From NCBI RefSeq assembly GCF_007896895.1, contig NZ_VOGW01000160.1, forward strand, positions 8,386 through 72,385: a DNA stretch of 64,000 nucleotides, in the 5' to 3' direction. The translations under genes and the position numbers were made by a program. The notes below the pieces were generated by a model. The model was given only the letters and a program-made list of their open reading frames with translations. It made no database searches and was not told the origin of the DNA. Shown in pieces: positions 1-64,000 of the stretch; the first letter of the stretch is position 1; the number at the start of each line of letters is the position of its first letter. Source of the DNA: Streptomyces misionensis (GTDB lineage Bacteria > Actinomycetota > Actinomycetes > Streptomycetales > Streptomycetaceae).

Positions 1-462
1 GACGCCGTGTGGTGCTCGCCGCTGACCCGGGCCGTGGCCACCGCCGAGCCGGCCTGCCGGGCCCTCGGTCTCGAGGCGCGCCGCGAGGACGACCTCAGGG
101 AGTGCGGCTTCGGCGTGGTGGAGGGCCGTACCCTCGCGGAGTTCGCGGCCGAGGACCCGGCTGCCGCGGAGGCCTACCGCGGTGACCCCGTGGCCCATCC
201 GTTCCCCGGCGCGGAGGACCCCCGCGCCGCCGCCGACCGGGGCGCCGCCGCGCTGCGCCGGATCGCCGGGGCGCACCGCGGCGGCCGGGTCCTGGTCGTC
301 GCGCACAACACGCTGCTGCGGCTGGTGCTCTGCTCCCTGCTGGGGATTCCGCTGGCCGAATACCGCCGCGTGCTGCCGCGCCTGCTGAACGCGGCCGTCA
401 CCGAGATCCGCGTCGATGGCGACCGCACGGCGCTGCTGTCGCTCAACGTGCCCTGCGCGTGA
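1..462 (+). CDS. Histidine phosphatase family protein (5' end outside window)
   Basis: This is the C-terminal part of a phosphoglycerate-mutase-like histidine phosphatase. The reading frame is open from base 1 and begins D-A-V-W-C-S-P-L-T-R-A, so the RHG catalytic motif lies upstream of the window. The visible part keeps SPLTRAVATAEP (phosphate pocket), LRECGFGVVEG and the second catalytic His in VVAHNTLLRLVL. Such enzymes remove phosphate from small metabolites or phosphoproteins; the substrate cannot be told from sequence. The GTG at base 7 is internal and not a true start. It converges on sodF with a shared terminator. Confidence 0.85.
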   Translation, partial: DAVWCSPLTRAVATAEPACRALGLEARREDDLRECGFGVVEGRTLAEFAAEDPAAAEAYRGDPVAHPFPGAEDPRAAADRGAAALRRIAGAHRGGRVLVVAHNTLLRLVLCSLLGIPLAEYRRVLPRLLNAAVTEIRVDGDRTALLSLNVPCA

Positions 463-483
463 AGGGGGCGGCACACGGTAGAA

Positions 484-516
484 GGCCCTCCGTGAGTCAC
501 GTCCTCACGGAGGGCC
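484..516. terminator. Bidirectional terminator between phosphatase gene and sodF
   Basis: A perfect 13-bp inverted repeat (GGCCCTCCGTGAG / CTCACGGAGGGCC) with a 7-nt loop lies between the two convergent genes. On the minus strand it is followed by CTTCT. It would end the sodF transcript and so define the 3' end of any RNA released from the sodF 3' UTR. Confidence 0.8.
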
Positions 517-587
517 TCCCTTCATCCGCCCGCCGCCGTGAAGGGTGAGAAGACGATCACGAGGCGGGACGCTTCAGGAGCGCGCGC
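484..587 (-). ncRNA. Candidate s-SodF-like RNA in the sodF 3' UTR
   Basis: In S. coelicolor a roughly 90-nt RNA processed from the sodF 3' UTR (s-SodF) pairs with sodN mRNA and lowers its level, which makes the Fe and Ni superoxide dismutases antagonistic. Here sodF is followed on the minus strand by about 70 nt of unstructured sequence (including GTGATCGTCTTCTCACC near 546-562) and then the strong hairpin at 484-516. Length, position and terminator fit the known RNA. sodN is not in this window, so the pairing cannot be tested here. Confidence 0.45.
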
Positions 588-1235
588 TCACGGCGCGAGC
601 AGCAGCGCGTTCGCGCGGGAGGCGGCGGCCTCGTAGCGCCGGGCCACGTCCTGCCAGTTGACCACCTGCCACATGGCCTCGATGAAGTCGACCTTCTGGT
701 TCTTGTACTGGAGGTAGAAGGCGTGCTCCCAGGCGTCGAAGACCAGGATCGGGGTCGAGCCCTGGCCGACGTTGCCCTGGTGGTCGTAGACCTGCTCCAC
801 GATCAGCCGCCCGCTCAGCGGCTCGTACGCGAGCACGCCCCAGCCGGAGCCCTGGGTGGTGGCCGCCGCCTTGGACAGCTGGGTCCGGAACGCGGCGAAG
901 CTGCCGAAGGACTCCTTGATCGCGTCGGCGAGTTCGCCCACGCCGTCCGCCGCCAGCGGCTCGCCGCCGCCGTCCTTCGGACCGGTCATGTTCTGCCAGT
1001 AGATGCTGTGCAGGATGTGCCCGGACAGATGGAAGGCGAGGTTCTTCTCCAGCCCGTTGACGGAGCCCCACGACTCCTTGTCCCGCGCCTCCGCCAGCTG
1101 TTCCAGCGTGTCGTTGGCGCCCTTCACATAGGCCGCGTGGTGCTTGTCGTGGTGCAGCTCGATGATCTCGGGGCTGATCACGGGGGCCAGCGCCGAGTAG
1201 TCGTACGGCAGGTCGGGCAGCGTGTAGACGGGCAT
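588..1235 (-). CDS. sodF: Superoxide dismutase, Fe(-Zn) type
   Basis: A cytoplasmic enzyme of 215 residues that converts superoxide to oxygen and peroxide. The metal ligands are in place: H28 (ELHHDKHH), H76 (ILHSIYW), D167 and H171 (FDAWEHAFY), with the usual W-x-N-x-x-D-V near the end. The start ATG at 1235 is chosen because GGAGGGG lies 6-7 nt upstream and the protein begins [16 protein letters not shown], as in other members. A longer in-frame start at 1292 would run through the operator. A perfect Nur box lies upstream, so sodF is expected to be repressed when nickel is plentiful. Confidence 0.95.
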
Positions 1236-1258
1236 GGGTGATCCCCTCCGGAACCTTA

Positions 1259-1275
1259 TTGCAAGTCTCTTGCAA
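1259..1275. promoter_or_regulatory. Nur (nickel-responsive Fur-family) box of sodF
   Basis: The sequence is TTGCAA-GTCTC-TTGCAA. This is an exact match to the TTGCAA-N5-TTGCAA operator known for Nur, which represses sodF in S. coelicolor when nickel is bound. It sits 24 nt upstream of the sodF start codon, in the expected core-promoter or leader position. Confidence 0.85.
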
Positions 1276-1312
1276 CTACACGCTAGCAACAACAGCGGCA
1301 GAGCAACAGAAA

Positions 1313-1339
1313 GGCCCCCACGTGTCGCACGTGGGGGCC
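1313..1339 (-). terminator. Rho-independent terminator of the permease gene
   Basis: Perfect 12-bp inverted repeat (GGCCCCCACGTG / CACGTGGGGGCC) with a 3-nt loop. On the minus strand it is followed by TTTCTGTT. It separates the amino-acid permease from sodF. Confidence 0.85.
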
Positions 1340-1359
1340 CGGTCCGCGCGGCGCGGGGA

Positions 1360-2742
1360 TCAGCGCTTGGCGCGCGCCCGCTGCCAGGCGTATCCCACCG
1401 CCGCGAGCACCACCGTCATCGCGCCCGACGAGTACAGCTGGACCCGGGTGTCCGGCTGCCGCGCCATCAGCACGAAGACCGCGGCCATCCCGGCCAGCGC
1501 CACCCAGGTGAGGTACGGGAACGCCCACATCCGCACCACCAGCTTCTCCGGCGCCTCCCGCTCGATCCGGCGGCGCAGCAGCAGCTGGGAGACCGCGATG
1601 AAGATCCAGACGACCAGGATCACCGCGCCGATCATGTTCAGCAGCCACGGGAAGACGTCGTCGGGCCGCCAGTAGCTCAGCAGCACGCAGAAGAAGCCGA
1701 CGACACAGGAGGTGAGCACGCCGATCCGGGGCACCCCGCCGGACAGCTTCGCCAGCGCCTTCGGGCCCTGGCCGCGCTCGACCAGGGAGAAGGCGATGCG
1801 CGAGGAGCCGTAGATGTTGGCGTTCATCGCGGACAGCAGCGCCACGAACACCACCACGTCCATCAGCCGGGCCGCGCCCGGGATGCCGAGGTGGTCCAGG
1901 GTCGCCACGTAGGGGCCGCGCGCCACGACCTCCGGGGAGTCCCAGGGCACCAGGGTGACGACGACGGCCATGGAGCCGATGTAGAAGACGGCGATGCGCC
2001 ACATCGCGGTGCGCACCGCGCGCGCCACGCCCCGCACCGGGTCCTCCGACTCCGCCGCCGCGATGGTGACCGTCTCCAGGCCGCCGTAGGCGAAGACCGA
2101 GGCGAGCAGGCCGATGACCAGGCCCTGGCCGCCGTGCGGCAGGAAGTGGGCCAGATGGGAGGTGCCGGGCGCGTCGGTGCCCGGCAGCACGCCCGCGATG
2201 GCCAGCACGCCCAGCACCAGGAACAGCGAGATCGCGCCGACCTTGAGCGCGGCGAACCAGAACTCGAACTCGCCGAAGTTCTTCACGGCGGCCAGGTTCG
2301 TGCCGAGGAAGACCAGCATGAACAGCGCGACCCAGATCCACTGCGGGCTGCCCGGCACCCAGCCCTGGACGATCTTGGCCGCGCCGATGCCCTCCAGGCC
2401 CACGGCGGTGCACAGCAGCACCCAGAAGGACCAGCCGGCCGCGAATCCGGCCCAGGGGCCGATCGCCCGCTCGGCGTGCGCCGAGAAGGAGCCGGACGAC
2501 GGGTAGGCGGCCGACATCTCGCCGAGCATCCGCATCACCAGCATCACCAGCAGCCCGGACAGGGCGTAGGCGATCACGATGGACGGGCCGGCCGCGGCGA
2601 TGCCCGCGCCCGACCCCACGAACAGGCCGGCGCCGATCACGCCGCCGAGGGCGATCATCGACAGATGGCGCTGCTTGAGACCGTGGGCGAGCGAGGCACC
2701 CTCCGTCTGCGGTGGTGTCTCGGTGCGGGTGGGGCTGGGCAT
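1360..2742 (-). CDS. Amino-acid permease, APC superfamily (GabP/AnsP-like)
   Basis: A 12-helix proton-coupled transporter of about 460 residues. The N-terminal signature [24 protein letters not shown] forms the first helix with its broken GGVIGAG substrate loop, and [13 protein letters not shown] is the conserved box before helix 6. The start ATG at 2742 ([12 protein letters not shown]) has GGGAGAG 8 nt upstream. Family members import GABA, Asn, Phe or other neutral amino acids; the substrate is not predictable. A close paralogue lies at 10299-11720. Confidence 0.88.
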
Positions 2743-2800
2743 GGGCGCGGCTCTCCCGTGCGGTGTGGGTGCGGTGTGGGGGTAAAAACTCCCCAAGTCT

Positions 2801-2834
2801 GGGCGGCCCGTCCGCTTGTGCGAAGGGGCCGCCC
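2801..2834 (-). terminator. Hairpin after the TauD-like gene
   Basis: GGGCGGCCC and GGGCCGCCC form a 9-bp perfect stem on the minus strand just past the dioxygenase stop, followed 13 nt later by GTTTTTAC. It most likely ends the sulfonate operon. It would fall in the leader of the downstream permease if that gene uses the GATAGT hexamer at 2836-2841. Confidence 0.6.
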
Positions 2835-2873
2835 ACTATCCGGACACCCGGCGCGCGGAGAGTGAGATTCCGG

Positions 2874-3776
2874 TTACGCCGCCACGGGGGTCCCCGCCGG
2901 CGTGTAGTGCGAGGCGTCGCCCTCGATGGAGTAGCTCTCCTTGCCCTCGATGCCGACCGGGACGTCACCGGCGACGGTCACCCGGTGCAGCCGGCGCGGC
3001 AGCCCGTCGTAGTTGTCGATGGCGTAGTGCTGGGTGATCCGGTTGTCGAACAGCACCAGCTCCCGCTCCGCCCAGCGGTGGCGCAGGATGTTCTCCGGGC
3101 GGGTGACGTAGGACTGGAGCAGGTCGAGCACCTTGCGCGACTCGCCCGCCGACAGGCCCACGATCCGCTGCGCGAACCCGCCGATGAACAGCCCCCGCTC
3201 CCCGGTCAGCGGGTGCACGCGGACCACCGGGTGGGCGGTGCGGTACCTGATCGAGACGAACCGGGCGCGGCGTTCGGCCAGTTCCTCGTCGATCTCCTCG
3301 TCCGGTACGGCGTAGTCGTAGTCGTTGGTGTGCTCGGCCCACAGGGTGTCCGCGAAGCGGCGCAGCGGCTCGGGCAGGTCCCGGTAGGCGGCCGCCGCGT
3401 TCGCGATCAGGGTCTCGCCGCCGTACGGCGGGACGGTGAGCGAGCGCAGGGTGCTGGCCTGCGGCGGGTTGAGGACGAAGGTCACGTCCGTGTGCCAGTG
3501 GTTGGCGATGCCCCGCTCGCTGTCCACCGGGAGCACGTTCGGGGCGCCCTCGACGGCCTCGACGGTCGGATGGGCGGTGGTCAGCTCGCCGAAGTGCCGG
3601 GCGAAGGCCTGCTGGCCCGCGTCGTCCAGGCCGTCGGCGGCGAAGACCAGCGCCTTGTGGACGTTCAGGGCCTCGCGAATGCCGGTCACCTCCGCCTCGG
3701 TGAGCGGCCGGGTGAGGTCGAGGCCGGACACGCGGGCGCCGATGCGCGCGGTGACCTTGGTGATCTCCAGGGACAT
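2874..3776 (-). CDS. TauD/TfdA-family 2-oxoglutarate-dependent dioxygenase
   Basis: A 300-residue Fe(II)/2-oxoglutarate oxygenase of the taurine/alkylsulfate type. It hydroxylates the carbon next to a sulfonate or sulfate group so that sulfite or sulfate is released. The facial triad is H95 and D97 (NHWHTDVTF) and H250 (TQHYAIDNYD), with R261 and R265 (RRLHR) to bind 2-oxoglutarate. It lies 40 bp after the flavin monooxygenase gene and is the last gene of the sulfonate operon. An AAAGGAA site precedes the ATG. The substrate (taurine, alkylsulfate or another organosulfur compound) is open. Confidence 0.9.
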   Translation of the reverse strand: MSLEITKVTARIGARVSGLDLTRPLTEAEVTGIREALNVHKALVFAADGLDDAGQQAFARHFGELTTAHPTVEAVEGAPNVLPVDSERGIANHWHTDVTFVLNPPQASTLRSLTVPPYGGETLIANAAAAYRDLPEPLRRFADTLWAEHTNDYDYAVPDEEIDEELAERRARFVSIRYRTAHPVVRVHPLTGERGLFIGGFAQRIVGLSAGESRKVLDLLQSYVTRPENILRHRWAERELVLFDNRITQHYAIDNYDGLPRRLHRVTVAGDVPVGIEGKESYSIEGDASHYTPAGTPVAA

Positions 3777-3816
3777 GAGGGGTTCCTTTCGGGAAGGGGC
3801 GCGGAAGACGGCGGGG

Positions 3817-5157
3817 TCAGCCGTGGGAAGGGGTCGGGTACCGGTTGGCGGGGCGGGGAAGCCCGTAGCGCTCGCGCAGGGTCCGGCGGGGCCCGTACTC
3901 CGTGCGGAACAGGCCTCGGGCGCGCAGGACCGGGACGACGTGGTCCACGAAGGCGTCCAGGCCCGAGGGCAGCACGGGCGGCATGACGTTGAAGCCGTCG
4001 GCCGCCCCTTGCGTGAACCAGGTCTCGATCCGGTCCGCGATCTGCTCGGGCGTCCCGGCGAAGGTCTGGTGCCCGCGCCCGCCGCCGAGCCGGCCGATCA
4101 GCTGCCGCACGGTGAGCTGCTCGCGCCGGGCCAGCGACACCACGAGGGTGTAGCGGCTCCTGGCGCCCTCGACGGCGGACTCGGGCGGCAGGTCCTCGGG
4201 CAGCCGCCGGTCCAGCTCCAGCGAGTCGGGCGCCAGCTGGAGCAGCCGTTCCAGGCGCTTGAGCCCGTGCTCGGGCACGATGTGCTCCGCCAGGACCCGC
4301 TCGGCCGCCCGCGCCTCGGCCTCCGTCGACCCGATGACCGGCACGATCCCGGGCAGCACCTTGAGATGCTCGGGGTTCCGCCCGGCCCGCTCCGTGCGGT
4401 ACTTGAGGTCCGCGTAGAAGACCTGCGCGTCGGCGAGGGTCTGCTGCGCGGTGAATACCGCCTCCGCGTACCGCGCCGCGAACGCCTTGCCGTCCGCCGA
4501 GGAACCCGCCTGCACCAGCAGCGGACGGGCCTGCGGGGAGCGCGGCACGTCAAGGGCGCCCGCGACCCGGAAGTACGGTCCCTCGTGCCGGGCGGGGTGG
4601 ACCTTGCGGTCGTCGCCCCAGACGCCGGCCGCCTTGTCGGCGACGATCGCGTCGTCCTCCCAGCTGTCCCACAGCTTCAGCGCCACGTCCAGGAAGTCGG
4701 CGGCGCGCGCGTACCGCTCGGCGTGCGGGGGCTCCCGCTCCAGACCGAAGTTGCGCGCCGCCTCCGCACCGGCGGTGGTGACGATGTTCCAGCCCGCCCG
4801 GCCGTCGCTGACGATGTCCAGCGAGGCGAGCCTGCGGGCCAGGTCGTAGGGGGAGTTGTAGGAGGTGGAGGCGGTGGCGATCAGACCGATGTGCTCGGTG
4901 GCCGTCGCCAGCGCGGTCAGCAGGGTCAGCGGGTCCAGGGCGCCCGCCGGACGCTGCCCGATGCCGCCCCACAGCTGCGGGCTGTCGGCCAGGAACAGGC
5001 TGTCGAAGGCGCCCCGCTCGGCGATCCGCGCGAGCCGTACGTAGTGCCCCGGATCGACGTGCACGTACGGGTCGCTCTCCGGCAGCCGCCACGAGGCCTC
5101 GTGGTGGCCGGTGTTCATCAGGAACGCGTTCAGGTGCAGTCGCCGTCCCTCGCTCAC
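3817..5157 (-). CDS. LLM-class FMNH2-dependent monooxygenase (NtaA/DmoA/SsuD-like)
   Basis: A 446-residue bacterial-luciferase-like oxygenase. It begins RRLHLNAFLMNTGHHEASWR and contains SLFLADSPQLWGG, TATEHIGLIATASTSYNSPYDLARRLASLD and SDGRAGWNIVTT, the hallmarks of the NtaA/SnaA/DmoA group that uses reduced FMN supplied by a separate reductase. Next to a sulfonate transporter and a TauD-like enzyme, a role in splitting C-S bonds to release sulfite is likely. The GTG start at 5155-5157 overlaps the stop of the ATPase gene (GTGA), so translation is coupled. No flavin reductase gene is seen in the cluster. Confidence 0.88.
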   Translation of the reverse strand: MSEGRRLHLNAFLMNTGHHEASWRLPESDPYVHVDPGHYVRLARIAERGAFDSLFLADSPQLWGGIGQRPAGALDPLTLLTALATATEHIGLIATASTSYNSPYDLARRLASLDIVSDGRAGWNIVTTAGAEAARNFGLEREPPHAERYARAADFLDVALKLWDSWEDDAIVADKAAGVWGDDRKVHPARHEGPYFRVAGALDVPRSPQARPLLVQAGSSADGKAFAARYAEAVFTAQQTLADAQVFYADLKYRTERAGRNPEHLKVLPGIVPVIGSTEAEARAAERVLAEHIVPEHGLKRLERLLQLAPDSLELDRRLPEDLPPESAVEGARSRYTLVVSLARREQLTVRQLIGRLGGGRGHQTFAGTPEQIADRIETWFTQGAADGFNVMPPVLPSGLDAFVDHVVPVLRARGLFRTEYGPRRTLRERYGLPRPANRYPTPSHG

Positions 5158-5888
5158 CGGTCGTCCTCCGTGACGCCGAGGGCGGCCAGCAGCCGCTCCC
5201 GGTACTCGCCCAGCAGCGGCTCCCGGTAGGAGCGCGGGTGGGGACGGTCGATGGCCAGATCGAGTCCGATGCGGCCCCGCTCCAGCACGAGGACCCGGTC
5301 GGCGAGCACGATCGCCTCGTCCACGTCATGGGTGACGAGCAGCACGGAGGGTCGGTGGCGCTCCCACAGCTCGCGCAGCAGATGGTGCATCCGGATGCGG
5401 GTCAGCGCGTCCAGCGCGCCGAACGGCTCGTCCGCCAGCAGCAGTTCGGGCTCCCGGACCAGGGCGCGGGCCAGCGCGGCCCGCTGTGCCTCGCCACCGG
5501 ACAGCTCGCCCGGCCAGGCCCGCTCCCGGCCCGCCAGCCCGACCTCGGCGAGGGCGGCCCGGCCGCGCTCCACCGCGCCCTTGCCGTCCAGGCCCAGCAC
5601 GACGTTGTCCAGCACCCGGCGCCAGGGCAGCAGACGGGAGTCCTGGAACGCCACCGACACCCGCCGCGGCGCCGCGACGTGCCCGGTCCCGGCCACCCCG
5701 TGGTCGAGTCCGGCGATCGCCCGCAGCAGCGTGGACTTGCCCGAGCCGGAGCGCCCCAGCAGGGCCGTGAACTGCCCGGCGGGCAGCTCCAGATCGAGGC
5801 CGTCGAGGACCGTACGGCCCCCGAACGACCGCTTCAGGTCCCGCAGCCGGACGGCGGGCCGGGTCAGCTGCTCAGTGTGCGGCGCCAT
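5154..5888 (-). CDS. Sulfonate-type ABC transporter ATP-binding protein (SsuB-like)
   Basis: A 244-residue nucleotide-binding subunit. It has Walker A GRSGSGKST, the Q-loop FQDSRLLPW, signature LSGGEAQRAALARAL, Walker B LLLADEPFGALD and the H-loop LLVTHDVDEA. The FQDSRLLPWRRVLDNV segment is characteristic of SsuB/TauB/nitrate-type importers. The ATG at 5888 lies inside the permease 3' end (25-nt overlap) and the stop overlaps the monooxygenase start. It powers uptake by the permease encoded just upstream. Confidence 0.9.
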   Translation of the reverse strand: MAPHTEQLTRPAVRLRDLKRSFGGRTVLDGLDLELPAGQFTALLGRSGSGKSTLLRAIAGLDHGVAGTGHVAAPRRVSVAFQDSRLLPWRRVLDNVVLGLDGKGAVERGRAALAEVGLAGRERAWPGELSGGEAQRAALARALVREPELLLADEPFGALDALTRIRMHHLLRELWERHRPSVLLVTHDVDEAIVLADRVLVLERGRIGLDLAIDRPHPRSYREPLLGEYRERLLAALGVTEDDR

Positions 5889-6706
5889 GACAGCACCCTC
5901 CGTTCGACGAGACGGACCGCGCTGTCGGAGACCAGGCCGAGCACGCCGTAGATCAGCAGGCCGACGAGGATGATGTCGGTACGGCCGTAGTTCTGCGCCT
6001 GGAACATCAGATAGCCGAGGCCACTGGTGGCGTTGATCTGCTCCAGCACCACCAGGCCCAGCCAGGAGCCGGTCACCCCGAGCCGCAGCCCCACGAAGAA
6101 CCCGGGCAGCGCCCCCGGGATCACCACCCGGCGCACGAACGCCGGCTTCGACAGGCCCTGCACCTCGGCGAGTTCGACGTACCGGCTGTCGATGCCGGCC
6201 AGCGCGGCGTGCGTGTTCAGATAGACCGGGATGTAGACGACGATCGCGATGATGGCGACCTTGAACGTCTCCCCGATGCCCAGCCAGAGGATGAACAGCG
6301 GGATCAGCCCGAGGGTGGGGATCGCCCGGTTGAGCTGCACCGTGCCGTCGACCAGCGCCTCGCCGGTCCGGCTGAGCCCGGCGACCAGCGCGAGCAGCAC
6401 CCCGGCGGCCAGCCCGATCGCGAAGCCGTACCCGGCCCGCCGCAGCGAGGTCAGCACATCGGTGGCCAGCGTGCCGTCGGTCCACAGCCGGCCGAGGGTG
6501 CGCAGCACCGTCCAGGGCGCCGGTATCGCGGCCGGATCGAGCTGCCCGGCGGCCGAGGCGGCGGCCCAGGCGGCGAGCACCAGCAAGGGGCCGGCCAGCC
6601 GGGCGGCGGGCCACCGGCGGCCGGGGGCGAGCCGGCGCCGCCGGCGGACCGGGGGCAGGGCGCCCGCCTCGGTGGGCGCGGCGGTCGTCGTGGTCACGGC
6701 GGTCAC
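5864..6706 (-). CDS. Sulfonate-type ABC transporter permease (SsuC-like)
   Basis: An inner-membrane subunit of about 280 residues with an N-terminal helix (LAGPLLVLAAWAAASAAG) and five more helices. The EAA loop reads YVELAEVQGLSKPAFVRRVVIPGALPGFF, the contact site for the ATPase. The GTG at 6704-6706 overlaps the TGA of the binding-protein gene and has GAGGAG 8 nt upstream; the GTG at 6697 is an alternative start with GGAGG upstream. The extended open frame upstream of 6706 is out-of-frame binding-protein sequence, not permease. Confidence 0.88.
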   Translation of the reverse strand: MTAVTTTTAAPTEAGALPPVRRRRRLAPGRRWPAARLAGPLLVLAAWAAASAAGQLDPAAIPAPWTVLRTLGRLWTDGTLATDVLTSLRRAGYGFAIGLAAGVLLALVAGLSRTGEALVDGTVQLNRAIPTLGLIPLFILWLGIGETFKVAIIAIVVYIPVYLNTHAALAGIDSRYVELAEVQGLSKPAFVRRVVIPGALPGFFVGLRLGVTGSWLGLVVLEQINATSGLGYLMFQAQNYGRTDIILVGLLIYGVLGLVSDSAVRLVERRVLSWRRTLSS

Positions 6707-7747
6707 CTCCGGTACTCCTCGGGTACGGCCCGCGCGGCGATCGTCTCGAAGCGGTGGTCGAACAGCGCGGTCACGTCCGTGTGCCGCACGAAGCCGCCCT
6801 CCGCGAGCAGATCCGCGGTCTCCTGCTCCCACCGGACGGCCTCGTCCCAACTGGGCGGGAACAGCGGTTTGTTGGCGAGCGCGGTGATGGACCGGGCCTG
6901 GGCGGGGCTCAGGTTCTGCGTCTTGACGTAGAACTCCTCGTTCCACTCGGCCGGATGCTCGTACTGCCACACCTGGCCCCTGGCCCACCGCGGGATGTAG
7001 GCGGCGATGGCGGCGGCCTTGGCGGGGTCGTTCAGCACGGACTGCGGCGCCCACAGCAGGTTGAGCAGGTCGACCACGTCGGTGGTGACGGTGCGGGCGC
7101 CCTTCGCCGCGTACTGCTGGAGGTAGGCGGGCGCCTGGCTGTTGGCGAGCGGTGCCACGTCGACCTGGCCGGACTGCAGGGCGGTCAGGAACTGGTTGCT
7201 GGTCAGCGGCACCAGCGTGACCTCGCCGTACGCCAGGCCCGCCTGCTTCAGGGCCCGCAGCAGCACCACGCCCTGCGCCTGCCCCTGCGAGAAGGCGAGC
7301 CGCCTGCCCTTGAAGTCGGCGACGGTGCGGATGTCGCTGCCGGGCCGGGTCGCGAAGAGGTAGTTCGGCCTGCGGGTCAGCCCGATCGCCACGATCTTCG
7401 CGGCGAGGCCCTGGAACTGCGCCTGGATCGGCGGGATGCCCGCGTTGTTGGCGAGATCCAGGGACCTGGGCGCGGAAGGCGTTGATGACATCGGGGCCGG
7501 CGGCGAGGTTCACCCACTCGGACACGGTGAACGGCAGCGGCGGGAACTTCCCCAGCCGGAACTGGAGTTGCTCCACCCCCTGGTACGAGGTGATCTTCAG
7601 GCTGGTGCCGGGCGGCACCCGGTCCGCCGGCGGCCGGGTGGCGGCGCCCCCGGTATCGGCGGCGGCCACGCCCTTGGCGCAGCCCGCGACGCCCAGGGCG
7701 GCGGCGGACGCGCCCAGCGCGGAGGTGAGAAAGAGACGGCGGCGCAT
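6703..7747 (-). pseudogene. Sulfonate/organosulfur ABC transporter binding lipoprotein, frameshifted
   Basis: The N-terminal third (MRRRLFLTSALGASAA..GVAGC, a Tat-like RRRLFL signal followed by a lipobox Cys) is read in one frame up to DVINAFRA. The rest (SLDLANNAGIPPIQ ... VPEEYRR) continues in another frame. Removing one C from the CCC run at 7468-7470 restores A-F-R-A-R-S-L-D-L-A and gives a normal 347-residue SsuA/NMT1-like protein. Either the gene is broken, slippage restores some product, or the base is an assembly error. The start has GGGAG 8 nt upstream. All other genes of the operon are intact, which favours a recent mutation or an error. Confidence 0.8.
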
Positions 7748-7883
7748 GGAAGGTCTCCCGGAAAAGAGCCGGTCTACGGAAACCCGGTCAACGGAAACAT
7801 GGAGAGAACACAGAGAAACCCGGGGAAGCGCTGAGAAACCCTGCGAAATTCACGGAAACACGCGCTTCACGCGCGGCAACATG

Positions 7884-7934
7884 TCAGCAACAGAGGGCGC
7901 GACAGCCGGTCCGGTAGCTCGTGAGAGGGCTCAT
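7884..7934 (-). CDS. Cys-rich leader peptide of the sulfonate operon (16 aa)
   Basis: A short ORF translates to MSPLTSYRTGCRALCC and stops. The ATG lies exactly 7 nt after a GAACAT -10 hexamer, so it would be the first codon of a leaderless mRNA. Three of its last six codons are Cys, two adjacent to the stop, 136 nt upstream of the binding-protein gene. Leaderless Cys-rich mini-ORFs before sulfur operons are known in mycobacteria as cysteine-responsive attenuators. By analogy, ribosome stalling at the Cys codons when cysteine is scarce could raise expression of the transporter. Confidence 0.55.
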   Translation of the reverse strand: MSPLTSYRTGCRALCC

Positions 7935-7941
7935 GACCAGC

Positions 7942-7971
7942 ATGTTCCCGGTGCCGGGCGGCCGGTGTCAA
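7942..7971 (-). promoter_or_regulatory. Promoter of the sulfonate operon
   Basis: On the minus strand a perfect -35 TTGACA (7966-7971) is followed by an 18-nt spacer and GAACAT (7942-7947) as -10. The predicted start of transcription coincides with the ATG of the leader peptide at 7934. Confidence 0.6.
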
Positions 7972-7988
7972 CATTCCGAGTTTCTGAA

Positions 7989-9191
7989 TTAAATACGCTC
8001 AGGTGAGGCGCTCAACGGATCTCGGAACAACTCGTCGAGCACCACCGAACCCCCCGCCACGGCAAGTACGGAATCGGGGAAACTCGTCGGCAGCACGGAC
8101 GCGGAACGGGAATTGCCGACCGCCTCCCGGAGCGCGTCCAGGCACTGGGAGAAGTGGATGATCCCCACCTCGGTGACCACGACCGTCTCCGGATTGAGCA
8201 CATCGAGCAGCAGTCCGGCCGCCCGCCCCGTCGCCCGCGCCCGCTCCACCAGCAGCCGCCGGGCCACCGCGTCCCCGGCCGCCGCCGCGGCCACCACCCG
8301 CATCGGATGGGCGCCCGCCTCCACGACCCCGGCCTCCCGGGCCCTGCGGCACAACGTCCGCTCGCCCAGCTCCGCCTGGAGGCAGCCGGTACGCCCGCAG
8401 GGGCACGGCTCGCTGCCGCCCGGCACCGGCAGATGGGCGATGGCGCCGGCCGCGGACCGGGGCCCGTGGTGCACCTCGTCGCCGGTGGCGAACGCGGCGT
8501 CCACCACATTGCCCACGAACAGGTGCAGCACGCTCCCGCCGCCCCGGGCCCGCCCGAACAGCCGCTCCCCGTTCACCAGCGCCCGCGCGTGCCCGTCGAC
8601 GTGCACGGGCAGTCCGGTGCGGGCGGCGAGCAGCTCCCGCACCGGCACCTCCCGCCAGCCCAGCAGCTCGTGCTCGACCACGGTGCCGGCCGCCCGGTCC
8701 ACCCAGCCGCCGACGGCCACCCCGATCCCCAGGGGCCGCCGGTCAGGCATCCGCGCGAACAGCGCCGCGAGCCCGTCCGCGGCCCGCGCCACCACCCCTT
8801 CCGGATCGGTCCGCCGGTGCTTCAGCTCCCGCCGGGCCAGCACCCGGCCGCGCAGGTCCAGCAGCGCCACCGTGGTGTACGGCACCGCCACGTGCACCCC
8901 GCCCACCACGAACCGCGCGTCGTCCAGCTCCACCGGCACATGCGGCCGGCCCACCCCGCGCGAGCGGCGCGGGGCGGCCGACTCCCGGATCAGTCCGAGG
9001 GCGGCGAGCCGGGCGCAGTGCTCGGTCACCGACGCGGGCGACAGCCCGGTCAGCCGGGCCACGGTGCTGCGCGCCACCGGCCCGTGCTCCAGCACGGACC
9101 GCAGCACGACGCTGGCACTGGTGCGCCGCCGGTCAGGGTCGGCGGCGCGCGGAACGGGGGAGGCAAGGGTGGAGGCCGCACTGCGGGGCAT
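7989..9191 (-). CDS. ROK-family transcriptional regulator
   Basis: A 400-residue repressor. An N-terminal winged helix (residues about 25-75, VLEHGPVARSTVARLTGLSPASVTEHCARLAALGLI) is joined to a ROK sugar-kinase-like domain with the zinc motif CPCGRTGCLQAE and a glycine-rich C-terminal VAGGSVVLDELF. ROK regulators usually sense sugars or sugar phosphates. Here the gene points into the sulfonate operon and is itself preceded by a sulfur-type leader peptide, so it may control organosulfur use (for example sulfoquinovose); this is inference. It ends only 18 bp before the -35 of the operon promoter. Confidence 0.88.
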   Translation of the reverse strand: MPRSAASTLASPVPRAADPDRRRTSASVVLRSVLEHGPVARSTVARLTGLSPASVTEHCARLAALGLIRESAAPRRSRGVGRPHVPVELDDARFVVGGVHVAVPYTTVALLDLRGRVLARRELKHRRTDPEGVVARAADGLAALFARMPDRRPLGIGVAVGGWVDRAAGTVVEHELLGWREVPVRELLAARTGLPVHVDGHARALVNGERLFGRARGGGSVLHLFVGNVVDAAFATGDEVHHGPRSAAGAIAHLPVPGGSEPCPCGRTGCLQAELGERTLCRRAREAGVVEAGAHPMRVVAAAAAGDAVARRLLVERARATGRAAGLLLDVLNPETVVVTEVGIIHFSQCLDALREAVGNSRSASVLPTSFPDSVLAVAGGSVVLDELFRDPLSASPERI

Positions 9192-9266
9192 GGGGAACCG
9201 TCCTCGGGGACCGGAGCCGACACATCGGGAACCGGAAGGGACGAGGCGGACCGGGCGGGCCCGCCC

Positions 9267-9353
9267 CTATCCCGGACGGCGACAGGTGGCCGTACCCTGG
9301 CGCCGCAGGTCGACATAGCGACGCGAGGTGAAGTAGCGGGCCTGGGCAACCAT
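9267..9353 (-). CDS. Leader peptide of the SRR-x-VDL-x-R type (28 aa)
   Basis: A 28-codon ORF on the minus strand ends 75 bp before the ROK start. It contains SRRYVDLRRQGTATC, matching the pattern SRRHVDL-x-R ... C of small leader peptides that precede sulfur-uptake operons across Streptomyces (pattern from memory). A TAGCTT hexamer lies 7 nt upstream of the ATG, so the mRNA would be leaderless. No Shine-Dalgarno is present. It suggests that the ROK gene is also under cysteine or sulfate control. Confidence 0.6.
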   Translation of the reverse strand: MVAQARYFTSRRYVDLRRQGTATCRRPG

Positions 9354-9370
9354 GTGCCCGAAGCTAGCAA

Positions 9371-9397
9371 ACGGCCCCCGCGCCGCCCAGGGGCCGT
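9371..9397. promoter_or_regulatory. Inverted repeat upstream of the ROK leader ORF
   Basis: ACGGCCCC and GGGGCCGT form an 8-bp inverted repeat with an 11-nt gap, covering the -25 to -50 region of the leaderless promoter of the leader ORF. A regulator site is possible; ROK autoregulation would fit. The remaining sequence to 9639 carries no further gene and holds the divergent bioY promoter (GGTATAGCGT near 9589). Confidence 0.35.
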
Positions 9398-9639
9398 CGC
9401 GCGGGCCTGCGCGGAGCTTTGGGGGAACCCTACAGACGTGCCGACGCGGGGCGGAGTCTGCCGGACCACGCCACCTCAGTGACCGTAATCACGCCGTTCC
9501 CGGTGTAAGCCCCACTCTTTGTGCGGAGCCCACCAAGTCGGCGATCACGCCTTTGTCGGGCGCTGACGGTGATCCGATTCGGGCCGCCGGTATAGCGTCG
9601 CGGTGTTCCCAGCTGCCCCCTTCATCCCGCGGAGTCCCC

Positions 9640-10221
9640 ATGAGCACCGCCACCGTCGCCACCCGCCCGGGTGCCGTCCTCGCCGATCTGCTGCCCGCCT
9701 CCCGCGTCCGCGACACCGCCCTCGTGCTCGGCGGCGCCGCGCTCACCGGCCTCGCGGCCCAGCTGTCGGTGCCCGTGCCCGGCTCCCCGGTGCCGGTGAC
9801 CGGCCAGACCTTCGCCGCGCTGCTGGTCGGCACCGCGCTCGGCGCCCGCCGCGGCTTCCTCTCCCTCGCCCTGTACGCGCTGGCCGGCGTGGCCGGTGTG
9901 CCGTGGTTCGCGGGCGGCGACTCCGGTGCCGGCTCCGTCTCCTTCGGCTACGTCCTCGGCATGCTGCTGGCCTCCGCCGTCGTCGGCGCCCTGGCCCGCC
10001 GCGGCGCCGACCGCTCCCCGCTGCGCATGGCGGGCACGATGGTCCTCGGCTCGGCCGTCATCTACGCGATCGGCGTCCCGTACCTGGCCCTGGCCGCCCA
10101 CCTCTCCCTCGCCCGGGCGGCGGCGGTCGGCCTCGTCCCGTTCCTGATCGGCGACGCCCTCAAGGCCGCGCTCGCGATGGGTCTGCTGCCCACCACGTGG
10201 AAGCTCGCCGGCAAGCGCTGA
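9640..10221 (+). CDS. bioY: Biotin transporter substrate-specificity subunit BioY
   Basis: A 193-residue membrane protein of the ECF-transporter S-component family with six helices. It carries VPGSPVPVTGQTFAALLVGTALGARRG, the conserved BioY segment that lines the biotin site, and FAGGDSGAGSVSFGYVLG. The start ATG at 9640 follows GCGGAGTCCCC. BioY can work alone or with the shared EcfAT energy module; no ecf genes are nearby. It ends in a strong terminator shared with the converging permease gene. Confidence 0.92.
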   Translation: MSTATVATRPGAVLADLLPASRVRDTALVLGGAALTGLAAQLSVPVPGSPVPVTGQTFAALLVGTALGARRGFLSLALYALAGVAGVPWFAGGDSGAGSVSFGYVLGMLLASAVVGALARRGADRSPLRMAGTMVLGSAVIYAIGVPYLALAAHLSLARAAAVGLVPFLIGDALKAALAMGLLPTTWKLAGKR

Positions 10222-10237
10222 CCCGCCGGCACGGCAC

Positions 10238-10282
10238 AACGGCCGCGGGGCCCGACGAACTTCGTCGGGCCCCGCGGCCGTT
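10238..10282. terminator. Bidirectional terminator between bioY and permease
   Basis: A perfect 22-bp inverted repeat (AACGGCCGCGGGGCCCGACGAA and its complement) with an effective tetraloop lies between the converging genes. Confidence 0.9.
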
Positions 10283-10298
10283 GGCGCGTCAGGAAGGG

Positions 10299-11720
10299 TC
10301 AGCCGATGGTGACCTTGTCGGCCGAGGCGTCGGCGGCCGGAGCCGGCCGGTCGCCCGCGACCTTCTGCTTGACGAAGGAGATGGCCACCACGATCGCCGC
10401 GACCAGCAGCGACAGCAGCACCGTCTCCCGGCCGTCGTGTTCGGTGTCGAACAGCATGTACACCAGGACCGCCACGATCACCGCGGCCGCCGCCCAGGTC
10501 AGGTACGGGTACAGCCACATCCGCACGACCAGCTTCTCCGGCGCCTCGCGCTGGATGATGCGGCGCATCCGCAGCTGCGAGAAGCAGATGACCAGCCACA
10601 CGAACAGGGCGACCGCACCGCTGGAGTTGACCAGGAAGAGGAAGACGGTGTCCGGGAACTCGTAGTTGAAGAAGACCGCGACGAAGCCGAAGACGACCGA
10701 CGCCAGGATCGCCGCCATCGGCACACCGCGCGCGTTGGTGCGGGCGAACGCCTTCGGGGCGTCACCGCGCTGGCCGAGCGAGAAGGCCATCCGGGAGGCC
10801 GTGTACAGACCGGAGTTGAGACAGGACAGCACGGCCGTCAGCACGATGACGTTCATGATCTGGCCGGCGTGCGCGATGCCGAGGGAGTTCAGCGCGGCGA
10901 CGTACGAGCCGTCCTTCTCCAGCGACGGGGAGTTCCACGGCAGCAGCGCGACCACCACGAGGATCGAGCCCAGGTAGAAGACGCCGATGCGCCAGATGAT
11001 GCTGTTGGTGGCCTTGGTGACCGCCCGCTGCGGGTCCTCGGACTCACCGGCCGCCAGGGTGGCGATCTCGCTGCCCATGAAGGAGAAGACGACCAGCAGG
11101 ACACCCGTGAGGATCGCGCCCGGACCGTGCGGCAGGAATCCGCCGTGGTTGGTGAGGTTGGCGAAGGACGCTTGGTCCGTGTGGGCCCCCGGCAGCACAC
11201 CGAAGATCGCGAGCAGACCGACGACGATGAACGCGGCGATCGCCACGACCTTGATGCCGGCGAACCAGAACTCGAACTCGCCGTAGGAACCGACCGAGAA
11301 GAGGTTCGAGGCGGTCAGCACCAGCATCACGATGAGGGCCCAGCCCCACTGCGGCACCGCCGGGACCCAGCCCGACAGGATCTTGGCACCCGCGGTCCCC
11401 TCCACGGCGAGCACGACGACCCAGAAGAACCAGTAGAGCCAGCCGATGGAGAAACCGGCCCAGCGGCCGAGCGCGCGGTCGGCGTGCTCGGAGAAGGAGC
11501 CCGAGGTCGGGTTGGCGGCGGACATCTCGCCCAGCATTCGCATCACGAGGACGACGAGGGTGCCGACGAGGGCGTAGGACAGCAGGATGCCGGGGCCCGC
11601 CGCGGCGATGCCGGAGCTGGAGCCGACGAAGAGGCCGGCCCCGATCACGCCGCCGATCGCGATCATCGTCAGATGGCGGTTCTTGAGGCCTGCTTGAAGT
11701 CCGGAACCAGGAGGGGTCAT
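10299..11720 (-). CDS. Amino-acid permease, APC superfamily (GabP-like)
   Basis: A 473-residue, 12-helix amino-acid/proton symporter. It starts MTPPGSGLQAGLKNRHLTMIAIGG with [15 protein letters not shown] in helix 1 and [13 protein letters not shown] before helix 6. It is paralogous to the permease at 1360-2742 and shares long identical blocks ([17 protein letters not shown]-x-YPYLTW). AAAGGAA lies 8 nt before the ATG. The 290-bp upstream region carries 11-bp-spaced direct repeats that may bind a regulator. The substrate is not predictable beyond neutral amino acids or GABA. Confidence 0.88.
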   Translation of the reverse strand: MTPPGSGLQAGLKNRHLTMIAIGGVIGAGLFVGSSSGIAAAGPGILLSYALVGTLVVLVMRMLGEMSAANPTSGSFSEHADRALGRWAGFSIGWLYWFFWVVVLAVEGTAGAKILSGWVPAVPQWGWALIVMLVLTASNLFSVGSYGEFEFWFAGIKVVAIAAFIVVGLLAIFGVLPGAHTDQASFANLTNHGGFLPHGPGAILTGVLLVVFSFMGSEIATLAAGESEDPQRAVTKATNSIIWRIGVFYLGSILVVVALLPWNSPSLEKDGSYVAALNSLGIAHAGQIMNVIVLTAVLSCLNSGLYTASRMAFSLGQRGDAPKAFARTNARGVPMAAILASVVFGFVAVFFNYEFPDTVFLFLVNSSGAVALFVWLVICFSQLRMRRIIQREAPEKLVVRMWLYPYLTWAAAAVIVAVLVYMLFDTEHDGRETVLLSLLVAAIVVAISFVKQKVAGDRPAPAADASADKVTIG

Positions 11721-11851
11721 GGACGGATTCCTTTGCGCCTGTTGAGCGGGGGTTCTCGTACGGGAACGGAGGTGCCGTTGTGGGGTCCGGTACGGGATTC
11801 GTACGAGCGGTGTACGAGTCGGTCCAGTGAATCCGAGGCGAACGAATTCGG

Positions 11852-11895
11852 GAACCTCTGAATCCGGATTGTTACTTGAGGTTCCCTTGAGGTTC
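11852..11895. promoter_or_regulatory. Direct and inverted repeats upstream of the second permease
   Basis: CTTGAGGTTC occurs twice head to tail (11875-11884 and 11886-11895), 11 bp apart, so on the same DNA face. An inverted copy of its core, GAACCTC, lies at 11852-11858, and AATCCGGATT (palindrome) sits between. This looks like a multi-site operator for the permease gene in an otherwise empty 294-bp intergenic region. Confidence 0.45.
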
Positions 11896-12014
11896 TATGG
11901 TCCCGCTCACATTCGAGCTACGGATTTCGTAGCGGCGTGATCACCTTTCGTCCGCCGCCCGGGCGCCGCCGACCCGGGGCTGCTGCCCCGTTTCCGGCGT
12001 GTCACACTCGTGGC

Positions 12015-12500
12015 ATGCGCGTGTACCTCGGCTCGGACCATGCCGGCTACGAACTCAAGAACCACCTCGTCGAGTGGCTCAAGGAGGCGGGCCACGAGCC
12101 CGTCGACTGCGGGCCGCACATCTACGACGCCCAGGACGACTACCCGCCCTTCTGCCTGCGGGCGGCCGAGCGTACGGCCGCGGACCCCGACGCCCTCGGC
12201 ATCGTGATCGGCGGCTCCGGCAACGGCGAGCAGATCGCCGCGAACAAGGTGAAGGGCGTGCGCGCGGCGCTGGCCTGGAGCGAGGAGACGGCGTCGCTCG
12301 GCCGTCAGCACAACAACGCCAACGTGGTGGCCGTGGGTGCGCGCATGCACAGCACGGAGGAGGCCACGAAGTTCGTCGAGGTGTTCCTCGCCACCCCGTT
12401 CTCGGGTGACGAGCGCCACATCCGCCGCATCGACATGCTCTCCGACTACGAGACCACGGGCGACCTGCCCCCGATCCCGGCGCACCACCCCCAGTCCTGA
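12015..12500 (+). CDS. rpiB: Ribose-5-phosphate isomerase B
   Basis: A 161-residue enzyme that interconverts ribose 5-phosphate and ribulose 5-phosphate in the pentose phosphate pathway. It has SDHAGYELK (substrate loop) and IGGSGNGEQIAANK. The Cys used as base in E. coli RpiB is replaced by Gly, and E72 in GNGEQ takes the role, as in the mycobacterial enzyme. The start ATG at 12015 has no Shine-Dalgarno; CACACT 6 nt upstream suggests a leaderless mRNA. A strong hairpin follows the gene. Confidence 0.9.
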   Translation: MRVYLGSDHAGYELKNHLVEWLKEAGHEPVDCGPHIYDAQDDYPPFCLRAAERTAADPDALGIVIGGSGNGEQIAANKVKGVRAALAWSEETASLGRQHNNANVVAVGARMHSTEEATKFVEVFLATPFSGDERHIRRIDMLSDYETTGDLPPIPAHHPQS

Positions 12501-12536
12501 GCCCCGGCCGGCCTGGTATCCGGCCCCGCTCCTCCC

Positions 12537-12576
12537 GCCCGCCCTCCGGCCCGCCTCGACGGGCCGGAGGGCGGGC
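12537..12576 (+). terminator. Terminator after rpiB
   Basis: A perfect 17-bp inverted repeat (GCCCGCCCTCCGGCCCG and complement) with a 6-nt loop. Confidence 0.8.
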
Positions 12577-12661
12577 GTCGTCACGGCGGCCGTTTCCGTA
12601 GGCTGGACGAGTGGACCGTGGGGCCCGCCCCCGGCGACGAAGAGGAAAGGACGGCCCCGCC

Positions 12662-13471
12662 TTGCCCGAAGGGCACACCATTCACCGGCTGGCCCGGGAC
12701 TACGCCGAGCGCTTCCTGCACACGGCCCCCCGCGTCACCAGCCCCCAGGGCAAGTTCTCCGACGCCGCCGCCCTCCTGGACCGCGCCGAGCTGACCGCCA
12801 CCGAGGCCCACGGCAAGCACCTGTTCCTCCGCTTCCGCGACACCGACTGGGTCCACATCCACCTCGGCCTCTTCGGCAAGGTCGGCTTCGGAGACGCCCC
12901 GGCGCCCCCGCCCACCGACACCGTCCGCCTCCGCCTCGCCACCGACACGGCGTACGCCGACCTCCGCGGCCCCACCACCTGCGCCCTGATCACCGACGCG
13001 GAGAAGCGGGCCGTCCACGACCGCCTCGGCCCCGACCCGCTGCGCGAGGACGCCGAGCCCGGGGCGGCGTACCGGAAGATCTCGCGCAGCCGTACGACGG
13101 TCGCCGCCCTGCTGATGGACCAGAAGACCGTGGCCGGCGTCGGCAACGTCTACCGCGCTGAGGTCCTGTTCCGGCACGGCATCGACCCCTACCGCGCCGG
13201 CCGCGACATCACCCCGGCCGAGTGGGACGCGATCTGGTCCGACCTCGTCGCGCTGATGCGCGAGGGCGTGCGCGACAACCGGATCGACACCGTACGGCCC
13301 GAGCACACCCCGGAGGCCATGGGCCGCCCGCCCCGCGTCGACGACCACGGCGGCGAGGTGTACGTCTACCGCCGCGCCACCCAGCCCTGCCACGTCTGCG
13401 GCGACGAGATCCGCACCGCCGGCCTCGCCGCCCGCAACCTCTTCTGGTGCCCCACCTGCCAGAAACGCTGA
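12662..13471 (+). CDS. Fpg/Nei-family DNA glycosylase/AP lyase (Nei2-like)
   Basis: A 269-residue base-excision-repair enzyme. Catalysis needs an N-terminal Pro and Glu after Met removal, so the TTG at 12662 giving M-P-E-G-H-T-I-H is the functional start. GGAAAGGA precedes it. A TAGGCT hexamer at 12599-12604 would start the mRNA near 12611, leaving a 51-nt leader. It has the H2TH region (DQKTVAGVGNVYRAE) and a zinc finger with C243, C246, C263 and C266. The family removes oxidised pyrimidines. Confidence 0.9.
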   Translation: MPEGHTIHRLARDYAERFLHTAPRVTSPQGKFSDAAALLDRAELTATEAHGKHLFLRFRDTDWVHIHLGLFGKVGFGDAPAPPPTDTVRLRLATDTAYADLRGPTTCALITDAEKRAVHDRLGPDPLREDAEPGAAYRKISRSRTTVAALLMDQKTVAGVGNVYRAEVLFRHGIDPYRAGRDITPAEWDAIWSDLVALMREGVRDNRIDTVRPEHTPEAMGRPPRVDDHGGEVYVYRRATQPCHVCGDEIRTAGLAARNLFWCPTCQKR

Positions 13472-13524
13472 CCCGGGCAAGGCGCCGGAAGAAAAGCCGG
13501 GAGAAGCGCCGGAAGAAGAGCTAG

Positions 13525-14766
13525 CTAGAAGCCGTGCGGCAGCCACGGCGCCACCGCCGACCCGAACCCCACCGACGCCTCCGCCAGCGCACCGCCGCGC
13601 AGCTCCCGCACCCGCCCGGCCGCCGCCAGCGAGGCCAGCGACACCCCGCCCAGGTACGCCGCCCCCAACTCCCGTACCGAAAGGGACAGTTCCGCGGCCT
13701 GCGTCGTACGCTCGCAGGTCGCCCCCTTGGCGTCCCCGGTCAGCCGCCAGCGCCCCGCGTTCCAGGGGCAGAAGGCGTCCTCCACCTCCAGGACGACGTC
13801 CACCGGCGTCTGGTACGTCCGCGAGGCCAGCGCCGTACCGACGTCGACCAGCCGCACGAAGCACTCGTCCCGCACCCGCGGCCGGCAACGGCGGATGTCG
13901 GAGACCAGGTGCTGCCAGCTGTCGTCCACCGGCCGCGCCTCCACCGCCACGGTCGTCATCAGGTCGATGCCGCACAGGAAGCGCCACAGCGCCGCCTCCG
14001 TCGCGGGATCGAGCGCGGCGAGGTCCGCCACCCGCACCGTGCCGTCGGCGCCGCCCTCGGTCCAGCCGGCCTCGGTGCGGAACCGCGCGTACCCGGTGAC
14101 CTCCCCGTCCCGCTCCGCGACCACGCACTGGAGCGCCGACGCCCCGCCGCGCGCGATCTCGGTGTCCAGCAGCCCGGCCCGCTCCCAGCCGGGCCGGCGG
14201 ACCAGCATGCCGGGCCGGCGCGGCACCAGCGCCGCGTACACCGCCTCGCACGCGTCCAGGACGTCGGCCGGCGCCGCGTACCGCAGCCGTACGTCGTCGG
14301 TGCCGGGCGGCAGGTCGAGGGTGACCCGGCTGGTGTCGATCTGCGCGGACAGCCGGTAGGTCGCGGCGCCGTAGCCGAAGCGGCCGTAGATCGCCGGCTC
14401 GGACGCGGTCAGCACCGCCAGCGGTTCGCCCAGCGCGCGGGTGTCGTCCAGCTGCCGGCGCATCATCGACGTCAGCACCCCGCGCCGCCGGTGCGTGGCC
14501 GCCACGCTCACCATGGTGACGCCCGCCGCCGGGACCGCCGCCCCGCCCGGCACGGTCATCCGGAAGGCGAACGACCCCGTCGTGCCGACGATCCGGTCCC
14601 CGTCCCAGGTGGCCAGACCCCGGTCGAAGTCGAGCAGGGAACGGTGCAGTTCGCGGTCCTCGGGCTGCGCGGGCGGCCAGCCGAACGCGCGGTACAGGGT
14701 GCCGTACCACTCGTCCCAGTCGGCCTCGCGCAGCACCCTCAACACGGTTCCCCGGTCAGTCTCCAT
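13525..14766 (-). CDS. GNAT N-acetyltransferase of the Eis family
   Basis: A 413-residue tripartite acetyltransferase like Mycobacterium Eis. The acetyl-CoA loop VSVAATHRRRGVLTSMM is at about 85-102. TASEPAIYGRFGYG supplies the catalytic Tyr (Y127), and the chain ends in Phe (HGF), whose carboxylate acts as the general base in Eis. A C-terminal sterol-carrier-like fold follows the two GNAT folds. Eis enzymes multi-acetylate aminoglycosides and lysines of peptides; the natural substrate here is unknown. Confidence 0.88.
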   Translation of the reverse strand: METDRGTVLRVLREADWDEWYGTLYRAFGWPPAQPEDRELHRSLLDFDRGLATWDGDRIVGTTGSFAFRMTVPGGAAVPAAGVTMVSVAATHRRRGVLTSMMRRQLDDTRALGEPLAVLTASEPAIYGRFGYGAATYRLSAQIDTSRVTLDLPPGTDDVRLRYAAPADVLDACEAVYAALVPRRPGMLVRRPGWERAGLLDTEIARGGASALQCVVAERDGEVTGYARFRTEAGWTEGGADGTVRVADLAALDPATEAALWRFLCGIDLMTTVAVEARPVDDSWQHLVSDIRRCRPRVRDECFVRLVDVGTALASRTYQTPVDVVLEVEDAFCPWNAGRWRLTGDAKGATCERTTQAAELSLSVRELGAAYLGGVSLASLAAAGRVRELRGGALAEASVGFGSAVAPWLPHGF

Positions 14767-14940
14767 GCGCCATGCCTAGCAAGACAGCGCGGGGTGGGCC
14801 AGCGAATTTCTCCCGGACGGGGACACGCGGGCGCCAGGTGGCGTTCACTGAGGAGCGAACCTGTGAAACGCAGCCCGCACGGGGGACAAGTGGGACCTCC
14901 CGTGCCAAGCGGCCGGTGCGATCGATAGGGTCCCGAACTA

Positions 14941-16113
14941 ATGGCAGCAGGACGAGAGACGCGCGCGAAGGCCGACACGCTCACGGCCCGGTGGAAGATG
15001 CAGTGGCACCGGGCCCGCGTCGGCCTGCGCAAAAGCGCCGTCGACTACTTCCGCGGCGACGGCTCCGACTGGATCGCCTTCGCCGGACTGCTGCTCACCG
15101 TCCCCGTCCTCGCGGCCCTCACCCTGTTCGACTCCGTGTGGTGCTCCCCGGCCATGCTGGTGCTGCCGATCGTCGCGGGCGGGCTGCTGCTGCGCCCGGC
15201 GAGCCTGCTCGGTCTGTACGCGGCGGCGGCCACCGCGCTGATCGTGGAGTCGGTGCGGCTCGGCCCGTACACCGAGGGCCCCTCGCGGGTCACCCCGGGC
15301 GTGGTCCTGGTGGTGGCCGCCTGCGGCTTCTTCGGCCTGCTCACCGCCCAGTTCCGCAGCCGCGTCGGCGTGCCCTGGCGGCGCGGCGGCACCATGCTGT
15401 TCGACCTGCGCGAACGGATCCGGGTGCAGAGCAAGCTGCCCAAGCTGCCGCAGGGCTGGCACCACGAGATGGCGCTGCGCCCGGCCGGCGGCCAGTCGTT
15501 CTCCGGCGACTTCGTGGTGGCCGCCCGCACCAACGGCGGCCGCACCCTGGAGGTCGTCCTCACCGACGTCTCCGGCAAGGGCATGGACGCCGGCTCGCGC
15601 GCCCTGCTGCTGTCCGGCGCCTTCGGCGGCCTGCTGGGCTCCCTGCCCCCGCACGCCTTCCTCCCGGCCGCCAACGGCTATCTGCTGCGCCAGGACTGGG
15701 AGGAGGGCTTCGCCACCTCCATCCACCTCGTCCTGGACCTCGACTCCGGGGACTACGAGCTGTACTCCGCGGGCCACCCGCCGGGGCTCCAGCTGAGCGC
15801 GGGCACCGGCCGCTGGGAGGAGAAGTCCGCCGAGGGCCCGCTCCTGGGGGTGTACGACGGCGCCCAGTTCGACTCCGTGAAGGGCTCGCTGCGCCCCGGC
15901 GACGTGCTGATGCTGTTCACCGACGGCCTGGTGGAGACCTCCGACCGGGACATCGTGGAGGGCATCGACCGCCTCACCGGCGAGGCCGACCGCTATGTCG
16001 CCGGCGGCTTCCACGGCGCCGCCTGGCATCTCATCGAGGCCGTCGCCAAGGACGTCAACGACGACCGCGCCCTGCTCCTGATCTGCCGCGAGTCCTCGGC
16101 CCACGCCCGCTGA
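14941..16113 (+). CDS. Membrane-anchored PP2C-type Ser/Thr phosphatase (SpoIIE domain)
   Basis: A 390-residue protein. After a basic N-terminus come four or five membrane helices (about 41-60, 71-101, 121-136), then a SpoIIE/RsbU-type phosphatase domain from about residue 155. It shows GGQSFSGDF, DVSGKGMDAGSRA (D209 at the metal site), SAGHPPGLQL and FTDGLVETSDRDI. Such enzymes dephosphorylate anti-sigma-factor antagonists. No kinase or antagonist gene is next to it. No Shine-Dalgarno is seen; TAGGGT 9 nt upstream suggests a near-leaderless mRNA. Confidence 0.9.
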   Translation: MAAGRETRAKADTLTARWKMQWHRARVGLRKSAVDYFRGDGSDWIAFAGLLLTVPVLAALTLFDSVWCSPAMLVLPIVAGGLLLRPASLLGLYAAAATALIVESVRLGPYTEGPSRVTPGVVLVVAACGFFGLLTAQFRSRVGVPWRRGGTMLFDLRERIRVQSKLPKLPQGWHHEMALRPAGGQSFSGDFVVAARTNGGRTLEVVLTDVSGKGMDAGSRALLLSGAFGGLLGSLPPHAFLPAANGYLLRQDWEEGFATSIHLVLDLDSGDYELYSAGHPPGLQLSAGTGRWEEKSAEGPLLGVYDGAQFDSVKGSLRPGDVLMLFTDGLVETSDRDIVEGIDRLTGEADRYVAGGFHGAAWHLIEAVAKDVNDDRALLLICRESSAHAR

Positions 16114-16125
16114 CACACTGGGCGC

Positions 16126-16599
16126 ATGACCGACACACCGCCCGCGACGCCCGGGCTCCTCACCCTCGCCGAGGTCGAGGCCGTGGCCCGGGCCGCGCAC
16201 GAGGGGCAGAGAGACAAGGCGGGACGGCCGTACGCCGAGCACCTCGCCGCCGTGGCGAACGGCGTGCGCGCCCGCGGGGGCGACGCCGAGCAGATCGCGG
16301 CGGCCTGGCTGCACGACTCCGTCGAGGACGCCGCCCTCGGCCGCGACTGGCTGGCCGGGGCCGCCCTCACCCCGCGCACCAAGGCCATCGTGGACGCCGT
16401 CACCAAACGACCGGGGGAGGAGCCGGCGGCGTACGCCCTGCGCATCCTCGACACCCCGGGCGCCCTGCTGGTGAAGGAGGCGGACCTGGCGCACAACGCC
16501 GACCCGGCACGGCTGGCCGTCCTGGACGAACCGACCCGGAAACGGCTGACCGAGAAGTACGCGACCATGCGCGCACTTCTCGGCCTGGATCAGCACTGA
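16126..16599 (+). CDS. Small HD-domain hydrolase (Mesh1/SpoT-hydrolase-like)
   Basis: A 157-residue HD protein. H25 (AAHEGQRDKAGRPYAEHL), the H63-D64-x-x-E67-D68 motif and K-E-A-D120-LAHN match the manganese (p)ppGpp hydrolase domain of SpoT and the free-standing enzyme Mesh1. It would be a stand-alone alarmone hydrolase or a related nucleotidase. It follows the phosphatase gene by 12 bp, but CACACT 6 nt before the ATG, with no ribosome site, suggests its own leaderless transcript. Confidence 0.8.
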   Translation: MTDTPPATPGLLTLAEVEAVARAAHEGQRDKAGRPYAEHLAAVANGVRARGGDAEQIAAAWLHDSVEDAALGRDWLAGAALTPRTKAIVDAVTKRPGEEPAAYALRILDTPGALLVKEADLAHNADPARLAVLDEPTRKRLTEKYATMRALLGLDQH

Positions 16600-16636
16600 C
16601 GCGGATGTGAACCGGAACGGACAGGGGTGAGGCCGG

Positions 16637-17821
16637 TCAGACCGTGGCCTTCTCGCGCTCTTGCTGCCCACGCTCCCGGGCCAGCCGGGCGGCGTCCTGC
16701 TTGAACGCCCACTCCATCCTCGGCTCCATCGCGAACCGGAAGACCCGTCGCACCGGCGCGGTGCACAGCAGGGTGACGGCGGCGCCCGCGATCAGGGTCA
16801 CCAGGATCTCGCCGAGCGGGCGGTGCAGCCAGGCGTGGTCGAACCAGCCCCGGTAGTCGGCGAACTTCACCAGGAAGCCGTGCAGCAGATAGCCGCAGAT
16901 GGTGCCCGCGCCCAGCGTCGTGAACCACGTCTTGCGGCCGGGCACCCAGGCGAAGAAGCAGGCCGTCAGCAGCAGCGAGCAGGCCATCATCGCGAGCGTC
17001 ATCACCGGCCCGCACCACCAGGGCGCGCCCAGCTCCTGCGCCGAGTCGCGGTGGTAGAACCACGCGGTGTTCATGCGCGGCACCGCCCACCAGCCGACCA
17101 GCAGCGCGGCGGCGAACACCGGCACCGCGGCGATCCGCACCGAGCGGCGGCGCACCAGCTGGAAGTGCTCCGGCTTCATGTTCAGGCCGAGCACGAAGTA
17201 CGGCAGGAACTGGAGCACCCGCTGGAGATCGAGGTCGTCGCCGATGCTCGGGGTGAGCGAGGCCAGCATGGCGATGACGAGGGCCACCGGCAGCGGGTGG
17301 CGCACCAGTTTCCAGATCGGCGTGGTCAGCCGCCAGACGAACAGCGCGCACAGGAACCAGGTCAGGTACCAGGGATCGAGCAGGCTGATCTGCTCGTGGG
17401 AGCCCGTGACGAGGCGGTTGAACAGGGGGTACGCCGTCTCGAAGACGACGTAGGGCACCAGGACTCCGGTGATCAGCCGCTTGAGCCGGTCCGGGCGCAT
17501 GTCGAAATTGCGCGAGAAGAAGCCGGAAATGATGATGAACGCCGGCATGTGAAAGCTGTACACGACCGTGTACAGGCCCTCCAGGATGCGGCTGTCGCCC
17601 TTCAGCGGCTCCCACGAGTGACCCATCGCGACGAGCACGATCGCCAGGTACTTGGCGTTGTCGAAGAACGCGTCGCGCTGTTTGCCGCCGGGTCTCGCCG
17701 CCTGCTGCGGCCGTTCCTGCGTACCCACCGGGGTGCGCGGTCCGGGCACTCCCGGCGCCGGCGGCTGGGCCGGGGGGAGCGGCTGCGGGGTCTGGCCGAG
17801 GGAGGAGGCGGCGTCAAACAT
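16637..17821 (-). CDS. Membrane acyltransferase family protein (acyltransferase 3 / fucose-4-O-acetylase-like)
   Basis: About 394 residues. A Pro/Ala-rich cytoplasmic N-terminus of about 50 residues precedes FFDNAKYLAIVLVAMGHSWEPL (helix 1 with the conserved Asn/His), YSFHMPAFIIISGFFSRNF and some eight more helices. The family moves acyl groups onto sugars or cell-surface polymers. The ATG at 17821 is preferred over the GTG at 17830: TAGGGT lies 7 nt upstream with TTTACG 18 nt further, a leaderless promoter. The acceptor is unknown. Confidence 0.8.
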   Translation of the reverse strand: MFDAASSLGQTPQPLPPAQPPAPGVPGPRTPVGTQERPQQAARPGGKQRDAFFDNAKYLAIVLVAMGHSWEPLKGDSRILEGLYTVVYSFHMPAFIIISGFFSRNFDMRPDRLKRLITGVLVPYVVFETAYPLFNRLVTGSHEQISLLDPWYLTWFLCALFVWRLTTPIWKLVRHPLPVALVIAMLASLTPSIGDDLDLQRVLQFLPYFVLGLNMKPEHFQLVRRRSVRIAAVPVFAAALLVGWWAVPRMNTAWFYHRDSAQELGAPWWCGPVMTLAMMACSLLLTACFFAWVPGRKTWFTTLGAGTICGYLLHGFLVKFADYRGWFDHAWLHRPLGEILVTLIAGAAVTLLCTAPVRRVFRFAMEPRMEWAFKQDAARLARERGQQEREKATV

Positions 17822-18260
17822 CTCAGGCACCCTAGCGTCGTCTGCGGGATTCCGTAAAACCCCGTGCAGTCATTTCCGGTTATTACCTGCGACTGCCCGC
17901 GAATTTAACGGACTTGCCGTCCGCGACCGCGTGACGGTGCCCACACAAAAGCCCGTCGTTCACCCATGATGTCTGGATTCATCCCCATCAAGTGGGGCAT
18001 ACGGCGTCTCTGTGCGATCAATTTGAATTACCTGCGCGCAAGTTGTGTGGAGCCGGAAACGAAGTCGCGTAATTCCCGCCGGAGTCCCGGGCGGGCGCCT
18101 GTCGAATTGCTGTGCGGGGCGTCGCCCGGGCCGGGACGGCGTGTCCGACATCATGTCAGGAGCCGCATGGACCAGGCCTGTTGGTGGCACGATGGTTCTG
18201 GCGGGGGTGCGGGCCGTGCCCCCGGGCCGGGAGAGGGACCGACCGAGGGTGTGATCAGTT
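17822..18260. other. Intergenic region of about 440 bp, no gene seen
   Basis: This relatively A+T-rich stretch separates divergent genes. It holds the leaderless promoter of the acyltransferase (17824-17852, minus strand) and a GACATCATGTC palindrome near 18148. I see no convincing short ORF or structured RNA on either strand. Confidence 0.4.
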
Positions 18261-18455
18261 GTGGCCATTTCACTGTCTGTGGTGCTGCTGTTGGCGGTCA
18301 TCCTGGTGGTGCTCATAAGGGGGAAGAACCTCAAGCCCGGACCGGCCGTCGTGGCGATGCTCTTCGGCTTCTTCCTGGCCTCCAGCGGCATGGCGCCGTC
18401 CATCAACCGGTTCCTGAACTCGATAGCGGACTCGATCTCCGCGATCAAGTTCTGA
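18261..18455 (+). CDS. Small membrane protein, 64 aa, function unknown
   Basis: A 64-residue protein with two predicted helices (ISLSVVLLLAVILVVLIR and AVVAMLFGFFLASSG) joined by a basic loop RGKNLKPGP, then an amphipathic tail SINRFLNSIADSISAIKF. The GTG at 18261 is the likely start. It has GC-biased codon use typical of a real gene. Similar short membrane proteins occur widely in Streptomyces (from memory), but no role is known to me. Its stop codon lies inside a 23-bp tandem duplication. Confidence 0.7.
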   Translation: MAISLSVVLLLAVILVVLIRGKNLKPGPAVVAMLFGFFLASSGMAPSINRFLNSIADSISAIKF

Positions 18456-18482
18456 CCGGCTCCGCGATCAAGTTCTGACCGG
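18437..18482. repeat. 23-bp perfect tandem duplication over a stop codon
   Basis: The block 18437-18459 is repeated without change at 18460-18482. Each copy encodes the last residues (AIKF) and TGA stop of the small membrane protein. The second copy is non-coding and follows directly. Confidence 0.9.
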
Positions 18483-18557
18483 CCGGGACCCCGCCGGGGC
18501 CGGTGCCCCGGCACCACCGCTCGTGGCGCGCCGCTCCTGGTGCGCCGCTAGTGGTGG

Positions 18558-19196
18558 CTAGTGGTAGAGGTGCCGCTGCTCGGCCGGCTGCCGGCTGATG
18601 AACACCAGCCGGTCGAAGTCGACGGCCACCCCGCGCAGCAGCAGGTCCACCAGCGCGCGCGCCGACGACGCGTCGACCGGGGCCTCGCCGAACAGCGCCC
18701 GCCGGTACACCACCGAGGCGAGCAGGTCGACGAAGAGCTCGGGGTCCACGTCCGGCAGCAGGTCCCCCCGCTCGACGGCCCGCCGCACCGCGACCGCGGC
18801 GGCCGCCCGGCCCGGCCGCACGAGGCTGTGCAGCAGGTGCTCGTGCAGCTCGGGGTCGTCGGCGCAGTCGGCGATCAGCGGCGCGAGCACCCCGGCCGGC
18901 AGCCGCTCGTGCAGCACCTCGGCGAGGAGTCGCACGCTCTGGTGCAGATCGCAGCGGGTGCAGCCGTTGTCCGGGGCGGGCGGCACGACGAGGACCGAGG
19001 CGAGCGCGTCGATCACCAGCCGCTGCCGCCGGGGCCAGCGGCGGCGGATGGCGGCCTTGCTGGTACCCGCGAGCGCCGCCACCTTCTCCAGCGCGAAGCC
19101 GCCGTAGCCGTCCTCTCCCAGCAGCCGTACGGTGGCCGCCAGCACCGCGGCGTCGATCGCCGGATCCCGGGGCCGGCCGCCGGCCGCCGGGCTCAT
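18558..19196 (-). CDS. TetR-family transcriptional regulator
   Basis: A 212-residue regulator. The helix-turn-helix is at about 27-55 (GGFALEKVAALAGTSKAAIRRRWPRRQRL) in the usual N-terminal domain, followed by a C-terminal ligand domain. A Cys-containing patch (NGCTRCDLHQSV) is unusual. The ATG at 19194-19196 overlaps the stop of the VOC gene (ATGA), so the two are co-translated. It probably represses its own operon through the palindrome at 19632-19647. Confidence 0.88.
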   Translation of the reverse strand: MSPAAGGRPRDPAIDAAVLAATVRLLGEDGYGGFALEKVAALAGTSKAAIRRRWPRRQRLVIDALASVLVVPPAPDNGCTRCDLHQSVRLLAEVLHERLPAGVLAPLIADCADDPELHEHLLHSLVRPGRAAAAVAVRRAVERGDLLPDVDPELFVDLLASVVYRRALFGEAPVDASSARALVDLLLRGVAVDFDRLVFISRQPAEQRHLYH

Positions 19197-19579
19197 GCGG
19201 CGGCGTCCTGGGGGTACCAGCGCAGCTCCACGGTGTTGCCGTCCGGGTCGCGCACATAGACGGACTCCGCCGCCCCCCGGGCACCCCAGCGGGGCACGGG
19301 CCCCTCGACGACGTCGAAGGTGCCGGAGGCGACGACCTCCTGCCAGTCCAGCGGATCCACCACCAGGCAGATGTGGTCGACATTGGACTCGCCGCGCGGC
19401 CGCTCGACCAGGTCGATGACGGTAGTCGCGCTGACCCGCACCGAGGGGAACGGCACCTTCCCGGCCCGCCACTGCTCGACCCGCTCGCCCGCGAGCCCCA
19501 GCGGCCCGGTGTAGAACCCCAGTGCCCGCTCGACGTCCGCGACGTTGAGCACCAGGTGATCGAAGTCCTTGACCCGCAT
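19193..19579 (-). CDS. VOC-family (glyoxalase-like) protein
   Basis: A 128-residue metalloenzyme-like protein with two beta-alpha-beta-beta-beta units. It has FDHLVLNVADVERALGFY, NVDHICLVV and DPDGNTVELRWY, which give the H, H and E metal ligands of the vicinal-oxygen-chelate fold. GGGGGAG lies 6 nt before the ATG at 19579. Co-transcription with a TetR regulator suggests inducible detoxification or dioxygenase activity; the substrate is unknown. Confidence 0.87.
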   Translation of the reverse strand: MRVKDFDHLVLNVADVERALGFYTGPLGLAGERVEQWRAGKVPFPSVRVSATTVIDLVERPRGESNVDHICLVVDPLDWQEVVASGTFDVVEGPVPRWGARGAAESVYVRDPDGNTVELRWYPQDAAA

Positions 19580-19631
19580 CGTGTCTCCCCCTTGCACCGG
19601 TCGAGCCGCACGGCCCGCGCCCGAGTTATGT

Positions 19632-19647
19632 TCCGTACCGGTACGGA
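19632..19647. promoter_or_regulatory. 16-bp palindromic operator of the VOC-tetR operon
   Basis: TCCGTACCGGTACGGA is a perfect palindrome. On the minus strand it sits between CTTACG and CATAAC, an 18-nt-spaced -35/-10 pair, about 55 nt upstream of the VOC start. Its position in the spacer is typical for a TetR operator. Confidence 0.7.
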
Positions 19648-19692
19648 TCGTAAGAGCCTCATGGTCGTACGGCAAGAGGCGGGCCCGGTACG

Positions 19693-19754
19693 AACGAAGG
19701 CCCAGGGAGAGGAGAACAACCTCTCACCTGGGCCTTCGGCATCCAGAGCGGGCG
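19693..19754. repeat. Left 62-bp direct repeat (att-like)
   Basis: This 62-bp block is identical to 20777-20838. It includes a displaced copy of the tRNA-Gly terminator (19697-19736) and the last 8 bases of the tRNA gene. It marks the far boundary of an island remnant. Confidence 0.85.
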
Positions 19755-19919
19755 GGTGTGGATGACGCCGACGTCGATCGACCGGTCCCACGTCTCGGCC
19801 GATCGTCCACGGAGGTCCGGCCCCGACCGCTGGTGTTCGCGCTTGTTGGTGTCAGCCGCTGGTGTCAGCCGCCGCACGCGGTCTTGACCAGTGGCCGGGC
19901 TTCTCTCGACGCTGCGCCT
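19755..19919. other. Non-coding part of the island remnant
   Basis: No gene is seen. A 13-bp sequence (TGGTGTCAGCCGC) is perfectly repeated in tandem at 19847-19859 and 19860-19872. The stretch lies just inside the left 62-bp repeat. Confidence 0.5.
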
Positions 19920-20318
19920 TCAGCAGGACTCGTCAAGCAGCAGCAAATTTCGTCCATCCTCCGAGACGAACTTGAAGGCGCAGTACAGCGGTTCCTCCGG
20001 CCATTCGGGACCTTCGACCTTGCCGCCAGGACCCTCATAGCGTCGACTGGCCTTCTCCCAGACGGCGGCGCGCTGCTCGGCTGGCACATCCTCCAGCTGA
20101 GTGCTGCCTCCGCGTCCCAACACCATCAGGTCGGCGCTGATCGCGAGTCGTCGGGCGACTCGTACGTCCAACTTCTTTCCGGTCAGGTGCCAGGTGCCCC
20201 CAGCCCAACCGTCGATCACGCCGGTATTCACGGCGGAGAGCCAGACCTCATGTGTGCTCCCGGGATCTAGAGAGTCCGTGATCTCTTTGAAGGTTGCACG
20301 ATGCTCGCTCTTGGCCAT
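19920..20318 (-). CDS. Hypothetical protein in the island remnant (132 aa)
   Basis: A 132-residue protein that starts MAKSEHRATFKEITD and ends LLLLDESC. It is acidic with no signal peptide or membrane segment, and contains ISADLMVLGRGGSTQLEDVPAEQRAAVWEKASRRYEG. I do not recognise the family. The ATG at 20318 is a guess with no clear ribosome site. The same frame is fused upstream to the broken regulator, so it may be expressed poorly or not at all. Its G+C is below that of its neighbours, which fits foreign origin. Confidence 0.4.
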   Translation of the reverse strand: MAKSEHRATFKEITDSLDPGSTHEVWLSAVNTGVIDGWAGGTWHLTGKKLDVRVARRLAISADLMVLGRGGSTQLEDVPAEQRAAVWEKASRRYEGPGGKVEGPEWPEEPLYCAFKFVSEDGRNLLLLDESC

Positions 20319-20359
20319 GGATACAGTCTGGACTGCCACAGGCAGGTTGGTTCTCAAGG

Positions 20360-20777
20360 AGCCCATTGCCGCGAGCCTGCGAGGAAGAGTCCCGTAGATC
20401 GACAGGAACTCGGCGTCGGCATTCCTGAGCGCTGGTCGCAGGTAGTCGGCAGCGTCACCGACCAACTGCACGGCGGCCTCGAACCGACCGTTGGACAGAA
20501 GGCAGTGAGCCACGGAACGGAAGAGCGAACCGGTCACAGCCATGTTGTCCGACTGCTGAGCGGCGGACAACCCGCGGTCGGCCGCGATCCATGCAAGATC
20601 CGTTTCGCCGACCTTGTTCAACACCATGACGGCGCCCTGGTACGTCATCGCCATCAGCTCTCGCGCTCGCTCGCGGTCCCGGCCTTGCTGGGCTTGGGCG
20701 GTGATGAGCACGTCAGCCAGTACGCCGGCCGAAGGGGCACGTGGGGGATGCGGAGGTCTGATCAGCCTCCGGGACAA
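20360..20777 (-). pseudogene. Fragment of an HTH/TPR regulator
   Basis: The frame reads LADVLITAQAQQGRDRERARELMAMTYQGAVMVLNKVGETDLAWIAADRGL and onward to FLSIYGTL. This is the central TPR-like part of large XRE-type regulators common in actinomycetes. The N-terminal helix-turn-helix is cut off exactly at the right 62-bp repeat. After SIYGTL the expected LLAGS continues only in another frame, so the C-terminus is broken too. Confidence 0.65.
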
Positions 20778-20838
20778 ACGAAGGCCCAGGGAGAGGAGAA
20801 CAACCTCTCACCTGGGCCTTCGGCATCCAGAGCGGGCG
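20777..20838. repeat. Right 62-bp direct repeat at the tRNA-Gly 3' end (att-like)
   Basis: Identical to 19693-19754. It overlaps the last 8 nt of tRNA-Gly (20831-20838) and the tRNA terminator. This is the usual target of tyrosine-recombinase elements. Confidence 0.85.
20781..20820 (-). terminator. tRNA-Gly terminator
   Basis: AAGGCCCAGG(T)GAGAGG and its complement form a long stem on the minus strand. The hairpin is followed by CGTTTG, 10 nt after the mature tRNA end. Confidence 0.8.
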
Positions 20839-20901
20839 ACGGGAATCGAACCCGCGTAGCTAGTTTGGAAGACTAGGGCTCTACCATTGAGCTACGCCCG
20901 C
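20831..20901 (-). tRNA. tRNA-Gly (anticodon UCC)
   Basis: A 71-nt cloverleaf. The acceptor pairs GCGGGCG with CGCCCGC and the discriminator is U. The D arm is GCTC...GAGC, the anticodon stem CTAGT/ACTAG encloses loop CTTCCAA, and the T loop is TTCGATT. CCA is not encoded. Its 3' end served as an integration target (see the 62-bp repeats). Confidence 0.97.
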
Positions 20902-21060
20902 AGCGCTGCGCCGCAGGTCGGTGACCGCGGCACGAAGGCATCGTAGCGGGTCGCCCGTCCATTGGGCCAACAGGTTCGGATCACGAACACCACGCGCCCC
21001 GCCTCGAAGAATGCGGCCGACGCGGGCCGTTCCGCCATGTACCCTACGTGTCGCACCAGA

Positions 21061-21137
21061 CGGGGTGTGGCGCAGCTTGGTAGCGCGTCCGCTTTGGGAG
21101 CGGAAGGCCGTGGGTTCAAATCCCGCCACCCCGACCA
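21061..21137 (+). tRNA. tRNA-Pro (anticodon UGG), CCA encoded
   Basis: The acceptor pairs CGGGGTG with CACCCCG, followed by A and an encoded CCA. The anticodon stem TCCGC/GCGGA encloses TTTGGGA, and the T arm is GTGGGTTCAAATCCCGC. TACCCT near 21040 may be its -10. It reads toward tig, 190 bp upstream of it. Confidence 0.97.
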
Positions 21138-21325
21138 CCAGCCGACCAGCGGCCCGCGCGTCGTGATGGTCGCCTTTTGGGGCGCCGACCGCCTGCGGTT
21201 ACTATGCAAGCTGCGCGCCCGTGTGACCCCGGCCCCCACGGCCTACGTAATCCTCCGGGCGGCGAATCCGCCGGACCTGTCTGGCTCGGCAGAACCCAAG
21301 CAGTCAGCCACAAGGAGACCGAACC

Positions 21326-22702
21326 GTGAAGAGCGCCGTGGAGACCCTGAACCCGACCCGGGTTCGGCTCACTGTCGAGGTGCCCTTCGAGGAGCTCAAG
21401 GACAGCCTCGACGCGGCGTACAAGAAGATCAACCAGCAGGTCACGGTGAAGGGCTTCCGCAAGGGCAAGATCCCTGCCCGCGTCATCGACCAGCGGTTCG
21501 GCCGCGGTGCGGTCCTGGAGGAGGCGGTCAACGACGCGCTCCCGAAGTTCTACACCGAGGCGGTCAACGAGGCCGAGCTGAACGTGCTCGGCCAGCCCGA
21601 GGTGGACATCACCGAGCTGAAGGACGGCGAGACGCTGAACTTCACCGCCGAGGTCGACGTCCGCCCGGCCCTGGAGATCCCGGACTACTCCGGCATCGAG
21701 GTCGAGGTCGACGCCGTCGAGGTCACCGACGAGGACGTCGAGAAGTCGGTCGAGCAGCTGCGCGAGCGCTTCGCCTCCACCTCCCCGGTGGAGCGGGCGG
21801 CCGAGGACGGCGACGTCGTCACCATCGACCTGGAGGCCAAGGTCGACGGCGAGGTGCTGGAGGACGGCATCGCCAACGGCGTCTCCTACACCATCGGCTC
21901 CGGTGAGCTGCTCGACGGCATCGACGAGGCCGTCAAGGGCCTGTCCGCCGGCGAGGAGGGCACCTTCACCTCCGAGCTGAAGGGCGGCTCCGCCGCGGGC
22001 AAGGAGGCCGAGGTCACCGTCAAGGTCACCGAGGTCGCCAAGCGTGAACTGCCCGAGCTGGACGACGAGTTCGCGCAGCTCGCCTCCGAGTTCGACACCC
22101 TGGACGAGCTCAAGGCCGACAGCCGCAAGCGCCTCGCGAACATGAAGCAGTTCGACCAGGCCACCCAGGCCCAGGAGCGCGTCCTGGAGAAGCTCCTCGA
22201 GCTGGTCGAGGTCCCGGTCCCCGAGAAGCTGCTCGAGGACGAGATCAACACCCGCAAGCACAACCTGGAGCACCACCAGCTCGCGCAGATGGGTCTGACC
22301 CTCGACAAGTACCTGGAGATCCAGGGCAAGACCGCCGAGGAGTTCGAGACCGAGACCCGCGAGGCCGCGGTCAAGGGCATCAAGACCCAGTTCGTCCTGG
22401 ACGAGCTGGTGAAGAAGGAGAACCTGAACGTCAACCAGGAGGAGCTCACCGAGCACCTCATGCGGCGTGCGGCCTCCTCCGGCATGTCCCCCGACCAGTT
22501 CGCCCAGGCCGTCGTCGAGGGTGGCCAGGTGCCGCTCCTGGTCGGCGAGGTCGCCCGCGGCAAGGCCCTGGCCATCGTGGTCGAGGCCGCCACGGTGAAG
22601 GACACCAACGGCGAGACGGTCGACCTCAGCGACGAGGACGAGGAGACCGAGGCCGGCGCCGGGGAGACCGAGGCCGCCGCCGAGGAGACCACCGAGGGCT
22701 GA
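21326..22702 (+). CDS. tig: Trigger factor (ribosome-associated chaperone, PPIase)
   Basis: A 458-residue protein that binds nascent chains at the ribosome exit. The N-terminal ribosome-binding signature GFRKGKIP is at 43-50, the FKBP-type PPIase domain follows at about 160-245 ([17 protein letters not shown] ... YTIGSG), then the helical arms. An acidic tail ([20 protein letters not shown]) ends the chain. GTG start with AGGAGACC upstream. A hairpin terminator separates it from clpP1. Confidence 0.96.
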
Positions 22703-22733
22703 ACCGCCCCGCGGCGCCCGTGAAGGACGCCAG

Positions 22734-22767
22734 GACGGGCCCTGGGGACGTGTTCCCCGGGGCCCGT
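22734..22767 (+). terminator. Terminator after tig
   Basis: ACGGGCCCTGGGGA and TCCCCGGGGCCCGT form a near-perfect stem 30 nt after the stop. Confidence 0.7.
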
Positions 22768-22805
22768 TCGCCTACCCGGGGACGTGCCGCGTCCCGATGG
22801 CGCTA

Positions 22806-22819
22806 CGCCCCCGGCGAAC
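22806..22819. promoter_or_regulatory. ClgR-type box upstream of clpP1
   Basis: CGC-CCCCG-GCG-AAC matches, on the minus strand, GTTCGC-N5-GCG, the core of the ClgR activator motif of actinobacterial clpP operons. It lies about 40 nt before a TAGGGT -10 (22858-22863), suitable for an activator. Confidence 0.6.
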
Positions 22820-22961
22820 ACTCCTATCTCCGGGATTCCCCGAACGGGCCCGAGCGTTAGGGTCCATGAGTACGGGGGCAGGGGAGTCTTCTGAAACCCC
22901 AAGCCTCCGGCAGGACGACGTGAGACGGCCCGGCGCCGTCGTGAGACGAGCAGGTGGATAC

Positions 22962-23579
22962 GTGACGAATCTGATGCCCTCCGCCGCCGGCGAGCCCTCC
23001 ATCGGTGGCGGCCTCGGCGACCAGGTCTACAACCGACTGCTCGGCGAGCGGATCATCTTCCTCGGCCAGCAGGTCGACGATGACATCGCCAACAAGATCA
23101 CCGCGCAGATGCTGCTCCTTGCCGCCGAGCCGGACAAGGACATCTACCTCTACATCAACAGCCCCGGCGGCTCGGTGACGGCCGGCATGGCGATCTACGA
23201 CACCATGCAGTACATCCCGAACGACGTGGTCACCATCGCGATGGGCATGGCGGCCTCCATGGGCCAGTTCCTGCTCACCGGCGGTGCCGCCGGCAAGCGC
23301 TTCGCCCTGCCGCACGCGGACATCATGATGCACCAGGGCTCCGCGGGCCTCGGCGGTTCGGTCACGGACATCAAGATCCAGGCCGAGTACCTGCTGCGCA
23401 CCAAGCGCCGCATGGCGGAGCTGACCGCGCGGCACTCCGGCCAGACCTTCGAGACGATCACCCGGGACGCCGACCGCGACCGTTGGTTCACCCCGGAAGA
23501 GGCCAAGGAGTACGGTCTCATTGACGAGATCATCACGAACGCCTCGGGTGTTCCGGGAGGCGGCGGCACCGGTGCCTGA
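22962..23579 (+). CDS. clpP1: ATP-dependent Clp protease proteolytic subunit 1
   Basis: A self-compartmentalising serine protease of 205 residues with S99 (GMAASMGQ), H124 (MMHQGS) and D173 as the triad. The GTG at 22962 ([16 protein letters not shown]) is chosen because AGGTGG precedes it. The upstream ATG at 22866 lies only 2 nt after the TAGGGT -10, so the mRNA would start inside that ORF. It pairs with ClpP2 and ClpX, encoded next. It is likely activated by ClgR, itself a Clp substrate. Confidence 0.92.
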
Positions 23580-23648
23580 CCGGCCCGGCCGCGCCACGCA
23601 CCGCCACCACCCACGCCCCCAGAACGCCACCAGGACGGTGAACATCCC

Positions 23649-24314
23649 ATGAGCAACTTCCCCGGCACCGCCAGCGGCATGTACGAAGGGCCCCGGCCCG
23701 ACGCCCGCTACGTCATCCCGCGCTTCGTCGAGCGCACCTCCCAGGGCATCCGCGAGTACGACCCGTACGCGAAGCTCTTCGAGGAGCGCGTGATCTTCCT
23801 GGGCGTCCAGATCGACGACGCCTCCGCCAACGACGTCATGGCGCAGCTGCTGTGCCTGGAGTCGATGGACCCCGACCGGGACATCTCGATCTACATCAAC
23901 AGCCCCGGCGGGGACATGACCGCCCTGACGGCGATCTACGACACGATGCAGTTCGTGAAGCCCGACATCCAGACGGTCTGCATGGGCCAGGCGGCCTCCG
24001 CCGCGGCCGTCCTGCTGGCCGCCGGCACCCCCGGCAAGCGCATGGCGCTGCCCAACTCCCGGGTGCTGATCCACCAGCCGGCCGGCTCCACCGGCCGCGG
24101 CCAGCTCTCCGACCTGGAGATCATCGCCAAGGAGTTCACCCGGATGCGCGAGCAGCTGGAGAACATGCTGGCCAAGCACTCGAACCAGCCGCTGGAGAAG
24201 ATCCGCGAGGACATCGAGCGCGACAAGATCCTCACGGCCGAGGAGGCGCTGGAGTACGGCCTCGTCGACCAGATCATCTCCACCCGCAAGCTGAACAACG
24301 CCGAAGTCCGCTGA
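23649..24314 (+). CDS. clpP2: ATP-dependent Clp protease proteolytic subunit 2
   Basis: A 221-residue ClpP paralogue with S117 (GQAASAAA), H142 (LIHQPAG) and D192 as the triad. The extended N-terminus (about 40 residues, [21 protein letters not shown]) is processed in homologues. It is the second gene of the clpP1-clpP2 operon, 69 bp downstream, and forms the mixed ClpP1P2 barrel known from actinobacteria. Confidence 0.95.
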
Positions 24315-24334
24315 CGCGGAGCGGCACGCTCTCA

Positions 24335-24382
24335 GCCCCCCTCGGCAGGGCTCACGGCAAAGTGAACCCTGCCAAGGGGGGC
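24335..24382 (+). terminator. Hairpin between clpP2 and clpX
   Basis: GCCCCCCTCGGCAGGG and CCCTGCCAAGGGGGGC form a long stem with one mismatch region. It may end the clpP operon or attenuate read-through into clpX. Confidence 0.7.
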
Positions 24383-24483
24383 CCGAACATCGGGCCCGGC
24401 AAGGTACCGTCGGACATAAGGCAGCACCAGGAGCCGCTGGACCGCAGTGTCCAGGTGGCTCCCAGGCGAAGGGGAAGCACACC

Positions 24484-25770
24484 GTGGCACGCATCGGTGA
24501 CGGCGGCGATCTGCTCAAGTGCTCGTTCTGCGGCAAGAGCCAGAAGCAGGTCAAGAAGCTCATCGCAGGGCCCGGTGTGTACATCTGCGACGAGTGCATC
24601 GATCTCTGCAACGAGATCATCGAGGAAGAGCTCGCGGAGACCAGCGAGGTGCGCTGGGAGGAGCTGCCCAAGCCCCGCGAGATCTACGAGTTCCTCGAGG
24701 GCTACGTGGTCGGCCAGGAGGCCGCCAAGAAGGCCCTGTCGGTCGCGGTGTACAACCACTACAAGCGGGTCCAGGCGGGCGAGAACGGCGGCGCGAGCGG
24801 CCGGGACGACGCCATCGAGCTGGCGAAGTCCAACATCCTCCTGCTGGGCCCCACGGGCTCCGGCAAGACCCTCCTCGCGCAGACCCTGGCGCGCATGCTG
24901 AACGTCCCGTTCGCCATCGCCGACGCCACGGCGCTGACCGAGGCGGGCTACGTCGGCGAGGACGTCGAGAACATCCTGCTGAAGCTGATCCAGGCCGCCG
25001 ACTACGACGTCAAGAAGGCCGAGACCGGGATCATCTACATCGACGAGATCGACAAGGTGGCCCGCAAGAGCGAGAACCCGTCGATCACCCGCGACGTCTC
25101 CGGCGAGGGCGTGCAGCAGGCCCTGCTGAAGATCCTTGAGGGCACCACGGCCTCGGTGCCGCCGCAGGGCGGCCGCAAGCACCCGCACCAGGAGTTCATC
25201 CAGATCGACACGACGAACGTGCTGTTCATCGTGGGCGGTGCCTTCGCCGGCCTGGAGAAGATCATCGAGGCCCGGGCGGGCGCCAAGGGCATCGGCTTCG
25301 GCGCCACGATCCTCTCCAAGCGCGAGCTGGAGGCCAAGGACGTCTTCGAGGACGTCATGCCGGAGGACCTGGTCAAGTTCGGCATGATCCCCGAGTTCAT
25401 CGGCCGTCTGCCGGTGATCACCTCGGTGCACAACCTGGACCGCGAGGCGCTGCTGAAGATCCTGGTGGAGCCGCGCAACGCCCTCGTCAAGCAGTACCAG
25501 CGCCTGTTCGAACTCGACGGCGTGGAGCTGGACTTCGAGCGCGAGGCCCTGGAGGCCATCGCCGACCAGGCCATCCTGCGCCAGACCGGCGCCCGGGGCC
25601 TGCGCGCCATCATGGAGGAAGTCCTCCAGGGCGTCATGTACGAGGTCCCCTCCCGCAAGGACGTGGCCCGCGTCGTCATCACCGCCGACGTGGTCCTCTC
25701 CAACGTCAACCCCACCCTGATCCCGCGCGACGCGCGCGGCCGGGGCTCGGGGGAGCAGAAGACGGCGTAA
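24484..25770 (+). CDS. clpX: ATP-dependent Clp protease ATP-binding subunit ClpX
   Basis: A 428-residue AAA+ unfoldase that feeds substrates to ClpP. It has an N-terminal zinc finger (C13, C16, C35, C38), Walker A GPTGSGKT at 122-129, Walker B YIDEID (D187, E188), the pore-loop region and sensor 2 in [12 protein letters not shown] start. The 169-bp spacer with a hairpin after clpP2 suggests partly separate expression. Confidence 0.97.
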
Positions 25771-25783
25771 GCTCCGCGCACGC

Positions 25784-25819
25784 CGAAGGGGCCCCGGTCA
25801 CCCGACCGGGGCCCCTTCG
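25784..25819. terminator. Bidirectional terminator clpX / lipoprotein-like gene
   Basis: A perfect 16-bp stem (CGAAGGGGCCCCGGTC and complement) with a 4-nt loop between converging genes. Confidence 0.85.
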
Positions 25820-25840
25820 CATGCCCTGGGGCTTACGGGG

Positions 25841-26824
25841 TCAGGCCTTCACCCGCACCTCGTTGCGGAACTTGGCCGCCAGTTCGGCGTCCGCCGCGGG
25901 GTCGCCGGACCGGCCCGCCGCGAGCATCGCGACATCCATCGGCATGACCATGCCGAGCGTGCTGCGGTCACCCCAGATGCAGAAGTCGAACGACATCTCC
26001 TTGGGGCCCGTGCTGTCGGTGTTCGCGCCCTTGGCCTGCTGGCACTTGAGGACCGCGCCGTCGAGCGAGGCCGGCTTGTACTGCTTCGGCTCACCGACCA
26101 GGGTGTACTTGTCGGTGCTGCTGTCCTTGGAGCTCTCGCTCTTCAGGTAGGCGAACATCGCGTCGACGGTCTTCTCGGGGTCGTCGATCGTCCCGTAGAC
26201 GCCGCCGAACTCGATGATCTTCTGGCCCAGCGGGTTGGAAGCGTCCCCGGACTTGTACTCGGCGCTGACGTCCTGCGGGTTGTGCACGCCCCACTTCTCG
26301 GCGTCCTTGAGGTCGCTCGAGGTCATCGTGTCGCTCTTGCTCGAACCGCGCTTGTACTCCGTCAGCACCGTCGCCGGGGTCGTCAGCTTGTGCGGGCCGT
26401 CGTCCGCCATGCCACTGCTGCCGCCGCCGAGCAGGACGACCGCGCCGACCACGATCGCCGCCACGACCACGACCGCGCCGATGATCAGCCCCGTCTTCTT
26501 CCTGCCGCCCCCCGGCTGGGGGGTCTGGGGCATGCCGTAGGGCTGCTGGCCATAGGGGTTCGGCTGCTGGCCGTACGGGTTCTGCTGCGGGGGGACGCCG
26601 GGCTGCTGCGGGTAGCCGTACCCCGGCTGCTGCGGGGCCTGCTGGGGGTAGCCGTAGCCGGGCTGCGGCGGGGCCGGCGGCTGACCGTACGGGCCGGCCT
26701 GCGGCTGCTGGCCGTACGGACCCGGCTGCCCCGGCTGGCCGTACGGACCGGGCTGCCCCGGCTGGCCGTACGGGCCCGGCTGCTGGGGTGGCTGGCCGTA
26801 CGGGCCCGGCTGGTTGCTGCTCAT
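25841..26824 (-). CDS. Membrane protein with Pro-Gly-Tyr-Gln-rich N-terminus
   Basis: A 327-residue protein. The first 130 residues are low-complexity repeats of the type PGPYGQP and GYGYPQQ (cytoplasmic). One helix (TGLIIGAVVVVAAIVVGAVVLLGGG) follows, then an extracellular domain of about 170 residues with two Cys (LKCQQAKG and FDFCIWGD) that may form a disulfide. ATG at 26824 with GGGGGATC upstream. This layout is common in actinomycetes; the function is unknown. It is divergent from valS. Confidence 0.85.
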   Translation of the reverse strand: MSSNQPGPYGQPPQQPGPYGQPGQPGPYGQPGQPGPYGQQPQAGPYGQPPAPPQPGYGYPQQAPQQPGYGYPQQPGVPPQQNPYGQQPNPYGQQPYGMPQTPQPGGGRKKTGLIIGAVVVVAAIVVGAVVLLGGGSSGMADDGPHKLTTPATVLTEYKRGSSKSDTMTSSDLKDAEKWGVHNPQDVSAEYKSGDASNPLGQKIIEFGGVYGTIDDPEKTVDAMFAYLKSESSKDSSTDKYTLVGEPKQYKPASLDGAVLKCQQAKGANTDSTGPKEMSFDFCIWGDRSTLGMVMPMDVAMLAAGRSGDPAADAELAAKFRNEVRVKA

Positions 26825-26948
26825 TTCTGGGATCCCCCTAGGACGTTTATATGTTCCTGACATCCTGGACCAGCGACCGAAGGCGCAGGGCACCGGGGGT
26901 CGCACCGTTACAGAACAAACGCGTTTCGGGACCGGCCCGTGACCCCTC

Positions 26949-26961
26949 TAAACTGAGCCCC

Positions 26962-26962
<1 letters not shown>
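26949..26962 (+). promoter_or_regulatory. Leaderless promoter of valS
   Basis: TAAACT (26949-26954) lies 7 nt upstream of the GTG start at 26962 and no Shine-Dalgarno is present, so transcription should start on the start codon. No T-box or other aminoacylation-sensing leader can fit. Confidence 0.6.
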
Positions 26963-29586
<2,624 letters not shown>

Positions 29587-29611
29587 CCGTCCGTACGGCT
29601 CCGTACGACGC

Positions 29612-29648
29612 CGAAGGCCCCGGTACCGACAAGGCACCGGGGCCTTCG
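29612..29648 (+). terminator. Terminator after valS
   Basis: A perfect 13-bp stem (CGAAGGCCCCGGT and complement). Confidence 0.8.
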
Positions 29649-29685
29649 CCCACTCCTGTCCCCGGCCCTCCGTAGACTGGGACCC

Positions 29686-31203
29686 GTGAGCGACCTCCCG
29701 CACGACGACAACGGCCGGCCCGACCCCCTCGACTCCTTCGAGGAGATCATCGAGGCCGAGACCACCCGCGACCCCGACCTCGCCGTGATCGAGGCCGGCA
29801 GCCGCACCCTCCGGACGCAAGGGGGAGCGCCGACGGCCGACGTACCCGCGCGCCCCGAGGACCCGGAGGTCGACAAGGCGCTGCGCGAGGTCGAGGCCGA
29901 GCTGGCCACCCGCTGGGGCGAGACCAAGCTGGAGCCCTCGGTCGGCAGGATCTCCGCGCTGATGGACCTGCTGGGCGAGCCCCAGCGCTCGTACCCCTCG
30001 ATCCACATCACGGGCACCAACGGCAAGACCTCCACCGCGCGCATGATCGAGGCCCTGCTCGGCGCCTTCGAACTGCGCACCGGCCGCTACACCAGCCCTC
30101 ACGTCCAGTCGATCACCGAGCGGATCAGCCTGGACGGCGCCCCGATGAGCGCCGAGCGGTTCGTCGAGACGTACCAGGACATCAAGCCGTACATCGAGAT
30201 GGTGGACTCCGCCCAGGAGTTCCGGCTGTCCTTCTTCGAGGTGCTCACCGGCATGGCGTACGCGGCCTTCGCGGACGCCCCGGTCGACGTCGCCGTCGTC
30301 GAGGTCGGCATGGGCGGCTCCTGGGACGCGACGAACGTGATCGACGCCGATGTCGCGGTCGTCACCCCGATCTCCCTGGACCACACCGACCGCCTCGGCG
30401 AGACCCCGGCGGAGATCGCCGGCGAGAAGGCCGGGATCATCAAGCAGGACGCGACCGTCATCCTGGCCCAGCAGCCGGTGGACGCCGCCCAGGTGCTGCT
30501 GAAGAAGGCCGTGGAGGCCGACGCCACCGTGGCCCGCGAGGGCCTGGAGTTCGGCGTCGTCGCCCGCCAGGTGGCCGTCGGCGGACAGCTGCTCACCCTG
30601 CGCGGCCTCGGCGGCGAGTACCACGAGGTCTACCTCCCGCTGCACGGCGCCCACCAGGCGCACAACGCGGCCGTGGCGCTCGCGGCGGTGGAGGCGTTCT
30701 TCGGCGTCGGCGCCCAGCGTGCCGAGCCGCTGGACATCGACACCGTCCGCAAGGCGTTCGCCGCCGTCTCCTCCCCGGGCCGCATGGAGGTCGTACGGCG
30801 TTCCCCCACCGTGGTGCTGGACGCGGCGCACAATCCGGCCGGCGCCGAGGTGACCGCCGAGGCGGTGCGCGAGGCGTTCGACTTCAGCCGGCTGATCGGC
30901 GTGGTCGGCGCGAGCGGCGACAAGAACGTGCGCGGGCTGCTGGAGGCCTTCGAGCCGATCTTCGCCGAGGTCGTCGTCACCCAGAACTCCAGCCACCGCG
31001 CCATGGACGCGGACGAACTGGCCGCCATCGCCGTCGAGGTCTTCGGCGACGAGCGGGTCCAGGTCGAGCCGCGGCTGCCCGACGCCCTGGAGGCCGCGAT
31101 CACGCTGGCCGAGGAGGAGGGCGAGTTCGCGGGCGGCGGGGTGCTGGTCACCGGTTCCGTCATCACGGTCGGCGAGGCCCGGCTGCTGCTGGGCAAGGGC
31201 TGA
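29686..31203 (+). CDS. folC: Bifunctional folylpolyglutamate / dihydrofolate synthase
   Basis: A 505-residue Mur-ligase-fold enzyme that adds Glu to dihydropteroate and to folates. The P-loop GTNGKTS starts at residue 110; SLDHTDRLGETPAEIAGEKAGIIK and VVLDAAHNPAGAE are family signatures. The N-terminal 60 acidic residues are extra compared with E. coli. The GTG start has TAGACT 7 nt upstream and no ribosome site, so it is a leaderless gene with its own promoter. Confidence 0.94.
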   Translation: MSDLPHDDNGRPDPLDSFEEIIEAETTRDPDLAVIEAGSRTLRTQGGAPTADVPARPEDPEVDKALREVEAELATRWGETKLEPSVGRISALMDLLGEPQRSYPSIHITGTNGKTSTARMIEALLGAFELRTGRYTSPHVQSITERISLDGAPMSAERFVETYQDIKPYIEMVDSAQEFRLSFFEVLTGMAYAAFADAPVDVAVVEVGMGGSWDATNVIDADVAVVTPISLDHTDRLGETPAEIAGEKAGIIKQDATVILAQQPVDAAQVLLKKAVEADATVAREGLEFGVVARQVAVGGQLLTLRGLGGEYHEVYLPLHGAHQAHNAAVALAAVEAFFGVGAQRAEPLDIDTVRKAFAAVSSPGRMEVVRRSPTVVLDAAHNPAGAEVTAEAVREAFDFSRLIGVVGASGDKNVRGLLEAFEPIFAEVVVTQNSSHRAMDADELAAIAVEVFGDERVQVEPRLPDALEAAITLAEEEGEFAGGGVLVTGSVITVGEARLLLGKG

Positions 31204-31213
31204 GGAGTCCGAC

Positions 31214-31570
31214 GTGCGTACGCTGTGTTCATCCACTCTGATCGGCGAGTTCTTCGTCATCGGCTTCGCCGGACTGGTCGCCATGAAGGACCCGAGCCTG
31301 TCGGTGTCGACCGTCTGGCTGGTCAGCGGCATCGCCATGGTGCTGTGCGTGCTGCTGTGCGGCGTGGTGACCCGGCCCGGCGGGGTCGCCCTCGGCTGGG
31401 CCCTCCAGATCGCCCTGATCGCCTCCGGCGTCTTCGTGCCCACCATGTACTTCATGGGCGCGCTGTTCGCGGCCCTGTGGTGGGCCTCGGTGCACTTCGG
31501 CCGGAAGATCGACGAGGCCAAGGCCCGGTTCGCCGCGCAGAGCGACTCCTCCACGCCTGACGCTGTGTGA
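31214..31570 (+). CDS. DUF4233 membrane protein
   Basis: A 118-residue protein with four helices, starting MRTLCSSTLIGEFFVIGFAGLVAMKDP and containing VVTRPGGVALGWALQIALI. This small family sits downstream of folC throughout actinobacteria (known context); its role is not established. It begins 10 bp after folC with GAGGAG before the GTG, so it is co-transcribed. The charged C-terminus (GRKIDEAKARFAAQ) is cytoplasmic. Confidence 0.88.
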   Translation: MRTLCSSTLIGEFFVIGFAGLVAMKDPSLSVSTVWLVSGIAMVLCVLLCGVVTRPGGVALGWALQIALIASGVFVPTMYFMGALFAALWWASVHFGRKIDEAKARFAAQSDSSTPDAV

Positions 31571-31638
31571 CAGGGGCGCGGACACGCCCTGTAACCTCGT
31601 CCCACCGCACACACGTTTCACGCGTAAGGAGTCCCCTC

Positions 31639-32052
31639 GTGAGCCAGCGCACCCTCGTCCTCCTCAAGCCCGACGCCGTCCGTCGCGGCCTGACCGGCGA
31701 GATCATCAGCCGTATCGAGCGCAAGGCCGGCTGGCAGATCACCGCGCTGGAGCTGCGCACCCTGGACCAGGAGACCCTGGAGCAGCACTACGGCGAGCAC
31801 AAGGGCAAGCCCTTCTACGAGCCGCTGGTGGCGTTCATGGCCTCCGGTCCGGTCGTCGCCATGATCGTCGAGGGCGAGCGGGTCATCGAGGGCGTGCGCG
31901 CGCTCGCCGGCCCGACCGACCCGATCGTCGCCGCGCCGGGCTCCATCCGCGGCGACTTCGGTGTGATCGTCCGCGAGAACCTGATCCACGCCTCGGACTC
32001 CGAGGAGTCCGCCGAGCGCGAGGTGAAGATTTTCTTCCCCGGCCGCGCCTGA
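31639..32052 (+). CDS. ndk: Nucleoside diphosphate kinase
   Basis: A 137-residue enzyme that equalises NTP pools through a phospho-His intermediate. The catalytic H117 is in NLIHASDS; KPDAVRRG near the start is the signature. GTG start with AAGGAG 8 nt upstream. It lies directly upstream of the mre cluster, as in S. coelicolor. Confidence 0.97.
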   Translation: MSQRTLVLLKPDAVRRGLTGEIISRIERKAGWQITALELRTLDQETLEQHYGEHKGKPFYEPLVAFMASGPVVAMIVEGERVIEGVRALAGPTDPIVAAPGSIRGDFGVIVRENLIHASDSEESAEREVKIFFPGRA

Positions 32053-32247
32053 TACCGGCGATCGAGGGAACGAGCGCCCCCGAACGCCCGTCTCCACAAG
32101 CGAGGCGGCCCGCCATCTGGTGACAATGACGGAGACCCTCGCGCAGTGTTCGTGCAGGCGCGTTTACGATAGAAGCCTTCACGTCACAGCACCCGCCTCG
32201 CCTGCCTGACATGCCCTCAAAAGCTCGGGAAGGCCAGATGAATCCGG

Positions 32248-33279
32248 ATGGGGAACTCAATGTCGTTCATCGGCCGTGACATGGCTGTCGACCTCGGGAC
32301 CGCCAACACGCTGGTGTACGTCAGGGGTCGCGGAATCGTACTGAACGAGCCGTCCGTCGTCGCGATCAACACCAACACCGGTGGCATCCTGGCGGTCGGC
32401 GCCGAAGCGAAGAAGATGATCGGCCGGACGCCGGGGAACATCGTGGCCGTCCGGCCGCTGAAGGACGGCGTGATCGCCGACTTCGAGATCACCGAGCGGA
32501 TGCTCCGCTACTTCATCCTGAAGATCCACAAGCGGCGGTATCTGGCGCGTCCCCGGGTCGTCGTCTGTGTGCCCTCGGGCATCACCGGCGTCGAGCGCCG
32601 CGCGGTGATCGAGGCCTCCACCCAGGCGGGCGCCCGCCAGGTGCACATCATCGAGGAGCCCATGGCCGCGGCCATCGGCTCCGGCCTGCCGGTCCACGAG
32701 GCCACGGGCAACATGGTGGTGGACATCGGCGGCGGCACCACGGAGGTCGCGGTCATCTCCCTCGGCGGCATCGTCACCGCCCAGTCCATCCGCGTCGCGG
32801 GTGACGAGCTGGACAACGCGATCATCCAGTACATCAAGAAGGAGTACAGCCTTCTGCTGGGCGAGCGCACCGCCGAACAGATCAAGATCACCATCGGTTC
32901 GGCGTACGAACTCGAAGAGGACGAGCACACCGAAGTCCGCGGCCGGGACCTGGTGTCCGGGCTGCCCAAGACCGTCGTCATCTCGGCCGCCGAGGTCCGC
33001 AAGGCGATCGAGGAGCCGGTCAACGCGATCGTGGACGCGGTCAAGACGACCCTCGACAAGTGCCCGCCGGAGCTGTCCGGCGACATCATGGACCGGGGCA
33101 TCGTGCTGACCGGTGGCGGCGCCCTGCTGCGCGGTCTGGACGAGCGGCTGCGCCGGGAGACCGGAATGCCGATCCATATCGCCGAGGACCCGCTGGACAG
33201 CGTCGCGCTCGGATCGGGAAAGTGCGTCGAGGAGTTCGAGGCGCTCCAGCAGGTGCTGGACGCCCAGCCGCGCCGATGA
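32248..33279 (+). CDS. mreB: Rod-shape/spore-wall actin MreB
   Basis: A 343-residue bacterial actin. It has the phosphate-1 loop [25 protein letters not shown] and the [17 protein letters not shown] phosphate-2 loop. In Streptomyces MreB is not needed for tip growth but organises spore-wall synthesis together with MreC, MreD, PBP2 and RodA, encoded next. The start [11 protein letters not shown] is used in homologues; the inner ATG (MSFIG) is possible. TACGAT near 32166 may be the -10 of its promoter in the 195-bp upstream spacer. Confidence 0.96.
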
Positions 33280-33293
33280 CGCGGTACTTCGAT

Positions 33294-33329
33294 TCCGCCG
33301 TACGAGACGTTCTCCTCTCGTGCGGCGGA
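33294..33329 (+). terminator. Hairpin between mreB and mreC
   Basis: TCCGCCGTACGAGA and TCTCGTGCGGCGGA pair over 14 bp with one mismatch, 15 nt after the mreB stop. It is followed by a short A+T-rich stretch (TTGATATAGAGGCATAAG) that could hold a promoter for mreC onward. It may set the high MreB to MreC ratio. Confidence 0.6.
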
Positions 33330-33448
33330 TCGTTGATATAGAGGCATAAGCTCCCCCCCAACGGGCCCCTTGGATTTGCGCCTTGGCATTGGCGCCAATT
33401 CCGAGGGCCCGACGAATTCCTACTTGAGGAAGGGCACGGCCGCCGCAC

Positions 33449-34471
33449 GTGAGGGACACCAAAGAGAGCCGGCTGCTCCTGGTCCTGCTGATCGCCATCG
33501 CGTTCGCGTTGATCACCGTGGATATCCGAGGGGGCCGGAACTCCCCGGTCGACGGCGCCCGGCAGGCCGCGGCCGCCGTCTTCGGCCCGGTGGAGGACGG
33601 ACTTTCCTCGGCGGTCGACCCGGTCGGCAACGCCATCTCCGCGGTCCGAGACTCGGGCAACCGGCACAGCAGGCTCGCCGAGCTGGAGAAGGAGAACGCG
33701 GCCCTCAAGGCGAAGCTCGGCAGCGACGACCGGACCCGCAGCCGGCTCGGCCAGCTCGACCGGATGCTGAAGCTCGCCGGCGAGGGCCAGTACGGCATCA
33801 AGGGCGCCCAGGTCATCGCCATAGGGTCCGCGCAGGGCTTCTCCTGGACCATCACCATCGACGTCGGCGCGAACGACGGCATCAAGCGGGACATGACCGT
33901 CCTCAACGGCGACGGCCTGGTCGGCCGGGTCACCACGGTCGGCCCCGACACCTCCACCGTGCTGCTCGCCAACGACCCGGACTTCACCGTCGGCACCCGT
34001 CTGGAGGGCAGCGACGAGCTCGGCTTCGCCTCCGGGCAGGGCGACCGCCCGCTGCGCGTGGAACTCCTCAACGGCAAGGCGGAGGTGAAGAGGGGCGACC
34101 GGCTGGTCACCTTCGGCTCCGAGTCCGACAAGCCGTTCGTGCCGGGCGTGCCGGTCGGCGTGGTCTCCCGCGTCGATCCCTCCGGCGGCGGTCTGACCCG
34201 CACCCTGTACGTCACCCCGTACGTCGGCTTCACCAAGCTGGACGTCGTCGGCGTGGTCGTCCAGGGCCCGAAGAAGGACCCGCGCGACGAGGTACTGCCG
34301 GCCAAGCCCAAGCCGGTGCCGACGCCGACGGTGACCGTCACCGTCACCCCGTCGGCGGACGCGAACGGGAACGGCGGCAACTCCGGCTCGAACGCGGGCG
34401 ACCGCTCGCAGAACGACTCGTCGCAGAACTCGTCACAGAACGACACTTCGCACAACGACCAGCAGCCGTAG
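33449..34471 (+). CDS. mreC: Rod shape-determining protein MreC
   Basis: A 340-residue bitopic protein: helix at about 9-26 (LLLVLLIAIAFALITVDI), coiled-coil (LAELEKENAALKAKLG) and a periplasmic beta domain (DVGANDGIKRDMTVLNGDGLVGRV). The tail is Thr/Asn/Ser-rich (about 45 residues, NSGSNAGDRSQNDSS) and likely disordered. It links MreB to the wall synthases. GTG start with GAGGAAGGG about 16 nt upstream, a rather long spacing. Confidence 0.94.
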   Translation: MRDTKESRLLLVLLIAIAFALITVDIRGGRNSPVDGARQAAAAVFGPVEDGLSSAVDPVGNAISAVRDSGNRHSRLAELEKENAALKAKLGSDDRTRSRLGQLDRMLKLAGEGQYGIKGAQVIAIGSAQGFSWTITIDVGANDGIKRDMTVLNGDGLVGRVTTVGPDTSTVLLANDPDFTVGTRLEGSDELGFASGQGDRPLRVELLNGKAEVKRGDRLVTFGSESDKPFVPGVPVGVVSRVDPSGGGLTRTLYVTPYVGFTKLDVVGVVVQGPKKDPRDEVLPAKPKPVPTPTVTVTVTPSADANGNGGNSGSNAGDRSQNDSSQNSSQNDTSHNDQQP

Positions 34472-34484
34472 GAGCTGAATCCCC

Positions 34485-35162
34485 ATGCGTGTCAACCGGA
34501 TCCTGCTCTCCGTACCGCTGGTCGTGGTCGCGCTGGTGATCCAGGTGAGCGTCCTCGCCCGCCTCCATCTGCCGGGCGCCGTCCCCGACCTGCTGCTCCT
34601 CACCGTCCTCGGCCTCGCCATGGTGTACGGCCATGTCGGCGGCGCCCTCGTCGGGTTCGCCGCCGGCCTGCTGGCCGACGTCGCCCCGCCCGCCGACCAC
34701 GCGGCCGGCCGCTACGCCCTGGTGCTCTGTGTGACCGGCTACTTCGCCGGGCTGATCAAACCGGAGAGCGGCAAACTGAGGTCGGTGACCGGCCCGATGG
34801 CCGTGGTGGTCGCCGCCGCGATCGGCTCCACCCTGCTGTACGCCGGGGTGGGCGCCCTGGTCGGCGACACCGCCGCCCGCCATGTGGGCCTGCCCGGCCT
34901 GCTGGTCTCCGCCGCCCTGTACGACCTGCTGCTCGCCCCGTTCGTGGTCCCCGGGGTGATGTGGCTGGCCCGCCGCTGCGACAACGACCCGCTGGCCGAG
35001 ACCGGCGCCACCGGCAAGGCGGCCGACATCTCCTCGGGCTGGCTGTCCTCCGGCACCGGCCTGCACATCGGCAGCCAGCGCGGGGCCCTCGGCGCCCTGA
35101 AGGCCAAGGCCCGCACCCGCTCCGCACGGGTCGGCCGCATCAAGGGGGTCAAGCGCCTGTGA
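34485..35162 (+). CDS. mreD: Rod shape-determining protein MreD
   Basis: A 225-residue membrane protein with five or six helices (ILLSVPLVVVALVIQVSVLARL at the start). It carries the MreD region PDLLLLTVLGLAMVYGHVGGALVGFAAGLLADV. An extra C-terminal tail of about 50 basic residues is cytoplasmic. AGGAG lies 10 nt before the ATG and only 13 bp separate it from mreC. Confidence 0.93.
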   Translation: MRVNRILLSVPLVVVALVIQVSVLARLHLPGAVPDLLLLTVLGLAMVYGHVGGALVGFAAGLLADVAPPADHAAGRYALVLCVTGYFAGLIKPESGKLRSVTGPMAVVVAAAIGSTLLYAGVGALVGDTAARHVGLPGLLVSAALYDLLLAPFVVPGVMWLARRCDNDPLAETGATGKAADISSGWLSSGTGLHIGSQRGALGALKAKARTRSARVGRIKGVKRL

Positions 35163-35329
35163 GGGAACGACAGGCCCCCGGCGGTCCGGGGCGATTCACT
35201 CGAACGGGTCGGATTCCGCGGAACGCGGGCTCACAGGCTGATCGTTCATCATTCGTACGCACGCGGGCCGTTCGCACACACGCGCCGCGCACCCAGACGT
35301 CCGCGCACTGAGAGGGGGAGACAGCCGCA

Positions 35330-37582
35330 GTGACCAACATCCCCGAGACCGGTCGGACCCCACGGGTCCAGATCCGGCTCGTCGTGATCCAGATCCTCGT
35401 CCTCTCCCTCCTCGGCACGCTCGGCGGCCGGCTGTGGTACCTCCAGATCCGGGAGGGCGCCCAGTACCAGAAGGAGGCCTCCGGCAACCACGTGCAGCAG
35501 GTCGTCCAGCCCGCCGTCCGCGGCGAGATCCTGGACGCCCGCGGCGTCCCCCTCGCGGACAACGAGACACGTCTGGTGGTCTCCGCCTCCCGCACCGACC
35601 TGCTCAAGCAGAAGGACGACGGCAAGGCGGTCCTGACCAAGCTGGCCGGGGTCCTCGGCATGAAGACCGAGGACGTCATGCAGAAGGTCCGCCTCTGCGA
35701 CGCCAAGACCCCCCAGCCGTGCTGGAACGGCTCGCCGTACCAGCCGATCCCGATCACCGACGAGGCCACGCCCCGGCAGGCCCTCCAGATCCGCGAGCGC
35801 TCCGAGGACTTCCCCGGCATCACCGCCGAGCCCGAGGCCGTGCGCCGCTACCCGGCCCCCGGCAAGTCCAACACCGCCCAGGTCCTCGGCTACCTCTCGC
35901 CGGTCACCGACGACGAGATCCAGAAGGCCAAGAACACCAGCTCGCCCTATCTGCGCTCGGACATGGTCGGCCGCTCCGGCCTGGAGCGGCAGTACGACAA
36001 GGAACTGCGCGGCAAGGCCGGTGTGACGCGCTACGAGGTGGACAACCTCGGCCGGGTCATCGGCAAGGCCAAGGCGGACGCGGCCCAGCCCGGTTCGAAC
36101 CTGGTGACCAGCATCGACTCCCGCGTCCAGCGCGTCGCGGAGTACGAACTGGACAAGGCGATGAAGGCCGCCCGCCAGCAGTACGACTCCATCACCGGCG
36201 AGAACTACAAGGCCGACTCCGGTGCCGTCGTGGTGATGGAGGCCAAGACCGGCCGCATCGTCGCCATGGCCTCGGCCCCCACCTACGACCCGAACGTCTG
36301 GGTGGGCGGCATCTCCGCCAAGGACTACAAGGCCCTCACCGGCAAGGACTCCGACTACCCGCTGCTCAACCGGGCCATACAGGGTCAGGCCGCGCCCGGC
36401 TCGACCTTCAAGGTGATCTCCACGGCCGCCGCGGTCCAGGCGGGCTACCCGTGGGACGGCGGCTACCCGTGCACCAGCGACTACCGGGTGGGCAACCAGG
36501 TCTTCAAGAACTTCGAGGGCGAGAACTTCGGCGACATCTCGCTGGGCCGCGCCCTGGAGGTCTCCTGCGACACCGTCTTCTACGGGCTCGCCGACCGGGA
36601 GTGGAAGAAGGACGGCGGCATCAACCCCAAGAAGGGCCGGCCGAAGGACTACTTCTTCAAGACCGCCCACCAGTTCGGTCTCGGCAAGCCGACCGGCGTC
36701 GACCTGCCCAACGAGCTCGGCGGCCGCGTCCCCGACCGCCAGTGGAAGCAGGACTACTGGGAGGCCAACAAGGACTCCTGGTGCAAGACCGGCAAGAAGG
36801 ACGGCAGTTACGTCGAGAAGATCGCCTACGAGAACTGCCTCGAAGGCAACAAGATGCGCGAGGGTGACGAGATCAACTACTCCATCGGCCAGGGCGACAC
36901 CCTCGTCACGCCGATCCAGGAGGCGATGATCTACGGCGCCGTCGCCAACGGCGGCACCGAGTACGTCCCGACCATCGGCAAGGCGATCATCAGCCCCGAC
37001 GGCAAGACCGTGCAGGAGATCAAGCCCCAGGTGCAGCGCAAGCTGCCGGTCACCCAGGCCACCCTCAAGGGCATGGACGACGCCTTCGCGGGCGTCATCA
37101 CCCGGGGTACGGCGGCCTGGAAGTTCAGCGGCTGGCCCCAGGACAAGATCCCGCTGCACGGCAAGACCGGTACCGCGGAGGTCTACGGCAAGCAGACCAC
37201 CTCCTGGATGGCCACCTACTCCAAGGACTACACGGTGATCATGACGATCGCCCAGGCCGGTACCGGTTCCGGCGCCTCCGGTGAGGCCGTGCGCAACATC
37301 TACAGCGCGCTCTACGGCGTCCAGGGCGACGGCTCCATCGACAACAAGAGGGCGCTGCTGCCCCAGCCGCAGGCGAGCCTGCCGAAGGTCCGCACGGACG
37401 GCACCATCGTCGCGCCACAGGTCCCCAAGGACGCTGCGAAGGACACCGAGGCCGCCCAGAAGAACAACCCGAGCAACGGCAGCGACCAGCAGCCCGCCGG
37501 CACCGCCCCGACCGACAACACCAACCGCAACACCCGAAGGCGGCCACGCCGGAAGCGGGGGAGCCGGAGGATGCCCTCATGA
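35330..37582 (+). CDS. mrdA: Penicillin-binding protein 2 (class B transpeptidase)
   Basis: A 750-residue peptidoglycan transpeptidase: N-terminal helix (LVVIQILVLSLLGTLGGRLWYL), dimerisation domain, and transpeptidase domain with S358-T-F-K361, an S518-I-G box and K612-T-G. Partner of RodA, whose ATG overlaps its stop (ATGA). The 167-bp spacer from mreD has no clear terminator. The last 17 codons (NTRRRPRRKRGSRRMPS) are strongly basic; the alternative frame of the same bases reads PKAATPEAGEPEDAL into rodA, so a late frameshift is possible. Confidence 0.94.
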   Translation: MTNIPETGRTPRVQIRLVVIQILVLSLLGTLGGRLWYLQIREGAQYQKEASGNHVQQVVQPAVRGEILDARGVPLADNETRLVVSASRTDLLKQKDDGKAVLTKLAGVLGMKTEDVMQKVRLCDAKTPQPCWNGSPYQPIPITDEATPRQALQIRERSEDFPGITAEPEAVRRYPAPGKSNTAQVLGYLSPVTDDEIQKAKNTSSPYLRSDMVGRSGLERQYDKELRGKAGVTRYEVDNLGRVIGKAKADAAQPGSNLVTSIDSRVQRVAEYELDKAMKAARQQYDSITGENYKADSGAVVVMEAKTGRIVAMASAPTYDPNVWVGGISAKDYKALTGKDSDYPLLNRAIQGQAAPGSTFKVISTAAAVQAGYPWDGGYPCTSDYRVGNQVFKNFEGENFGDISLGRALEVSCDTVFYGLADREWKKDGGINPKKGRPKDYFFKTAHQFGLGKPTGVDLPNELGGRVPDRQWKQDYWEANKDSWCKTGKKDGSYVEKIAYENCLEGNKMREGDEINYSIGQGDTLVTPIQEAMIYGAVANGGTEYVPTIGKAIISPDGKTVQEIKPQVQRKLPVTQATLKGMDDAFAGVITRGTAAWKFSGWPQDKIPLHGKTGTAEVYGKQTTSWMATYSKDYTVIMTIAQAGTGSGASGEAVRNIYSALYGVQGDGSIDNKRALLPQPQASLPKVRTDGTIVAPQVPKDAAKDTEAAQKNNPSNGSDQQPAGTAPTDNTNRNTRRRPRRKRGSRRMPS

Positions 37583-38775
37583 CCGGCGTGAACAGCTTCT
37601 CCGTCTCCGGGTACGGCCCCGAGCGCGCCGGCTGGACCAGGTTCTTCGCCCGCGACTCCGTGACCCGCCGCCTGGACTGGCCCATGATGCTGGCCGCCCT
37701 CGCGCTGTCGCTGCTGGGCTCGCTGCTGGTGTTCTCGGCCACCCGCAACCGCACCGAGATCAACCAGGGAGACCCGTACTTCTTCCTGGAACGCCACCTG
37801 ATGAACCTGGGCATCGGGGCCGCCCTGATGATCGGCACCCTCTGGCTGGGCCACCGCGCCCTGCGCAACGCGGTGCCGATCCTCTACGGCGCCTCCGTCA
37901 TGCTCGCCCTGGTGGTGCTCACCCCGCTCGGCGCCACCATCAACGGCCAGCGCAACTGGATCGTGATCGGCGGCTTCTCCGTGCAGCCCGCCGAGTTCCT
38001 CAAGATCGCGATCATCCTCGGCATGGCGATGCTGCTGGCCGCGCGGGTGGACGCGGGCGACAAGCCCTACCCCGACCACCGCACGGTGGCACAGGCCCTC
38101 GGCCTCGCGGCCGTGCCGTGCATGATCCTGCTGCTGATGCCGGACCTCGGCTCGGTGCTGGCGATGGTGGCCATCATCCTGGGCGTGCTGCTCGCCTCCG
38201 GCGCCTCCAACCGCTGGATCTTCGGTCTGCTCGCCACGGGCGTGATCGGCTGCGTCGCCATCTGGCAACTGCACATCCTGGACCAGTACCAGATCAACCG
38301 CTTCGCGGCCTTCGCCAACCCCGACCTGGACCCGGCCGGTGTCGGCTACAACACCAACCAGGCCCGGATCGCCATCGGCTCCGGCGGGCTGACCGGAGCC
38401 GGGCTCTTCCACGGCTCGCAGACCACCGGCCAGTTCGTGCCCGAGCAGCAGACCGACTTCGTGTTCACGGTCGCGGGCGAGGAACTCGGCTTCCTCGGCG
38501 CCGGGTTCATCATCTTCCTGATCGGCGTCATCCTGTGGCGGGCCTGCCGGATCGCCCGGGACTCGACGGAGCTGTACGGAACGATCGTCGCCGCGGGCAT
38601 CGTGGCCTGGTTCGCCTTCCAGGCGTTCGAGAACATCGGCATGACCCTCGGCATCATGCCGGTCACCGGTCTGCCGCTGCCGTTCGTGTCATACGGCGGG
38701 TCCTCGATGTTCGCTGTCTGGATAGCGGTGGGGCTGCTCCAGTCGATCAAGGTGCAGCGGCCCATGTCGGCCTGA
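37579..38775 (+). CDS. rodA: Peptidoglycan glycosyltransferase RodA (SEDS family)
   Basis: A 398-residue, ten-helix SEDS polymerase that joins lipid II into glycan with PBP2. It has GGFSVQPAEFLKIAIIL, LLLMPDLGSVLAM (catalytic Asp), VFTVAGEELGFLGA and LPFVSYGGSSMFA. In Streptomyces it is also called sfr. It is translationally coupled to mrdA and followed by a hairpin terminator that ends the mre operon. Confidence 0.95.
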   Translation: MTGVNSFSVSGYGPERAGWTRFFARDSVTRRLDWPMMLAALALSLLGSLLVFSATRNRTEINQGDPYFFLERHLMNLGIGAALMIGTLWLGHRALRNAVPILYGASVMLALVVLTPLGATINGQRNWIVIGGFSVQPAEFLKIAIILGMAMLLAARVDAGDKPYPDHRTVAQALGLAAVPCMILLLMPDLGSVLAMVAIILGVLLASGASNRWIFGLLATGVIGCVAIWQLHILDQYQINRFAAFANPDLDPAGVGYNTNQARIAIGSGGLTGAGLFHGSQTTGQFVPEQQTDFVFTVAGEELGFLGAGFIIFLIGVILWRACRIARDSTELYGTIVAAGIVAWFAFQAFENIGMTLGIMPVTGLPLPFVSYGGSSMFAVWIAVGLLQSIKVQRPMSA

Positions 38776-38780
38776 GAAAA

Positions 38781-38812
38781 CCGGCCCGGGAAAAACCGCC
38801 GCCCCGGGCCGG
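38781..38812 (+). terminator. Terminator of the mre operon
   Basis: CCGGCCCGGG and CCCGGGCCGG, a perfect 10-bp stem with a 12-nt loop, 5 nt after the rodA stop. Confidence 0.65.
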
Positions 38813-38882
38813 CGCCCACTGGTGCCGTGCCGGGCGTCGCGAGCCGGTGAACCTTTCCGGTCGCAGCACTAGATTCGGGTTC

Positions 38883-40319
38883 ATGGCGGAGACGAAACGC
38901 GAGATCGAGCGCAAGTACGAAGCCGATGACAGCGGGCTGCCCGACCTGACCGGTGTCGGCGGGGTGGCGGCCGTCCTCGACCGGGGCCTGACGGAGCTGG
39001 ACGCCACCTACTACGACACCGCCGACCAGCGCCTCGCCGCCGCCTCGGTCACCCTGCGCCGCCGCACCGGGGGCGCGGACGCCGGCTGGCACCTCAAGCT
39101 CCCGGTCGCCCGGGACGTCCGCGACGAGATCCGGGCCCCGCTGAGCGACACCCTCCCCACCGAACTCGCCGCCCTGGTCCGCTCCCGGGTCCGCGGCGCC
39201 GAACTGGTCCCGCTGGTCCGGCTGCGCACCGCCCGCTCCGTCCGCCACCTGGTGGACGCGGACGGCGCCCTGCTGGCCGAGGCGAGCGTCGACGCCGTGA
39301 CCGCCGAACGGCTCACCACCCCGGGCCGTACCGAGAAATGGACCGAGATCGAGCTGGAACTGGCCGACGGGGGAGACCCGGCATTTCTCGACCGGGTGGA
39401 GAAACGGCTGGTCAAGGCGGGCGTACGGCCCTCCGCCGCGCCGTCCAAACTGGCCCGCGCGCTGGCCGCGACCGGCACCCGCCGAAGGCCTGCCGCGCCC
39501 GCCGAGCCGGTCACCGCGGGCGACCACGTCCTCGCCTACCTCCGCGCCCAGCGGGACGCCTTGGTCGCGCTCGACCCCGCCGTACGCCTGGACACCCCCG
39601 ACACCGTGCACCGGATGCGGGTCGCCACCCGCCGCGCCCGAGGCACCCTGCGCACCTTCCGCGCCGTCCTGGACCGCGCCGCCACCGACCCCGTCGCCGC
39701 CGAGCTGAAATGGCTCGCGGGCGAACTGGGCGTCGACCGCGACCAGGAAGTGCTGGCCGACCGCCTCACGGCCTGGGCGCGGGCCCGGCGGGGCGGCGCC
39801 CACGGCCACCTCACCGGAGTCCTCGACTCCCCCCGCCACCTCGCCCTGCTGAACTCCCTCGACGCCCTCCTCGCGGACCCGCCGCTGCGCGAGGCCGCCG
39901 CGCGCAAACCCCGCAAGGTGCTCGGCAAGGCCGTGCGCAAGGACCTGTCGCGACTCACCACGCTCGTCGAGCGGGCGCTGCGCCTGCCCCCGGGCGAGGA
40001 ACGCGACCTCGCCCTGCACGAGGCCCGCAAGAAGGCCAAGCGCGCCCGCTACGCCGCCGAGGCCGCCACCCCGGCCCTGGGCGCCCCGGCCGCCGCTCTC
40101 ACCGCCGCCATGAAGTCCCTGACCACCCTGCTCGGCGACCACCAGGACAGCGTGATGGCCCGCAAGGCCCTGCGCGAGCTGGCCGCGGTGGCCCACGCGG
40201 CAGGGGAGAGCGCGTTCCCCTACGGGGTGCTCCACGGCAGGGAGGAGGCCCGGGCGGCGGCAGCGGAGGCCGAGCTGCCCGGCCGCTGGCGGGAGGCCGG
40301 TGCCCGCTTCCTTCGCTGA
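38883..40319 (+). CDS. CYTH and CHAD domain protein
   Basis: A 478-residue protein. The N-terminal CYTH (triphosphate-tunnel) domain begins REIERKYEADD, the ExExK signature, and covers about 200 residues. The CHAD domain (about 215-478) shows VHRMRVATRRARGTLRTFRAVL and LHEARKKAKRARYAAE, the His/Arg/Lys helices that bind polyphosphate. The fusion may hydrolyse tripolyphosphate or sense polyphosphate granules. TAGATT lies 7 nt before the ATG with no ribosome site: leaderless. Confidence 0.92.
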   Translation: MAETKREIERKYEADDSGLPDLTGVGGVAAVLDRGLTELDATYYDTADQRLAAASVTLRRRTGGADAGWHLKLPVARDVRDEIRAPLSDTLPTELAALVRSRVRGAELVPLVRLRTARSVRHLVDADGALLAEASVDAVTAERLTTPGRTEKWTEIELELADGGDPAFLDRVEKRLVKAGVRPSAAPSKLARALAATGTRRRPAAPAEPVTAGDHVLAYLRAQRDALVALDPAVRLDTPDTVHRMRVATRRARGTLRTFRAVLDRAATDPVAAELKWLAGELGVDRDQEVLADRLTAWARARRGGAHGHLTGVLDSPRHLALLNSLDALLADPPLREAAARKPRKVLGKAVRKDLSRLTTLVERALRLPPGEERDLALHEARKKAKRARYAAEAATPALGAPAAALTAAMKSLTTLLGDHQDSVMARKALRELAAVAHAAGESAFPYGVLHGREEARAAAAEAELPGRWREAGARFLR

Positions 40320-40389
40320 CCGTTCGGAGGAGTCCTCCGGGCGGGTTACGCTGGATGGTCACCCCTGTCAGCTCATGAAGGTTCGCGAG

Positions 40390-42351
40390 ATGCCTGTCGA
40401 GTCGGTTTTCCCGCAGCTCGAAGCTCTGCTCCCGCACGTGCAGAAGCCCATCCAGTACGTGGGTGGAGAACTCAACTCCACCGTCAAGGACTGGGACGAG
40501 TGCGACGTCCGCTGGGCGCTCATGTACCCGGACGCCTACGAGGTCGGTCTGCCCAACCAGGGCGTCATGATCCTCTACGAGGTCCTCAACGAGCAGGAGG
40601 GCGTGCTCGCCGAGCGCACCTACAGCGTCTGGCCGGACCTGGAGGCGCTGATGCGCGAGCATCGCGTCCCGCAGTTCACGGTCGACAGCCACCGCCCGGT
40701 GAAGGCCTTCGACGTGTTCGGGCTGAGCTTCTCCACGGAGCTGGGCTACACCAACATGCTCACCGCGCTGGACCTGGCCGGCATCCCGCTGGAGTCCAGG
40801 GACCGCACCGACGAGGACCCGATCGTCCTGGCCGGCGGCCACGCCGCGTTCAACCCGGAGCCGATCGCCGACTTCATCGACGCGGCGGTCATCGGCGACG
40901 GCGAGCAGGCCGTCCTGGACATGACCCGGATCATCCGCGAGTGGAAGGCTGAGGGCCGCCCCGGCGGCCGCGAGGAGGTCCTCTTCCGGCTGGCGAGGAC
41001 GGGCGGGGTCTACGTCCCCGCGTTCTACGACGTCGAGTACCTGCCCGACGGCCGTATCGCCCGTGTCGTGCCGAACAAGTCCGGCGTGCCGTGGCGGGTG
41101 TCCAAGCACACCGTCATGGACCTGGACGAATGGCCGTACCCGAAGCAGCCGCTCGTCCCGCTGGCCGAGACGGTCCACGAGCGCATGTCGGTGGAGATCT
41201 TCCGCGGCTGCACCCGCGGCTGCCGCTTCTGCCAGGCGGGCATGATCACCCGCCCGGTGCGCGAGCGCTCCATCACCGGCATCGGCGACATGGTCGACAA
41301 GGGCCTGAAGGCCACCGGCTTCGAGGAGGTCGGCCTGCTCTCGCTGTCCTCCGCGGACCACTCGGAGATCGGCGACATCGCCAAGGGCCTGGCGGACCGC
41401 TACACGGACGACAAGATCGGCCTGTCGCTGCCCTCCACCCGCGTGGACGCCTTCAACGTCGACCTGGCCAACGAGCTGACCCGCAACGGCCGCCGCTCCG
41501 GTCTGACCTTCGCCCCCGAGGGCGGCTCCGAGCGCATGCGCAAGGTCATCAACAAGATGGTCTCGGAGGACGACCTCATCCGGACCGTGGCGACGGCCTA
41601 CGGCAACGGATGGCGCCAGGTGAAGCTGTACTTCATGTGCGGCCTGCCCACGGAGACCGACGAGGACGTCCTCCAGATCGCCGACATGGCGACCCACGTC
41701 ATCCAGAAGGGCCGCGAGGTCTCCGGCTCCAACGACATCCGCTGCACGGTCTCCATCGGCGGCTTCGTGCCCAAGCCGCACACGCCGTTCCAGTGGGCCC
41801 CGCAGCTGTCGGCGGAGGAGACGGACGCGCGCCTGGAGAAGCTGCGCGACAAGATCCGCGGCGACAAGAAGTACGGCCGCTCCATCGGCTTCCGGTACCA
41901 CGACGGCAAGCCGGGCATCGTCGAGGGCCTGCTGTCCCGCGGCGACCGCCGGGTGGGCGACGTCATCCGCGCCGTCTACGAGGACGGCGGCCGCTTCGAC
42001 GGCTGGCGCGAGCACTTCTCCTACGACCGCTGGATGGCCTGCGCCGACAAGGCCCTCGCCGGCCACGGTGTGGACGTCGACTGGTACACCACCCGTGAGC
42101 GCGGCTACGAGGAGGTCCTGCCCTGGGACCACCTCGACTCCGGCCTCGACAAGGACTGGCTCTGGGAGGACTGGCAGGACGCCCTCGACGAGACCGAGGT
42201 CGAGGACTGCCGCTGGACCCCCTGCTTCGACTGCGGCGTCTGCCCGCAGATGGACACCCACATCCAGATCGGCCCGACGGGCAGGAAGCTGCTCCCCCTG
42301 ACGGTCAAGAACGCGGGCCCGGCACCGGCTTCGAGCGGGCACGCGCACTGA
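40390..42351 (+). CDS. B12-binding-domain radical SAM protein (TIGR03960 family)
   Basis: A 653-residue protein: N-terminal cobalamin-binding-like domain, then the radical SAM core with the iron-sulfur motif C274-T-R-G-C278-R-F-C281, then a C-terminal Cys-rich end (CRWTPCFDCGVCPQMD). Its usual partner (TIGR03936 family) is encoded at 43846 instead of directly next to it. The pair is widely conserved next to rne-rplU; the reaction is not established to my knowledge. ATG at 40390 with AAGG upstream; the ATG at 40375 is also possible. Confidence 0.9.
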   Translation: MPVESVFPQLEALLPHVQKPIQYVGGELNSTVKDWDECDVRWALMYPDAYEVGLPNQGVMILYEVLNEQEGVLAERTYSVWPDLEALMREHRVPQFTVDSHRPVKAFDVFGLSFSTELGYTNMLTALDLAGIPLESRDRTDEDPIVLAGGHAAFNPEPIADFIDAAVIGDGEQAVLDMTRIIREWKAEGRPGGREEVLFRLARTGGVYVPAFYDVEYLPDGRIARVVPNKSGVPWRVSKHTVMDLDEWPYPKQPLVPLAETVHERMSVEIFRGCTRGCRFCQAGMITRPVRERSITGIGDMVDKGLKATGFEEVGLLSLSSADHSEIGDIAKGLADRYTDDKIGLSLPSTRVDAFNVDLANELTRNGRRSGLTFAPEGGSERMRKVINKMVSEDDLIRTVATAYGNGWRQVKLYFMCGLPTETDEDVLQIADMATHVIQKGREVSGSNDIRCTVSIGGFVPKPHTPFQWAPQLSAEETDARLEKLRDKIRGDKKYGRSIGFRYHDGKPGIVEGLLSRGDRRVGDVIRAVYEDGGRFDGWREHFSYDRWMACADKALAGHGVDVDWYTTRERGYEEVLPWDHLDSGLDKDWLWEDWQDALDETEVEDCRWTPCFDCGVCPQMDTHIQIGPTGRKLLPLTVKNAGPAPASSGHAH

Positions 42352-42364
42352 GGTGAGCGGGTCC

Positions 42365-42388
42365 GGGCGGGGCCGTTCGGTCCCGCCC
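42365..42388. terminator. Bidirectional terminator between radical SAM gene and hmp
   Basis: GGGCGGG and CCCGCCC with near-continuous pairing inside, in the 53-bp gap between converging genes. Confidence 0.65.
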
Positions 42389-42404
42389 GCAGCGGTCTTC
42401 GGGG

Positions 42405-43616
42405 TCAGTCCAGGTCGGCCTGCCACAGGTCGGGGCCGAAGACCTCGTACTGGATGTCGTGCGGGGCCACCCCGTGCTCGATCAGCCTGCCGCGTACCGC
42501 CTTCATGAAGGGGAGCGGGCCGCACAGGTGGTACACGGCGTCGTCGGCCAGGTCGACGGCGGTGGGGTCCATCAGTGCCTCGAAGACCCCGTCCACCGGT
42601 TCCATGCTGTGGGCGCCCTTCTCGTACCAGACGTACATCCGGGCGTTGCGCAGTGCCAGCACGTCGTTGACGACCTGGCGGCGCAGCGGGAACCGGCTCT
42701 CGTCGAGATCGGCGTGCAGCACGGTGATCGACAGCCCGGACTCGGCCGCCGCCAGGTGGGACAGCATGCCCGCCATGGGGGAGACGCCGATGCCCGCGCC
42801 GGCGAAGACCACCGGGCGCCCGGCGTCGTCGAGCACCACGTCGCCGTACGGCAGGGACAGCGACACCGTGTCGCCCACTCCCACCGAGTCGTGCAGCAGC
42901 GTCGACATCTCGCCGTCCGGGTCGCCGCCCTCGCCGCGCACCCGCTTGACGGAGAACTGGCGGTGTTCCCCGTCGTCGGCGCGGGTCAGGCTGTACTGGC
43001 GGGGCTGGAGCGTGCCGTCGGGCATCCGCATCCGCACGGTGACGTACTGGCCGGGCAGCGAGGTCTTCACCAGGCGGTCGTCGGTGCGCCGGACGACGAA
43101 GGTCACCACGTCGTCGCTCTCCGGGATCTTCCGCACCACCTGCCAGTCCCGCCACACCGTCTCCGGCCGGACCCCGCGCGCGCTGTACAGGCCGCGTTCC
43201 TGGTTGATCAGGGCGTTGGCCATGAGCCAGTACACCTCGTCCCAGGCCGCGGCGACCTCCGGGGTGACCGCGTCGCCCAGGACGTCGCCGATCGCCCACA
43301 TCAGGTGGTCGTGGACGATCCGGTACTGGTCCGGGCGGATGCCGAGCGAGGTGTGCTTGTGGGCGATCCGGCACAGCAGCTGCTCCGGCACCCGCTCGGG
43401 ACTCTCCAGCAGGGTCGTCGCGAAGGCGGCGACCGAGCCGGCGAGTGCCTGCTGTTGCCGGCCGTGGACCTGGTTGCCGCGGTTGAAGACACCGTCCATC
43501 AGCTCGGGGTGCTCGGTGAACAGGTGCTTGTAGAAGCGCTGGGCGATCTCGCCGATGTGCTCGGCGACGACCGGCAACGTCGCGGCTATGACTGGGCGCG
43601 ACCGGTCGGAAAGCAT
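42405..43616 (-). CDS. hmp: Flavohemoglobin, nitric oxide dioxygenase
   Basis: A 403-residue fusion of globin and FAD/NAD(P)H reductase that converts NO to nitrate. The globin has Y29 (B10), Q54 (E7) and proximal H88 (IAHKHTSLGI). The reductase has RQYSL for FAD and GAGIGVSPM for NAD. ATG at 43616 with AAGGAAG upstream. No clear A+T-rich NsrR site is visible. A strong hairpin directly abuts the ribosome site. The gene is inserted in reverse orientation between two genes that normally sit side by side. Confidence 0.93.
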   Translation of the reverse strand: MLSDRSRPVIAATLPVVAEHIGEIAQRFYKHLFTEHPELMDGVFNRGNQVHGRQQQALAGSVAAFATTLLESPERVPEQLLCRIAHKHTSLGIRPDQYRIVHDHLMWAIGDVLGDAVTPEVAAAWDEVYWLMANALINQERGLYSARGVRPETVWRDWQVVRKIPESDDVVTFVVRRTDDRLVKTSLPGQYVTVRMRMPDGTLQPRQYSLTRADDGEHRQFSVKRVRGEGGDPDGEMSTLLHDSVGVGDTVSLSLPYGDVVLDDAGRPVVFAGAGIGVSPMAGMLSHLAAAESGLSITVLHADLDESRFPLRRQVVNDVLALRNARMYVWYEKGAHSMEPVDGVFEALMDPTAVDLADDAVYHLCGPLPFMKAVRGRLIEHGVAPHDIQYEVFGPDLWQADLD

Positions 43617-43628
43617 GTGACTTCCTTC

Positions 43629-43654
43629 GGGGCCGCGGAAAGGTTCGCGGCCCC
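43629..43654 (-). promoter_or_regulatory. Leader hairpin next to the hmp ribosome-binding site
   Basis: GGGGCCGCG and CGCGGCCCC form a 9-bp stem whose base touches the GAAGGAAG ribosome site (43621-43628). It could control translation or act as an attenuator. Confidence 0.45.
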
Positions 43655-43845
43655 GGTACCCGTGGCGGCGTCGCCCGACACGTTCGCCCCCCTCGCCCAC
43701 AAGGGGCGAATTGCCCGTAAAAAGGGTGGCCGCGAAGGGTGACCGGACGTCCCGTCCCACCCCTGGTCCACATCGCGGGAACCTCCGGGCGCGACGGCAC
43801 GTACTCTTGGTAGGAGTACGACCGCTCTCACGAAGGACTAGGACA

Positions 43846-44664
43846 CTGGGCAAGCGACAGCCCGAAGGCCCGCCGCCCGCACCCGCGGTGCAGCGCATCC
43901 GACTGCGCTACACCAAGCGCGGCCGCCTGAGGTTCACCAGCCACCGAGACTTCCAGCGCGCCTTCGAGCGTGCGCTGCGCCGCGCCGAGGTGCCCATGGC
44001 GTACTCGGCCGGATTCACGCCGCACCCGAAGGTGTCGTATGCCAATGCCGCACCCACCGGCACGGGCAGTGAGGCGGAGTACCTGGAAATCGCGCTCACC
44101 GCGCCGCGCGATCCCGAGAAACTGCGCGTCCTCCTCGACGAGTCGCTGCCCACCGGGCTCGACGTCGTCGACGCGGTGGAGGCGCACACCTCGGGCCTCG
44201 CCGACCGGCTGACGGCCTCCGTCTGGGAGCTCACGCTGGCCGGAGTCGATCCGGCCGACGCCGAGCGCGCGGTCGAGGCCTTCAACGGAGCCGAGACCGT
44301 CGAGGTGCAGCGCATGACCAAGAACGGTGTGCGCACCTTCGACGCCCGCCCGGCCGTGGTGAGCCTTCAGGCGCACGGCGCACCGGCTGATGGGCCGACC
44401 GACCAGCCCTGTGCGATACTGCGGCTGGTTGTTCGGCACGTGACGCCTGCCGTACGACCCGACGACGTCCTGTCCGGTCTCCGCGCCGTGGCCGACCTGG
44501 CGCCGCCGGTCCCCGCAGCGGTGACCAGGCTGGCGCAGGGGCTGTTCGATGAAGAGACCGGCACGGTGACCGACCCGCTCGCGCCCGACCGCGAGGCAGC
44601 CACGGCCCTGACGGCCGCACCGGCTGCCGCCGCGACGGCGCCGGTGCCGGAAGGTCCCGCGTAG
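43846..44664 (+). CDS. TIGR03936-family radical-SAM-associated protein
   Basis: About 272 residues. It contains IRLRYTKRGRLRFTSHRDFQRAFERALRRAEVPMAYSAGFTPHPKVSYANA, the family hallmark of the partner of the B12/radical SAM protein at 40390. The best start is a CTG at 43846 (MGKRQPEGPPPAPAVQR) with AAGGA 8 nt upstream; no ATG or GTG in frame fits both the spacing and the conserved N-terminus. The Ala-rich C-terminus is likely disordered. It is 260 bp upstream of rne. Confidence 0.85.
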   Translation: MGKRQPEGPPPAPAVQRIRLRYTKRGRLRFTSHRDFQRAFERALRRAEVPMAYSAGFTPHPKVSYANAAPTGTGSEAEYLEIALTAPRDPEKLRVLLDESLPTGLDVVDAVEAHTSGLADRLTASVWELTLAGVDPADAERAVEAFNGAETVEVQRMTKNGVRTFDARPAVVSLQAHGAPADGPTDQPCAILRLVVRHVTPAVRPDDVLSGLRAVADLAPPVPAAVTRLAQGLFDEETGTVTDPLAPDREAATALTAAPAAAATAPVPEGPA

Positions 44665-44924
44665 GACGGACGTCGTAGCGCCGCCCTCGTACTCGGGAGC
44701 CACCTGGGTCGGGCAGCGCACCGACCAGAAGACTTTCGCCAGGCCGTACCGACAAGGCGTACGGAACCGGCGAGACAGGACACAGAGTGCTCCCGTGCGG
44801 CGCCCGCGCCCCGGACGGCGGCCATCGCGCATCGCGCGGGCCGCGGACGTCAACGGCGGACGGCCACTGAGGCCGTCGCCGTACCGGGTGCGGCGCCCGG
44901 GAGCCTGACGGGAGAAACGCCCGC

Positions 44925-47900
44925 ATGCTCGAACCGACCGAACCCAACGAGGGTTCCGAACTGAACACTCCGAGCGACACCCTGCCGCCGCGCAGGCGTC
45001 GGCGTGCCGCCTCCCGCCCGGCGGGTCCGCCCGTCGCGGCGGAGGCGCCCGCGGAGGTCACCGTCCCGGCCATACAGGCCGCCGAGACGGACGAACCGGC
45101 CGAGGCCGAGGAGACAGCCGCCGCCCCGGCCACGGAGGCACCGGCCGCGCGACCGCGCCGCCGCGCCACCCGCCGTGCCTCCGCGCCCGCCGGAGCGCCC
45201 GCGTCCGCCGAGGCCGCAGAGGCCGCGGAGACCGTCGCGCCGGCCGCGCCCGCGGCCGTCGCCGAGGGCGGCGAGGTCGTCGTCGGCGAGGAGGCCGCAC
45301 CGCGCCGCACCCGCCGCCGGGCCACGCGCAGCGTCGCCACGCCCACCGCCGCGGCCGGGGAAGCGGAGACCGAGGCCCCCGCCGAGACCGAGGCCCCCGC
45401 CGAGACCGAGGCGCCCGCGGCCCGTCCGCGTCGCCGGGCCACGCGCCGCGCCGCCGAGGCGCCCGCCGTGACCGAGACCGCCGAGACCGCCGAGACGGCG
45501 GCGCCGGCCGTCGTCGAGGCGACCGCTGCGGAGACGGAGGGGGCCGAGGCGCCCGCCGCCCGTCCGCGCCGTCGTACCGCGCGCCGTGCCTCCGCGCCCG
45601 CCGGGGCGCCCGCCGCGGCCGAGGCCGTCGAGACCGTCGTGCCGGCCGTCGAGGACGCGTCCGCCGAGGAGCAGGCCGCCCCGGAGACGGAGGAGGCGGC
45701 TCCCGCCCCCCGTGCCCGCCGTCGTGCCACCCGCCGTGCCTCCGCCCCCACCGGGGCGCCGAAGGCCGCCGAGGGCGCCGTGGAGGCCCCGGCCGCCGCG
45801 GAGGCACCCGCCGTGACCGAGGCTCCCGCCGTCGCCGAGGCCCCCGCCGAGGACGTGCCCGCCGAGGACGCCGCGCCGCGCCGTACCCGGCGCCGCGCCA
45901 CCCGTCGGGTCTCCGCGCCCGAGAGCACCACCGCTGCCGAGGCCGCGCAGACCCCGGAGGTCCCCGTCACCACGCACACCACCGAGCCCGCCGCGGCCAC
46001 CGAGGCCGTCCCGGCCGCCGCCGAGGCGACGCAGGCCGCCGAGAGCGCCGCCCCGCGCCGCGCCCGGCGCCGGGCCGTGCGCCCCGCGTCCGGCTTCTCC
46101 GCGCCGGCCCGGGAGGGTGCCGAGAACGAGGCGGACGGCCCGCGCCGGCCCGCCCGGCCCGCCGTCGCCGTCTTCCAGCCGCCGGTGTTCGCCGAGCCGC
46201 GCTTCCAGACCCCGGAGCGCGCCGCCGCCGAGGCCGCCGCCGAGGCCGCCGAGGTGGAGGAGCCCGAGGAGCAGGCCGAGCACGCCGAGCACGTCGAGGA
46301 GCACCCGGAGGAGCGCGCGGAGGCCGGTTCGCGCCGTCGCCGTCGCCGCCGTGCCGAGCGCACCGAGGAGGCCCCCGTCGCCGAGGCCGCCGCCGAGGAG
46401 GAGGACGCCGAGGAGGCGGAGGCCGCCGAGGGCGAGGACGCCGAGGACGCCGAGGGCTACGAGGAGTCCTCCTCGCGCCGCCGCCGCCGCCGGGGCGGCC
46501 GTCGCCGCCGCCGCGGGGACGCCGCCGACGGCGAGGGCGCCGAGGGCGAGGGCGAGGAACTGGCCGCCGAGCAGGCCGCGCAGGACGCCGAGGACACCGC
46601 CGAGCAGGAGGAAGAGGACGCCGAGGAGGCGCGCGGCGAGGACTTCGGCGGCTCCAGCGCCGGCAGCCGCCGTCGCCGCCGGCGTCGCCGCCGCGCCGGT
46701 GACACCGCCGCCGACGCCGAGCCGTCCGCCGACGACCCGGAGCGTACGGTCGTCAAGGTCCGCGAGCCGCGCAAGCAGAGCGAGCCGTCCGACGAGGTGC
46801 AGTCCATCAAGGGCTCGACCCGTCTGGAGGCGAAGAAGCAGCGCCGCCGGGAAGGCCGTGAGCAGGGCCGCCGCCGCGTCCCGATCATCACCGAGGCCGA
46901 GTTCCTGGCCCGCCGCGAGGCCGTCGAGCGGGTGATGGTCGTCCGCCAGCACGGCGAGCGCACGCAGATCGGCGTCCTCGAGGACAACGTGCTCGTGGAG
47001 CACTACGTCAACAAGGAGCAGTCGACCTCGTACGTCGGCAACGTCTACCTCGGCAAGGTGCAGAACGTGCTGCCGTCGATGGAGGCCGCCTTCATCGACA
47101 TCGGCAAGGGCCGTAACGCGGTGCTGTACGCCGGCGAGGTCAACTTCGAGGCGCTGGGCATGTCGGGCGGCCCCCGCCGCATCGAGTCCGCCCTCAAGTC
47201 CGGCCAGTCCGTGCTCGTCCAGGTCACCAAGGACCCGATCGGTCACAAGGGCGCGCGTCTGACCAGCCAGGTCTCCCTGCCGGGCCGCTACCTCGTGTAC
47301 GTGCCCGAGGGCTCCATGACCGGCATCAGCCGCAAGCTGCCCGACACCGAGCGGGCCCGGCTGAAGTCCATCCTCAAGAAGATCGTCCCCGAGGACGCGG
47401 GCGTCATCGTGCGCACCGCCGCCGAGGGCGCGAGCGAGGACGAGCTGCGCCGGGACGTCGAGCGGCTCCAGGCGCAGTGGGAGGAGATCCAGAAGAAGGC
47501 CAAGAGCGGCAACGCGCCGACGCTGCTGTACGGCGAGCCGGACATGACCGTCCGGGTCGTGCGCGACATCTTCAACGAGGACTTCTCCAAGGTCATCGTC
47601 AGCGGTGACGAGGCCTGGGAGACGATCCACGGGTACGTCTCGCACGTCGCGCCGGACCTGGCGGGCCGGCTGTCCAGGTGGACCTCCGAGGTCGACGTCT
47701 TCGCCACCTACCGGATCGACGAGCAGCTCGCCAAGGCCCTGGACCGCAAGGTCTGGCTGCCCAGCGGCGGTTCGCTGGTGATCGACCGGACCGAGGCGAT
47801 GGTCGTCATCGACGTCAACACCGGCAAGTTCACCGGCCAGGGCGGCAACCTGGAGGAGACGGTCACCAGGAACAACCTGGAGGCGGCCGAGGAGATCGTG

Positions 47901-49208
47901 CGCCAGCTGCGGCTGCGCGACCTCGGCGGCATCATCGTGATCGACTTCATCGACATGGTCCTGGAGTCCAACCGCGACCTGGTGCTGCGCCGCCTGCTGG
48001 AGTGCCTGGGCCGTGACCGGACCAAGCACCAGGTGGCCGAGGTGACCTCGCTGGGCCTGGTCCAGATGACCCGCAAGCGGGTCGGCCAGGGCCTGCTGGA
48101 GTCCTTCTCCGAGACCTGTGTCCACTGCAACGGCCGCGGTGTCATCGTCCACCTGGAGCAGCCGAGCTCCGGCGGCGGTGGCGGCGGCAAGCGCAAGAAG
48201 CGCGGCCGGGGCGGCGAGGCGCCCGAGCCGCATGTGCACGAGACCGCCGCGGTCGTCGTGGAGAGCGGCGAGGCCGTCGAGCCGGAGATCGAGACGGCCG
48301 CCGAGGTGGCCGCCGAGGCCGCCGAGCCGGTCGCCCTGCCCGCGCCCGAGTTCGCGCCGGACGAGGAGCTGTACAGCAGCGTCGCCGAGGCGGAGGCGGC
48401 GGCCACCCGTGGCCGTGGCCGCCGCCGGGCGAGCCGCCGCGTGTCGGCCCCGGCGGGCGCGCCGAAGGCGGAGAAGGCTCCCCGGAGGGCCGAGCGGGCC
48501 GAGAAGGCCGCCGAGGCCGAGCCGGCCGCGGTGCCGACCGCGCAGGACGTCACCGCCGAGGAGGCGGCGGCGCGCCCGGTGCGGCCCGAGCCCGCCACGC
48601 AGGCCCTGGCCGAGCCGGTGGCCGCCGAGGACCAGGTGGTCCCGGCGCCGCAGGCCGAGGCGGCCCCGGCCGCCGACGAGGCCGCGCCGAAGGGGCGCAC
48701 GCGCCGTCGGGCGACCCGGAAGGTGTCCGCACCGGCCGGTTCCCCCGCGGGTGCCGAGGCCGCCGTGGTGACCGTCGCCGAGTCCGCGTCCGAGTCCGCG
48801 TCCGCGGCCCCGGAGCCGGAGCCGGTGGCCCCCGCCGAGGAGGCGCCGGCGCCCGCCGAGAGCGCCGCCCCGGCCCGTCCGCGCCGCCGTGCCGTGCGGC
48901 AGGCCGCCGCGCCGACCGCGTCCGAGGAGGCGGCCGTCGTGGTCGTCCCGTCGGCCGCGCCGGAGGCGGCGGAGGCGCCCGCGGAGGAGGCCACCGCCGA
49001 GGAGGCCCCGGCACCGGCCAAGAAGACCGCCCGCAAGACGGCCAAGAAGGCCACGGCGAAGAAGGCGGCCGCCAAGAAGACGGCGGCCAAGAAGACCGCC
49101 GCCAAGAAGACGACGGCCAAGAAGGCGGCCAAGACCGCCAAGACGGCCGCCGCGAAGAAGTCGGCGGCGAAGAAGACCACCACGGTCTCCGCCGGCGACG
49201 AGGGCTGA
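44925..49208 (+). CDS. rne: Ribonuclease E/G family protein
   Basis: A 1427-residue endoribonuclease of the single-strand-cutting RNase E/G family. The catalytic part lies in the middle (about 650-1085): S1-like VGNVYLGKVQNVLPSMEAAFIDIGKG, DVNTGK, FIDM for metal binding, and the zinc-link C1065-V-H-C1068-NGRG. Flanks are long, disordered, Ala/Glu-rich with repeated RPRRRATRRASAPAG-like Arg blocks (N-terminus) and AAKKT repeats (C-terminus), which bind RNA or partners as in S. coelicolor RNase ES. GGGAG precedes the ATG. A 260-nt leader may serve autoregulation. Confidence 0.95.
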   Translation: MLEPTEPNEGSELNTPSDTLPPRRRRRAASRPAGPPVAAEAPAEVTVPAIQAAETDEPAEAEETAAAPATEAPAARPRRRATRRASAPAGAPASAEAAEAAETVAPAAPAAVAEGGEVVVGEEAAPRRTRRRATRSVATPTAAAGEAETEAPAETEAPAETEAPAARPRRRATRRAAEAPAVTETAETAETAAPAVVEATAAETEGAEAPAARPRRRTARRASAPAGAPAAAEAVETVVPAVEDASAEEQAAPETEEAAPAPRARRRATRRASAPTGAPKAAEGAVEAPAAAEAPAVTEAPAVAEAPAEDVPAEDAAPRRTRRRATRRVSAPESTTAAEAAQTPEVPVTTHTTEPAAATEAVPAAAEATQAAESAAPRRARRRAVRPASGFSAPAREGAENEADGPRRPARPAVAVFQPPVFAEPRFQTPERAAAEAAAEAAEVEEPEEQAEHAEHVEEHPEERAEAGSRRRRRRRAERTEEAPVAEAAAEEEDAEEAEAAEGEDAEDAEGYEESSSRRRRRRGGRRRRRGDAADGEGAEGEGEELAAEQAAQDAEDTAEQEEEDAEEARGEDFGGSSAGSRRRRRRRRRAGDTAADAEPSADDPERTVVKVREPRKQSEPSDEVQSIKGSTRLEAKKQRRREGREQGRRRVPIITEAEFLARREAVERVMVVRQHGERTQIGVLEDNVLVEHYVNKEQSTSYVGNVYLGKVQNVLPSMEAAFIDIGKGRNAVLYAGEVNFEALGMSGGPRRIESALKSGQSVLVQVTKDPIGHKGARLTSQVSLPGRYLVYVPEGSMTGISRKLPDTERARLKSILKKIVPEDAGVIVRTAAEGASEDELRRDVERLQAQWEEIQKKAKSGNAPTLLYGEPDMTVRVVRDIFNEDFSKVIVSGDEAWETIHGYVSHVAPDLAGRLSRWTSEVDVFATYRIDEQLAKALDRKVWLPSGGSLVIDRTEAMVVIDVNTGKFTGQGGNLEETVTRNNLEAAEEIVRQLRLRDLGGIIVIDFIDMVLESNRDLVLRRLLECLGRDRTKHQVAEVTSLGLVQMTRKRVGQGLLESFSETCVHCNGRGVIVHLEQPSSGGGGGGKRKKRGRGGEAPEPHVHETAAVVVESGEAVEPEIETAAEVAAEAAEPVALPAPEFAPDEELYSSVAEAEAAATRGRGRRRASRRVSAPAGAPKAEKAPRRAERAEKAAEAEPAAVPTAQDVTAEEAAARPVRPEPATQALAEPVAAEDQVVPAPQAEAAPAADEAAPKGRTRRRATRKVSAPAGSPAGAEAAVVTVAESASESASAAPEPEPVAPAEEAPAPAESAAPARPRRRAVRQAAAPTASEEAAVVVVPSAAPEAAEAPAEEATAEEAPAPAKKTARKTAKKATAKKAAAKKTAAKKTAAKKTTAKKAAKTAKTAAAKKSAAKKTTTVSAGDEG

Positions 49209-49214
49209 CGCCCG

Positions 49215-49251
49215 GGGTGTGCGGCCGGTCCACGTGACCGGCCGCACACCC
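49215..49251 (+). terminator. Terminator after rne
   Basis: A perfect 16-bp stem (GGGTGTGCGGCCGGTC and complement) with a 5-nt loop, followed by a T-rich stretch (TTTGATTTTG). Confidence 0.9.
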
Positions 49252-49263
49252 GAGGGGCCCGGT

Positions 49264-49293
49264 TTGATTTTGCCGGTCGTGGCCCCGTACTCT
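49264..49293 (+). promoter_or_regulatory. Promoter of rplU-rpmA
   Basis: TTGATT (49264-49269), 18-nt spacer, TACTCT (49288-49293). It gives a leader of about 140 nt. Confidence 0.55.
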
Positions 49294-49350
49294 TGACCGT
49301 CGGCGTGTCACTGAGCACGCCACATCCCCGTAAACCTCTTCCTCCCGGAC

Positions 49351-49380
49351 GCACGGCCGACCGGGAGAGGTCGCCCGTGC
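49351..49380 (+). promoter_or_regulatory. Hairpin in the rplU leader
   Basis: GCACGG...CCGTGC with inner GACC/GGTC pairing. Ribosomal-protein leaders often bind their own product; this stem is a candidate site for L21 feedback. Confidence 0.35.
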
Positions 49381-49438
49381 TGTTCCCGGGCGGCTGGCCT
49401 GCGGGGGTGCCGTTTCTTCGAGCGAAAGAGAGATCCGC

Positions 49439-49759
49439 GTGTACGCCATCGTGCGCAGCGGTGGTCGCCAGCACAAGGTTGCTGTCGGCGACATCGTTGA
49501 GGTTGACAAGATTTCCACTGCCAAGGTGGGCGACACGGTCGAGCTCTCGACCCTGCTCGTCGTCGACGGCGACTCCGTGACCAGCGACCCGTGGGTGCTG
49601 GCCGGCATCAAGGTCCAGGCCGAGGTCGTGGACCACCACAAGGGCCAGAAGATCGACATTCTGCGCTACAAGAACAAGACCGGCTACCGCCGTCGGCAGG
49701 GCCACCGCCAGCAGTACACGGCGATCAAGGTCACGTCGATCCCCACGGCTGCGAAGTAA
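49439..49759 (+). CDS. rplU: 50S ribosomal protein L21
   Basis: A 106-residue protein beginning [18 protein letters not shown] and ending in the [14 protein letters not shown] signature that contacts 23S rRNA. GTG start with GAAAGAGAG upstream. Forms an operon with rpmA, 14 bp downstream. Confidence 0.97.
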
Positions 49760-49773
49760 GGGACTGAGGAGAC

Positions 49774-50028
49774 ATGGCACACAAGAAGGGCGCATCGTCC
49801 ACCCGGAACGGTCGCGACTCCAACGCCCAGCGGCTCGGCGTGAAGCGCTTCGGCGGTCAGGTCGTGAACGCTGGTGAGATCCTGGTCCGCCAGCGCGGCA
49901 CCCACTTCCACCCCGGCGCCGGCGTCGGCCGTGGCGGCGACGACACGCTGTTCGCCCTGCAGGCCGGTGCGGTGGAGTTCGGTACCCACCGTGGCCGCAA
50001 GGTCGTGAACATCGTTCCGGTCGCCTGA
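49774..50028 (+). CDS. rpmA: 50S ribosomal protein L27
   Basis: An 84-residue protein starting [28 protein letters not shown], with the conserved [10 protein letters not shown]. The N-terminus reaches the peptidyl-transferase centre. No Firmicutes-type cleavable extension. GAGGAG precedes the ATG. A terminator follows. Confidence 0.97.
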
Positions 50029-50057
50029 ATCAGCTGATTCGGCACCGAACGCACGCG

Positions 50058-50097
50058 AGGCGGACCTCACTTCCCGGTCGGGAAGGCGGGTCCGCCT
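50058..50097 (+). terminator. Terminator after rpmA
   Basis: AGGCGGACC and GGTCCGCCT with a second inner stem (TTCCCG/CGGGAA), then TTTG. Confidence 0.75.
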
Positions 50098-50147
50098 TTG
50101 CGCGTTAGTACCTAGACACACCCGTACTTTTCTGGAGGCACCGAACC

Positions 50148-51596
50148 ATGACCACCTTCGTGGACCGCGTCGAACTGCACGTCGCCGCGGGTAACGGAGG
50201 CCACGGCTGTGCCTCCGTCCACCGTGAGAAGTTCAAGCCGCTGGGCGGCCCGGACGGTGGCAACGGCGGCCGTGGCGGTGACGTCATCCTCATGGTGGAC
50301 CAGTCGGTCACCACGCTGCTCGACTACCACCACTCCCCGCACCGCAAGGCCACCAACGGCAAGCCCGGCGAGGGCGGCAACCGCTCCGGCAAGGACGGCG
50401 AGGACCTGGTCCTGCCGGTGCCGGACGGCACCGTCGTGCTGGACAAGGCGGGCAACGTCCTCGCCGACCTGGTCGGGCACGGCACGTCGTACGTCGCCGC
50501 GCAGGGCGGCCGGGGCGGCCTCGGCAACGCGGCGCTGGCCTCGGCCCGCCGCAAGGCGCCCGGCTTCGCGCTGCTCGGCGTGCCCGGCGACGTCCAGGAC
50601 GTGGTCCTGGAGCTGAAGACCGTCGCCGACGTGGCGCTGGTCGGCTACCCGAGCGCCGGCAAGTCCTCGCTGATCTCGGTGCTGAGCGCGGCCAAGCCGA
50701 AGATCGCGGACTACCCGTTCACCACCCTGGTGCCCAACCTCGGTGTGGTGACCGCCGGTTCGACCGTCTACACCATCGCCGACGTGCCGGGTCTGATCCC
50801 GGGCGCCAGCCAGGGCAAGGGCCTCGGCCTGGAGTTCCTGCGGCACGTGGAGCGGTGCAGCGTGCTGGTGCACGTCCTGGACACCGCCACCCTGGAGTCC
50901 GACCGCGACCCGGTCTCCGACCTCGACATCATCGAGGAGGAACTGCGGCAGTACGGCGGTCTGGACAACCGGCCCCGGATCGTCGTCCTGAACAAGGTGG
51001 ACGTGCCCGACGGCAAGGACCTGGCCGAGATGGTCCGCCCCGACCTGGAGGCCCGCGGCTACCGCGTCTTCGAGGTGTCGGCGGTCGCCCACATCGGGCT
51101 GCGCGAGCTGTCCTTCGCCCTCGGTGACCTGGTCGGCACGGCGCGCGCGGCCAAGCCCAAGGAGGAGGCGACCCGCATCGTCATCCGGCCCAAGGCCGTG
51201 GACGACGCCGGCTTCACCGTCACCCGCGAGGAGATCGGCGGCGAGCCGCTGTTCCGGGTGCGCGGCGAGAAGCCCGAACGCTGGGTGCGCCAGACCGACT
51301 TCAACAACGACGAGGCCGTCGGCTACCTCGCCGACCGGCTCAACCGCCTCGGTGTGGAAGAGCAGTTGATGAAGGCGGGCGCCCGCAGCGGCGACGGCGT
51401 GGCCATCGGTCCCGAGGAGAACGCGGTCGTCTTCGACTGGGAGCCCTCGGTCATGGCGGGCGCCGAGATGCTCGGCCGCCGCGGCGAGGACCACCGCTTC
51501 GACGCGCCCCGGCCCGCGACCCAGCGCCGCCGGGACAAGGAGGCGGAGCGGGACGAGGCGCTGCGCGAGTTCGGCGACTTCGACCCCTTCGAGTGA
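50148..51596 (+). CDS. obgE: GTPase Obg/CgtA
   Basis: A 482-residue GTPase for 50S assembly that in Streptomyces also influences the onset of aerial growth. The glycine-rich Obg fold ([25 protein letters not shown]) comes first, then the G domain with G1 GYPSAGKSS at 166-174, switch [21 protein letters not shown] and NKVD, then the actinobacterial OCT domain (about 345-425, [22 protein letters not shown]). It has its own promoter region after the rpmA terminator. Confidence 0.96.
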
Positions 51597-51610
51597 GACC
51601 GCGGTAACGC

Positions 51611-51648
51611 ACGAGTGCCGGGCGCCTCTTGGGGCGCCCGGCACTCGT
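51611..51648 (+). terminator. Terminator after obgE
   Basis: A perfect 16-bp stem (ACGAGTGCCGGGCGCC and complement) with a 6-nt loop. Confidence 0.85.
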
Positions 51649-51872
51649 GTCCGGGCCGATACCGAATTGCCGCGGATTCTTGATGAAACGGAGCTGTGGA
51701 CTTACTCACAGCAAATTCACGGAAGTTCACAACGGGCACGCTGGAATCACCGGGTGTGCAAGGTAAATGACAGGTTGCGATCTCCTATGCACGGGATGAC
51801 CCTCACCTTGCACTGCGCTTACCTAAAGTGGGACCATTTCACGGTTCCCTGTCGCCCCAAGGTAGGTCACCT

Positions 51873-53369
51873 GTGTCACAGCACATAGCCAAGCCCCGTA
51901 CCACCGCAGTGATCCTGGCCGGGGGTACCGGTCAGCGGGTGGGTCTGTCGATCCCCAAGCAGCTGCTGAAGATCGCCGGCAAGGCAGTCATCGAGCACAC
52001 GCTGACCACCTTCGAGAAGGCGGATTCGATCGACGACGTCATCGTGCTGATGGCGCCGGGTTATGTGCCGGACATCGAGAAGATCGTGGCCAAGGCCGGA
52101 TTCACGAAGGTGAAGAAGGTCATCGAGGGCGGCTCCACGCGGAACGAGACCACCGAGCGCGCCATCGAGGCCCTCGGCGAGGGCCTGGCCGAGGGCGAGG
52201 ACCTCAACGTCCTCTTCCACGACGCCGTGCGCCCCCTGCTCTCGCGGCGCGTCATCGACGACTGCGTGGCGGCGCTGGAGCGCTACCAGGCCGTGGACGT
52301 CGCCATCCCGTCCGCGGACACCATCATCGTCACGCGCACGCACGGCGAGGACGGCGAGTTCATCACCGAGATCCCGGACCGCTCCCGGCTGCGCCGCGGC
52401 CAGACTCCGCAGGCCTTCAAGCTGTCCACCATCCGGCGTGCCTACGAGGTCGCCTCCGGTGACCCCAACTTCCAGGCGACGGACGACTGTTCGGTGGTCC
52501 TCAAGTATCTGCCGGACGTGCCGATCCACGTGGTGGCGGGCGACGAGTACAACATGAAGGTGACGCAGCCGGTCGACGTCTTCATCGCCGACAAGCTGTT
52601 CCAGCTCGCCTCCACCGCCGCGCCCGAGCAGAAGGGCGAGGACGTCTACCGCGAGCTGCTCACCGGCAAGACGGTGGTCATCTTCGGCGGCTCCTACGGC
52701 ATCGGCAAGGACATCGCCGAACTGGCGGAGTCCTACGGCGCGCGGGTCTACGCGCTGGGCCGCTCCACCACCGGCACCCACGTGGAGAATCCGGAGGAGG
52801 TCGACGACGCGCTGTCCAAGGCGTACGCGGAGACCGGCCGGATCGACTACGTCGTCAACACCGCGGGTGTGCTGCGCATCGGCAGGCTCGCCGAGACCGA
52901 CAACGCCACCATCGAGGAGGCGCTGAAGGTCAACTACCTGGCCCCGGTGCAGATCGCGCGCTCGTCCTACAAGTACCTGGCGGAGACCCAGGGCCAGCTG
53001 CTGCTGTACACCTCCAGCAGCTACACCCGGGGCCGCGCCGAGTACAGCCTCTACTCGTCCACCAAGGCCGCCATGGTGAACCTCACCCAGGCGCTGTCCG
53101 ACGAGTGGGCGGGCGACGGCATCCGTGTCAACTGCGTCAACCCGGAGCGCACGGCCACCCCGATGCGCACCAAGGCCTTCGGTCAGGAGCCGGCCGGCTC
53201 CCTGCTGTCCTCCGAGGCGGTGGCCCGTACCTCGCTGGACGTGCTGCTCTCCGAGCTGACCGGTCATGTCATCGACGTCCGTCAGCAGGACCCGACCGCG
53301 GGTGCCGCCACGGCCTCCGGTTTCGAGCAGGCGCTGGCCTCCGTGTTGGACCGTCAGGACGGCATGTAA
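51873..53369 (+). CDS. Bifunctional D-ribitol-5-P cytidylyltransferase / SDR reductase (CDP-ribitol synthase)
   Basis: A 498-residue fusion. Residues 1-240 form an IspD/TarI nucleotidyltransferase (AVILAGGTGQRVGLSIPKQLL, FHDAVRPLL, RGQTPQAFKL, NMKVTQP). Residues 260-498 form a short-chain dehydrogenase (FGGSYGIGKDIAELA, VNTAGV, TSSSY, YSLYSSTKAA with the Y-x-x-x-K pair). The same order is known in Haemophilus Bcs1/Acs1, which reduces ribulose 5-phosphate and makes CDP-ribitol. The GTG at 51873 has AAGGTAGG upstream. It should supply CDP-ribitol to the polymerase encoded next. Confidence 0.9.
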   Translation: MSQHIAKPRTTAVILAGGTGQRVGLSIPKQLLKIAGKAVIEHTLTTFEKADSIDDVIVLMAPGYVPDIEKIVAKAGFTKVKKVIEGGSTRNETTERAIEALGEGLAEGEDLNVLFHDAVRPLLSRRVIDDCVAALERYQAVDVAIPSADTIIVTRTHGEDGEFITEIPDRSRLRRGQTPQAFKLSTIRRAYEVASGDPNFQATDDCSVVLKYLPDVPIHVVAGDEYNMKVTQPVDVFIADKLFQLASTAAPEQKGEDVYRELLTGKTVVIFGGSYGIGKDIAELAESYGARVYALGRSTTGTHVENPEEVDDALSKAYAETGRIDYVVNTAGVLRIGRLAETDNATIEEALKVNYLAPVQIARSSYKYLAETQGQLLLYTSSSYTRGRAEYSLYSSTKAAMVNLTQALSDEWAGDGIRVNCVNPERTATPMRTKAFGQEPAGSLLSSEAVARTSLDVLLSELTGHVIDVRQQDPTAGAATASGFEQALASVLDRQDGM

Positions 53370-53392
53370 TAATTCGACAATAGATTTTAGGA

Positions 53393-53443
53393 ATTCAGGC
53401 CTCTGCGATCGCTTATTCACCGGGCGTTCACAGGGGCCTGAAT
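53393..53443. promoter_or_regulatory. Inverted repeat in the A+T-rich spacer after the CDP-ribitol gene
   Basis: ATTCAGGCC(T)CTG and CAG(G)GGCCTGAAT pair over 12 bp with one mismatch across a 27-nt loop. The spacer (53370-53538) is much less G+C-rich than the genes and holds no ORF. It could be a terminator or an operator. Confidence 0.4.
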
Positions 53444-53538
53444 CCGTACACCGCGAATACCCCTACACCCTGTGTATCACCGGCATTTGCGGCAGTACCG
53501 ACAAAACCGGCACTCCCCCTCCCAGAGCAGGTTTCTCC

Positions 53539-55641
53539 GTGATATCCACCGCTATTCGCGTCGCCCGGGTGGGCAGCGCGGCCGAGCTGGCCGCGGCGGC
53601 GCTCATGATCCTGGGCTACCCGGCGCTCATGCTGGCCGCGCTCGTCCCGAGCCTCCCCGCCTTCGGGGCCGCGGCCGCCGTGACGTACCTGGCGGACCAC
53701 TATCTGCACCGCAAGGGCAGTTATCTGATCAACCGCCTCAGCAAGGTCCGCGCCGGTCTGTCGATCCGCTTCCTGATCCGGCAGCTGCTGCTGATCCTCC
53801 TGCTGGCCCGGCTGTCCCACGCGGACGACCTGATCTTCTACCGCGCGGTCGCCTGCTTCATCGCCTTCTACGGCCTCCAGGCCCCGCACGGAGCGCTGGT
53901 CACCCTCATCCGCAACCGCCGCAAGATGCCGGTCGCGACCCGCAACGTGGACCTGAAGTCCCGCATCCGCATCCCGGACGCCCCGCCCCAGTTCCTGCTG
54001 CACCGCAGCGCGGAGAAGATGCTGCACCTCGACCTGTTCGCGGTCGTCGGCATCCTCGTCTCCGCCCATCTGGGCGCCTCCGCCGCGGGCTTCGCCGGCA
54101 TGTGCCTGACCATCGGCCTGGGCCTGCTGTACGTCCTGGTGCTCACGCCGTACGTCCGCGGCCGCAAGATCCCGCCGAAGGCCGAGGTCGTCCTCGCCGC
54201 CGTCGACGACTGGCTCGCGGGCTACAAGCCGGAGACCGTGCTGTACTTCTCCGGCTCCAAGGACTCCGCGTACCAGGTCAACATGTGGCTGGAGACGATG
54301 GAGCAGCTGGAGTCCCGGCCGCTGATCCTGCTGCGCGAGCGGGCCATCCTGAACAACCTGGCGCCCACCACGGTCCCCGTCATCTGCGTGCCCGGAGGGG
54401 TGCACCTGATGAACATGGACCTGTCGACCGTGCGCGTCGCCCTGTACGCCGCCAACGTCGGCAAGAACATCCACCTGCTGCGCGTGCCCACCATGAAGCA
54501 CGTCTTCATCGGCCACGGCGACAGCGACAAGCTCGCCAGCGTCAACCCGTTCAGCAAGGTCTACGACGAGGTGTGGACCGCGGGCCGGGCGGGCCGCGAC
54601 CGCTACGCCCTGGCCGACGTCGGGGTCCGCGACGACGACATCGTGGAGGTGGGCCGTCCGCAGCTCGCCCCCATCCAGAGCCGGCAGGGCGTGCCCGCGG
54701 GCCGCATCCCGACCGTGCTGTACGCGCCCACCTGGGAGGGCTGGGACGGCAACCCGGGCAACACCTCGATCGTGCTGGCCGGCGAGAACATCGTGCGGAA
54801 GCTGATCGCGGCCGACCCGCCGGTCCGCGTGCTGTACAAGCCGCACCCGTTCACCGGCACGGTCTCCAAGCAGGCCGGCGCCGCCCACCAGCGGATCACC
54901 GCGCTGGTGGAGAAGGCCGCGGCCCAGCGGGCCGGGGACTCCCGCTTCACCGCCGACGCCAAGGCGATGGCGCAGGCCAAGGCCGAGCTGGCCCGTATCG
55001 AGGCCCGGCTCGCCGAGCTGGCCGGGCCGGCCGGCGAGCGCGGTGACGAGGCCGAGGCCACCCGGGACGGCGTCGTGGACGTGGCCAGGCACCAGGAGGT
55101 CGCCCGGCTGCGCGCCGAGTGGAACGACGCCTACTGGCGCTCCTTCCCGTCGTACGAGCACCGGGTGATCACCGGCGCCGAGCCGCGCCTGTACGACTGC
55201 TTCAACGTCTCCGACGCGATGGTCTCCGACATCTCCTCGGTGGTCTCCGACTTCATCGCGAGCGGCAAGCCGTACGCGGTCACCGACTCCGGCGAGCTGG
55301 GCGCCGAGGAGTTCAAGCGGCAGAACACCGCGGTGCGCGCGGCGACCATCCTGACCAACAGCGCGGCCGAGCTGGGCGAGCTGCTGGCCGCCGTGCGCGA
55401 CCCGGCGAGCGACCCGCTGGCCGGGGACCGGGTGGAGCTCAAGCGCTACCTGCTGGGCCCGGACGAGCCCGCGTCCATCGTCCAGTTCAACACCGCGGTG
55501 ACCGATCTCGCGGTCAAGGCGGAGGCCCGCAACGTCGGTCAGCAGGCGCGGCTGAGCGGCGAGGACGGCGCACTGGCCGGGGCGGTGCCCGGACCGCGCA
55601 CCGCGGCCGCCGACGACACCGACGGCGTGAACGCCGGCTGA
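53539..55641 (+). CDS. CDP-polyol phosphate transferase (TagF/TarL-like), membrane-attached
   Basis: About 700 residues. The first 230 contain five or six membrane helices (AAAALMILGYPALMLAALVP and others), unusual for soluble TagF-type enzymes. The C-terminal part has the polymerase motifs FIGHGDSDKLASVNPF (catalytic His), VLYAPTWEGWD, YKPHPF and VSDISSVVSDFIASGKPYAV. A 60-residue charged insert (AKAELARIEARLAELAG) lies between. It likely joins ribitol-phosphate units from CDP-ribitol into a wall polymer. The GTG at 53539 is the best start. Confidence 0.85.
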   Translation: MISTAIRVARVGSAAELAAAALMILGYPALMLAALVPSLPAFGAAAAVTYLADHYLHRKGSYLINRLSKVRAGLSIRFLIRQLLLILLLARLSHADDLIFYRAVACFIAFYGLQAPHGALVTLIRNRRKMPVATRNVDLKSRIRIPDAPPQFLLHRSAEKMLHLDLFAVVGILVSAHLGASAAGFAGMCLTIGLGLLYVLVLTPYVRGRKIPPKAEVVLAAVDDWLAGYKPETVLYFSGSKDSAYQVNMWLETMEQLESRPLILLRERAILNNLAPTTVPVICVPGGVHLMNMDLSTVRVALYAANVGKNIHLLRVPTMKHVFIGHGDSDKLASVNPFSKVYDEVWTAGRAGRDRYALADVGVRDDDIVEVGRPQLAPIQSRQGVPAGRIPTVLYAPTWEGWDGNPGNTSIVLAGENIVRKLIAADPPVRVLYKPHPFTGTVSKQAGAAHQRITALVEKAAAQRAGDSRFTADAKAMAQAKAELARIEARLAELAGPAGERGDEAEATRDGVVDVARHQEVARLRAEWNDAYWRSFPSYEHRVITGAEPRLYDCFNVSDAMVSDISSVVSDFIASGKPYAVTDSGELGAEEFKRQNTAVRAATILTNSAAELGELLAAVRDPASDPLAGDRVELKRYLLGPDEPASIVQFNTAVTDLAVKAEARNVGQQARLSGEDGALAGAVPGPRTAAADDTDGVNAG

Positions 55642-55968
55642 CGCCCGCCGACCGAAGGGCCGGCCCCGGGACGACGATCCCGGGGCCGGCCCTTTTCCGT
55701 GCCCTTGCCGCGGGTTTCCCCGGCTCTTGCCCGCCGTTCGGGTTTCTCGCGCCGTCTCTTACCCGGTCGGCCGGCCGACGGTGAACGGCTCTTACCGATC
55801 CTCCGTACTCTCGGGCCGTGCCACCCCGAGGCGGCCCCGCCCGCCGGGCCCGGTGTGACGTGCGCCACTCATGGTCGGGCAGAGGGCAACCGCGTCCCCC
55901 GGGTGATCGTCTAACAAGGTGCCATTGCGGCGAAACGCGGGGGTATGTTCCTTTTGCAAGGGGGAAGT
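55642..55968. other. Intergenic region with terminator and promoter, no gene
   Basis: A perfect 17-bp hairpin at 55655-55694 with TTTT ends the polymerase gene. The rest is the upstream region of the glycosyltransferase gene, with a possible -10 (TATGTT, 55944-55949). No ORF on either strand looks real. Confidence 0.6.
55655..55694 (+). terminator. Terminator after the TagF-like gene
   Basis: AAGGGCCGGCCCCGGGA and its complement, 6-nt loop, followed by TTTTCC overlapping the stem end. Confidence 0.9.
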
Positions 55969-57180
55969 GTGACCGTCGGGACGCAGCCTGATGTGACGGT
56001 GATCATCGGGGCGTACGAAGCGATGCCGTATCTGGTCGAGTGCCTGGCATCCGTCGAGGCGCAGACCATCGACCCGGCGCGCCTGGAGGTCATCGCCGTC
56101 GACGACGGCTCCACCGACGGCACCGGGGACTGCCTGGAGGAGTTCGCCGCCCGCGTGCCCATGCCGGTCACCGTGATCCGCCAGGAGAACTCCGGCGGCC
56201 CCAGCGGCCCGCGCAACGTCGGCCTCGGCAAGGCGGCCGGGCGCTACGTCTTCTTCCTCGACGCCGACGACCGGCTCGGCCCCGAGGCCCTGGAGCGCAT
56301 GGTCGCCATGGCCGACGAGAACGGCACCGACGTCGTGCTCGGCCGGGTGGAGGGCATCAACCGCACCCCGCCGAAGTCCATGTGGGGCAAGACGCTGCCG
56401 CGGACCGACGTCTTCTCCTCCAACATCAAGTTCACGCTCAGCGCGCAGAAGCTGTTCCGCCGCTCGCTGCTGGAGCGGCACGGCATGCGGTTCGACGAGT
56501 CGCTGTTCACCGGCGAGGACGCCCTGTTCACGCTGGAGGCGTACCTGCGCGCGGACGGCGTCTCGGTGCTCGCCGACTACACCTGCTACTACCTGGTCGG
56601 CCGCGACGACGGCAAGCACGTCACCAAGACCGGCAGCTACACCCTGCGCTTCGACTCCGCGCGCGCCCTGATGGCGCTGATCGAGGAGATGGTGCCGGCC
56701 GGCGACAAGCGCGACGTCCTCATGGTCCGGCCCTTCCTGATCACCCTGCTGCCGCAGTTCGGGCCGAGGTTCCTCAAGGACAGCGAGGAGGTGCGGCGCC
56801 ACAAGCTGGAGCTGGCCAAGCCGCTGATGGACGCCCACTGGACGGCCGGAGTGGCCCGGCGGCTGCGGGTCCACGAACGGCTGCGGCTGCACCTGGTGGC
56901 CCGGCAGCGGCCCGAACTCCTGCTGGACGTCCTGGAGTTCATGAAGGCGAAGAAGGAGCCCGAGGCGCGGCTGGAGAAGCGCGGCACCCAGGTCTACCTG
57001 GCCTACCCGCACTTCAGGTCCAAGGCGGCCGGCATCCCCGACGACATCTACCTCGCCGAGCCCCGCGAGGCCCGCGCCGTCCCCGGCTACCGCGCGGCCG
57101 CCGCCAACACCTTCCTGCGCCGGGCGGTCCGCAAGGTCCGCCGCACCCTGCGCGCGCGGAACTTCAAGGCGGCGGCCTGA
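55969..57180 (+). CDS. Family-2 glycosyltransferase resembling wall-teichoic-acid glycosyltransferase TarS
   Basis: A 403-residue GT-A enzyme. It shows VTVIIGAYEAMPYLVECLAS, VDDGSTDGT, ENSGGPSGPRNVGL, FLDADDR (the D-x-D metal site), EGINRTPPKSMWGKTLP and GEDALFTLEAYLRADGVSVL. The NSGGP-x-x-PRN block, the TLSAQKLFRRSLL segment and the order of motifs match, from memory, S. aureus TarS, which puts GlcNAc on poly(ribitol phosphate). This supports the teichoic acid reading of the cluster. GTG at 55969 with AAGGGGG upstream. Confidence 0.85.
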   Translation: MTVGTQPDVTVIIGAYEAMPYLVECLASVEAQTIDPARLEVIAVDDGSTDGTGDCLEEFAARVPMPVTVIRQENSGGPSGPRNVGLGKAAGRYVFFLDADDRLGPEALERMVAMADENGTDVVLGRVEGINRTPPKSMWGKTLPRTDVFSSNIKFTLSAQKLFRRSLLERHGMRFDESLFTGEDALFTLEAYLRADGVSVLADYTCYYLVGRDDGKHVTKTGSYTLRFDSARALMALIEEMVPAGDKRDVLMVRPFLITLLPQFGPRFLKDSEEVRRHKLELAKPLMDAHWTAGVARRLRVHERLRLHLVARQRPELLLDVLEFMKAKKEPEARLEKRGTQVYLAYPHFRSKAAGIPDDIYLAEPREARAVPGYRAAAANTFLRRAVRKVRRTLRARNFKAAA

Positions 57181-57199
57181 GGGCCGCCCGCCCCCGCTC

Positions 57200-58615
57200 C
57201 TACTGCTGCCGGCCCGACTGGAGCGCGCGCTTCAGGGGCCGGCCCACCGCCCGGCGGGCGCGCCGGTAGACCGACGGGGCGGGCGCCGCGCTCTGCGCCT
57301 TCTTCGCCCGCGCCAGCTCCTTGCGCAACTCGGCGTTGTCCTGGCTCAGTTCGCTGACCTGGCTGTGCAGCCAGGAGAAACGGCCGCTGAGCGAGGCCGG
57401 GTCGGTGTCGTTCCAGGGGCGCACGCCCGGGGGGAACGACAACGAGCGCATCCGCTTCTCGAAGGCCGCGCCGCCGTCGCCGTGGGCGAAGGTGTTCCGC
57501 AGCCCGTTGCGCTCCATGAACCCGGTGAACCGCGCGAAGCGTTCGCCGTGGTTGCCGACCAGGGCGCCGAAGTCGGCCTGCGCGTAGAGCAGTGCCGGGT
57601 CGGCCGAGGCCGGGTCCTTCGCGGCCTGGTCCAGGCGCCGGTGCGGGATCTCGAAGTAGCGGCACAGCTCCAGGGTGCGCGAGTCGCCGCACAGCACCGT
57701 CGCGGGCGTGCCGGCCAGCAGCGCGGTGATGTTGCCGTGGATGCGGGAGCCGAAGGAGAAGTCGAACTCCCGCAGATCCTCGATCCAGGTGCGCGGATCG
57801 ACGTACACCCGCACCTGGTCCGCGCGGTACATCGGGTGGTCCGGGTGTGTCGGCATGGAGGTCAGCCGGGCGTTGGGGTCCGTCAGGTCCCGCCAGTGCA
57901 GCTGCCGTGCGTCGCTGAGGTTCTGGCCGACGAAGCGCAGGTTCGGGTAGAGCGACCGCGTCCGGTCGAGGATCTTGTCGAAGCCCTGGCTGCGCAGGGC
58001 ACCGTGCGAGCCGTTGACCGAGATCCGCGAGTCGGGCGTCAGCTCCGGCACCCGCTTGCGCACGTCGAGGTCGGGGCCGTGCATGAACAGGGAAGGACAG
58101 CCGATGACCTCGACGTCGTGGAAGCCCATGTCCTTCAGGTACCGCTCGGTGAACTCGCCGCGCACCCCGATGGAGGCACTGCGCTCCAGCACCGCCGCGC
58201 AGAAGTCCCGCACGGCCGGCTCCATGCGCTTCAGCCGCGCCGGGTCGTAGCCCACCCCGGTCTGCGCGCCGACGCCGAGCACCACGACCGGGATGCGCAG
58301 CCGGGAGATGAACCGGGTCAGCCGGGTCAGCGCGGCCTCGAAGGAGGGGCGGAAGGCGTTGGCGAGCGGCACGACGAAGGCGTCGTACTCCTCGTTGACC
58401 CGCGCCGCCGCGGCCATGTCGGTCCGCACGCCTCCCGAGACGACCTCGGTGCCCGGCACTTCGAGGAGCTTGTGCGCCGCCTCCTGGAACACCAGGTTCC
58501 CGGAGTTGGTGGCGATCACGTCCCGGTGCAGGGCCTCTTCGACGGACAGGACGTCGTACGGGTTCTTGCCCGAACGGAGCAGAATGCGCTTTTGCTGGCG
58601 AACGGTGGATGACAC
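57200..58615 (-). CDS. Polysaccharide pyruvyl transferase family protein
   Basis: A protein of about 471 residues. It has the family fold of two Rossmann domains with VVVLGVGAQTG, SIGVRGEFTERYLKDMGF, VIGCPSLFM and FSFGSRIHGNITALLAGTPATVLCGDSRT (the conserved SRIHG His). A coiled-coil (VSELSQDNAELRKELARAKK) and a basic tail end the chain. Relatives place pyruvate ketals on wall sugars; here a teichoic or teichuronic acid decoration is likely. The GTG at 58615 is chosen; the TTG at 58624 is possible. It is divergent from proB across an A+T-rich promoter region. Confidence 0.82.
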   Translation of the reverse strand: MSSTVRQQKRILLRSGKNPYDVLSVEEALHRDVIATNSGNLVFQEAAHKLLEVPGTEVVSGGVRTDMAAAARVNEEYDAFVVPLANAFRPSFEAALTRLTRFISRLRIPVVVLGVGAQTGVGYDPARLKRMEPAVRDFCAAVLERSASIGVRGEFTERYLKDMGFHDVEVIGCPSLFMHGPDLDVRKRVPELTPDSRISVNGSHGALRSQGFDKILDRTRSLYPNLRFVGQNLSDARQLHWRDLTDPNARLTSMPTHPDHPMYRADQVRVYVDPRTWIEDLREFDFSFGSRIHGNITALLAGTPATVLCGDSRTLELCRYFEIPHRRLDQAAKDPASADPALLYAQADFGALVGNHGERFARFTGFMERNGLRNTFAHGDGGAAFEKRMRSLSFPPGVRPWNDTDPASLSGRFSWLHSQVSELSQDNAELRKELARAKKAQSAAPAPSVYRRARRAVGRPLKRALQSGRQQ

Positions 58616-58845
58616 GGTGATCAAAATAAGTTTGCCGGAGATTTAATTTCTATAGGCAACCAGTACAACCTTTTTGCCGTAAGCAAATCGTGAGTAAATG
58701 ATGACCGTGCGTGGCGGCACCCCGTGCGGCGTGCGCCGACGGCTCCGCCGCGTCCGACCAGCGAAACCGGGGCGCGTCGGATGTGTCCGGTCGCGTACAT
58801 TGCGCAGCACGCAGGCGAACCCGGGGTGAAGGGGCGACGGGCAAG

Positions 58846-59973
58846 GTGGCAAGTGCAAGGCGGGGCGTCCTGGAGGCGCGCAGGGTTGTCGTGAAGGTGG
58901 GGTCCTCCTCGCTGACCACCGCCGCGGGCGGCCTGGACGCCGACCGGGTCGACGCCCTGGTGGACGTGCTGGCCACCAGCAGGAACAAGGGCGACAGGGA
59001 GATCGTGCTCGTGTCCTCCGGCGCCATCGCCGCCGGGCTCGCGCCGCTCGGGCTGCGCCGCCGCCCCCGGGACCTCGCCCGCCAGCAGGCCGCCGCCAGT
59101 GTCGGCCAGGGACTGCTCGTCGCGCGCTACACCGCCTCCTTCGCCCGCTACGGCATCCGCGTCGGCCAGGTGCTGCTCACCAGCGACGACATGAGCCGCC
59201 GCGCCCACCACCGCAACGCCTCCCGCACCCTCGACAAACTGCTCGCCATGGGCGCCCTCCCGGTCGTCAACGAGAACGACACCGTCGCCACCGACGAGAT
59301 CCGCTTCGGCGACAACGACCGCCTCGCCGCCCTCGTCGCCCACCTCGTCCACGCCGACCTGCTCGTCCTCCTCTCCGACGTCGACGGCGTCTACGACGGC
59401 GACCCCAGCAGGCCCGGCACCTCCCGGATAGCGCAGGTGCGCGGCCCCGAGGACCTCGCGGGCGTCGAGATCGGCAGCGCGGGCAAGGCCGGCGTCGGCA
59501 CCGGCGGCATGGTCACCAAGGTCGAGGCAGCCGGGATCGCGGCCGCCGCCGGCATCCCCGTGGTGCTGACCAGCGCCGTGCACGCGGCGGACGCCCTCGG
59601 CGGCGGCGACACCGGCACCTACTTCCACCCCACCGGCAAGCGCTCCGCCGACCGGCTGCTCTGGCTCCAGCACGCCTCCACCCCCCAGGGCGCGCTCACC
59701 CTGGACGACGGCGCCGTGGACGCCGTCGTCCGGGGCCGCAAGTCGCTGCTGCCCGCCGGGATCGCCGCGGTCGAGGGCGAGTTCAGCGCCGGCGACCCGG
59801 TCGAACTGCGGGACACCTCGGGCCGCGCGGTCGCCCGCGGTCTCGTCAGCTTCGACGCCCGGGAGATCCCCCCGATGATCGGCCGTTCGACCCACGAGCT
59901 GGCGCGCGAACTGGGTCCCGCGTACGAACGCGAGGTCGTACACAGGGACGATCTGGTGCTGCTGCGCTCGTAA
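58846..59973 (+). CDS. proB: Glutamate 5-kinase
   Basis: A 375-residue enzyme for the first step of proline synthesis. The kinase domain shows VVKVGSSSLT, VSSGAIAAGL, NENDTVATDEIRFGDND and GTGGMVTKVEAA. A C-terminal PUA domain (LPAGIAAVEGEFSAGDPVEL) follows. The GTG at 58846 gives the usual N-terminus; TACATT at 58796-58801 may be its -10. proA lies 620 bp further with one small gene between. Confidence 0.95.
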   Translation: MASARRGVLEARRVVVKVGSSSLTTAAGGLDADRVDALVDVLATSRNKGDREIVLVSSGAIAAGLAPLGLRRRPRDLARQQAAASVGQGLLVARYTASFARYGIRVGQVLLTSDDMSRRAHHRNASRTLDKLLAMGALPVVNENDTVATDEIRFGDNDRLAALVAHLVHADLLVLLSDVDGVYDGDPSRPGTSRIAQVRGPEDLAGVEIGSAGKAGVGTGGMVTKVEAAGIAAAAGIPVVLTSAVHAADALGGGDTGTYFHPTGKRSADRLLWLQHASTPQGALTLDDGAVDAVVRGRKSLLPAGIAAVEGEFSAGDPVELRDTSGRAVARGLVSFDAREIPPMIGRSTHELARELGPAYEREVVHRDDLVLLRS

Positions 59974-60095
59974 AACGGGGCGTAGCCCGGGCCTCCGGTG
60001 GGGGACGTTCCGTAAAACCGCCCCGCGAAGCCTTACGGCCTGCTCAACTTTGTGTCGGAGACATCTTTCCGAGCACTTGGGTGAAGGAGGCCGTC

Positions 60096-60521
60096 GTGAG
60101 ACGAGTGCGCCCTGGGGGGACCACCCGAGGTGCCCTGACGAGCGTCGCGGCCGGGGACACCTACGAGGAGCCCAGGGACCTGCCCCGGCTGTGGCACGTC
60201 ACCCTCAGCGTGGCCGGCCCCGGCGTCCCCCTCACGGAGCTGCGCCGGTCCCTGGAACAACTGGCTCACGACCACCCCTTCCTGCTGACCAGCAGATACG
60301 CCGGCGACCACGCGGAGATCCGGTACTGGGAAGAGGCCCGCGACCTGCACGACGCGGCCGCCGTCGCGCTGCGCCTGTGGGGCGAGCACCGGCTCAGCGC
60401 CGGACTGCCCCCGTGGGAGATCGTCGGCCTTGAGGTCATCGACCGGGAGACGTATCACCAGCGCGTCGCCGAGGGGTACGGGCCGCCGCCCGCGGCACCC
60501 GTAGGGGTCCACCCCTTCTGA
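60096..60521 (+). CDS. Hypothetical protein between proB and proA (141 aa)
   Basis: A 141-residue soluble protein starting [16 protein letters not shown]. It has [71 protein letters not shown], a ferredoxin-like alternation of strands and helices. AAGGAGG 5 nt before the GTG at 60096 decides the start. I do not recognise a functional family. Its place inside the proline locus suggests co-expression, not function. Confidence 0.75.
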
Positions 60522-60595
60522 GCCCTTACAGGGGTTTCGTCTCGGGGTGTGAAACGTGCGCGGAAGGGCTCCACACCGCGCACTACCCTTCCCCC

Positions 60596-61882
60596 ATGAC
60601 CACGCTCTCGCCGTACGACTCGATGTCCCCGGTCACCCAGGCCGCCTACCGGGCCAAGGCCGCCGCCGCCGACCTCGCGCCGCTGCCGCGCGCCGCGAAG
60701 GACGACGCCCTGCTCGCCATCGCCGACGCGCTGGAGGTCCGCACCGGCGAGATCGTCGAGGCCAACGCCGAGGACGTGGCCAAGGCGCGGGCGAACGGCA
60801 CCAGCGAGGCCATCGTGGACCGGCTCACCCTCACCCCCGAGCGGGTCCGCGCCATCGCCTCCGACGTCCGCGACGTCGCCGGGCTGCCCGACCCGGTCGG
60901 CGAGGTGGTGCGCGGCTCCACCCTGCCCAACGGCATCGACCTGCGCCAGGTCCGCGTCCCGCTCGGCGTCGTCGGCATCATCTACGAGGCCCGTCCCAAC
61001 GTCACCGTCGACGCCGCCGCGCTCTGCCTGAAGTCCGGCAACGCCGTCCTGCTGCGCGGCTCCGCCTCCGCCTACGCCTCCAACACCGCCCTGGTCCGGG
61101 TGATCCGGGACGCGGTCGGCGGCGCCGGGCTGCCCGCCGACGCCGTGCAGCTGGTGCCGGGGGAGAACCGCGAGTCCGTGCGCGAGCTGATGCGCGCCCG
61201 CGGCCTGGTCGACGTCCTCATCCCGCGCGGCGGCGCCTCCCTGATCCGGACCGTGGTCAACGAGTCCACCGTGCCCGTCATCGAGACCGGCACCGGCAAC
61301 TGCCACGTCTACGTCGACGCGCAGGCCGACATCGACATGGCGGTCGACATCCTGGTCAACTCCAAGGCCCAGCGGGTCAGCGTGTGCAACGCCGCCGAGA
61401 CCCTCCTGGTCCACCAGGACATCGCCGCCGAGTTCCTGCCGCGCGCCCTGGACGCCCTGGCCGAGGCCGGCGTCACCGTGCACGCCGACGAGCGGGTCAT
61501 GGCCTACGCCAAGGACTCCAGGGCCACCGTGGTCGAGGCGACGCCGGAGGACTGGGAGACGGAGTACCTGTCGTACGACATCGCCGCCGCCGTGGTGGAC
61601 TCCCTCGACAAGGCCGTCGAACACATCCGGCTGTGGAGCTCCGGGCACACCGAGGCGATCGTCACCACCTCGCAGCAGGCCGCCCGCCGCTTCACCCGAT
61701 TGGTGGACTCCACCACCGTCGCCGTGAACGCCGCCACCCGGTTCACCGACGGCGGCCAGTTCGGCTTCGGCGCGGAGATCGGCATCTCCACGCAGAAGCT
61801 GCACGCCCGGGGCCCCATGGGGCTGCCGGAGCTGACCAGCACCAAGTACATCGTCACCGGTGACGGGCACATCAGGGCTTGA
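60596..61882 (+). CDS. proA: Gamma-glutamyl phosphate reductase
   Basis: A 428-residue NADPH-dependent enzyme for the second step of proline synthesis, of the aldehyde-dehydrogenase fold. It has [29 protein letters not shown] and the catalytic C264 in [10 protein letters not shown]. The ATG has TACCCT 6 nt upstream and no ribosome site, so it is probably leaderless with its own promoter. Confidence 0.96.
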
Positions 61883-61959
61883 GTTCCCCGGCGTCTCAGC
61901 CTGTGGATGAATTTCCATACCGTCTGCCCAAATTGACCCCCCAGGTCTACTCTGGACGC

Positions 61960-62517
61960 GTGCCGGAGGACGTGGGGGGCACGCCGTTCCCGGACGGCGG
62001 GGAGCCCGACGACGACCACGACCGCGGGGTGTCGGACGAAGAGTTCGCCTCCGTGGTCTTCGACGAGGCCTTCGTACGGGCGGCCGTGGTCCATGAGCCG
62101 ACCGCCGTCGAACGCCTCCTGGCCGCGGCGGAGGCCAGAGCCGAGGCCGCCGAGGCCGAGGCCCGCCGGGCCCGCGCCAGGAGCGAGCGGTACGACGACG
62201 CCTACGGCGGCGCCGACCTCGGCGACGACGCGGACGACGAGCCGGACGACCCGGACGACGTCCACGCCCTCGGTCACGGTCCCTTCGACGGCCACGGCAA
62301 ACAGGCCCGCTGGCACCGCCCGGTGGCCTGGGTCCTCGCCGTGGTGATGGGCGTCGGCATGGTCGCCCTGGCCTTCGCCGCGGTCTACCGGGGCACGTCC
62401 TCGGGCGCCCGGGACCAGCTGCCGCCCGTGACTCCCACGGGCCTCAACCAGGCCACCTCCGTCCCGTCCGCGGCCCCGGCCCGGCCCGCGGTGTCGGCGG
62501 TCCCGCACACCCCCTGA
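61960..62517 (+). CDS. Single-pass membrane protein with SVVFDE-x-FVRAA box (first of pair)
   Basis: About 185 residues. The N-terminal cytoplasmic part carries EEFASVVFDEAFVRAAVVHEP, then an Ala/Glu/Arg helix, an acidic stretch (GDDADDEPDDPDDV) and one helix (VAWVLAVVMGVGMVALAFAAVY) with a short Pro/Ala outer tail. The GTG at 61960 has TACTCT 6 nt upstream: leaderless. The longer start at 61879 would overlap proA. It shares the SVVFDE box with the next gene. No function known to me. Confidence 0.75.
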   Translation: MPEDVGGTPFPDGGEPDDDHDRGVSDEEFASVVFDEAFVRAAVVHEPTAVERLLAAAEARAEAAEAEARRARARSERYDDAYGGADLGDDADDEPDDPDDVHALGHGPFDGHGKQARWHRPVAWVLAVVMGVGMVALAFAAVYRGTSSGARDQLPPVTPTGLNQATSVPSAAPARPAVSAVPHTP

Positions 62518-62617
62518 ACGCGTCCCGCGGCGAGCGCCCCGGCCGTGGTGAGTCCCTGTCAGAAGTTGGCGCGGAGCGCGGCGTTTACCCGGCGTCCGGG
62601 GAACCCACTCTGAAAGT

Positions 62618-63685
62618 ATGGGCGGGCCTGGAGACCCACCGGAGGGGACACCCGAGGGCGGCCCCGGTGGTGCCGAGGACGAGTACCGATCCGTCGTGTT
62701 CGACGAGTCGTTCGTCCGTGCTGCCCGCCTCCAGGAGTACTCCGCCGAGGAGCGGCTGGCCGACCACGCGCCCGCCGTGCGCCGCCGCTCGCTGCTGCAC
62801 CGGGGGCTCGCCCGCCAGGCCATGATCCTCGTCCTGCTGATCGCCGTGGCCTTCTGCACCGCCGTCTACATGGGGGTGCGCCACCCCTACGACTCCGCCC
62901 AGGCCCCGCACCCCGTGGGCCCCCTGCGCATGACCGTCATACCGCTGGCGCCCCAGGGCGAGGTGCCCGGCGGTACGGACGCCGAGGCGCTGTACGCGCA
63001 CAGCCCCGCCGCCCAGTTCGACGTCGGCGCCGAGGGCGTCCCGCTGCCGGCCGCGCGCGGCACCGCCCACTTCTCCGACAGCCAGGTGATGGCCGCGCTG
63101 ACCACCGTCAAGGACTACATCGTGCGCTCCTCGCTCTATCCCGAGGTGCTCACCGGCCGTACGGCGGCCCCCGCCCGGGCCCTGGTGGACTCCGACCAGC
63201 TGGCCCAGTTCGACCAGAGCTTCCACCACCCGGCGGCGGACGGCCGGCACGCCGCCACCGGCTGGGTGGTGCGCCTCGACCCGTCCCGGGCCCGGCTGGC
63301 CGACGACCGCGTCCGCGTCCAGGGCGACCTGCGCGCCACCGAGGCCGACCCGGCCGCGCTGCAGGTCAGCGCCGACCACACCTTCGTCTACGCGCTGCGC
63401 CCGGCCGGCGCCGTACGCGAGCGGGTCTCCCTGTTCACGGTCCGCCGCGCGCTGACCTTCCGGCTCACCCGCGACGACCTGCGCACCCACCAGGTCCAGC
63501 TGGTCACGGCCTCCGTGGAGGCCGGCCCCCTGGCCTGCGCCGACGACTCCGTGTCCTACCTCCGCCCGCTGCTGGCCGGCCAGACCGCCCGTCCGGGCAG
63601 CCCCGCCGCCACCGACCCCTACACGGCCGAAACCCCCACCTCCCTGTGCGGCACCCTCGCCACGGGCTCCCAGCCGAGGACGTAG
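62618..63685 (+). CDS. Bitopic membrane protein with SVVFDE-x-FVRAA box (second of pair)
   Basis: A 355-residue protein. The cytoplasmic part contains EYRSVVFDESFVRAARLQEYSAEERLADHAPA; one helix (AMILVLLIAVAFCTAVYMGV) follows; the outer domain of about 260 residues has two or three Cys (LACADDS, SLCGT) and reads like a folded extracytoplasmic domain. CACTCT 6 nt before the ATG: leaderless. It pairs with the upstream gene; both sit in the region beyond the mre and wall-polymer genes, so a role in envelope assembly is a reasonable guess. Confidence 0.8.
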   Translation: MGGPGDPPEGTPEGGPGGAEDEYRSVVFDESFVRAARLQEYSAEERLADHAPAVRRRSLLHRGLARQAMILVLLIAVAFCTAVYMGVRHPYDSAQAPHPVGPLRMTVIPLAPQGEVPGGTDAEALYAHSPAAQFDVGAEGVPLPAARGTAHFSDSQVMAALTTVKDYIVRSSLYPEVLTGRTAAPARALVDSDQLAQFDQSFHHPAADGRHAATGWVVRLDPSRARLADDRVRVQGDLRATEADPAALQVSADHTFVYALRPAGAVRERVSLFTVRRALTFRLTRDDLRTHQVQLVTASVEAGPLACADDSVSYLRPLLAGQTARPGSPAATDPYTAETPTSLCGTLATGSQPRT

Positions 63686-63728
63686 ACAGGCCCCCGCCGG
63701 AGCATGAGGAACGGCCGTCGGGCCGCTC

Positions 63729-64000
63729 CTACTCCGCCTCCGTGGCCGGGCCGGCCTTCGGCGGGGGCGGGCTCTTGAAGCCGTCGAAGCCGCGCTTGAC
63801 CCGGCCGCCCAGGTCGCCCGCGCCGCCCGCGAGGTCGCTCACCAGCTTCATCAGCGGGTCCTTGGAGGACTTCACATCGCTCGCGTAGCTCGCCGCGGAC
63901 TCGCGGAAGGAGTCGCTGAAGGAGGCGTCCTCGTCCTCGTCTCGCCGCGGGTAGTGGCCGTCCATGATCCGCTGGTGGTCCCGCGACTCGGCCCACCGCT
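63729..64000 (-). CDS. Hypothetical protein, N-terminus outside window
   Basis: The frame is open to the window edge (reading RWAESRDHQRIMDGHYPRR) and ends PPPPKAGPATEAE. The visible 90 residues are charged, with SFSDSFRESAASYASDVKSSKDPLMKLVSDLAGGAGDLGGRVKRG and no membrane helix. The ATG at 63965 could be an internal Met. I do not recognise the family. Confidence 0.6.
   Translation of the reverse strand, partial: RWAESRDHQRIMDGHYPRRDEDEDASFSDSFRESAASYASDVKSSKDPLMKLVSDLAGGAGDLGGRVKRGFDGFKSPPPPKAGPATEAE

Follow-up and report, generated by a model that had tools for sequence, protein, structure and literature searches.

The 64,000-nt stretch of the Streptomyces misionensis genome analysed here (the window) carries, ahead of a sulfonate operon, a short open reading frame (ORF) that in all likelihood (probability about 0.8) acts as a leaderless leader peptide of the mycobacterial kind, which would sense charged tRNA-Cys and gate the operon. 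The leader probably switches the operon on at cysteine shortage. The elements described in the initial annotation, a 16-codon ORF with terminal Cys codons placed directly behind a promoter, were all confirmed on the minus strand, including the peptide itself:

7884..7934, minus strand: leader-peptide ORF, putatively leaderless, 16 codons, MSPLTSYRTGCRALCC, stop codon TGA (read directly)
7966..7971, minus strand: -35 element TTGACA, found in 72 of the 72 orthologous leader loci described below (TTGAC was part of the rule by which these loci were found)
7942..7947, minus strand: -10-like element GAACAT, ending 7 nt before the ATG at 7934

As read on the minus strand, TTGACA and GAACAT are separated by 18 nt. 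The initial annotation had called this a consensus promoter, which holds for the -35 element, a perfect TTGACA, and fails for GAACAT, in which just the A and the T of TAnnnT are matched; among the leader loci the -10 hexamer is GAACAT in 48/72, GAGCAT in 11/72 and some other variant in 13/72. A generic sigma-70 scan of positions 7000-9000 returned no promoters. Judged from the promoter spacing, transcription would start on the A of the ATG at 7934, and the distance of 7 nt from the end of the hexamer to the ATG is that of leaderless polycysteine attenuators, a resemblance by spacing only. The pattern TTGAC-N28-34-ATG-N12-42-TGYTGYTGA has a single match in the 8,312,220-base genome, located at the leader, and its reversed control has none. 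With a stricter pattern, one match apiece was obtained in 62 of 293 Streptomycetales genomes (control: 0), namely in 62 of the 273 genomes of the window's own genus and in 0 of the 20 from other genera. The description of the ORF as unannotated fits the absence of any NCBIfam or Pfam match to it; since it has no family match, we conclude that profile libraries miss leaders so short. An overlapping ORF that starts from an ATG at 7974 (35 aa, ending ..LLLTCCRA) was rejected because its start and its Cys content are poorly kept across the 72 loci: the start is an ATG in just 60 of them, and within these 60 the number of Cys is 0 in 25, 1 in 24, 2 in 7 and 3 in 4.

The location before a sulfonate operon was borne out by the genes downstream, which specify an SsuA/B/C-like transporter with its substrate-binding protein (SBP), an FMN monooxygenase and a TauD-like dioxygenase:

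7755..7759, minus strand: Shine-Dalgarno sequence GGGAG of the SBP gene (read directly)
6703..7747, minus strand: SsuA-like sulfonate SBP gene (TIGR01728 SsuA_fam, 89.1 bits for the 3' part, below the cut-off of 163.5)
5864..6730 (5' end approximate), minus strand: SsuC-like sulfonate ABC permease, below curated cut-offs
5154..5879 (5' end approximate), minus strand: SsuB-like ATP-binding protein, below curated cut-offs
3817..5157, minus strand: NtaA/DmoA-family FMN-dependent monooxygenase (TIGR03860, 538.5 bits, over the cut-off)
2874..3776, minus strand: TauD-like taurine dioxygenase (NF007104, 208.8 bits, below the cut-off)

With the exception of the monooxygenase, all sulfonate and taurine family matches are below the curated cut-offs. 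The SBP gene of the window is frameshifted near 7466-7469, where it has one extra C compared with a named relative, and in S. griseofuscus and S. murinus the gene has an uninterrupted reading frame; this was counted against the best explanation, and the frameshift may be either an assembly error (the assembly is a 210-contig draft) or a real loss.

Searching with the SBP at the protein level (E up to 1e-60) identified relatives in 94 of the 295 genomes covered within the genus. Of these, 75, with the window's own among them, are close (76-100% identity) and 19 are distant (59-63%). A TTGACA, an ATG 36-37 nt further on (37 nt in 69 loci and 36 nt in 3) and a short ORF ending in CRTLCC, CRALCC or near it are present in 72 of the 75 close orthologs. 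Non-conservation of the Cys codons in orthologous upstream regions had been named as the observation that would speak against an attenuator, and the opposite was found. To be counted among the 72 leader loci (L002-L076 minus L013, L015 and L019), a locus needed TTGAC, an ATG at a distance of 36-37 nt, and an ORF that has Cys among its three C-terminal residues; L074, which is without GAATNTTGAC before its -35 element, was admitted via a relaxed rule. The leader ORFs have lengths of 8 (13 loci), 11 (6), 12 (45), 13, 15 and 16 (one each) and 27 codons (5), with a variable N-terminus and a constant C-terminus, the two final residues being Cys-Cys in 69 and Cys-Arg in 3 of the 72. In S. griseofuscus (DSM 40191) and S. 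murinus (NRRL B-2286), the nearest named relatives, the leader is MRPFTSCRTECHAFCC; in our reading, the leaders of these two species and of the window appear to have a four-codon insertion compared with the usual 12-codon form, and the window leader seems to have Tyr in place of the first Cys. That the ORF product is a functional Cys-rich micropeptide with a metal or redox role, and not a cis-acting element, is very improbable: two or three Cys are found in each of the 72 members, as such a peptide might have, but peptides of 8-27 residues share only about their last six, and the shortest are reduced to MSCRTLCC and MTCRTLCC.

Frame and Cys had been part of the selection of the 72 loci, and the frame test was therefore rerun with an ORF-free rule whose sole demands are GAATNTTGACA, an ATG that lies 35-38 nt further on, and a Cys-Cys-stop-C block. 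In 71/71 close loci and 77/77 named loci that fit this rule, ATG and Cys-Cys-stop block share one reading frame, over ORF lengths of 8-27 codons, and among the close and named loci none has the promoter and is without the ATG or the Cys block. Outside the rule are L013, L015, L019 and L074 among the close loci, and L153, L163 and L198 among the named ones. All of the named loci fetched (80, the best of 237 confirmed) have the leader; they are not independent of the genome set because their species overlap. Two observations were counted against the best explanation: the leader arrangement is absent from 19/19 distant SBP relatives, and three of the 75 close orthologs (L013, L015 and L019) have neither the arrangement nor a TTGACA promoter. 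The notion that the ORF stands by chance beside the promoter of the SBP operon, so that only promoter and operator matter, draws on the fact that no part of the locus is more conserved than operator and TTGACA. It is scarcely credible in view of an arrangement that is unique in the genome, an ORF end that is conserved well past the promoter, and the in-frame conservation of the Cys block, which is the very finding that counts against chance; moreover, L015 and L019 still hold a short Cys ORF without the promoter (MSCRTLCC or MSCRTLCR).

At codon level, 66 of the 68 loci used for spacer analysis (see below) were aligned as short ORFs. Their terminal codons are TGT (65/66), CGC (66), ACC, ACT or GCC, a variable codon, TGT (66), TGC (62) and TGA (66). 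Over all 72 leader ORFs, TGT and TGC occur in a ratio of 140:73, compared with 1:24 in ten genes of the window. A consensus fold of 25 selected orthologs places a possible RNA stem over the same block:

7883..7904, minus strand: possible RNA stem P1 over the Cys codons and the stop codon, GUCGC.. pairing with UGCUGAC

The strict form of P1 (GTCGYA / TGY TGAC) is found in 62 of the 72 loci, and the window copy, which has GTCGCG, fails it. UGA followed by C is a possible slow-termination context. The base after the stop codon is a C in 72/72 leader loci, the next base being variable, and this C may be either part of P1 or such a termination context. The invariant third positions (TGT CGC) and the C that follows the stop might be due to an RNA stem and not to codon requirements. 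These features are what would be put forward for a conserved RNA stem or riboswitch-like structure with an incidental ORF, as is the formation of P1 through different reading registers: it runs through TGT-CGC-A in the short ORFs and through GTC-GCA in four of the five long ones, a persistence of pairing that hints at a role at the RNA level. Such a structure as the conserved element in place of the peptide is nevertheless improbable, given that the Cys block is in frame in all close and named loci that fit the ORF-free rule, over seven ORF lengths, that TGT codons are enriched, that silent positions of the Thr and Leu codons differ between loci, and that the Rfam search gave no match at the leader (its one stray match, mir-1180 with 24.8 of 49 bits, is inside the regulator gene described next).

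Upstream of the leader, the window encodes a ROK-family regulator, preceded by a second putative leader:

7989..9191, minus strand: ROK-family regulator gene (PF00480, 104.7 bits, over the cut-off)
7973..7989, minus strand: 17-bp imperfect palindrome ATTCAGA-AAC-TCGGAAT, 1 bp upstream of the -35 element; probable ROK operator
9267..9353, minus strand: second putatively leaderless leader ORF, before the ROK gene, MVAQARYFTSRRYVDLRRQGTATCRRPG (NF042934 cis_reg_atten, 20.2 bits, below the cut-off of 27)
9361..9366, minus strand: -10 element TAGCTT, 7 nt before the ATG of the ROK leader

The winged helix of the ROK protein was matched below cut-off only (MarR_2, 23.7 of 27). A ROK match lies upstream, within the fetched stretch, in 71 of the 72 leader loci (the exception is L074), and is missing from the 19 distant SBP relatives. 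Counted from TTGACA, bases -18 to -2 read ATTCAGA-AAC-TC(C/G)GAAT and are almost invariant across the leader loci: the strict palindrome with TTGACA occurs in 64/72, near-matches in 7, and only L074 is without it. The palindrome is absent from the four close orthologs without an upstream ROK match (L013, L015, L019 and L074) and from 19/19 distant relatives. We also considered it as the mere tail of the ROK gene and rejected this: in the window it lies past the ROK stop codon save one base, and it is gone where the ROK gene is gone, for which reasons it was taken as an operator. Its layout, an inverted repeat ATTCAGA-N3-TCGGAAT with a 3-bp gap upstream of the -35 element, is that of an SsuR-type site. 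In Corynebacterium glutamicum, according to the accessible part of PMC2580772, SsuR and CysR are ROK-type activators of sulfonate and sulfate genes, the site bound by SsuR consists of an inverted repeat whose halves are 3 bp apart, and in CysR-activated promoters the CysR sites directly precede the -35 element. From this precedent and from the co-occurrence of palindrome and gene, the palindrome is probably the operator of the adjacent ROK protein. The likeness to SsuR consists of the link with sulfonate genes and the site layout.

Of the 80 named loci (the best of 237), 74 contain an ORF resembling the ROK leader, the other six having incomplete upstream flanks, and its usual form has one Cys (66/74). 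YANNNT occurs 6-8 nt before a start of that frame in 74 of the 80 loci, compared with 1.9% of ATG/GTG there, a background calculated for individual start codons, whereas each leader could score through any of several in-frame starts. The ROK leader of the window, at 20.2 bits, is thus supported by its conservation and not by its score. It seems, then, that the regulator gene and the operon each have a leaderless leader of their own. At L013, L015 and L019, a ROK-type leader sits before the SBP gene instead.

Kinship with known leader families was found through the longest orthologs. The five leaders of 27 codons end in PLTKCRVVDLMRVARTxCC, and these long forms (PLTKCRVVDLMRVARTLCC) match NF042933 (Ms5788A) at E 2e-4, the best one tried reaching 20.9 bits against a cut-off of 45. 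The genome has an Ms5788A-type leader of its own, DLTKRRAVDLCRVAAMLCR / MKRQADLTKRRAVDLCRVAAMLCRPF, located before a 3-mercaptopyruvate-sulfurtransferase-like gene, which scores 46.5 bits as a 26-aa peptide (cut-off 45) and 40.7 bits in a six-frame search of the genome, and with which the long-form sulfonate leaders share LTK-R-VDL-RVA-LC. The short leader forms may be derived from the long ones. The sulfonate leader of the window itself has no NF042933 match and is not among the 14 NF042934 matches of the genome, so that it was filed in neither NCBIfam family. The ROK leader has an R-R-x-V-D-L core like that of NF042934 (cis_reg_atten, 'putative leader peptide'), yet remains under the cut-off of that family.

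The 14 NF042934 matches of this genome were obtained at E up to 1, with eight over the cut-off. At the same E-value, six of 14 unrelated control genomes also have matches, none of them over the cut-off, for which reason matches under the cut-off need other support. The eight over-cut-off leaders precede genes for a luciferase-like monooxygenase, a cysteine dioxygenase, a sulfatase, the dimethylsulfone monooxygenase SfnG, a nitrite/sulfite reductase, a GST C-terminal-domain protein, a sulfurtransferase-like protein and a flavin reductase, and genes for an ABC permease and a sodium:dicarboxylate symporter follow matches below the cut-off. The putative leaders before sulfur and other genes of this genome (L112-L123) are likely to make up a sulfur regulon.

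The proposed mechanism combines these elements. Transcription from the TTGACA promoter, under probable control by the adjacent SsuR-like ROK protein, would begin at the leader ATG, and ribosomes would load onto the 5'-terminal AUG. When cysteine is plentiful, they would pass the terminal Cys codons and be released at UGA-C, after which a long, untranslated, pyrimidine-rich spacer would be exposed to premature termination, for which Rho is the likeliest agent; this is the weakest step of the model. When cysteine is short, ribosomes would be held up at the terminal Cys codons of the ORF and P1 would stay open, and the stall would alter the fate of the leader RNA in such a way that the transporter and monooxygenase genes are expressed. 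The spacer in question is the following:

7764..7853, minus strand: pyrimidine-rich spacer before the SBP gene, candidate Rho-loading region, pyrimidine fraction 0.66

SBP starts were located by rule in 68 of the 72 loci, and L036, L037, L048 and L050 were left out of the spacer and folding counts. These four have long-form leaders with no SBP start within 330 nt, and their SBP gene seems to be further off. The mean pyrimidine fraction of the spacer is 0.70 in the 68 orthologs, compared with 0.50 for the window background (sliding windows over the 64 kb, which is mostly coding) and 0.587 for the distant orthologs without a leader (18 of the 19, those with a usable SBP start). After 12 other leader matches of the genome it is 0.56-0.71, versus 0.35-0.62 upstream of them. 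A terminator scan of positions 7000-9000 returned no terminator-like sites, so the intrinsic terminator that a classical trpL-type attenuator has between leader ORF and first gene was not found. A hairpin after the stop codon was tried as a terminator and discarded: it looks regular in some loci, but its mean z is -0.44 against mononucleotide shuffles (n=72), with z below -1 in 19% of the 72 loci. The consensus fold of the 25 selected loci further contains a spacer helix, GCG.GAATTCC/GGAATTCCGC, on which no claim is built. A ribosome at the last Cys codon would cover just a few bases past the stop, which counts against the step in which Rho is blocked, and termination by Rho as the output step is put forward as a tentative proposal, at odds well under even.

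For the same leader peptide, a different output would be translational attenuation as in M. smegmatis, in which the stalled ribosome prevents a structure that hides the Shine-Dalgarno sequence of the first gene; this rivals the Rho step only. Translational attenuation by a leaderless polycysteine sORF is said to have been described by Canestrari in 2020 for mycobacteria, the closest tested relatives. The SBP Shine-Dalgarno sequence is mostly paired in predictions (0.15 unpaired), and GGGAGTCCTCCC is self-pairing in the consensus fold of 25 loci, which are both in favour of this output, as is the mechanism reported for the mycobacterial relatives, cited as translation attenuation in the accessible text of PMC13236596. 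When a ribosome footprint was masked over the penultimate Cys codon, in contrast, the unpaired fraction of the Shine-Dalgarno sequence rose by more than 0.05 in 1 of 68 loci and fell in 3 of 68. The mean unpaired fraction over the 68 loci, as folded in silico, is 0.149 without a ribosome, 0.147 or 0.143 with one, 0.157 with the ribosome at the stop codon and 0.149-0.154 with misplaced ribosomes. The predicted folds thus do not support simple release of the Shine-Dalgarno sequence, and the spacer between leader and SBP gene, 86-287 nt in the 68 loci, is too long for re-initiation coupling. As an output for this leader, translational attenuation is considered unlikely, if a serious contender.

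Taken together, the data can be read, as a conjecture falling not far short of even odds, as a Streptomyces cysteine regulon that acts via many leaderless leaders. Its sulfonate unit would be gated twice, the gene for the SsuR-like activator and the operon each having a leaderless Cys leader at which tRNA-Cys charging is read, with Rho termination and not Shine-Dalgarno release as output. The sulfonate leaders would be worn-down forms of the Ms5788A type, shortened to as few as eight codons while the sensing end is kept. A conserved set of this kind in Streptomyces would extend leaderless cysteine attenuation from the mycobacteria to the main antibiotic producers and provide a readily testable minimal sensor of eight codons, for which natural variants are at hand in the long leaders, the Cys-Arg ends and the loci without regulator and promoter.

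Leaders of a like kind in actinobacteria are already familiar to annotators, as the NCBI families indicate. No report of the present leader in Streptomyces is among the literature matches listed, in which subscription papers are mostly not included, and the experimental work on cysteine attenuation by leaderless sORFs among these matches, as far as their accessible text goes, concerns mycobacteria. The reannotation of S. lividans TK24 describes, in the available portion of PMC8079986, eight leader peptides, several of them leaderless, which are assigned to Leu, Trp, Ala, Ile, Met and Thr and none to cysteine; its Met leader (metL) ends in ARCMCRRMCAF, with three Cys near the end, and may belong to the cysteine leaders. 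In the accessible text of a 2024 review of Streptomyces metabolism that includes sulfur (PMC11356490), no word starting with 'attenuat' occurs. Candidate Cys leaders before the cys operons of Mycobacterium and P. acnes and before cbs of B. longum were proposed by Seliverstov in 2005 (PMC1262725). According to the part of that paper available, they likewise have Cys codons near the stop and no conserved terminator, and Rho was suggested; that same part names no Streptomyces cysteine case and does not use the word 'leaderless'.

The closest known systems are the polycysteine leaderless sORF attenuators of mycobacteria, whose Cys sORFs are also treated in accessible sections of PMC4633059 and PMC9094748. 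Compared with these, the Streptomyces leader is found in another genus and before another operon, is in most cases far shorter (67 of 72 loci have 8-16 codons) and is coupled to a TTGACA promoter next to a palindrome, and its predicted folding gives no sign of Shine-Dalgarno release. Common to both are a 5'-terminal start codon (here by spacing), a run of Cys codons at the 3' end, and the position as first ORF before sulfur genes.
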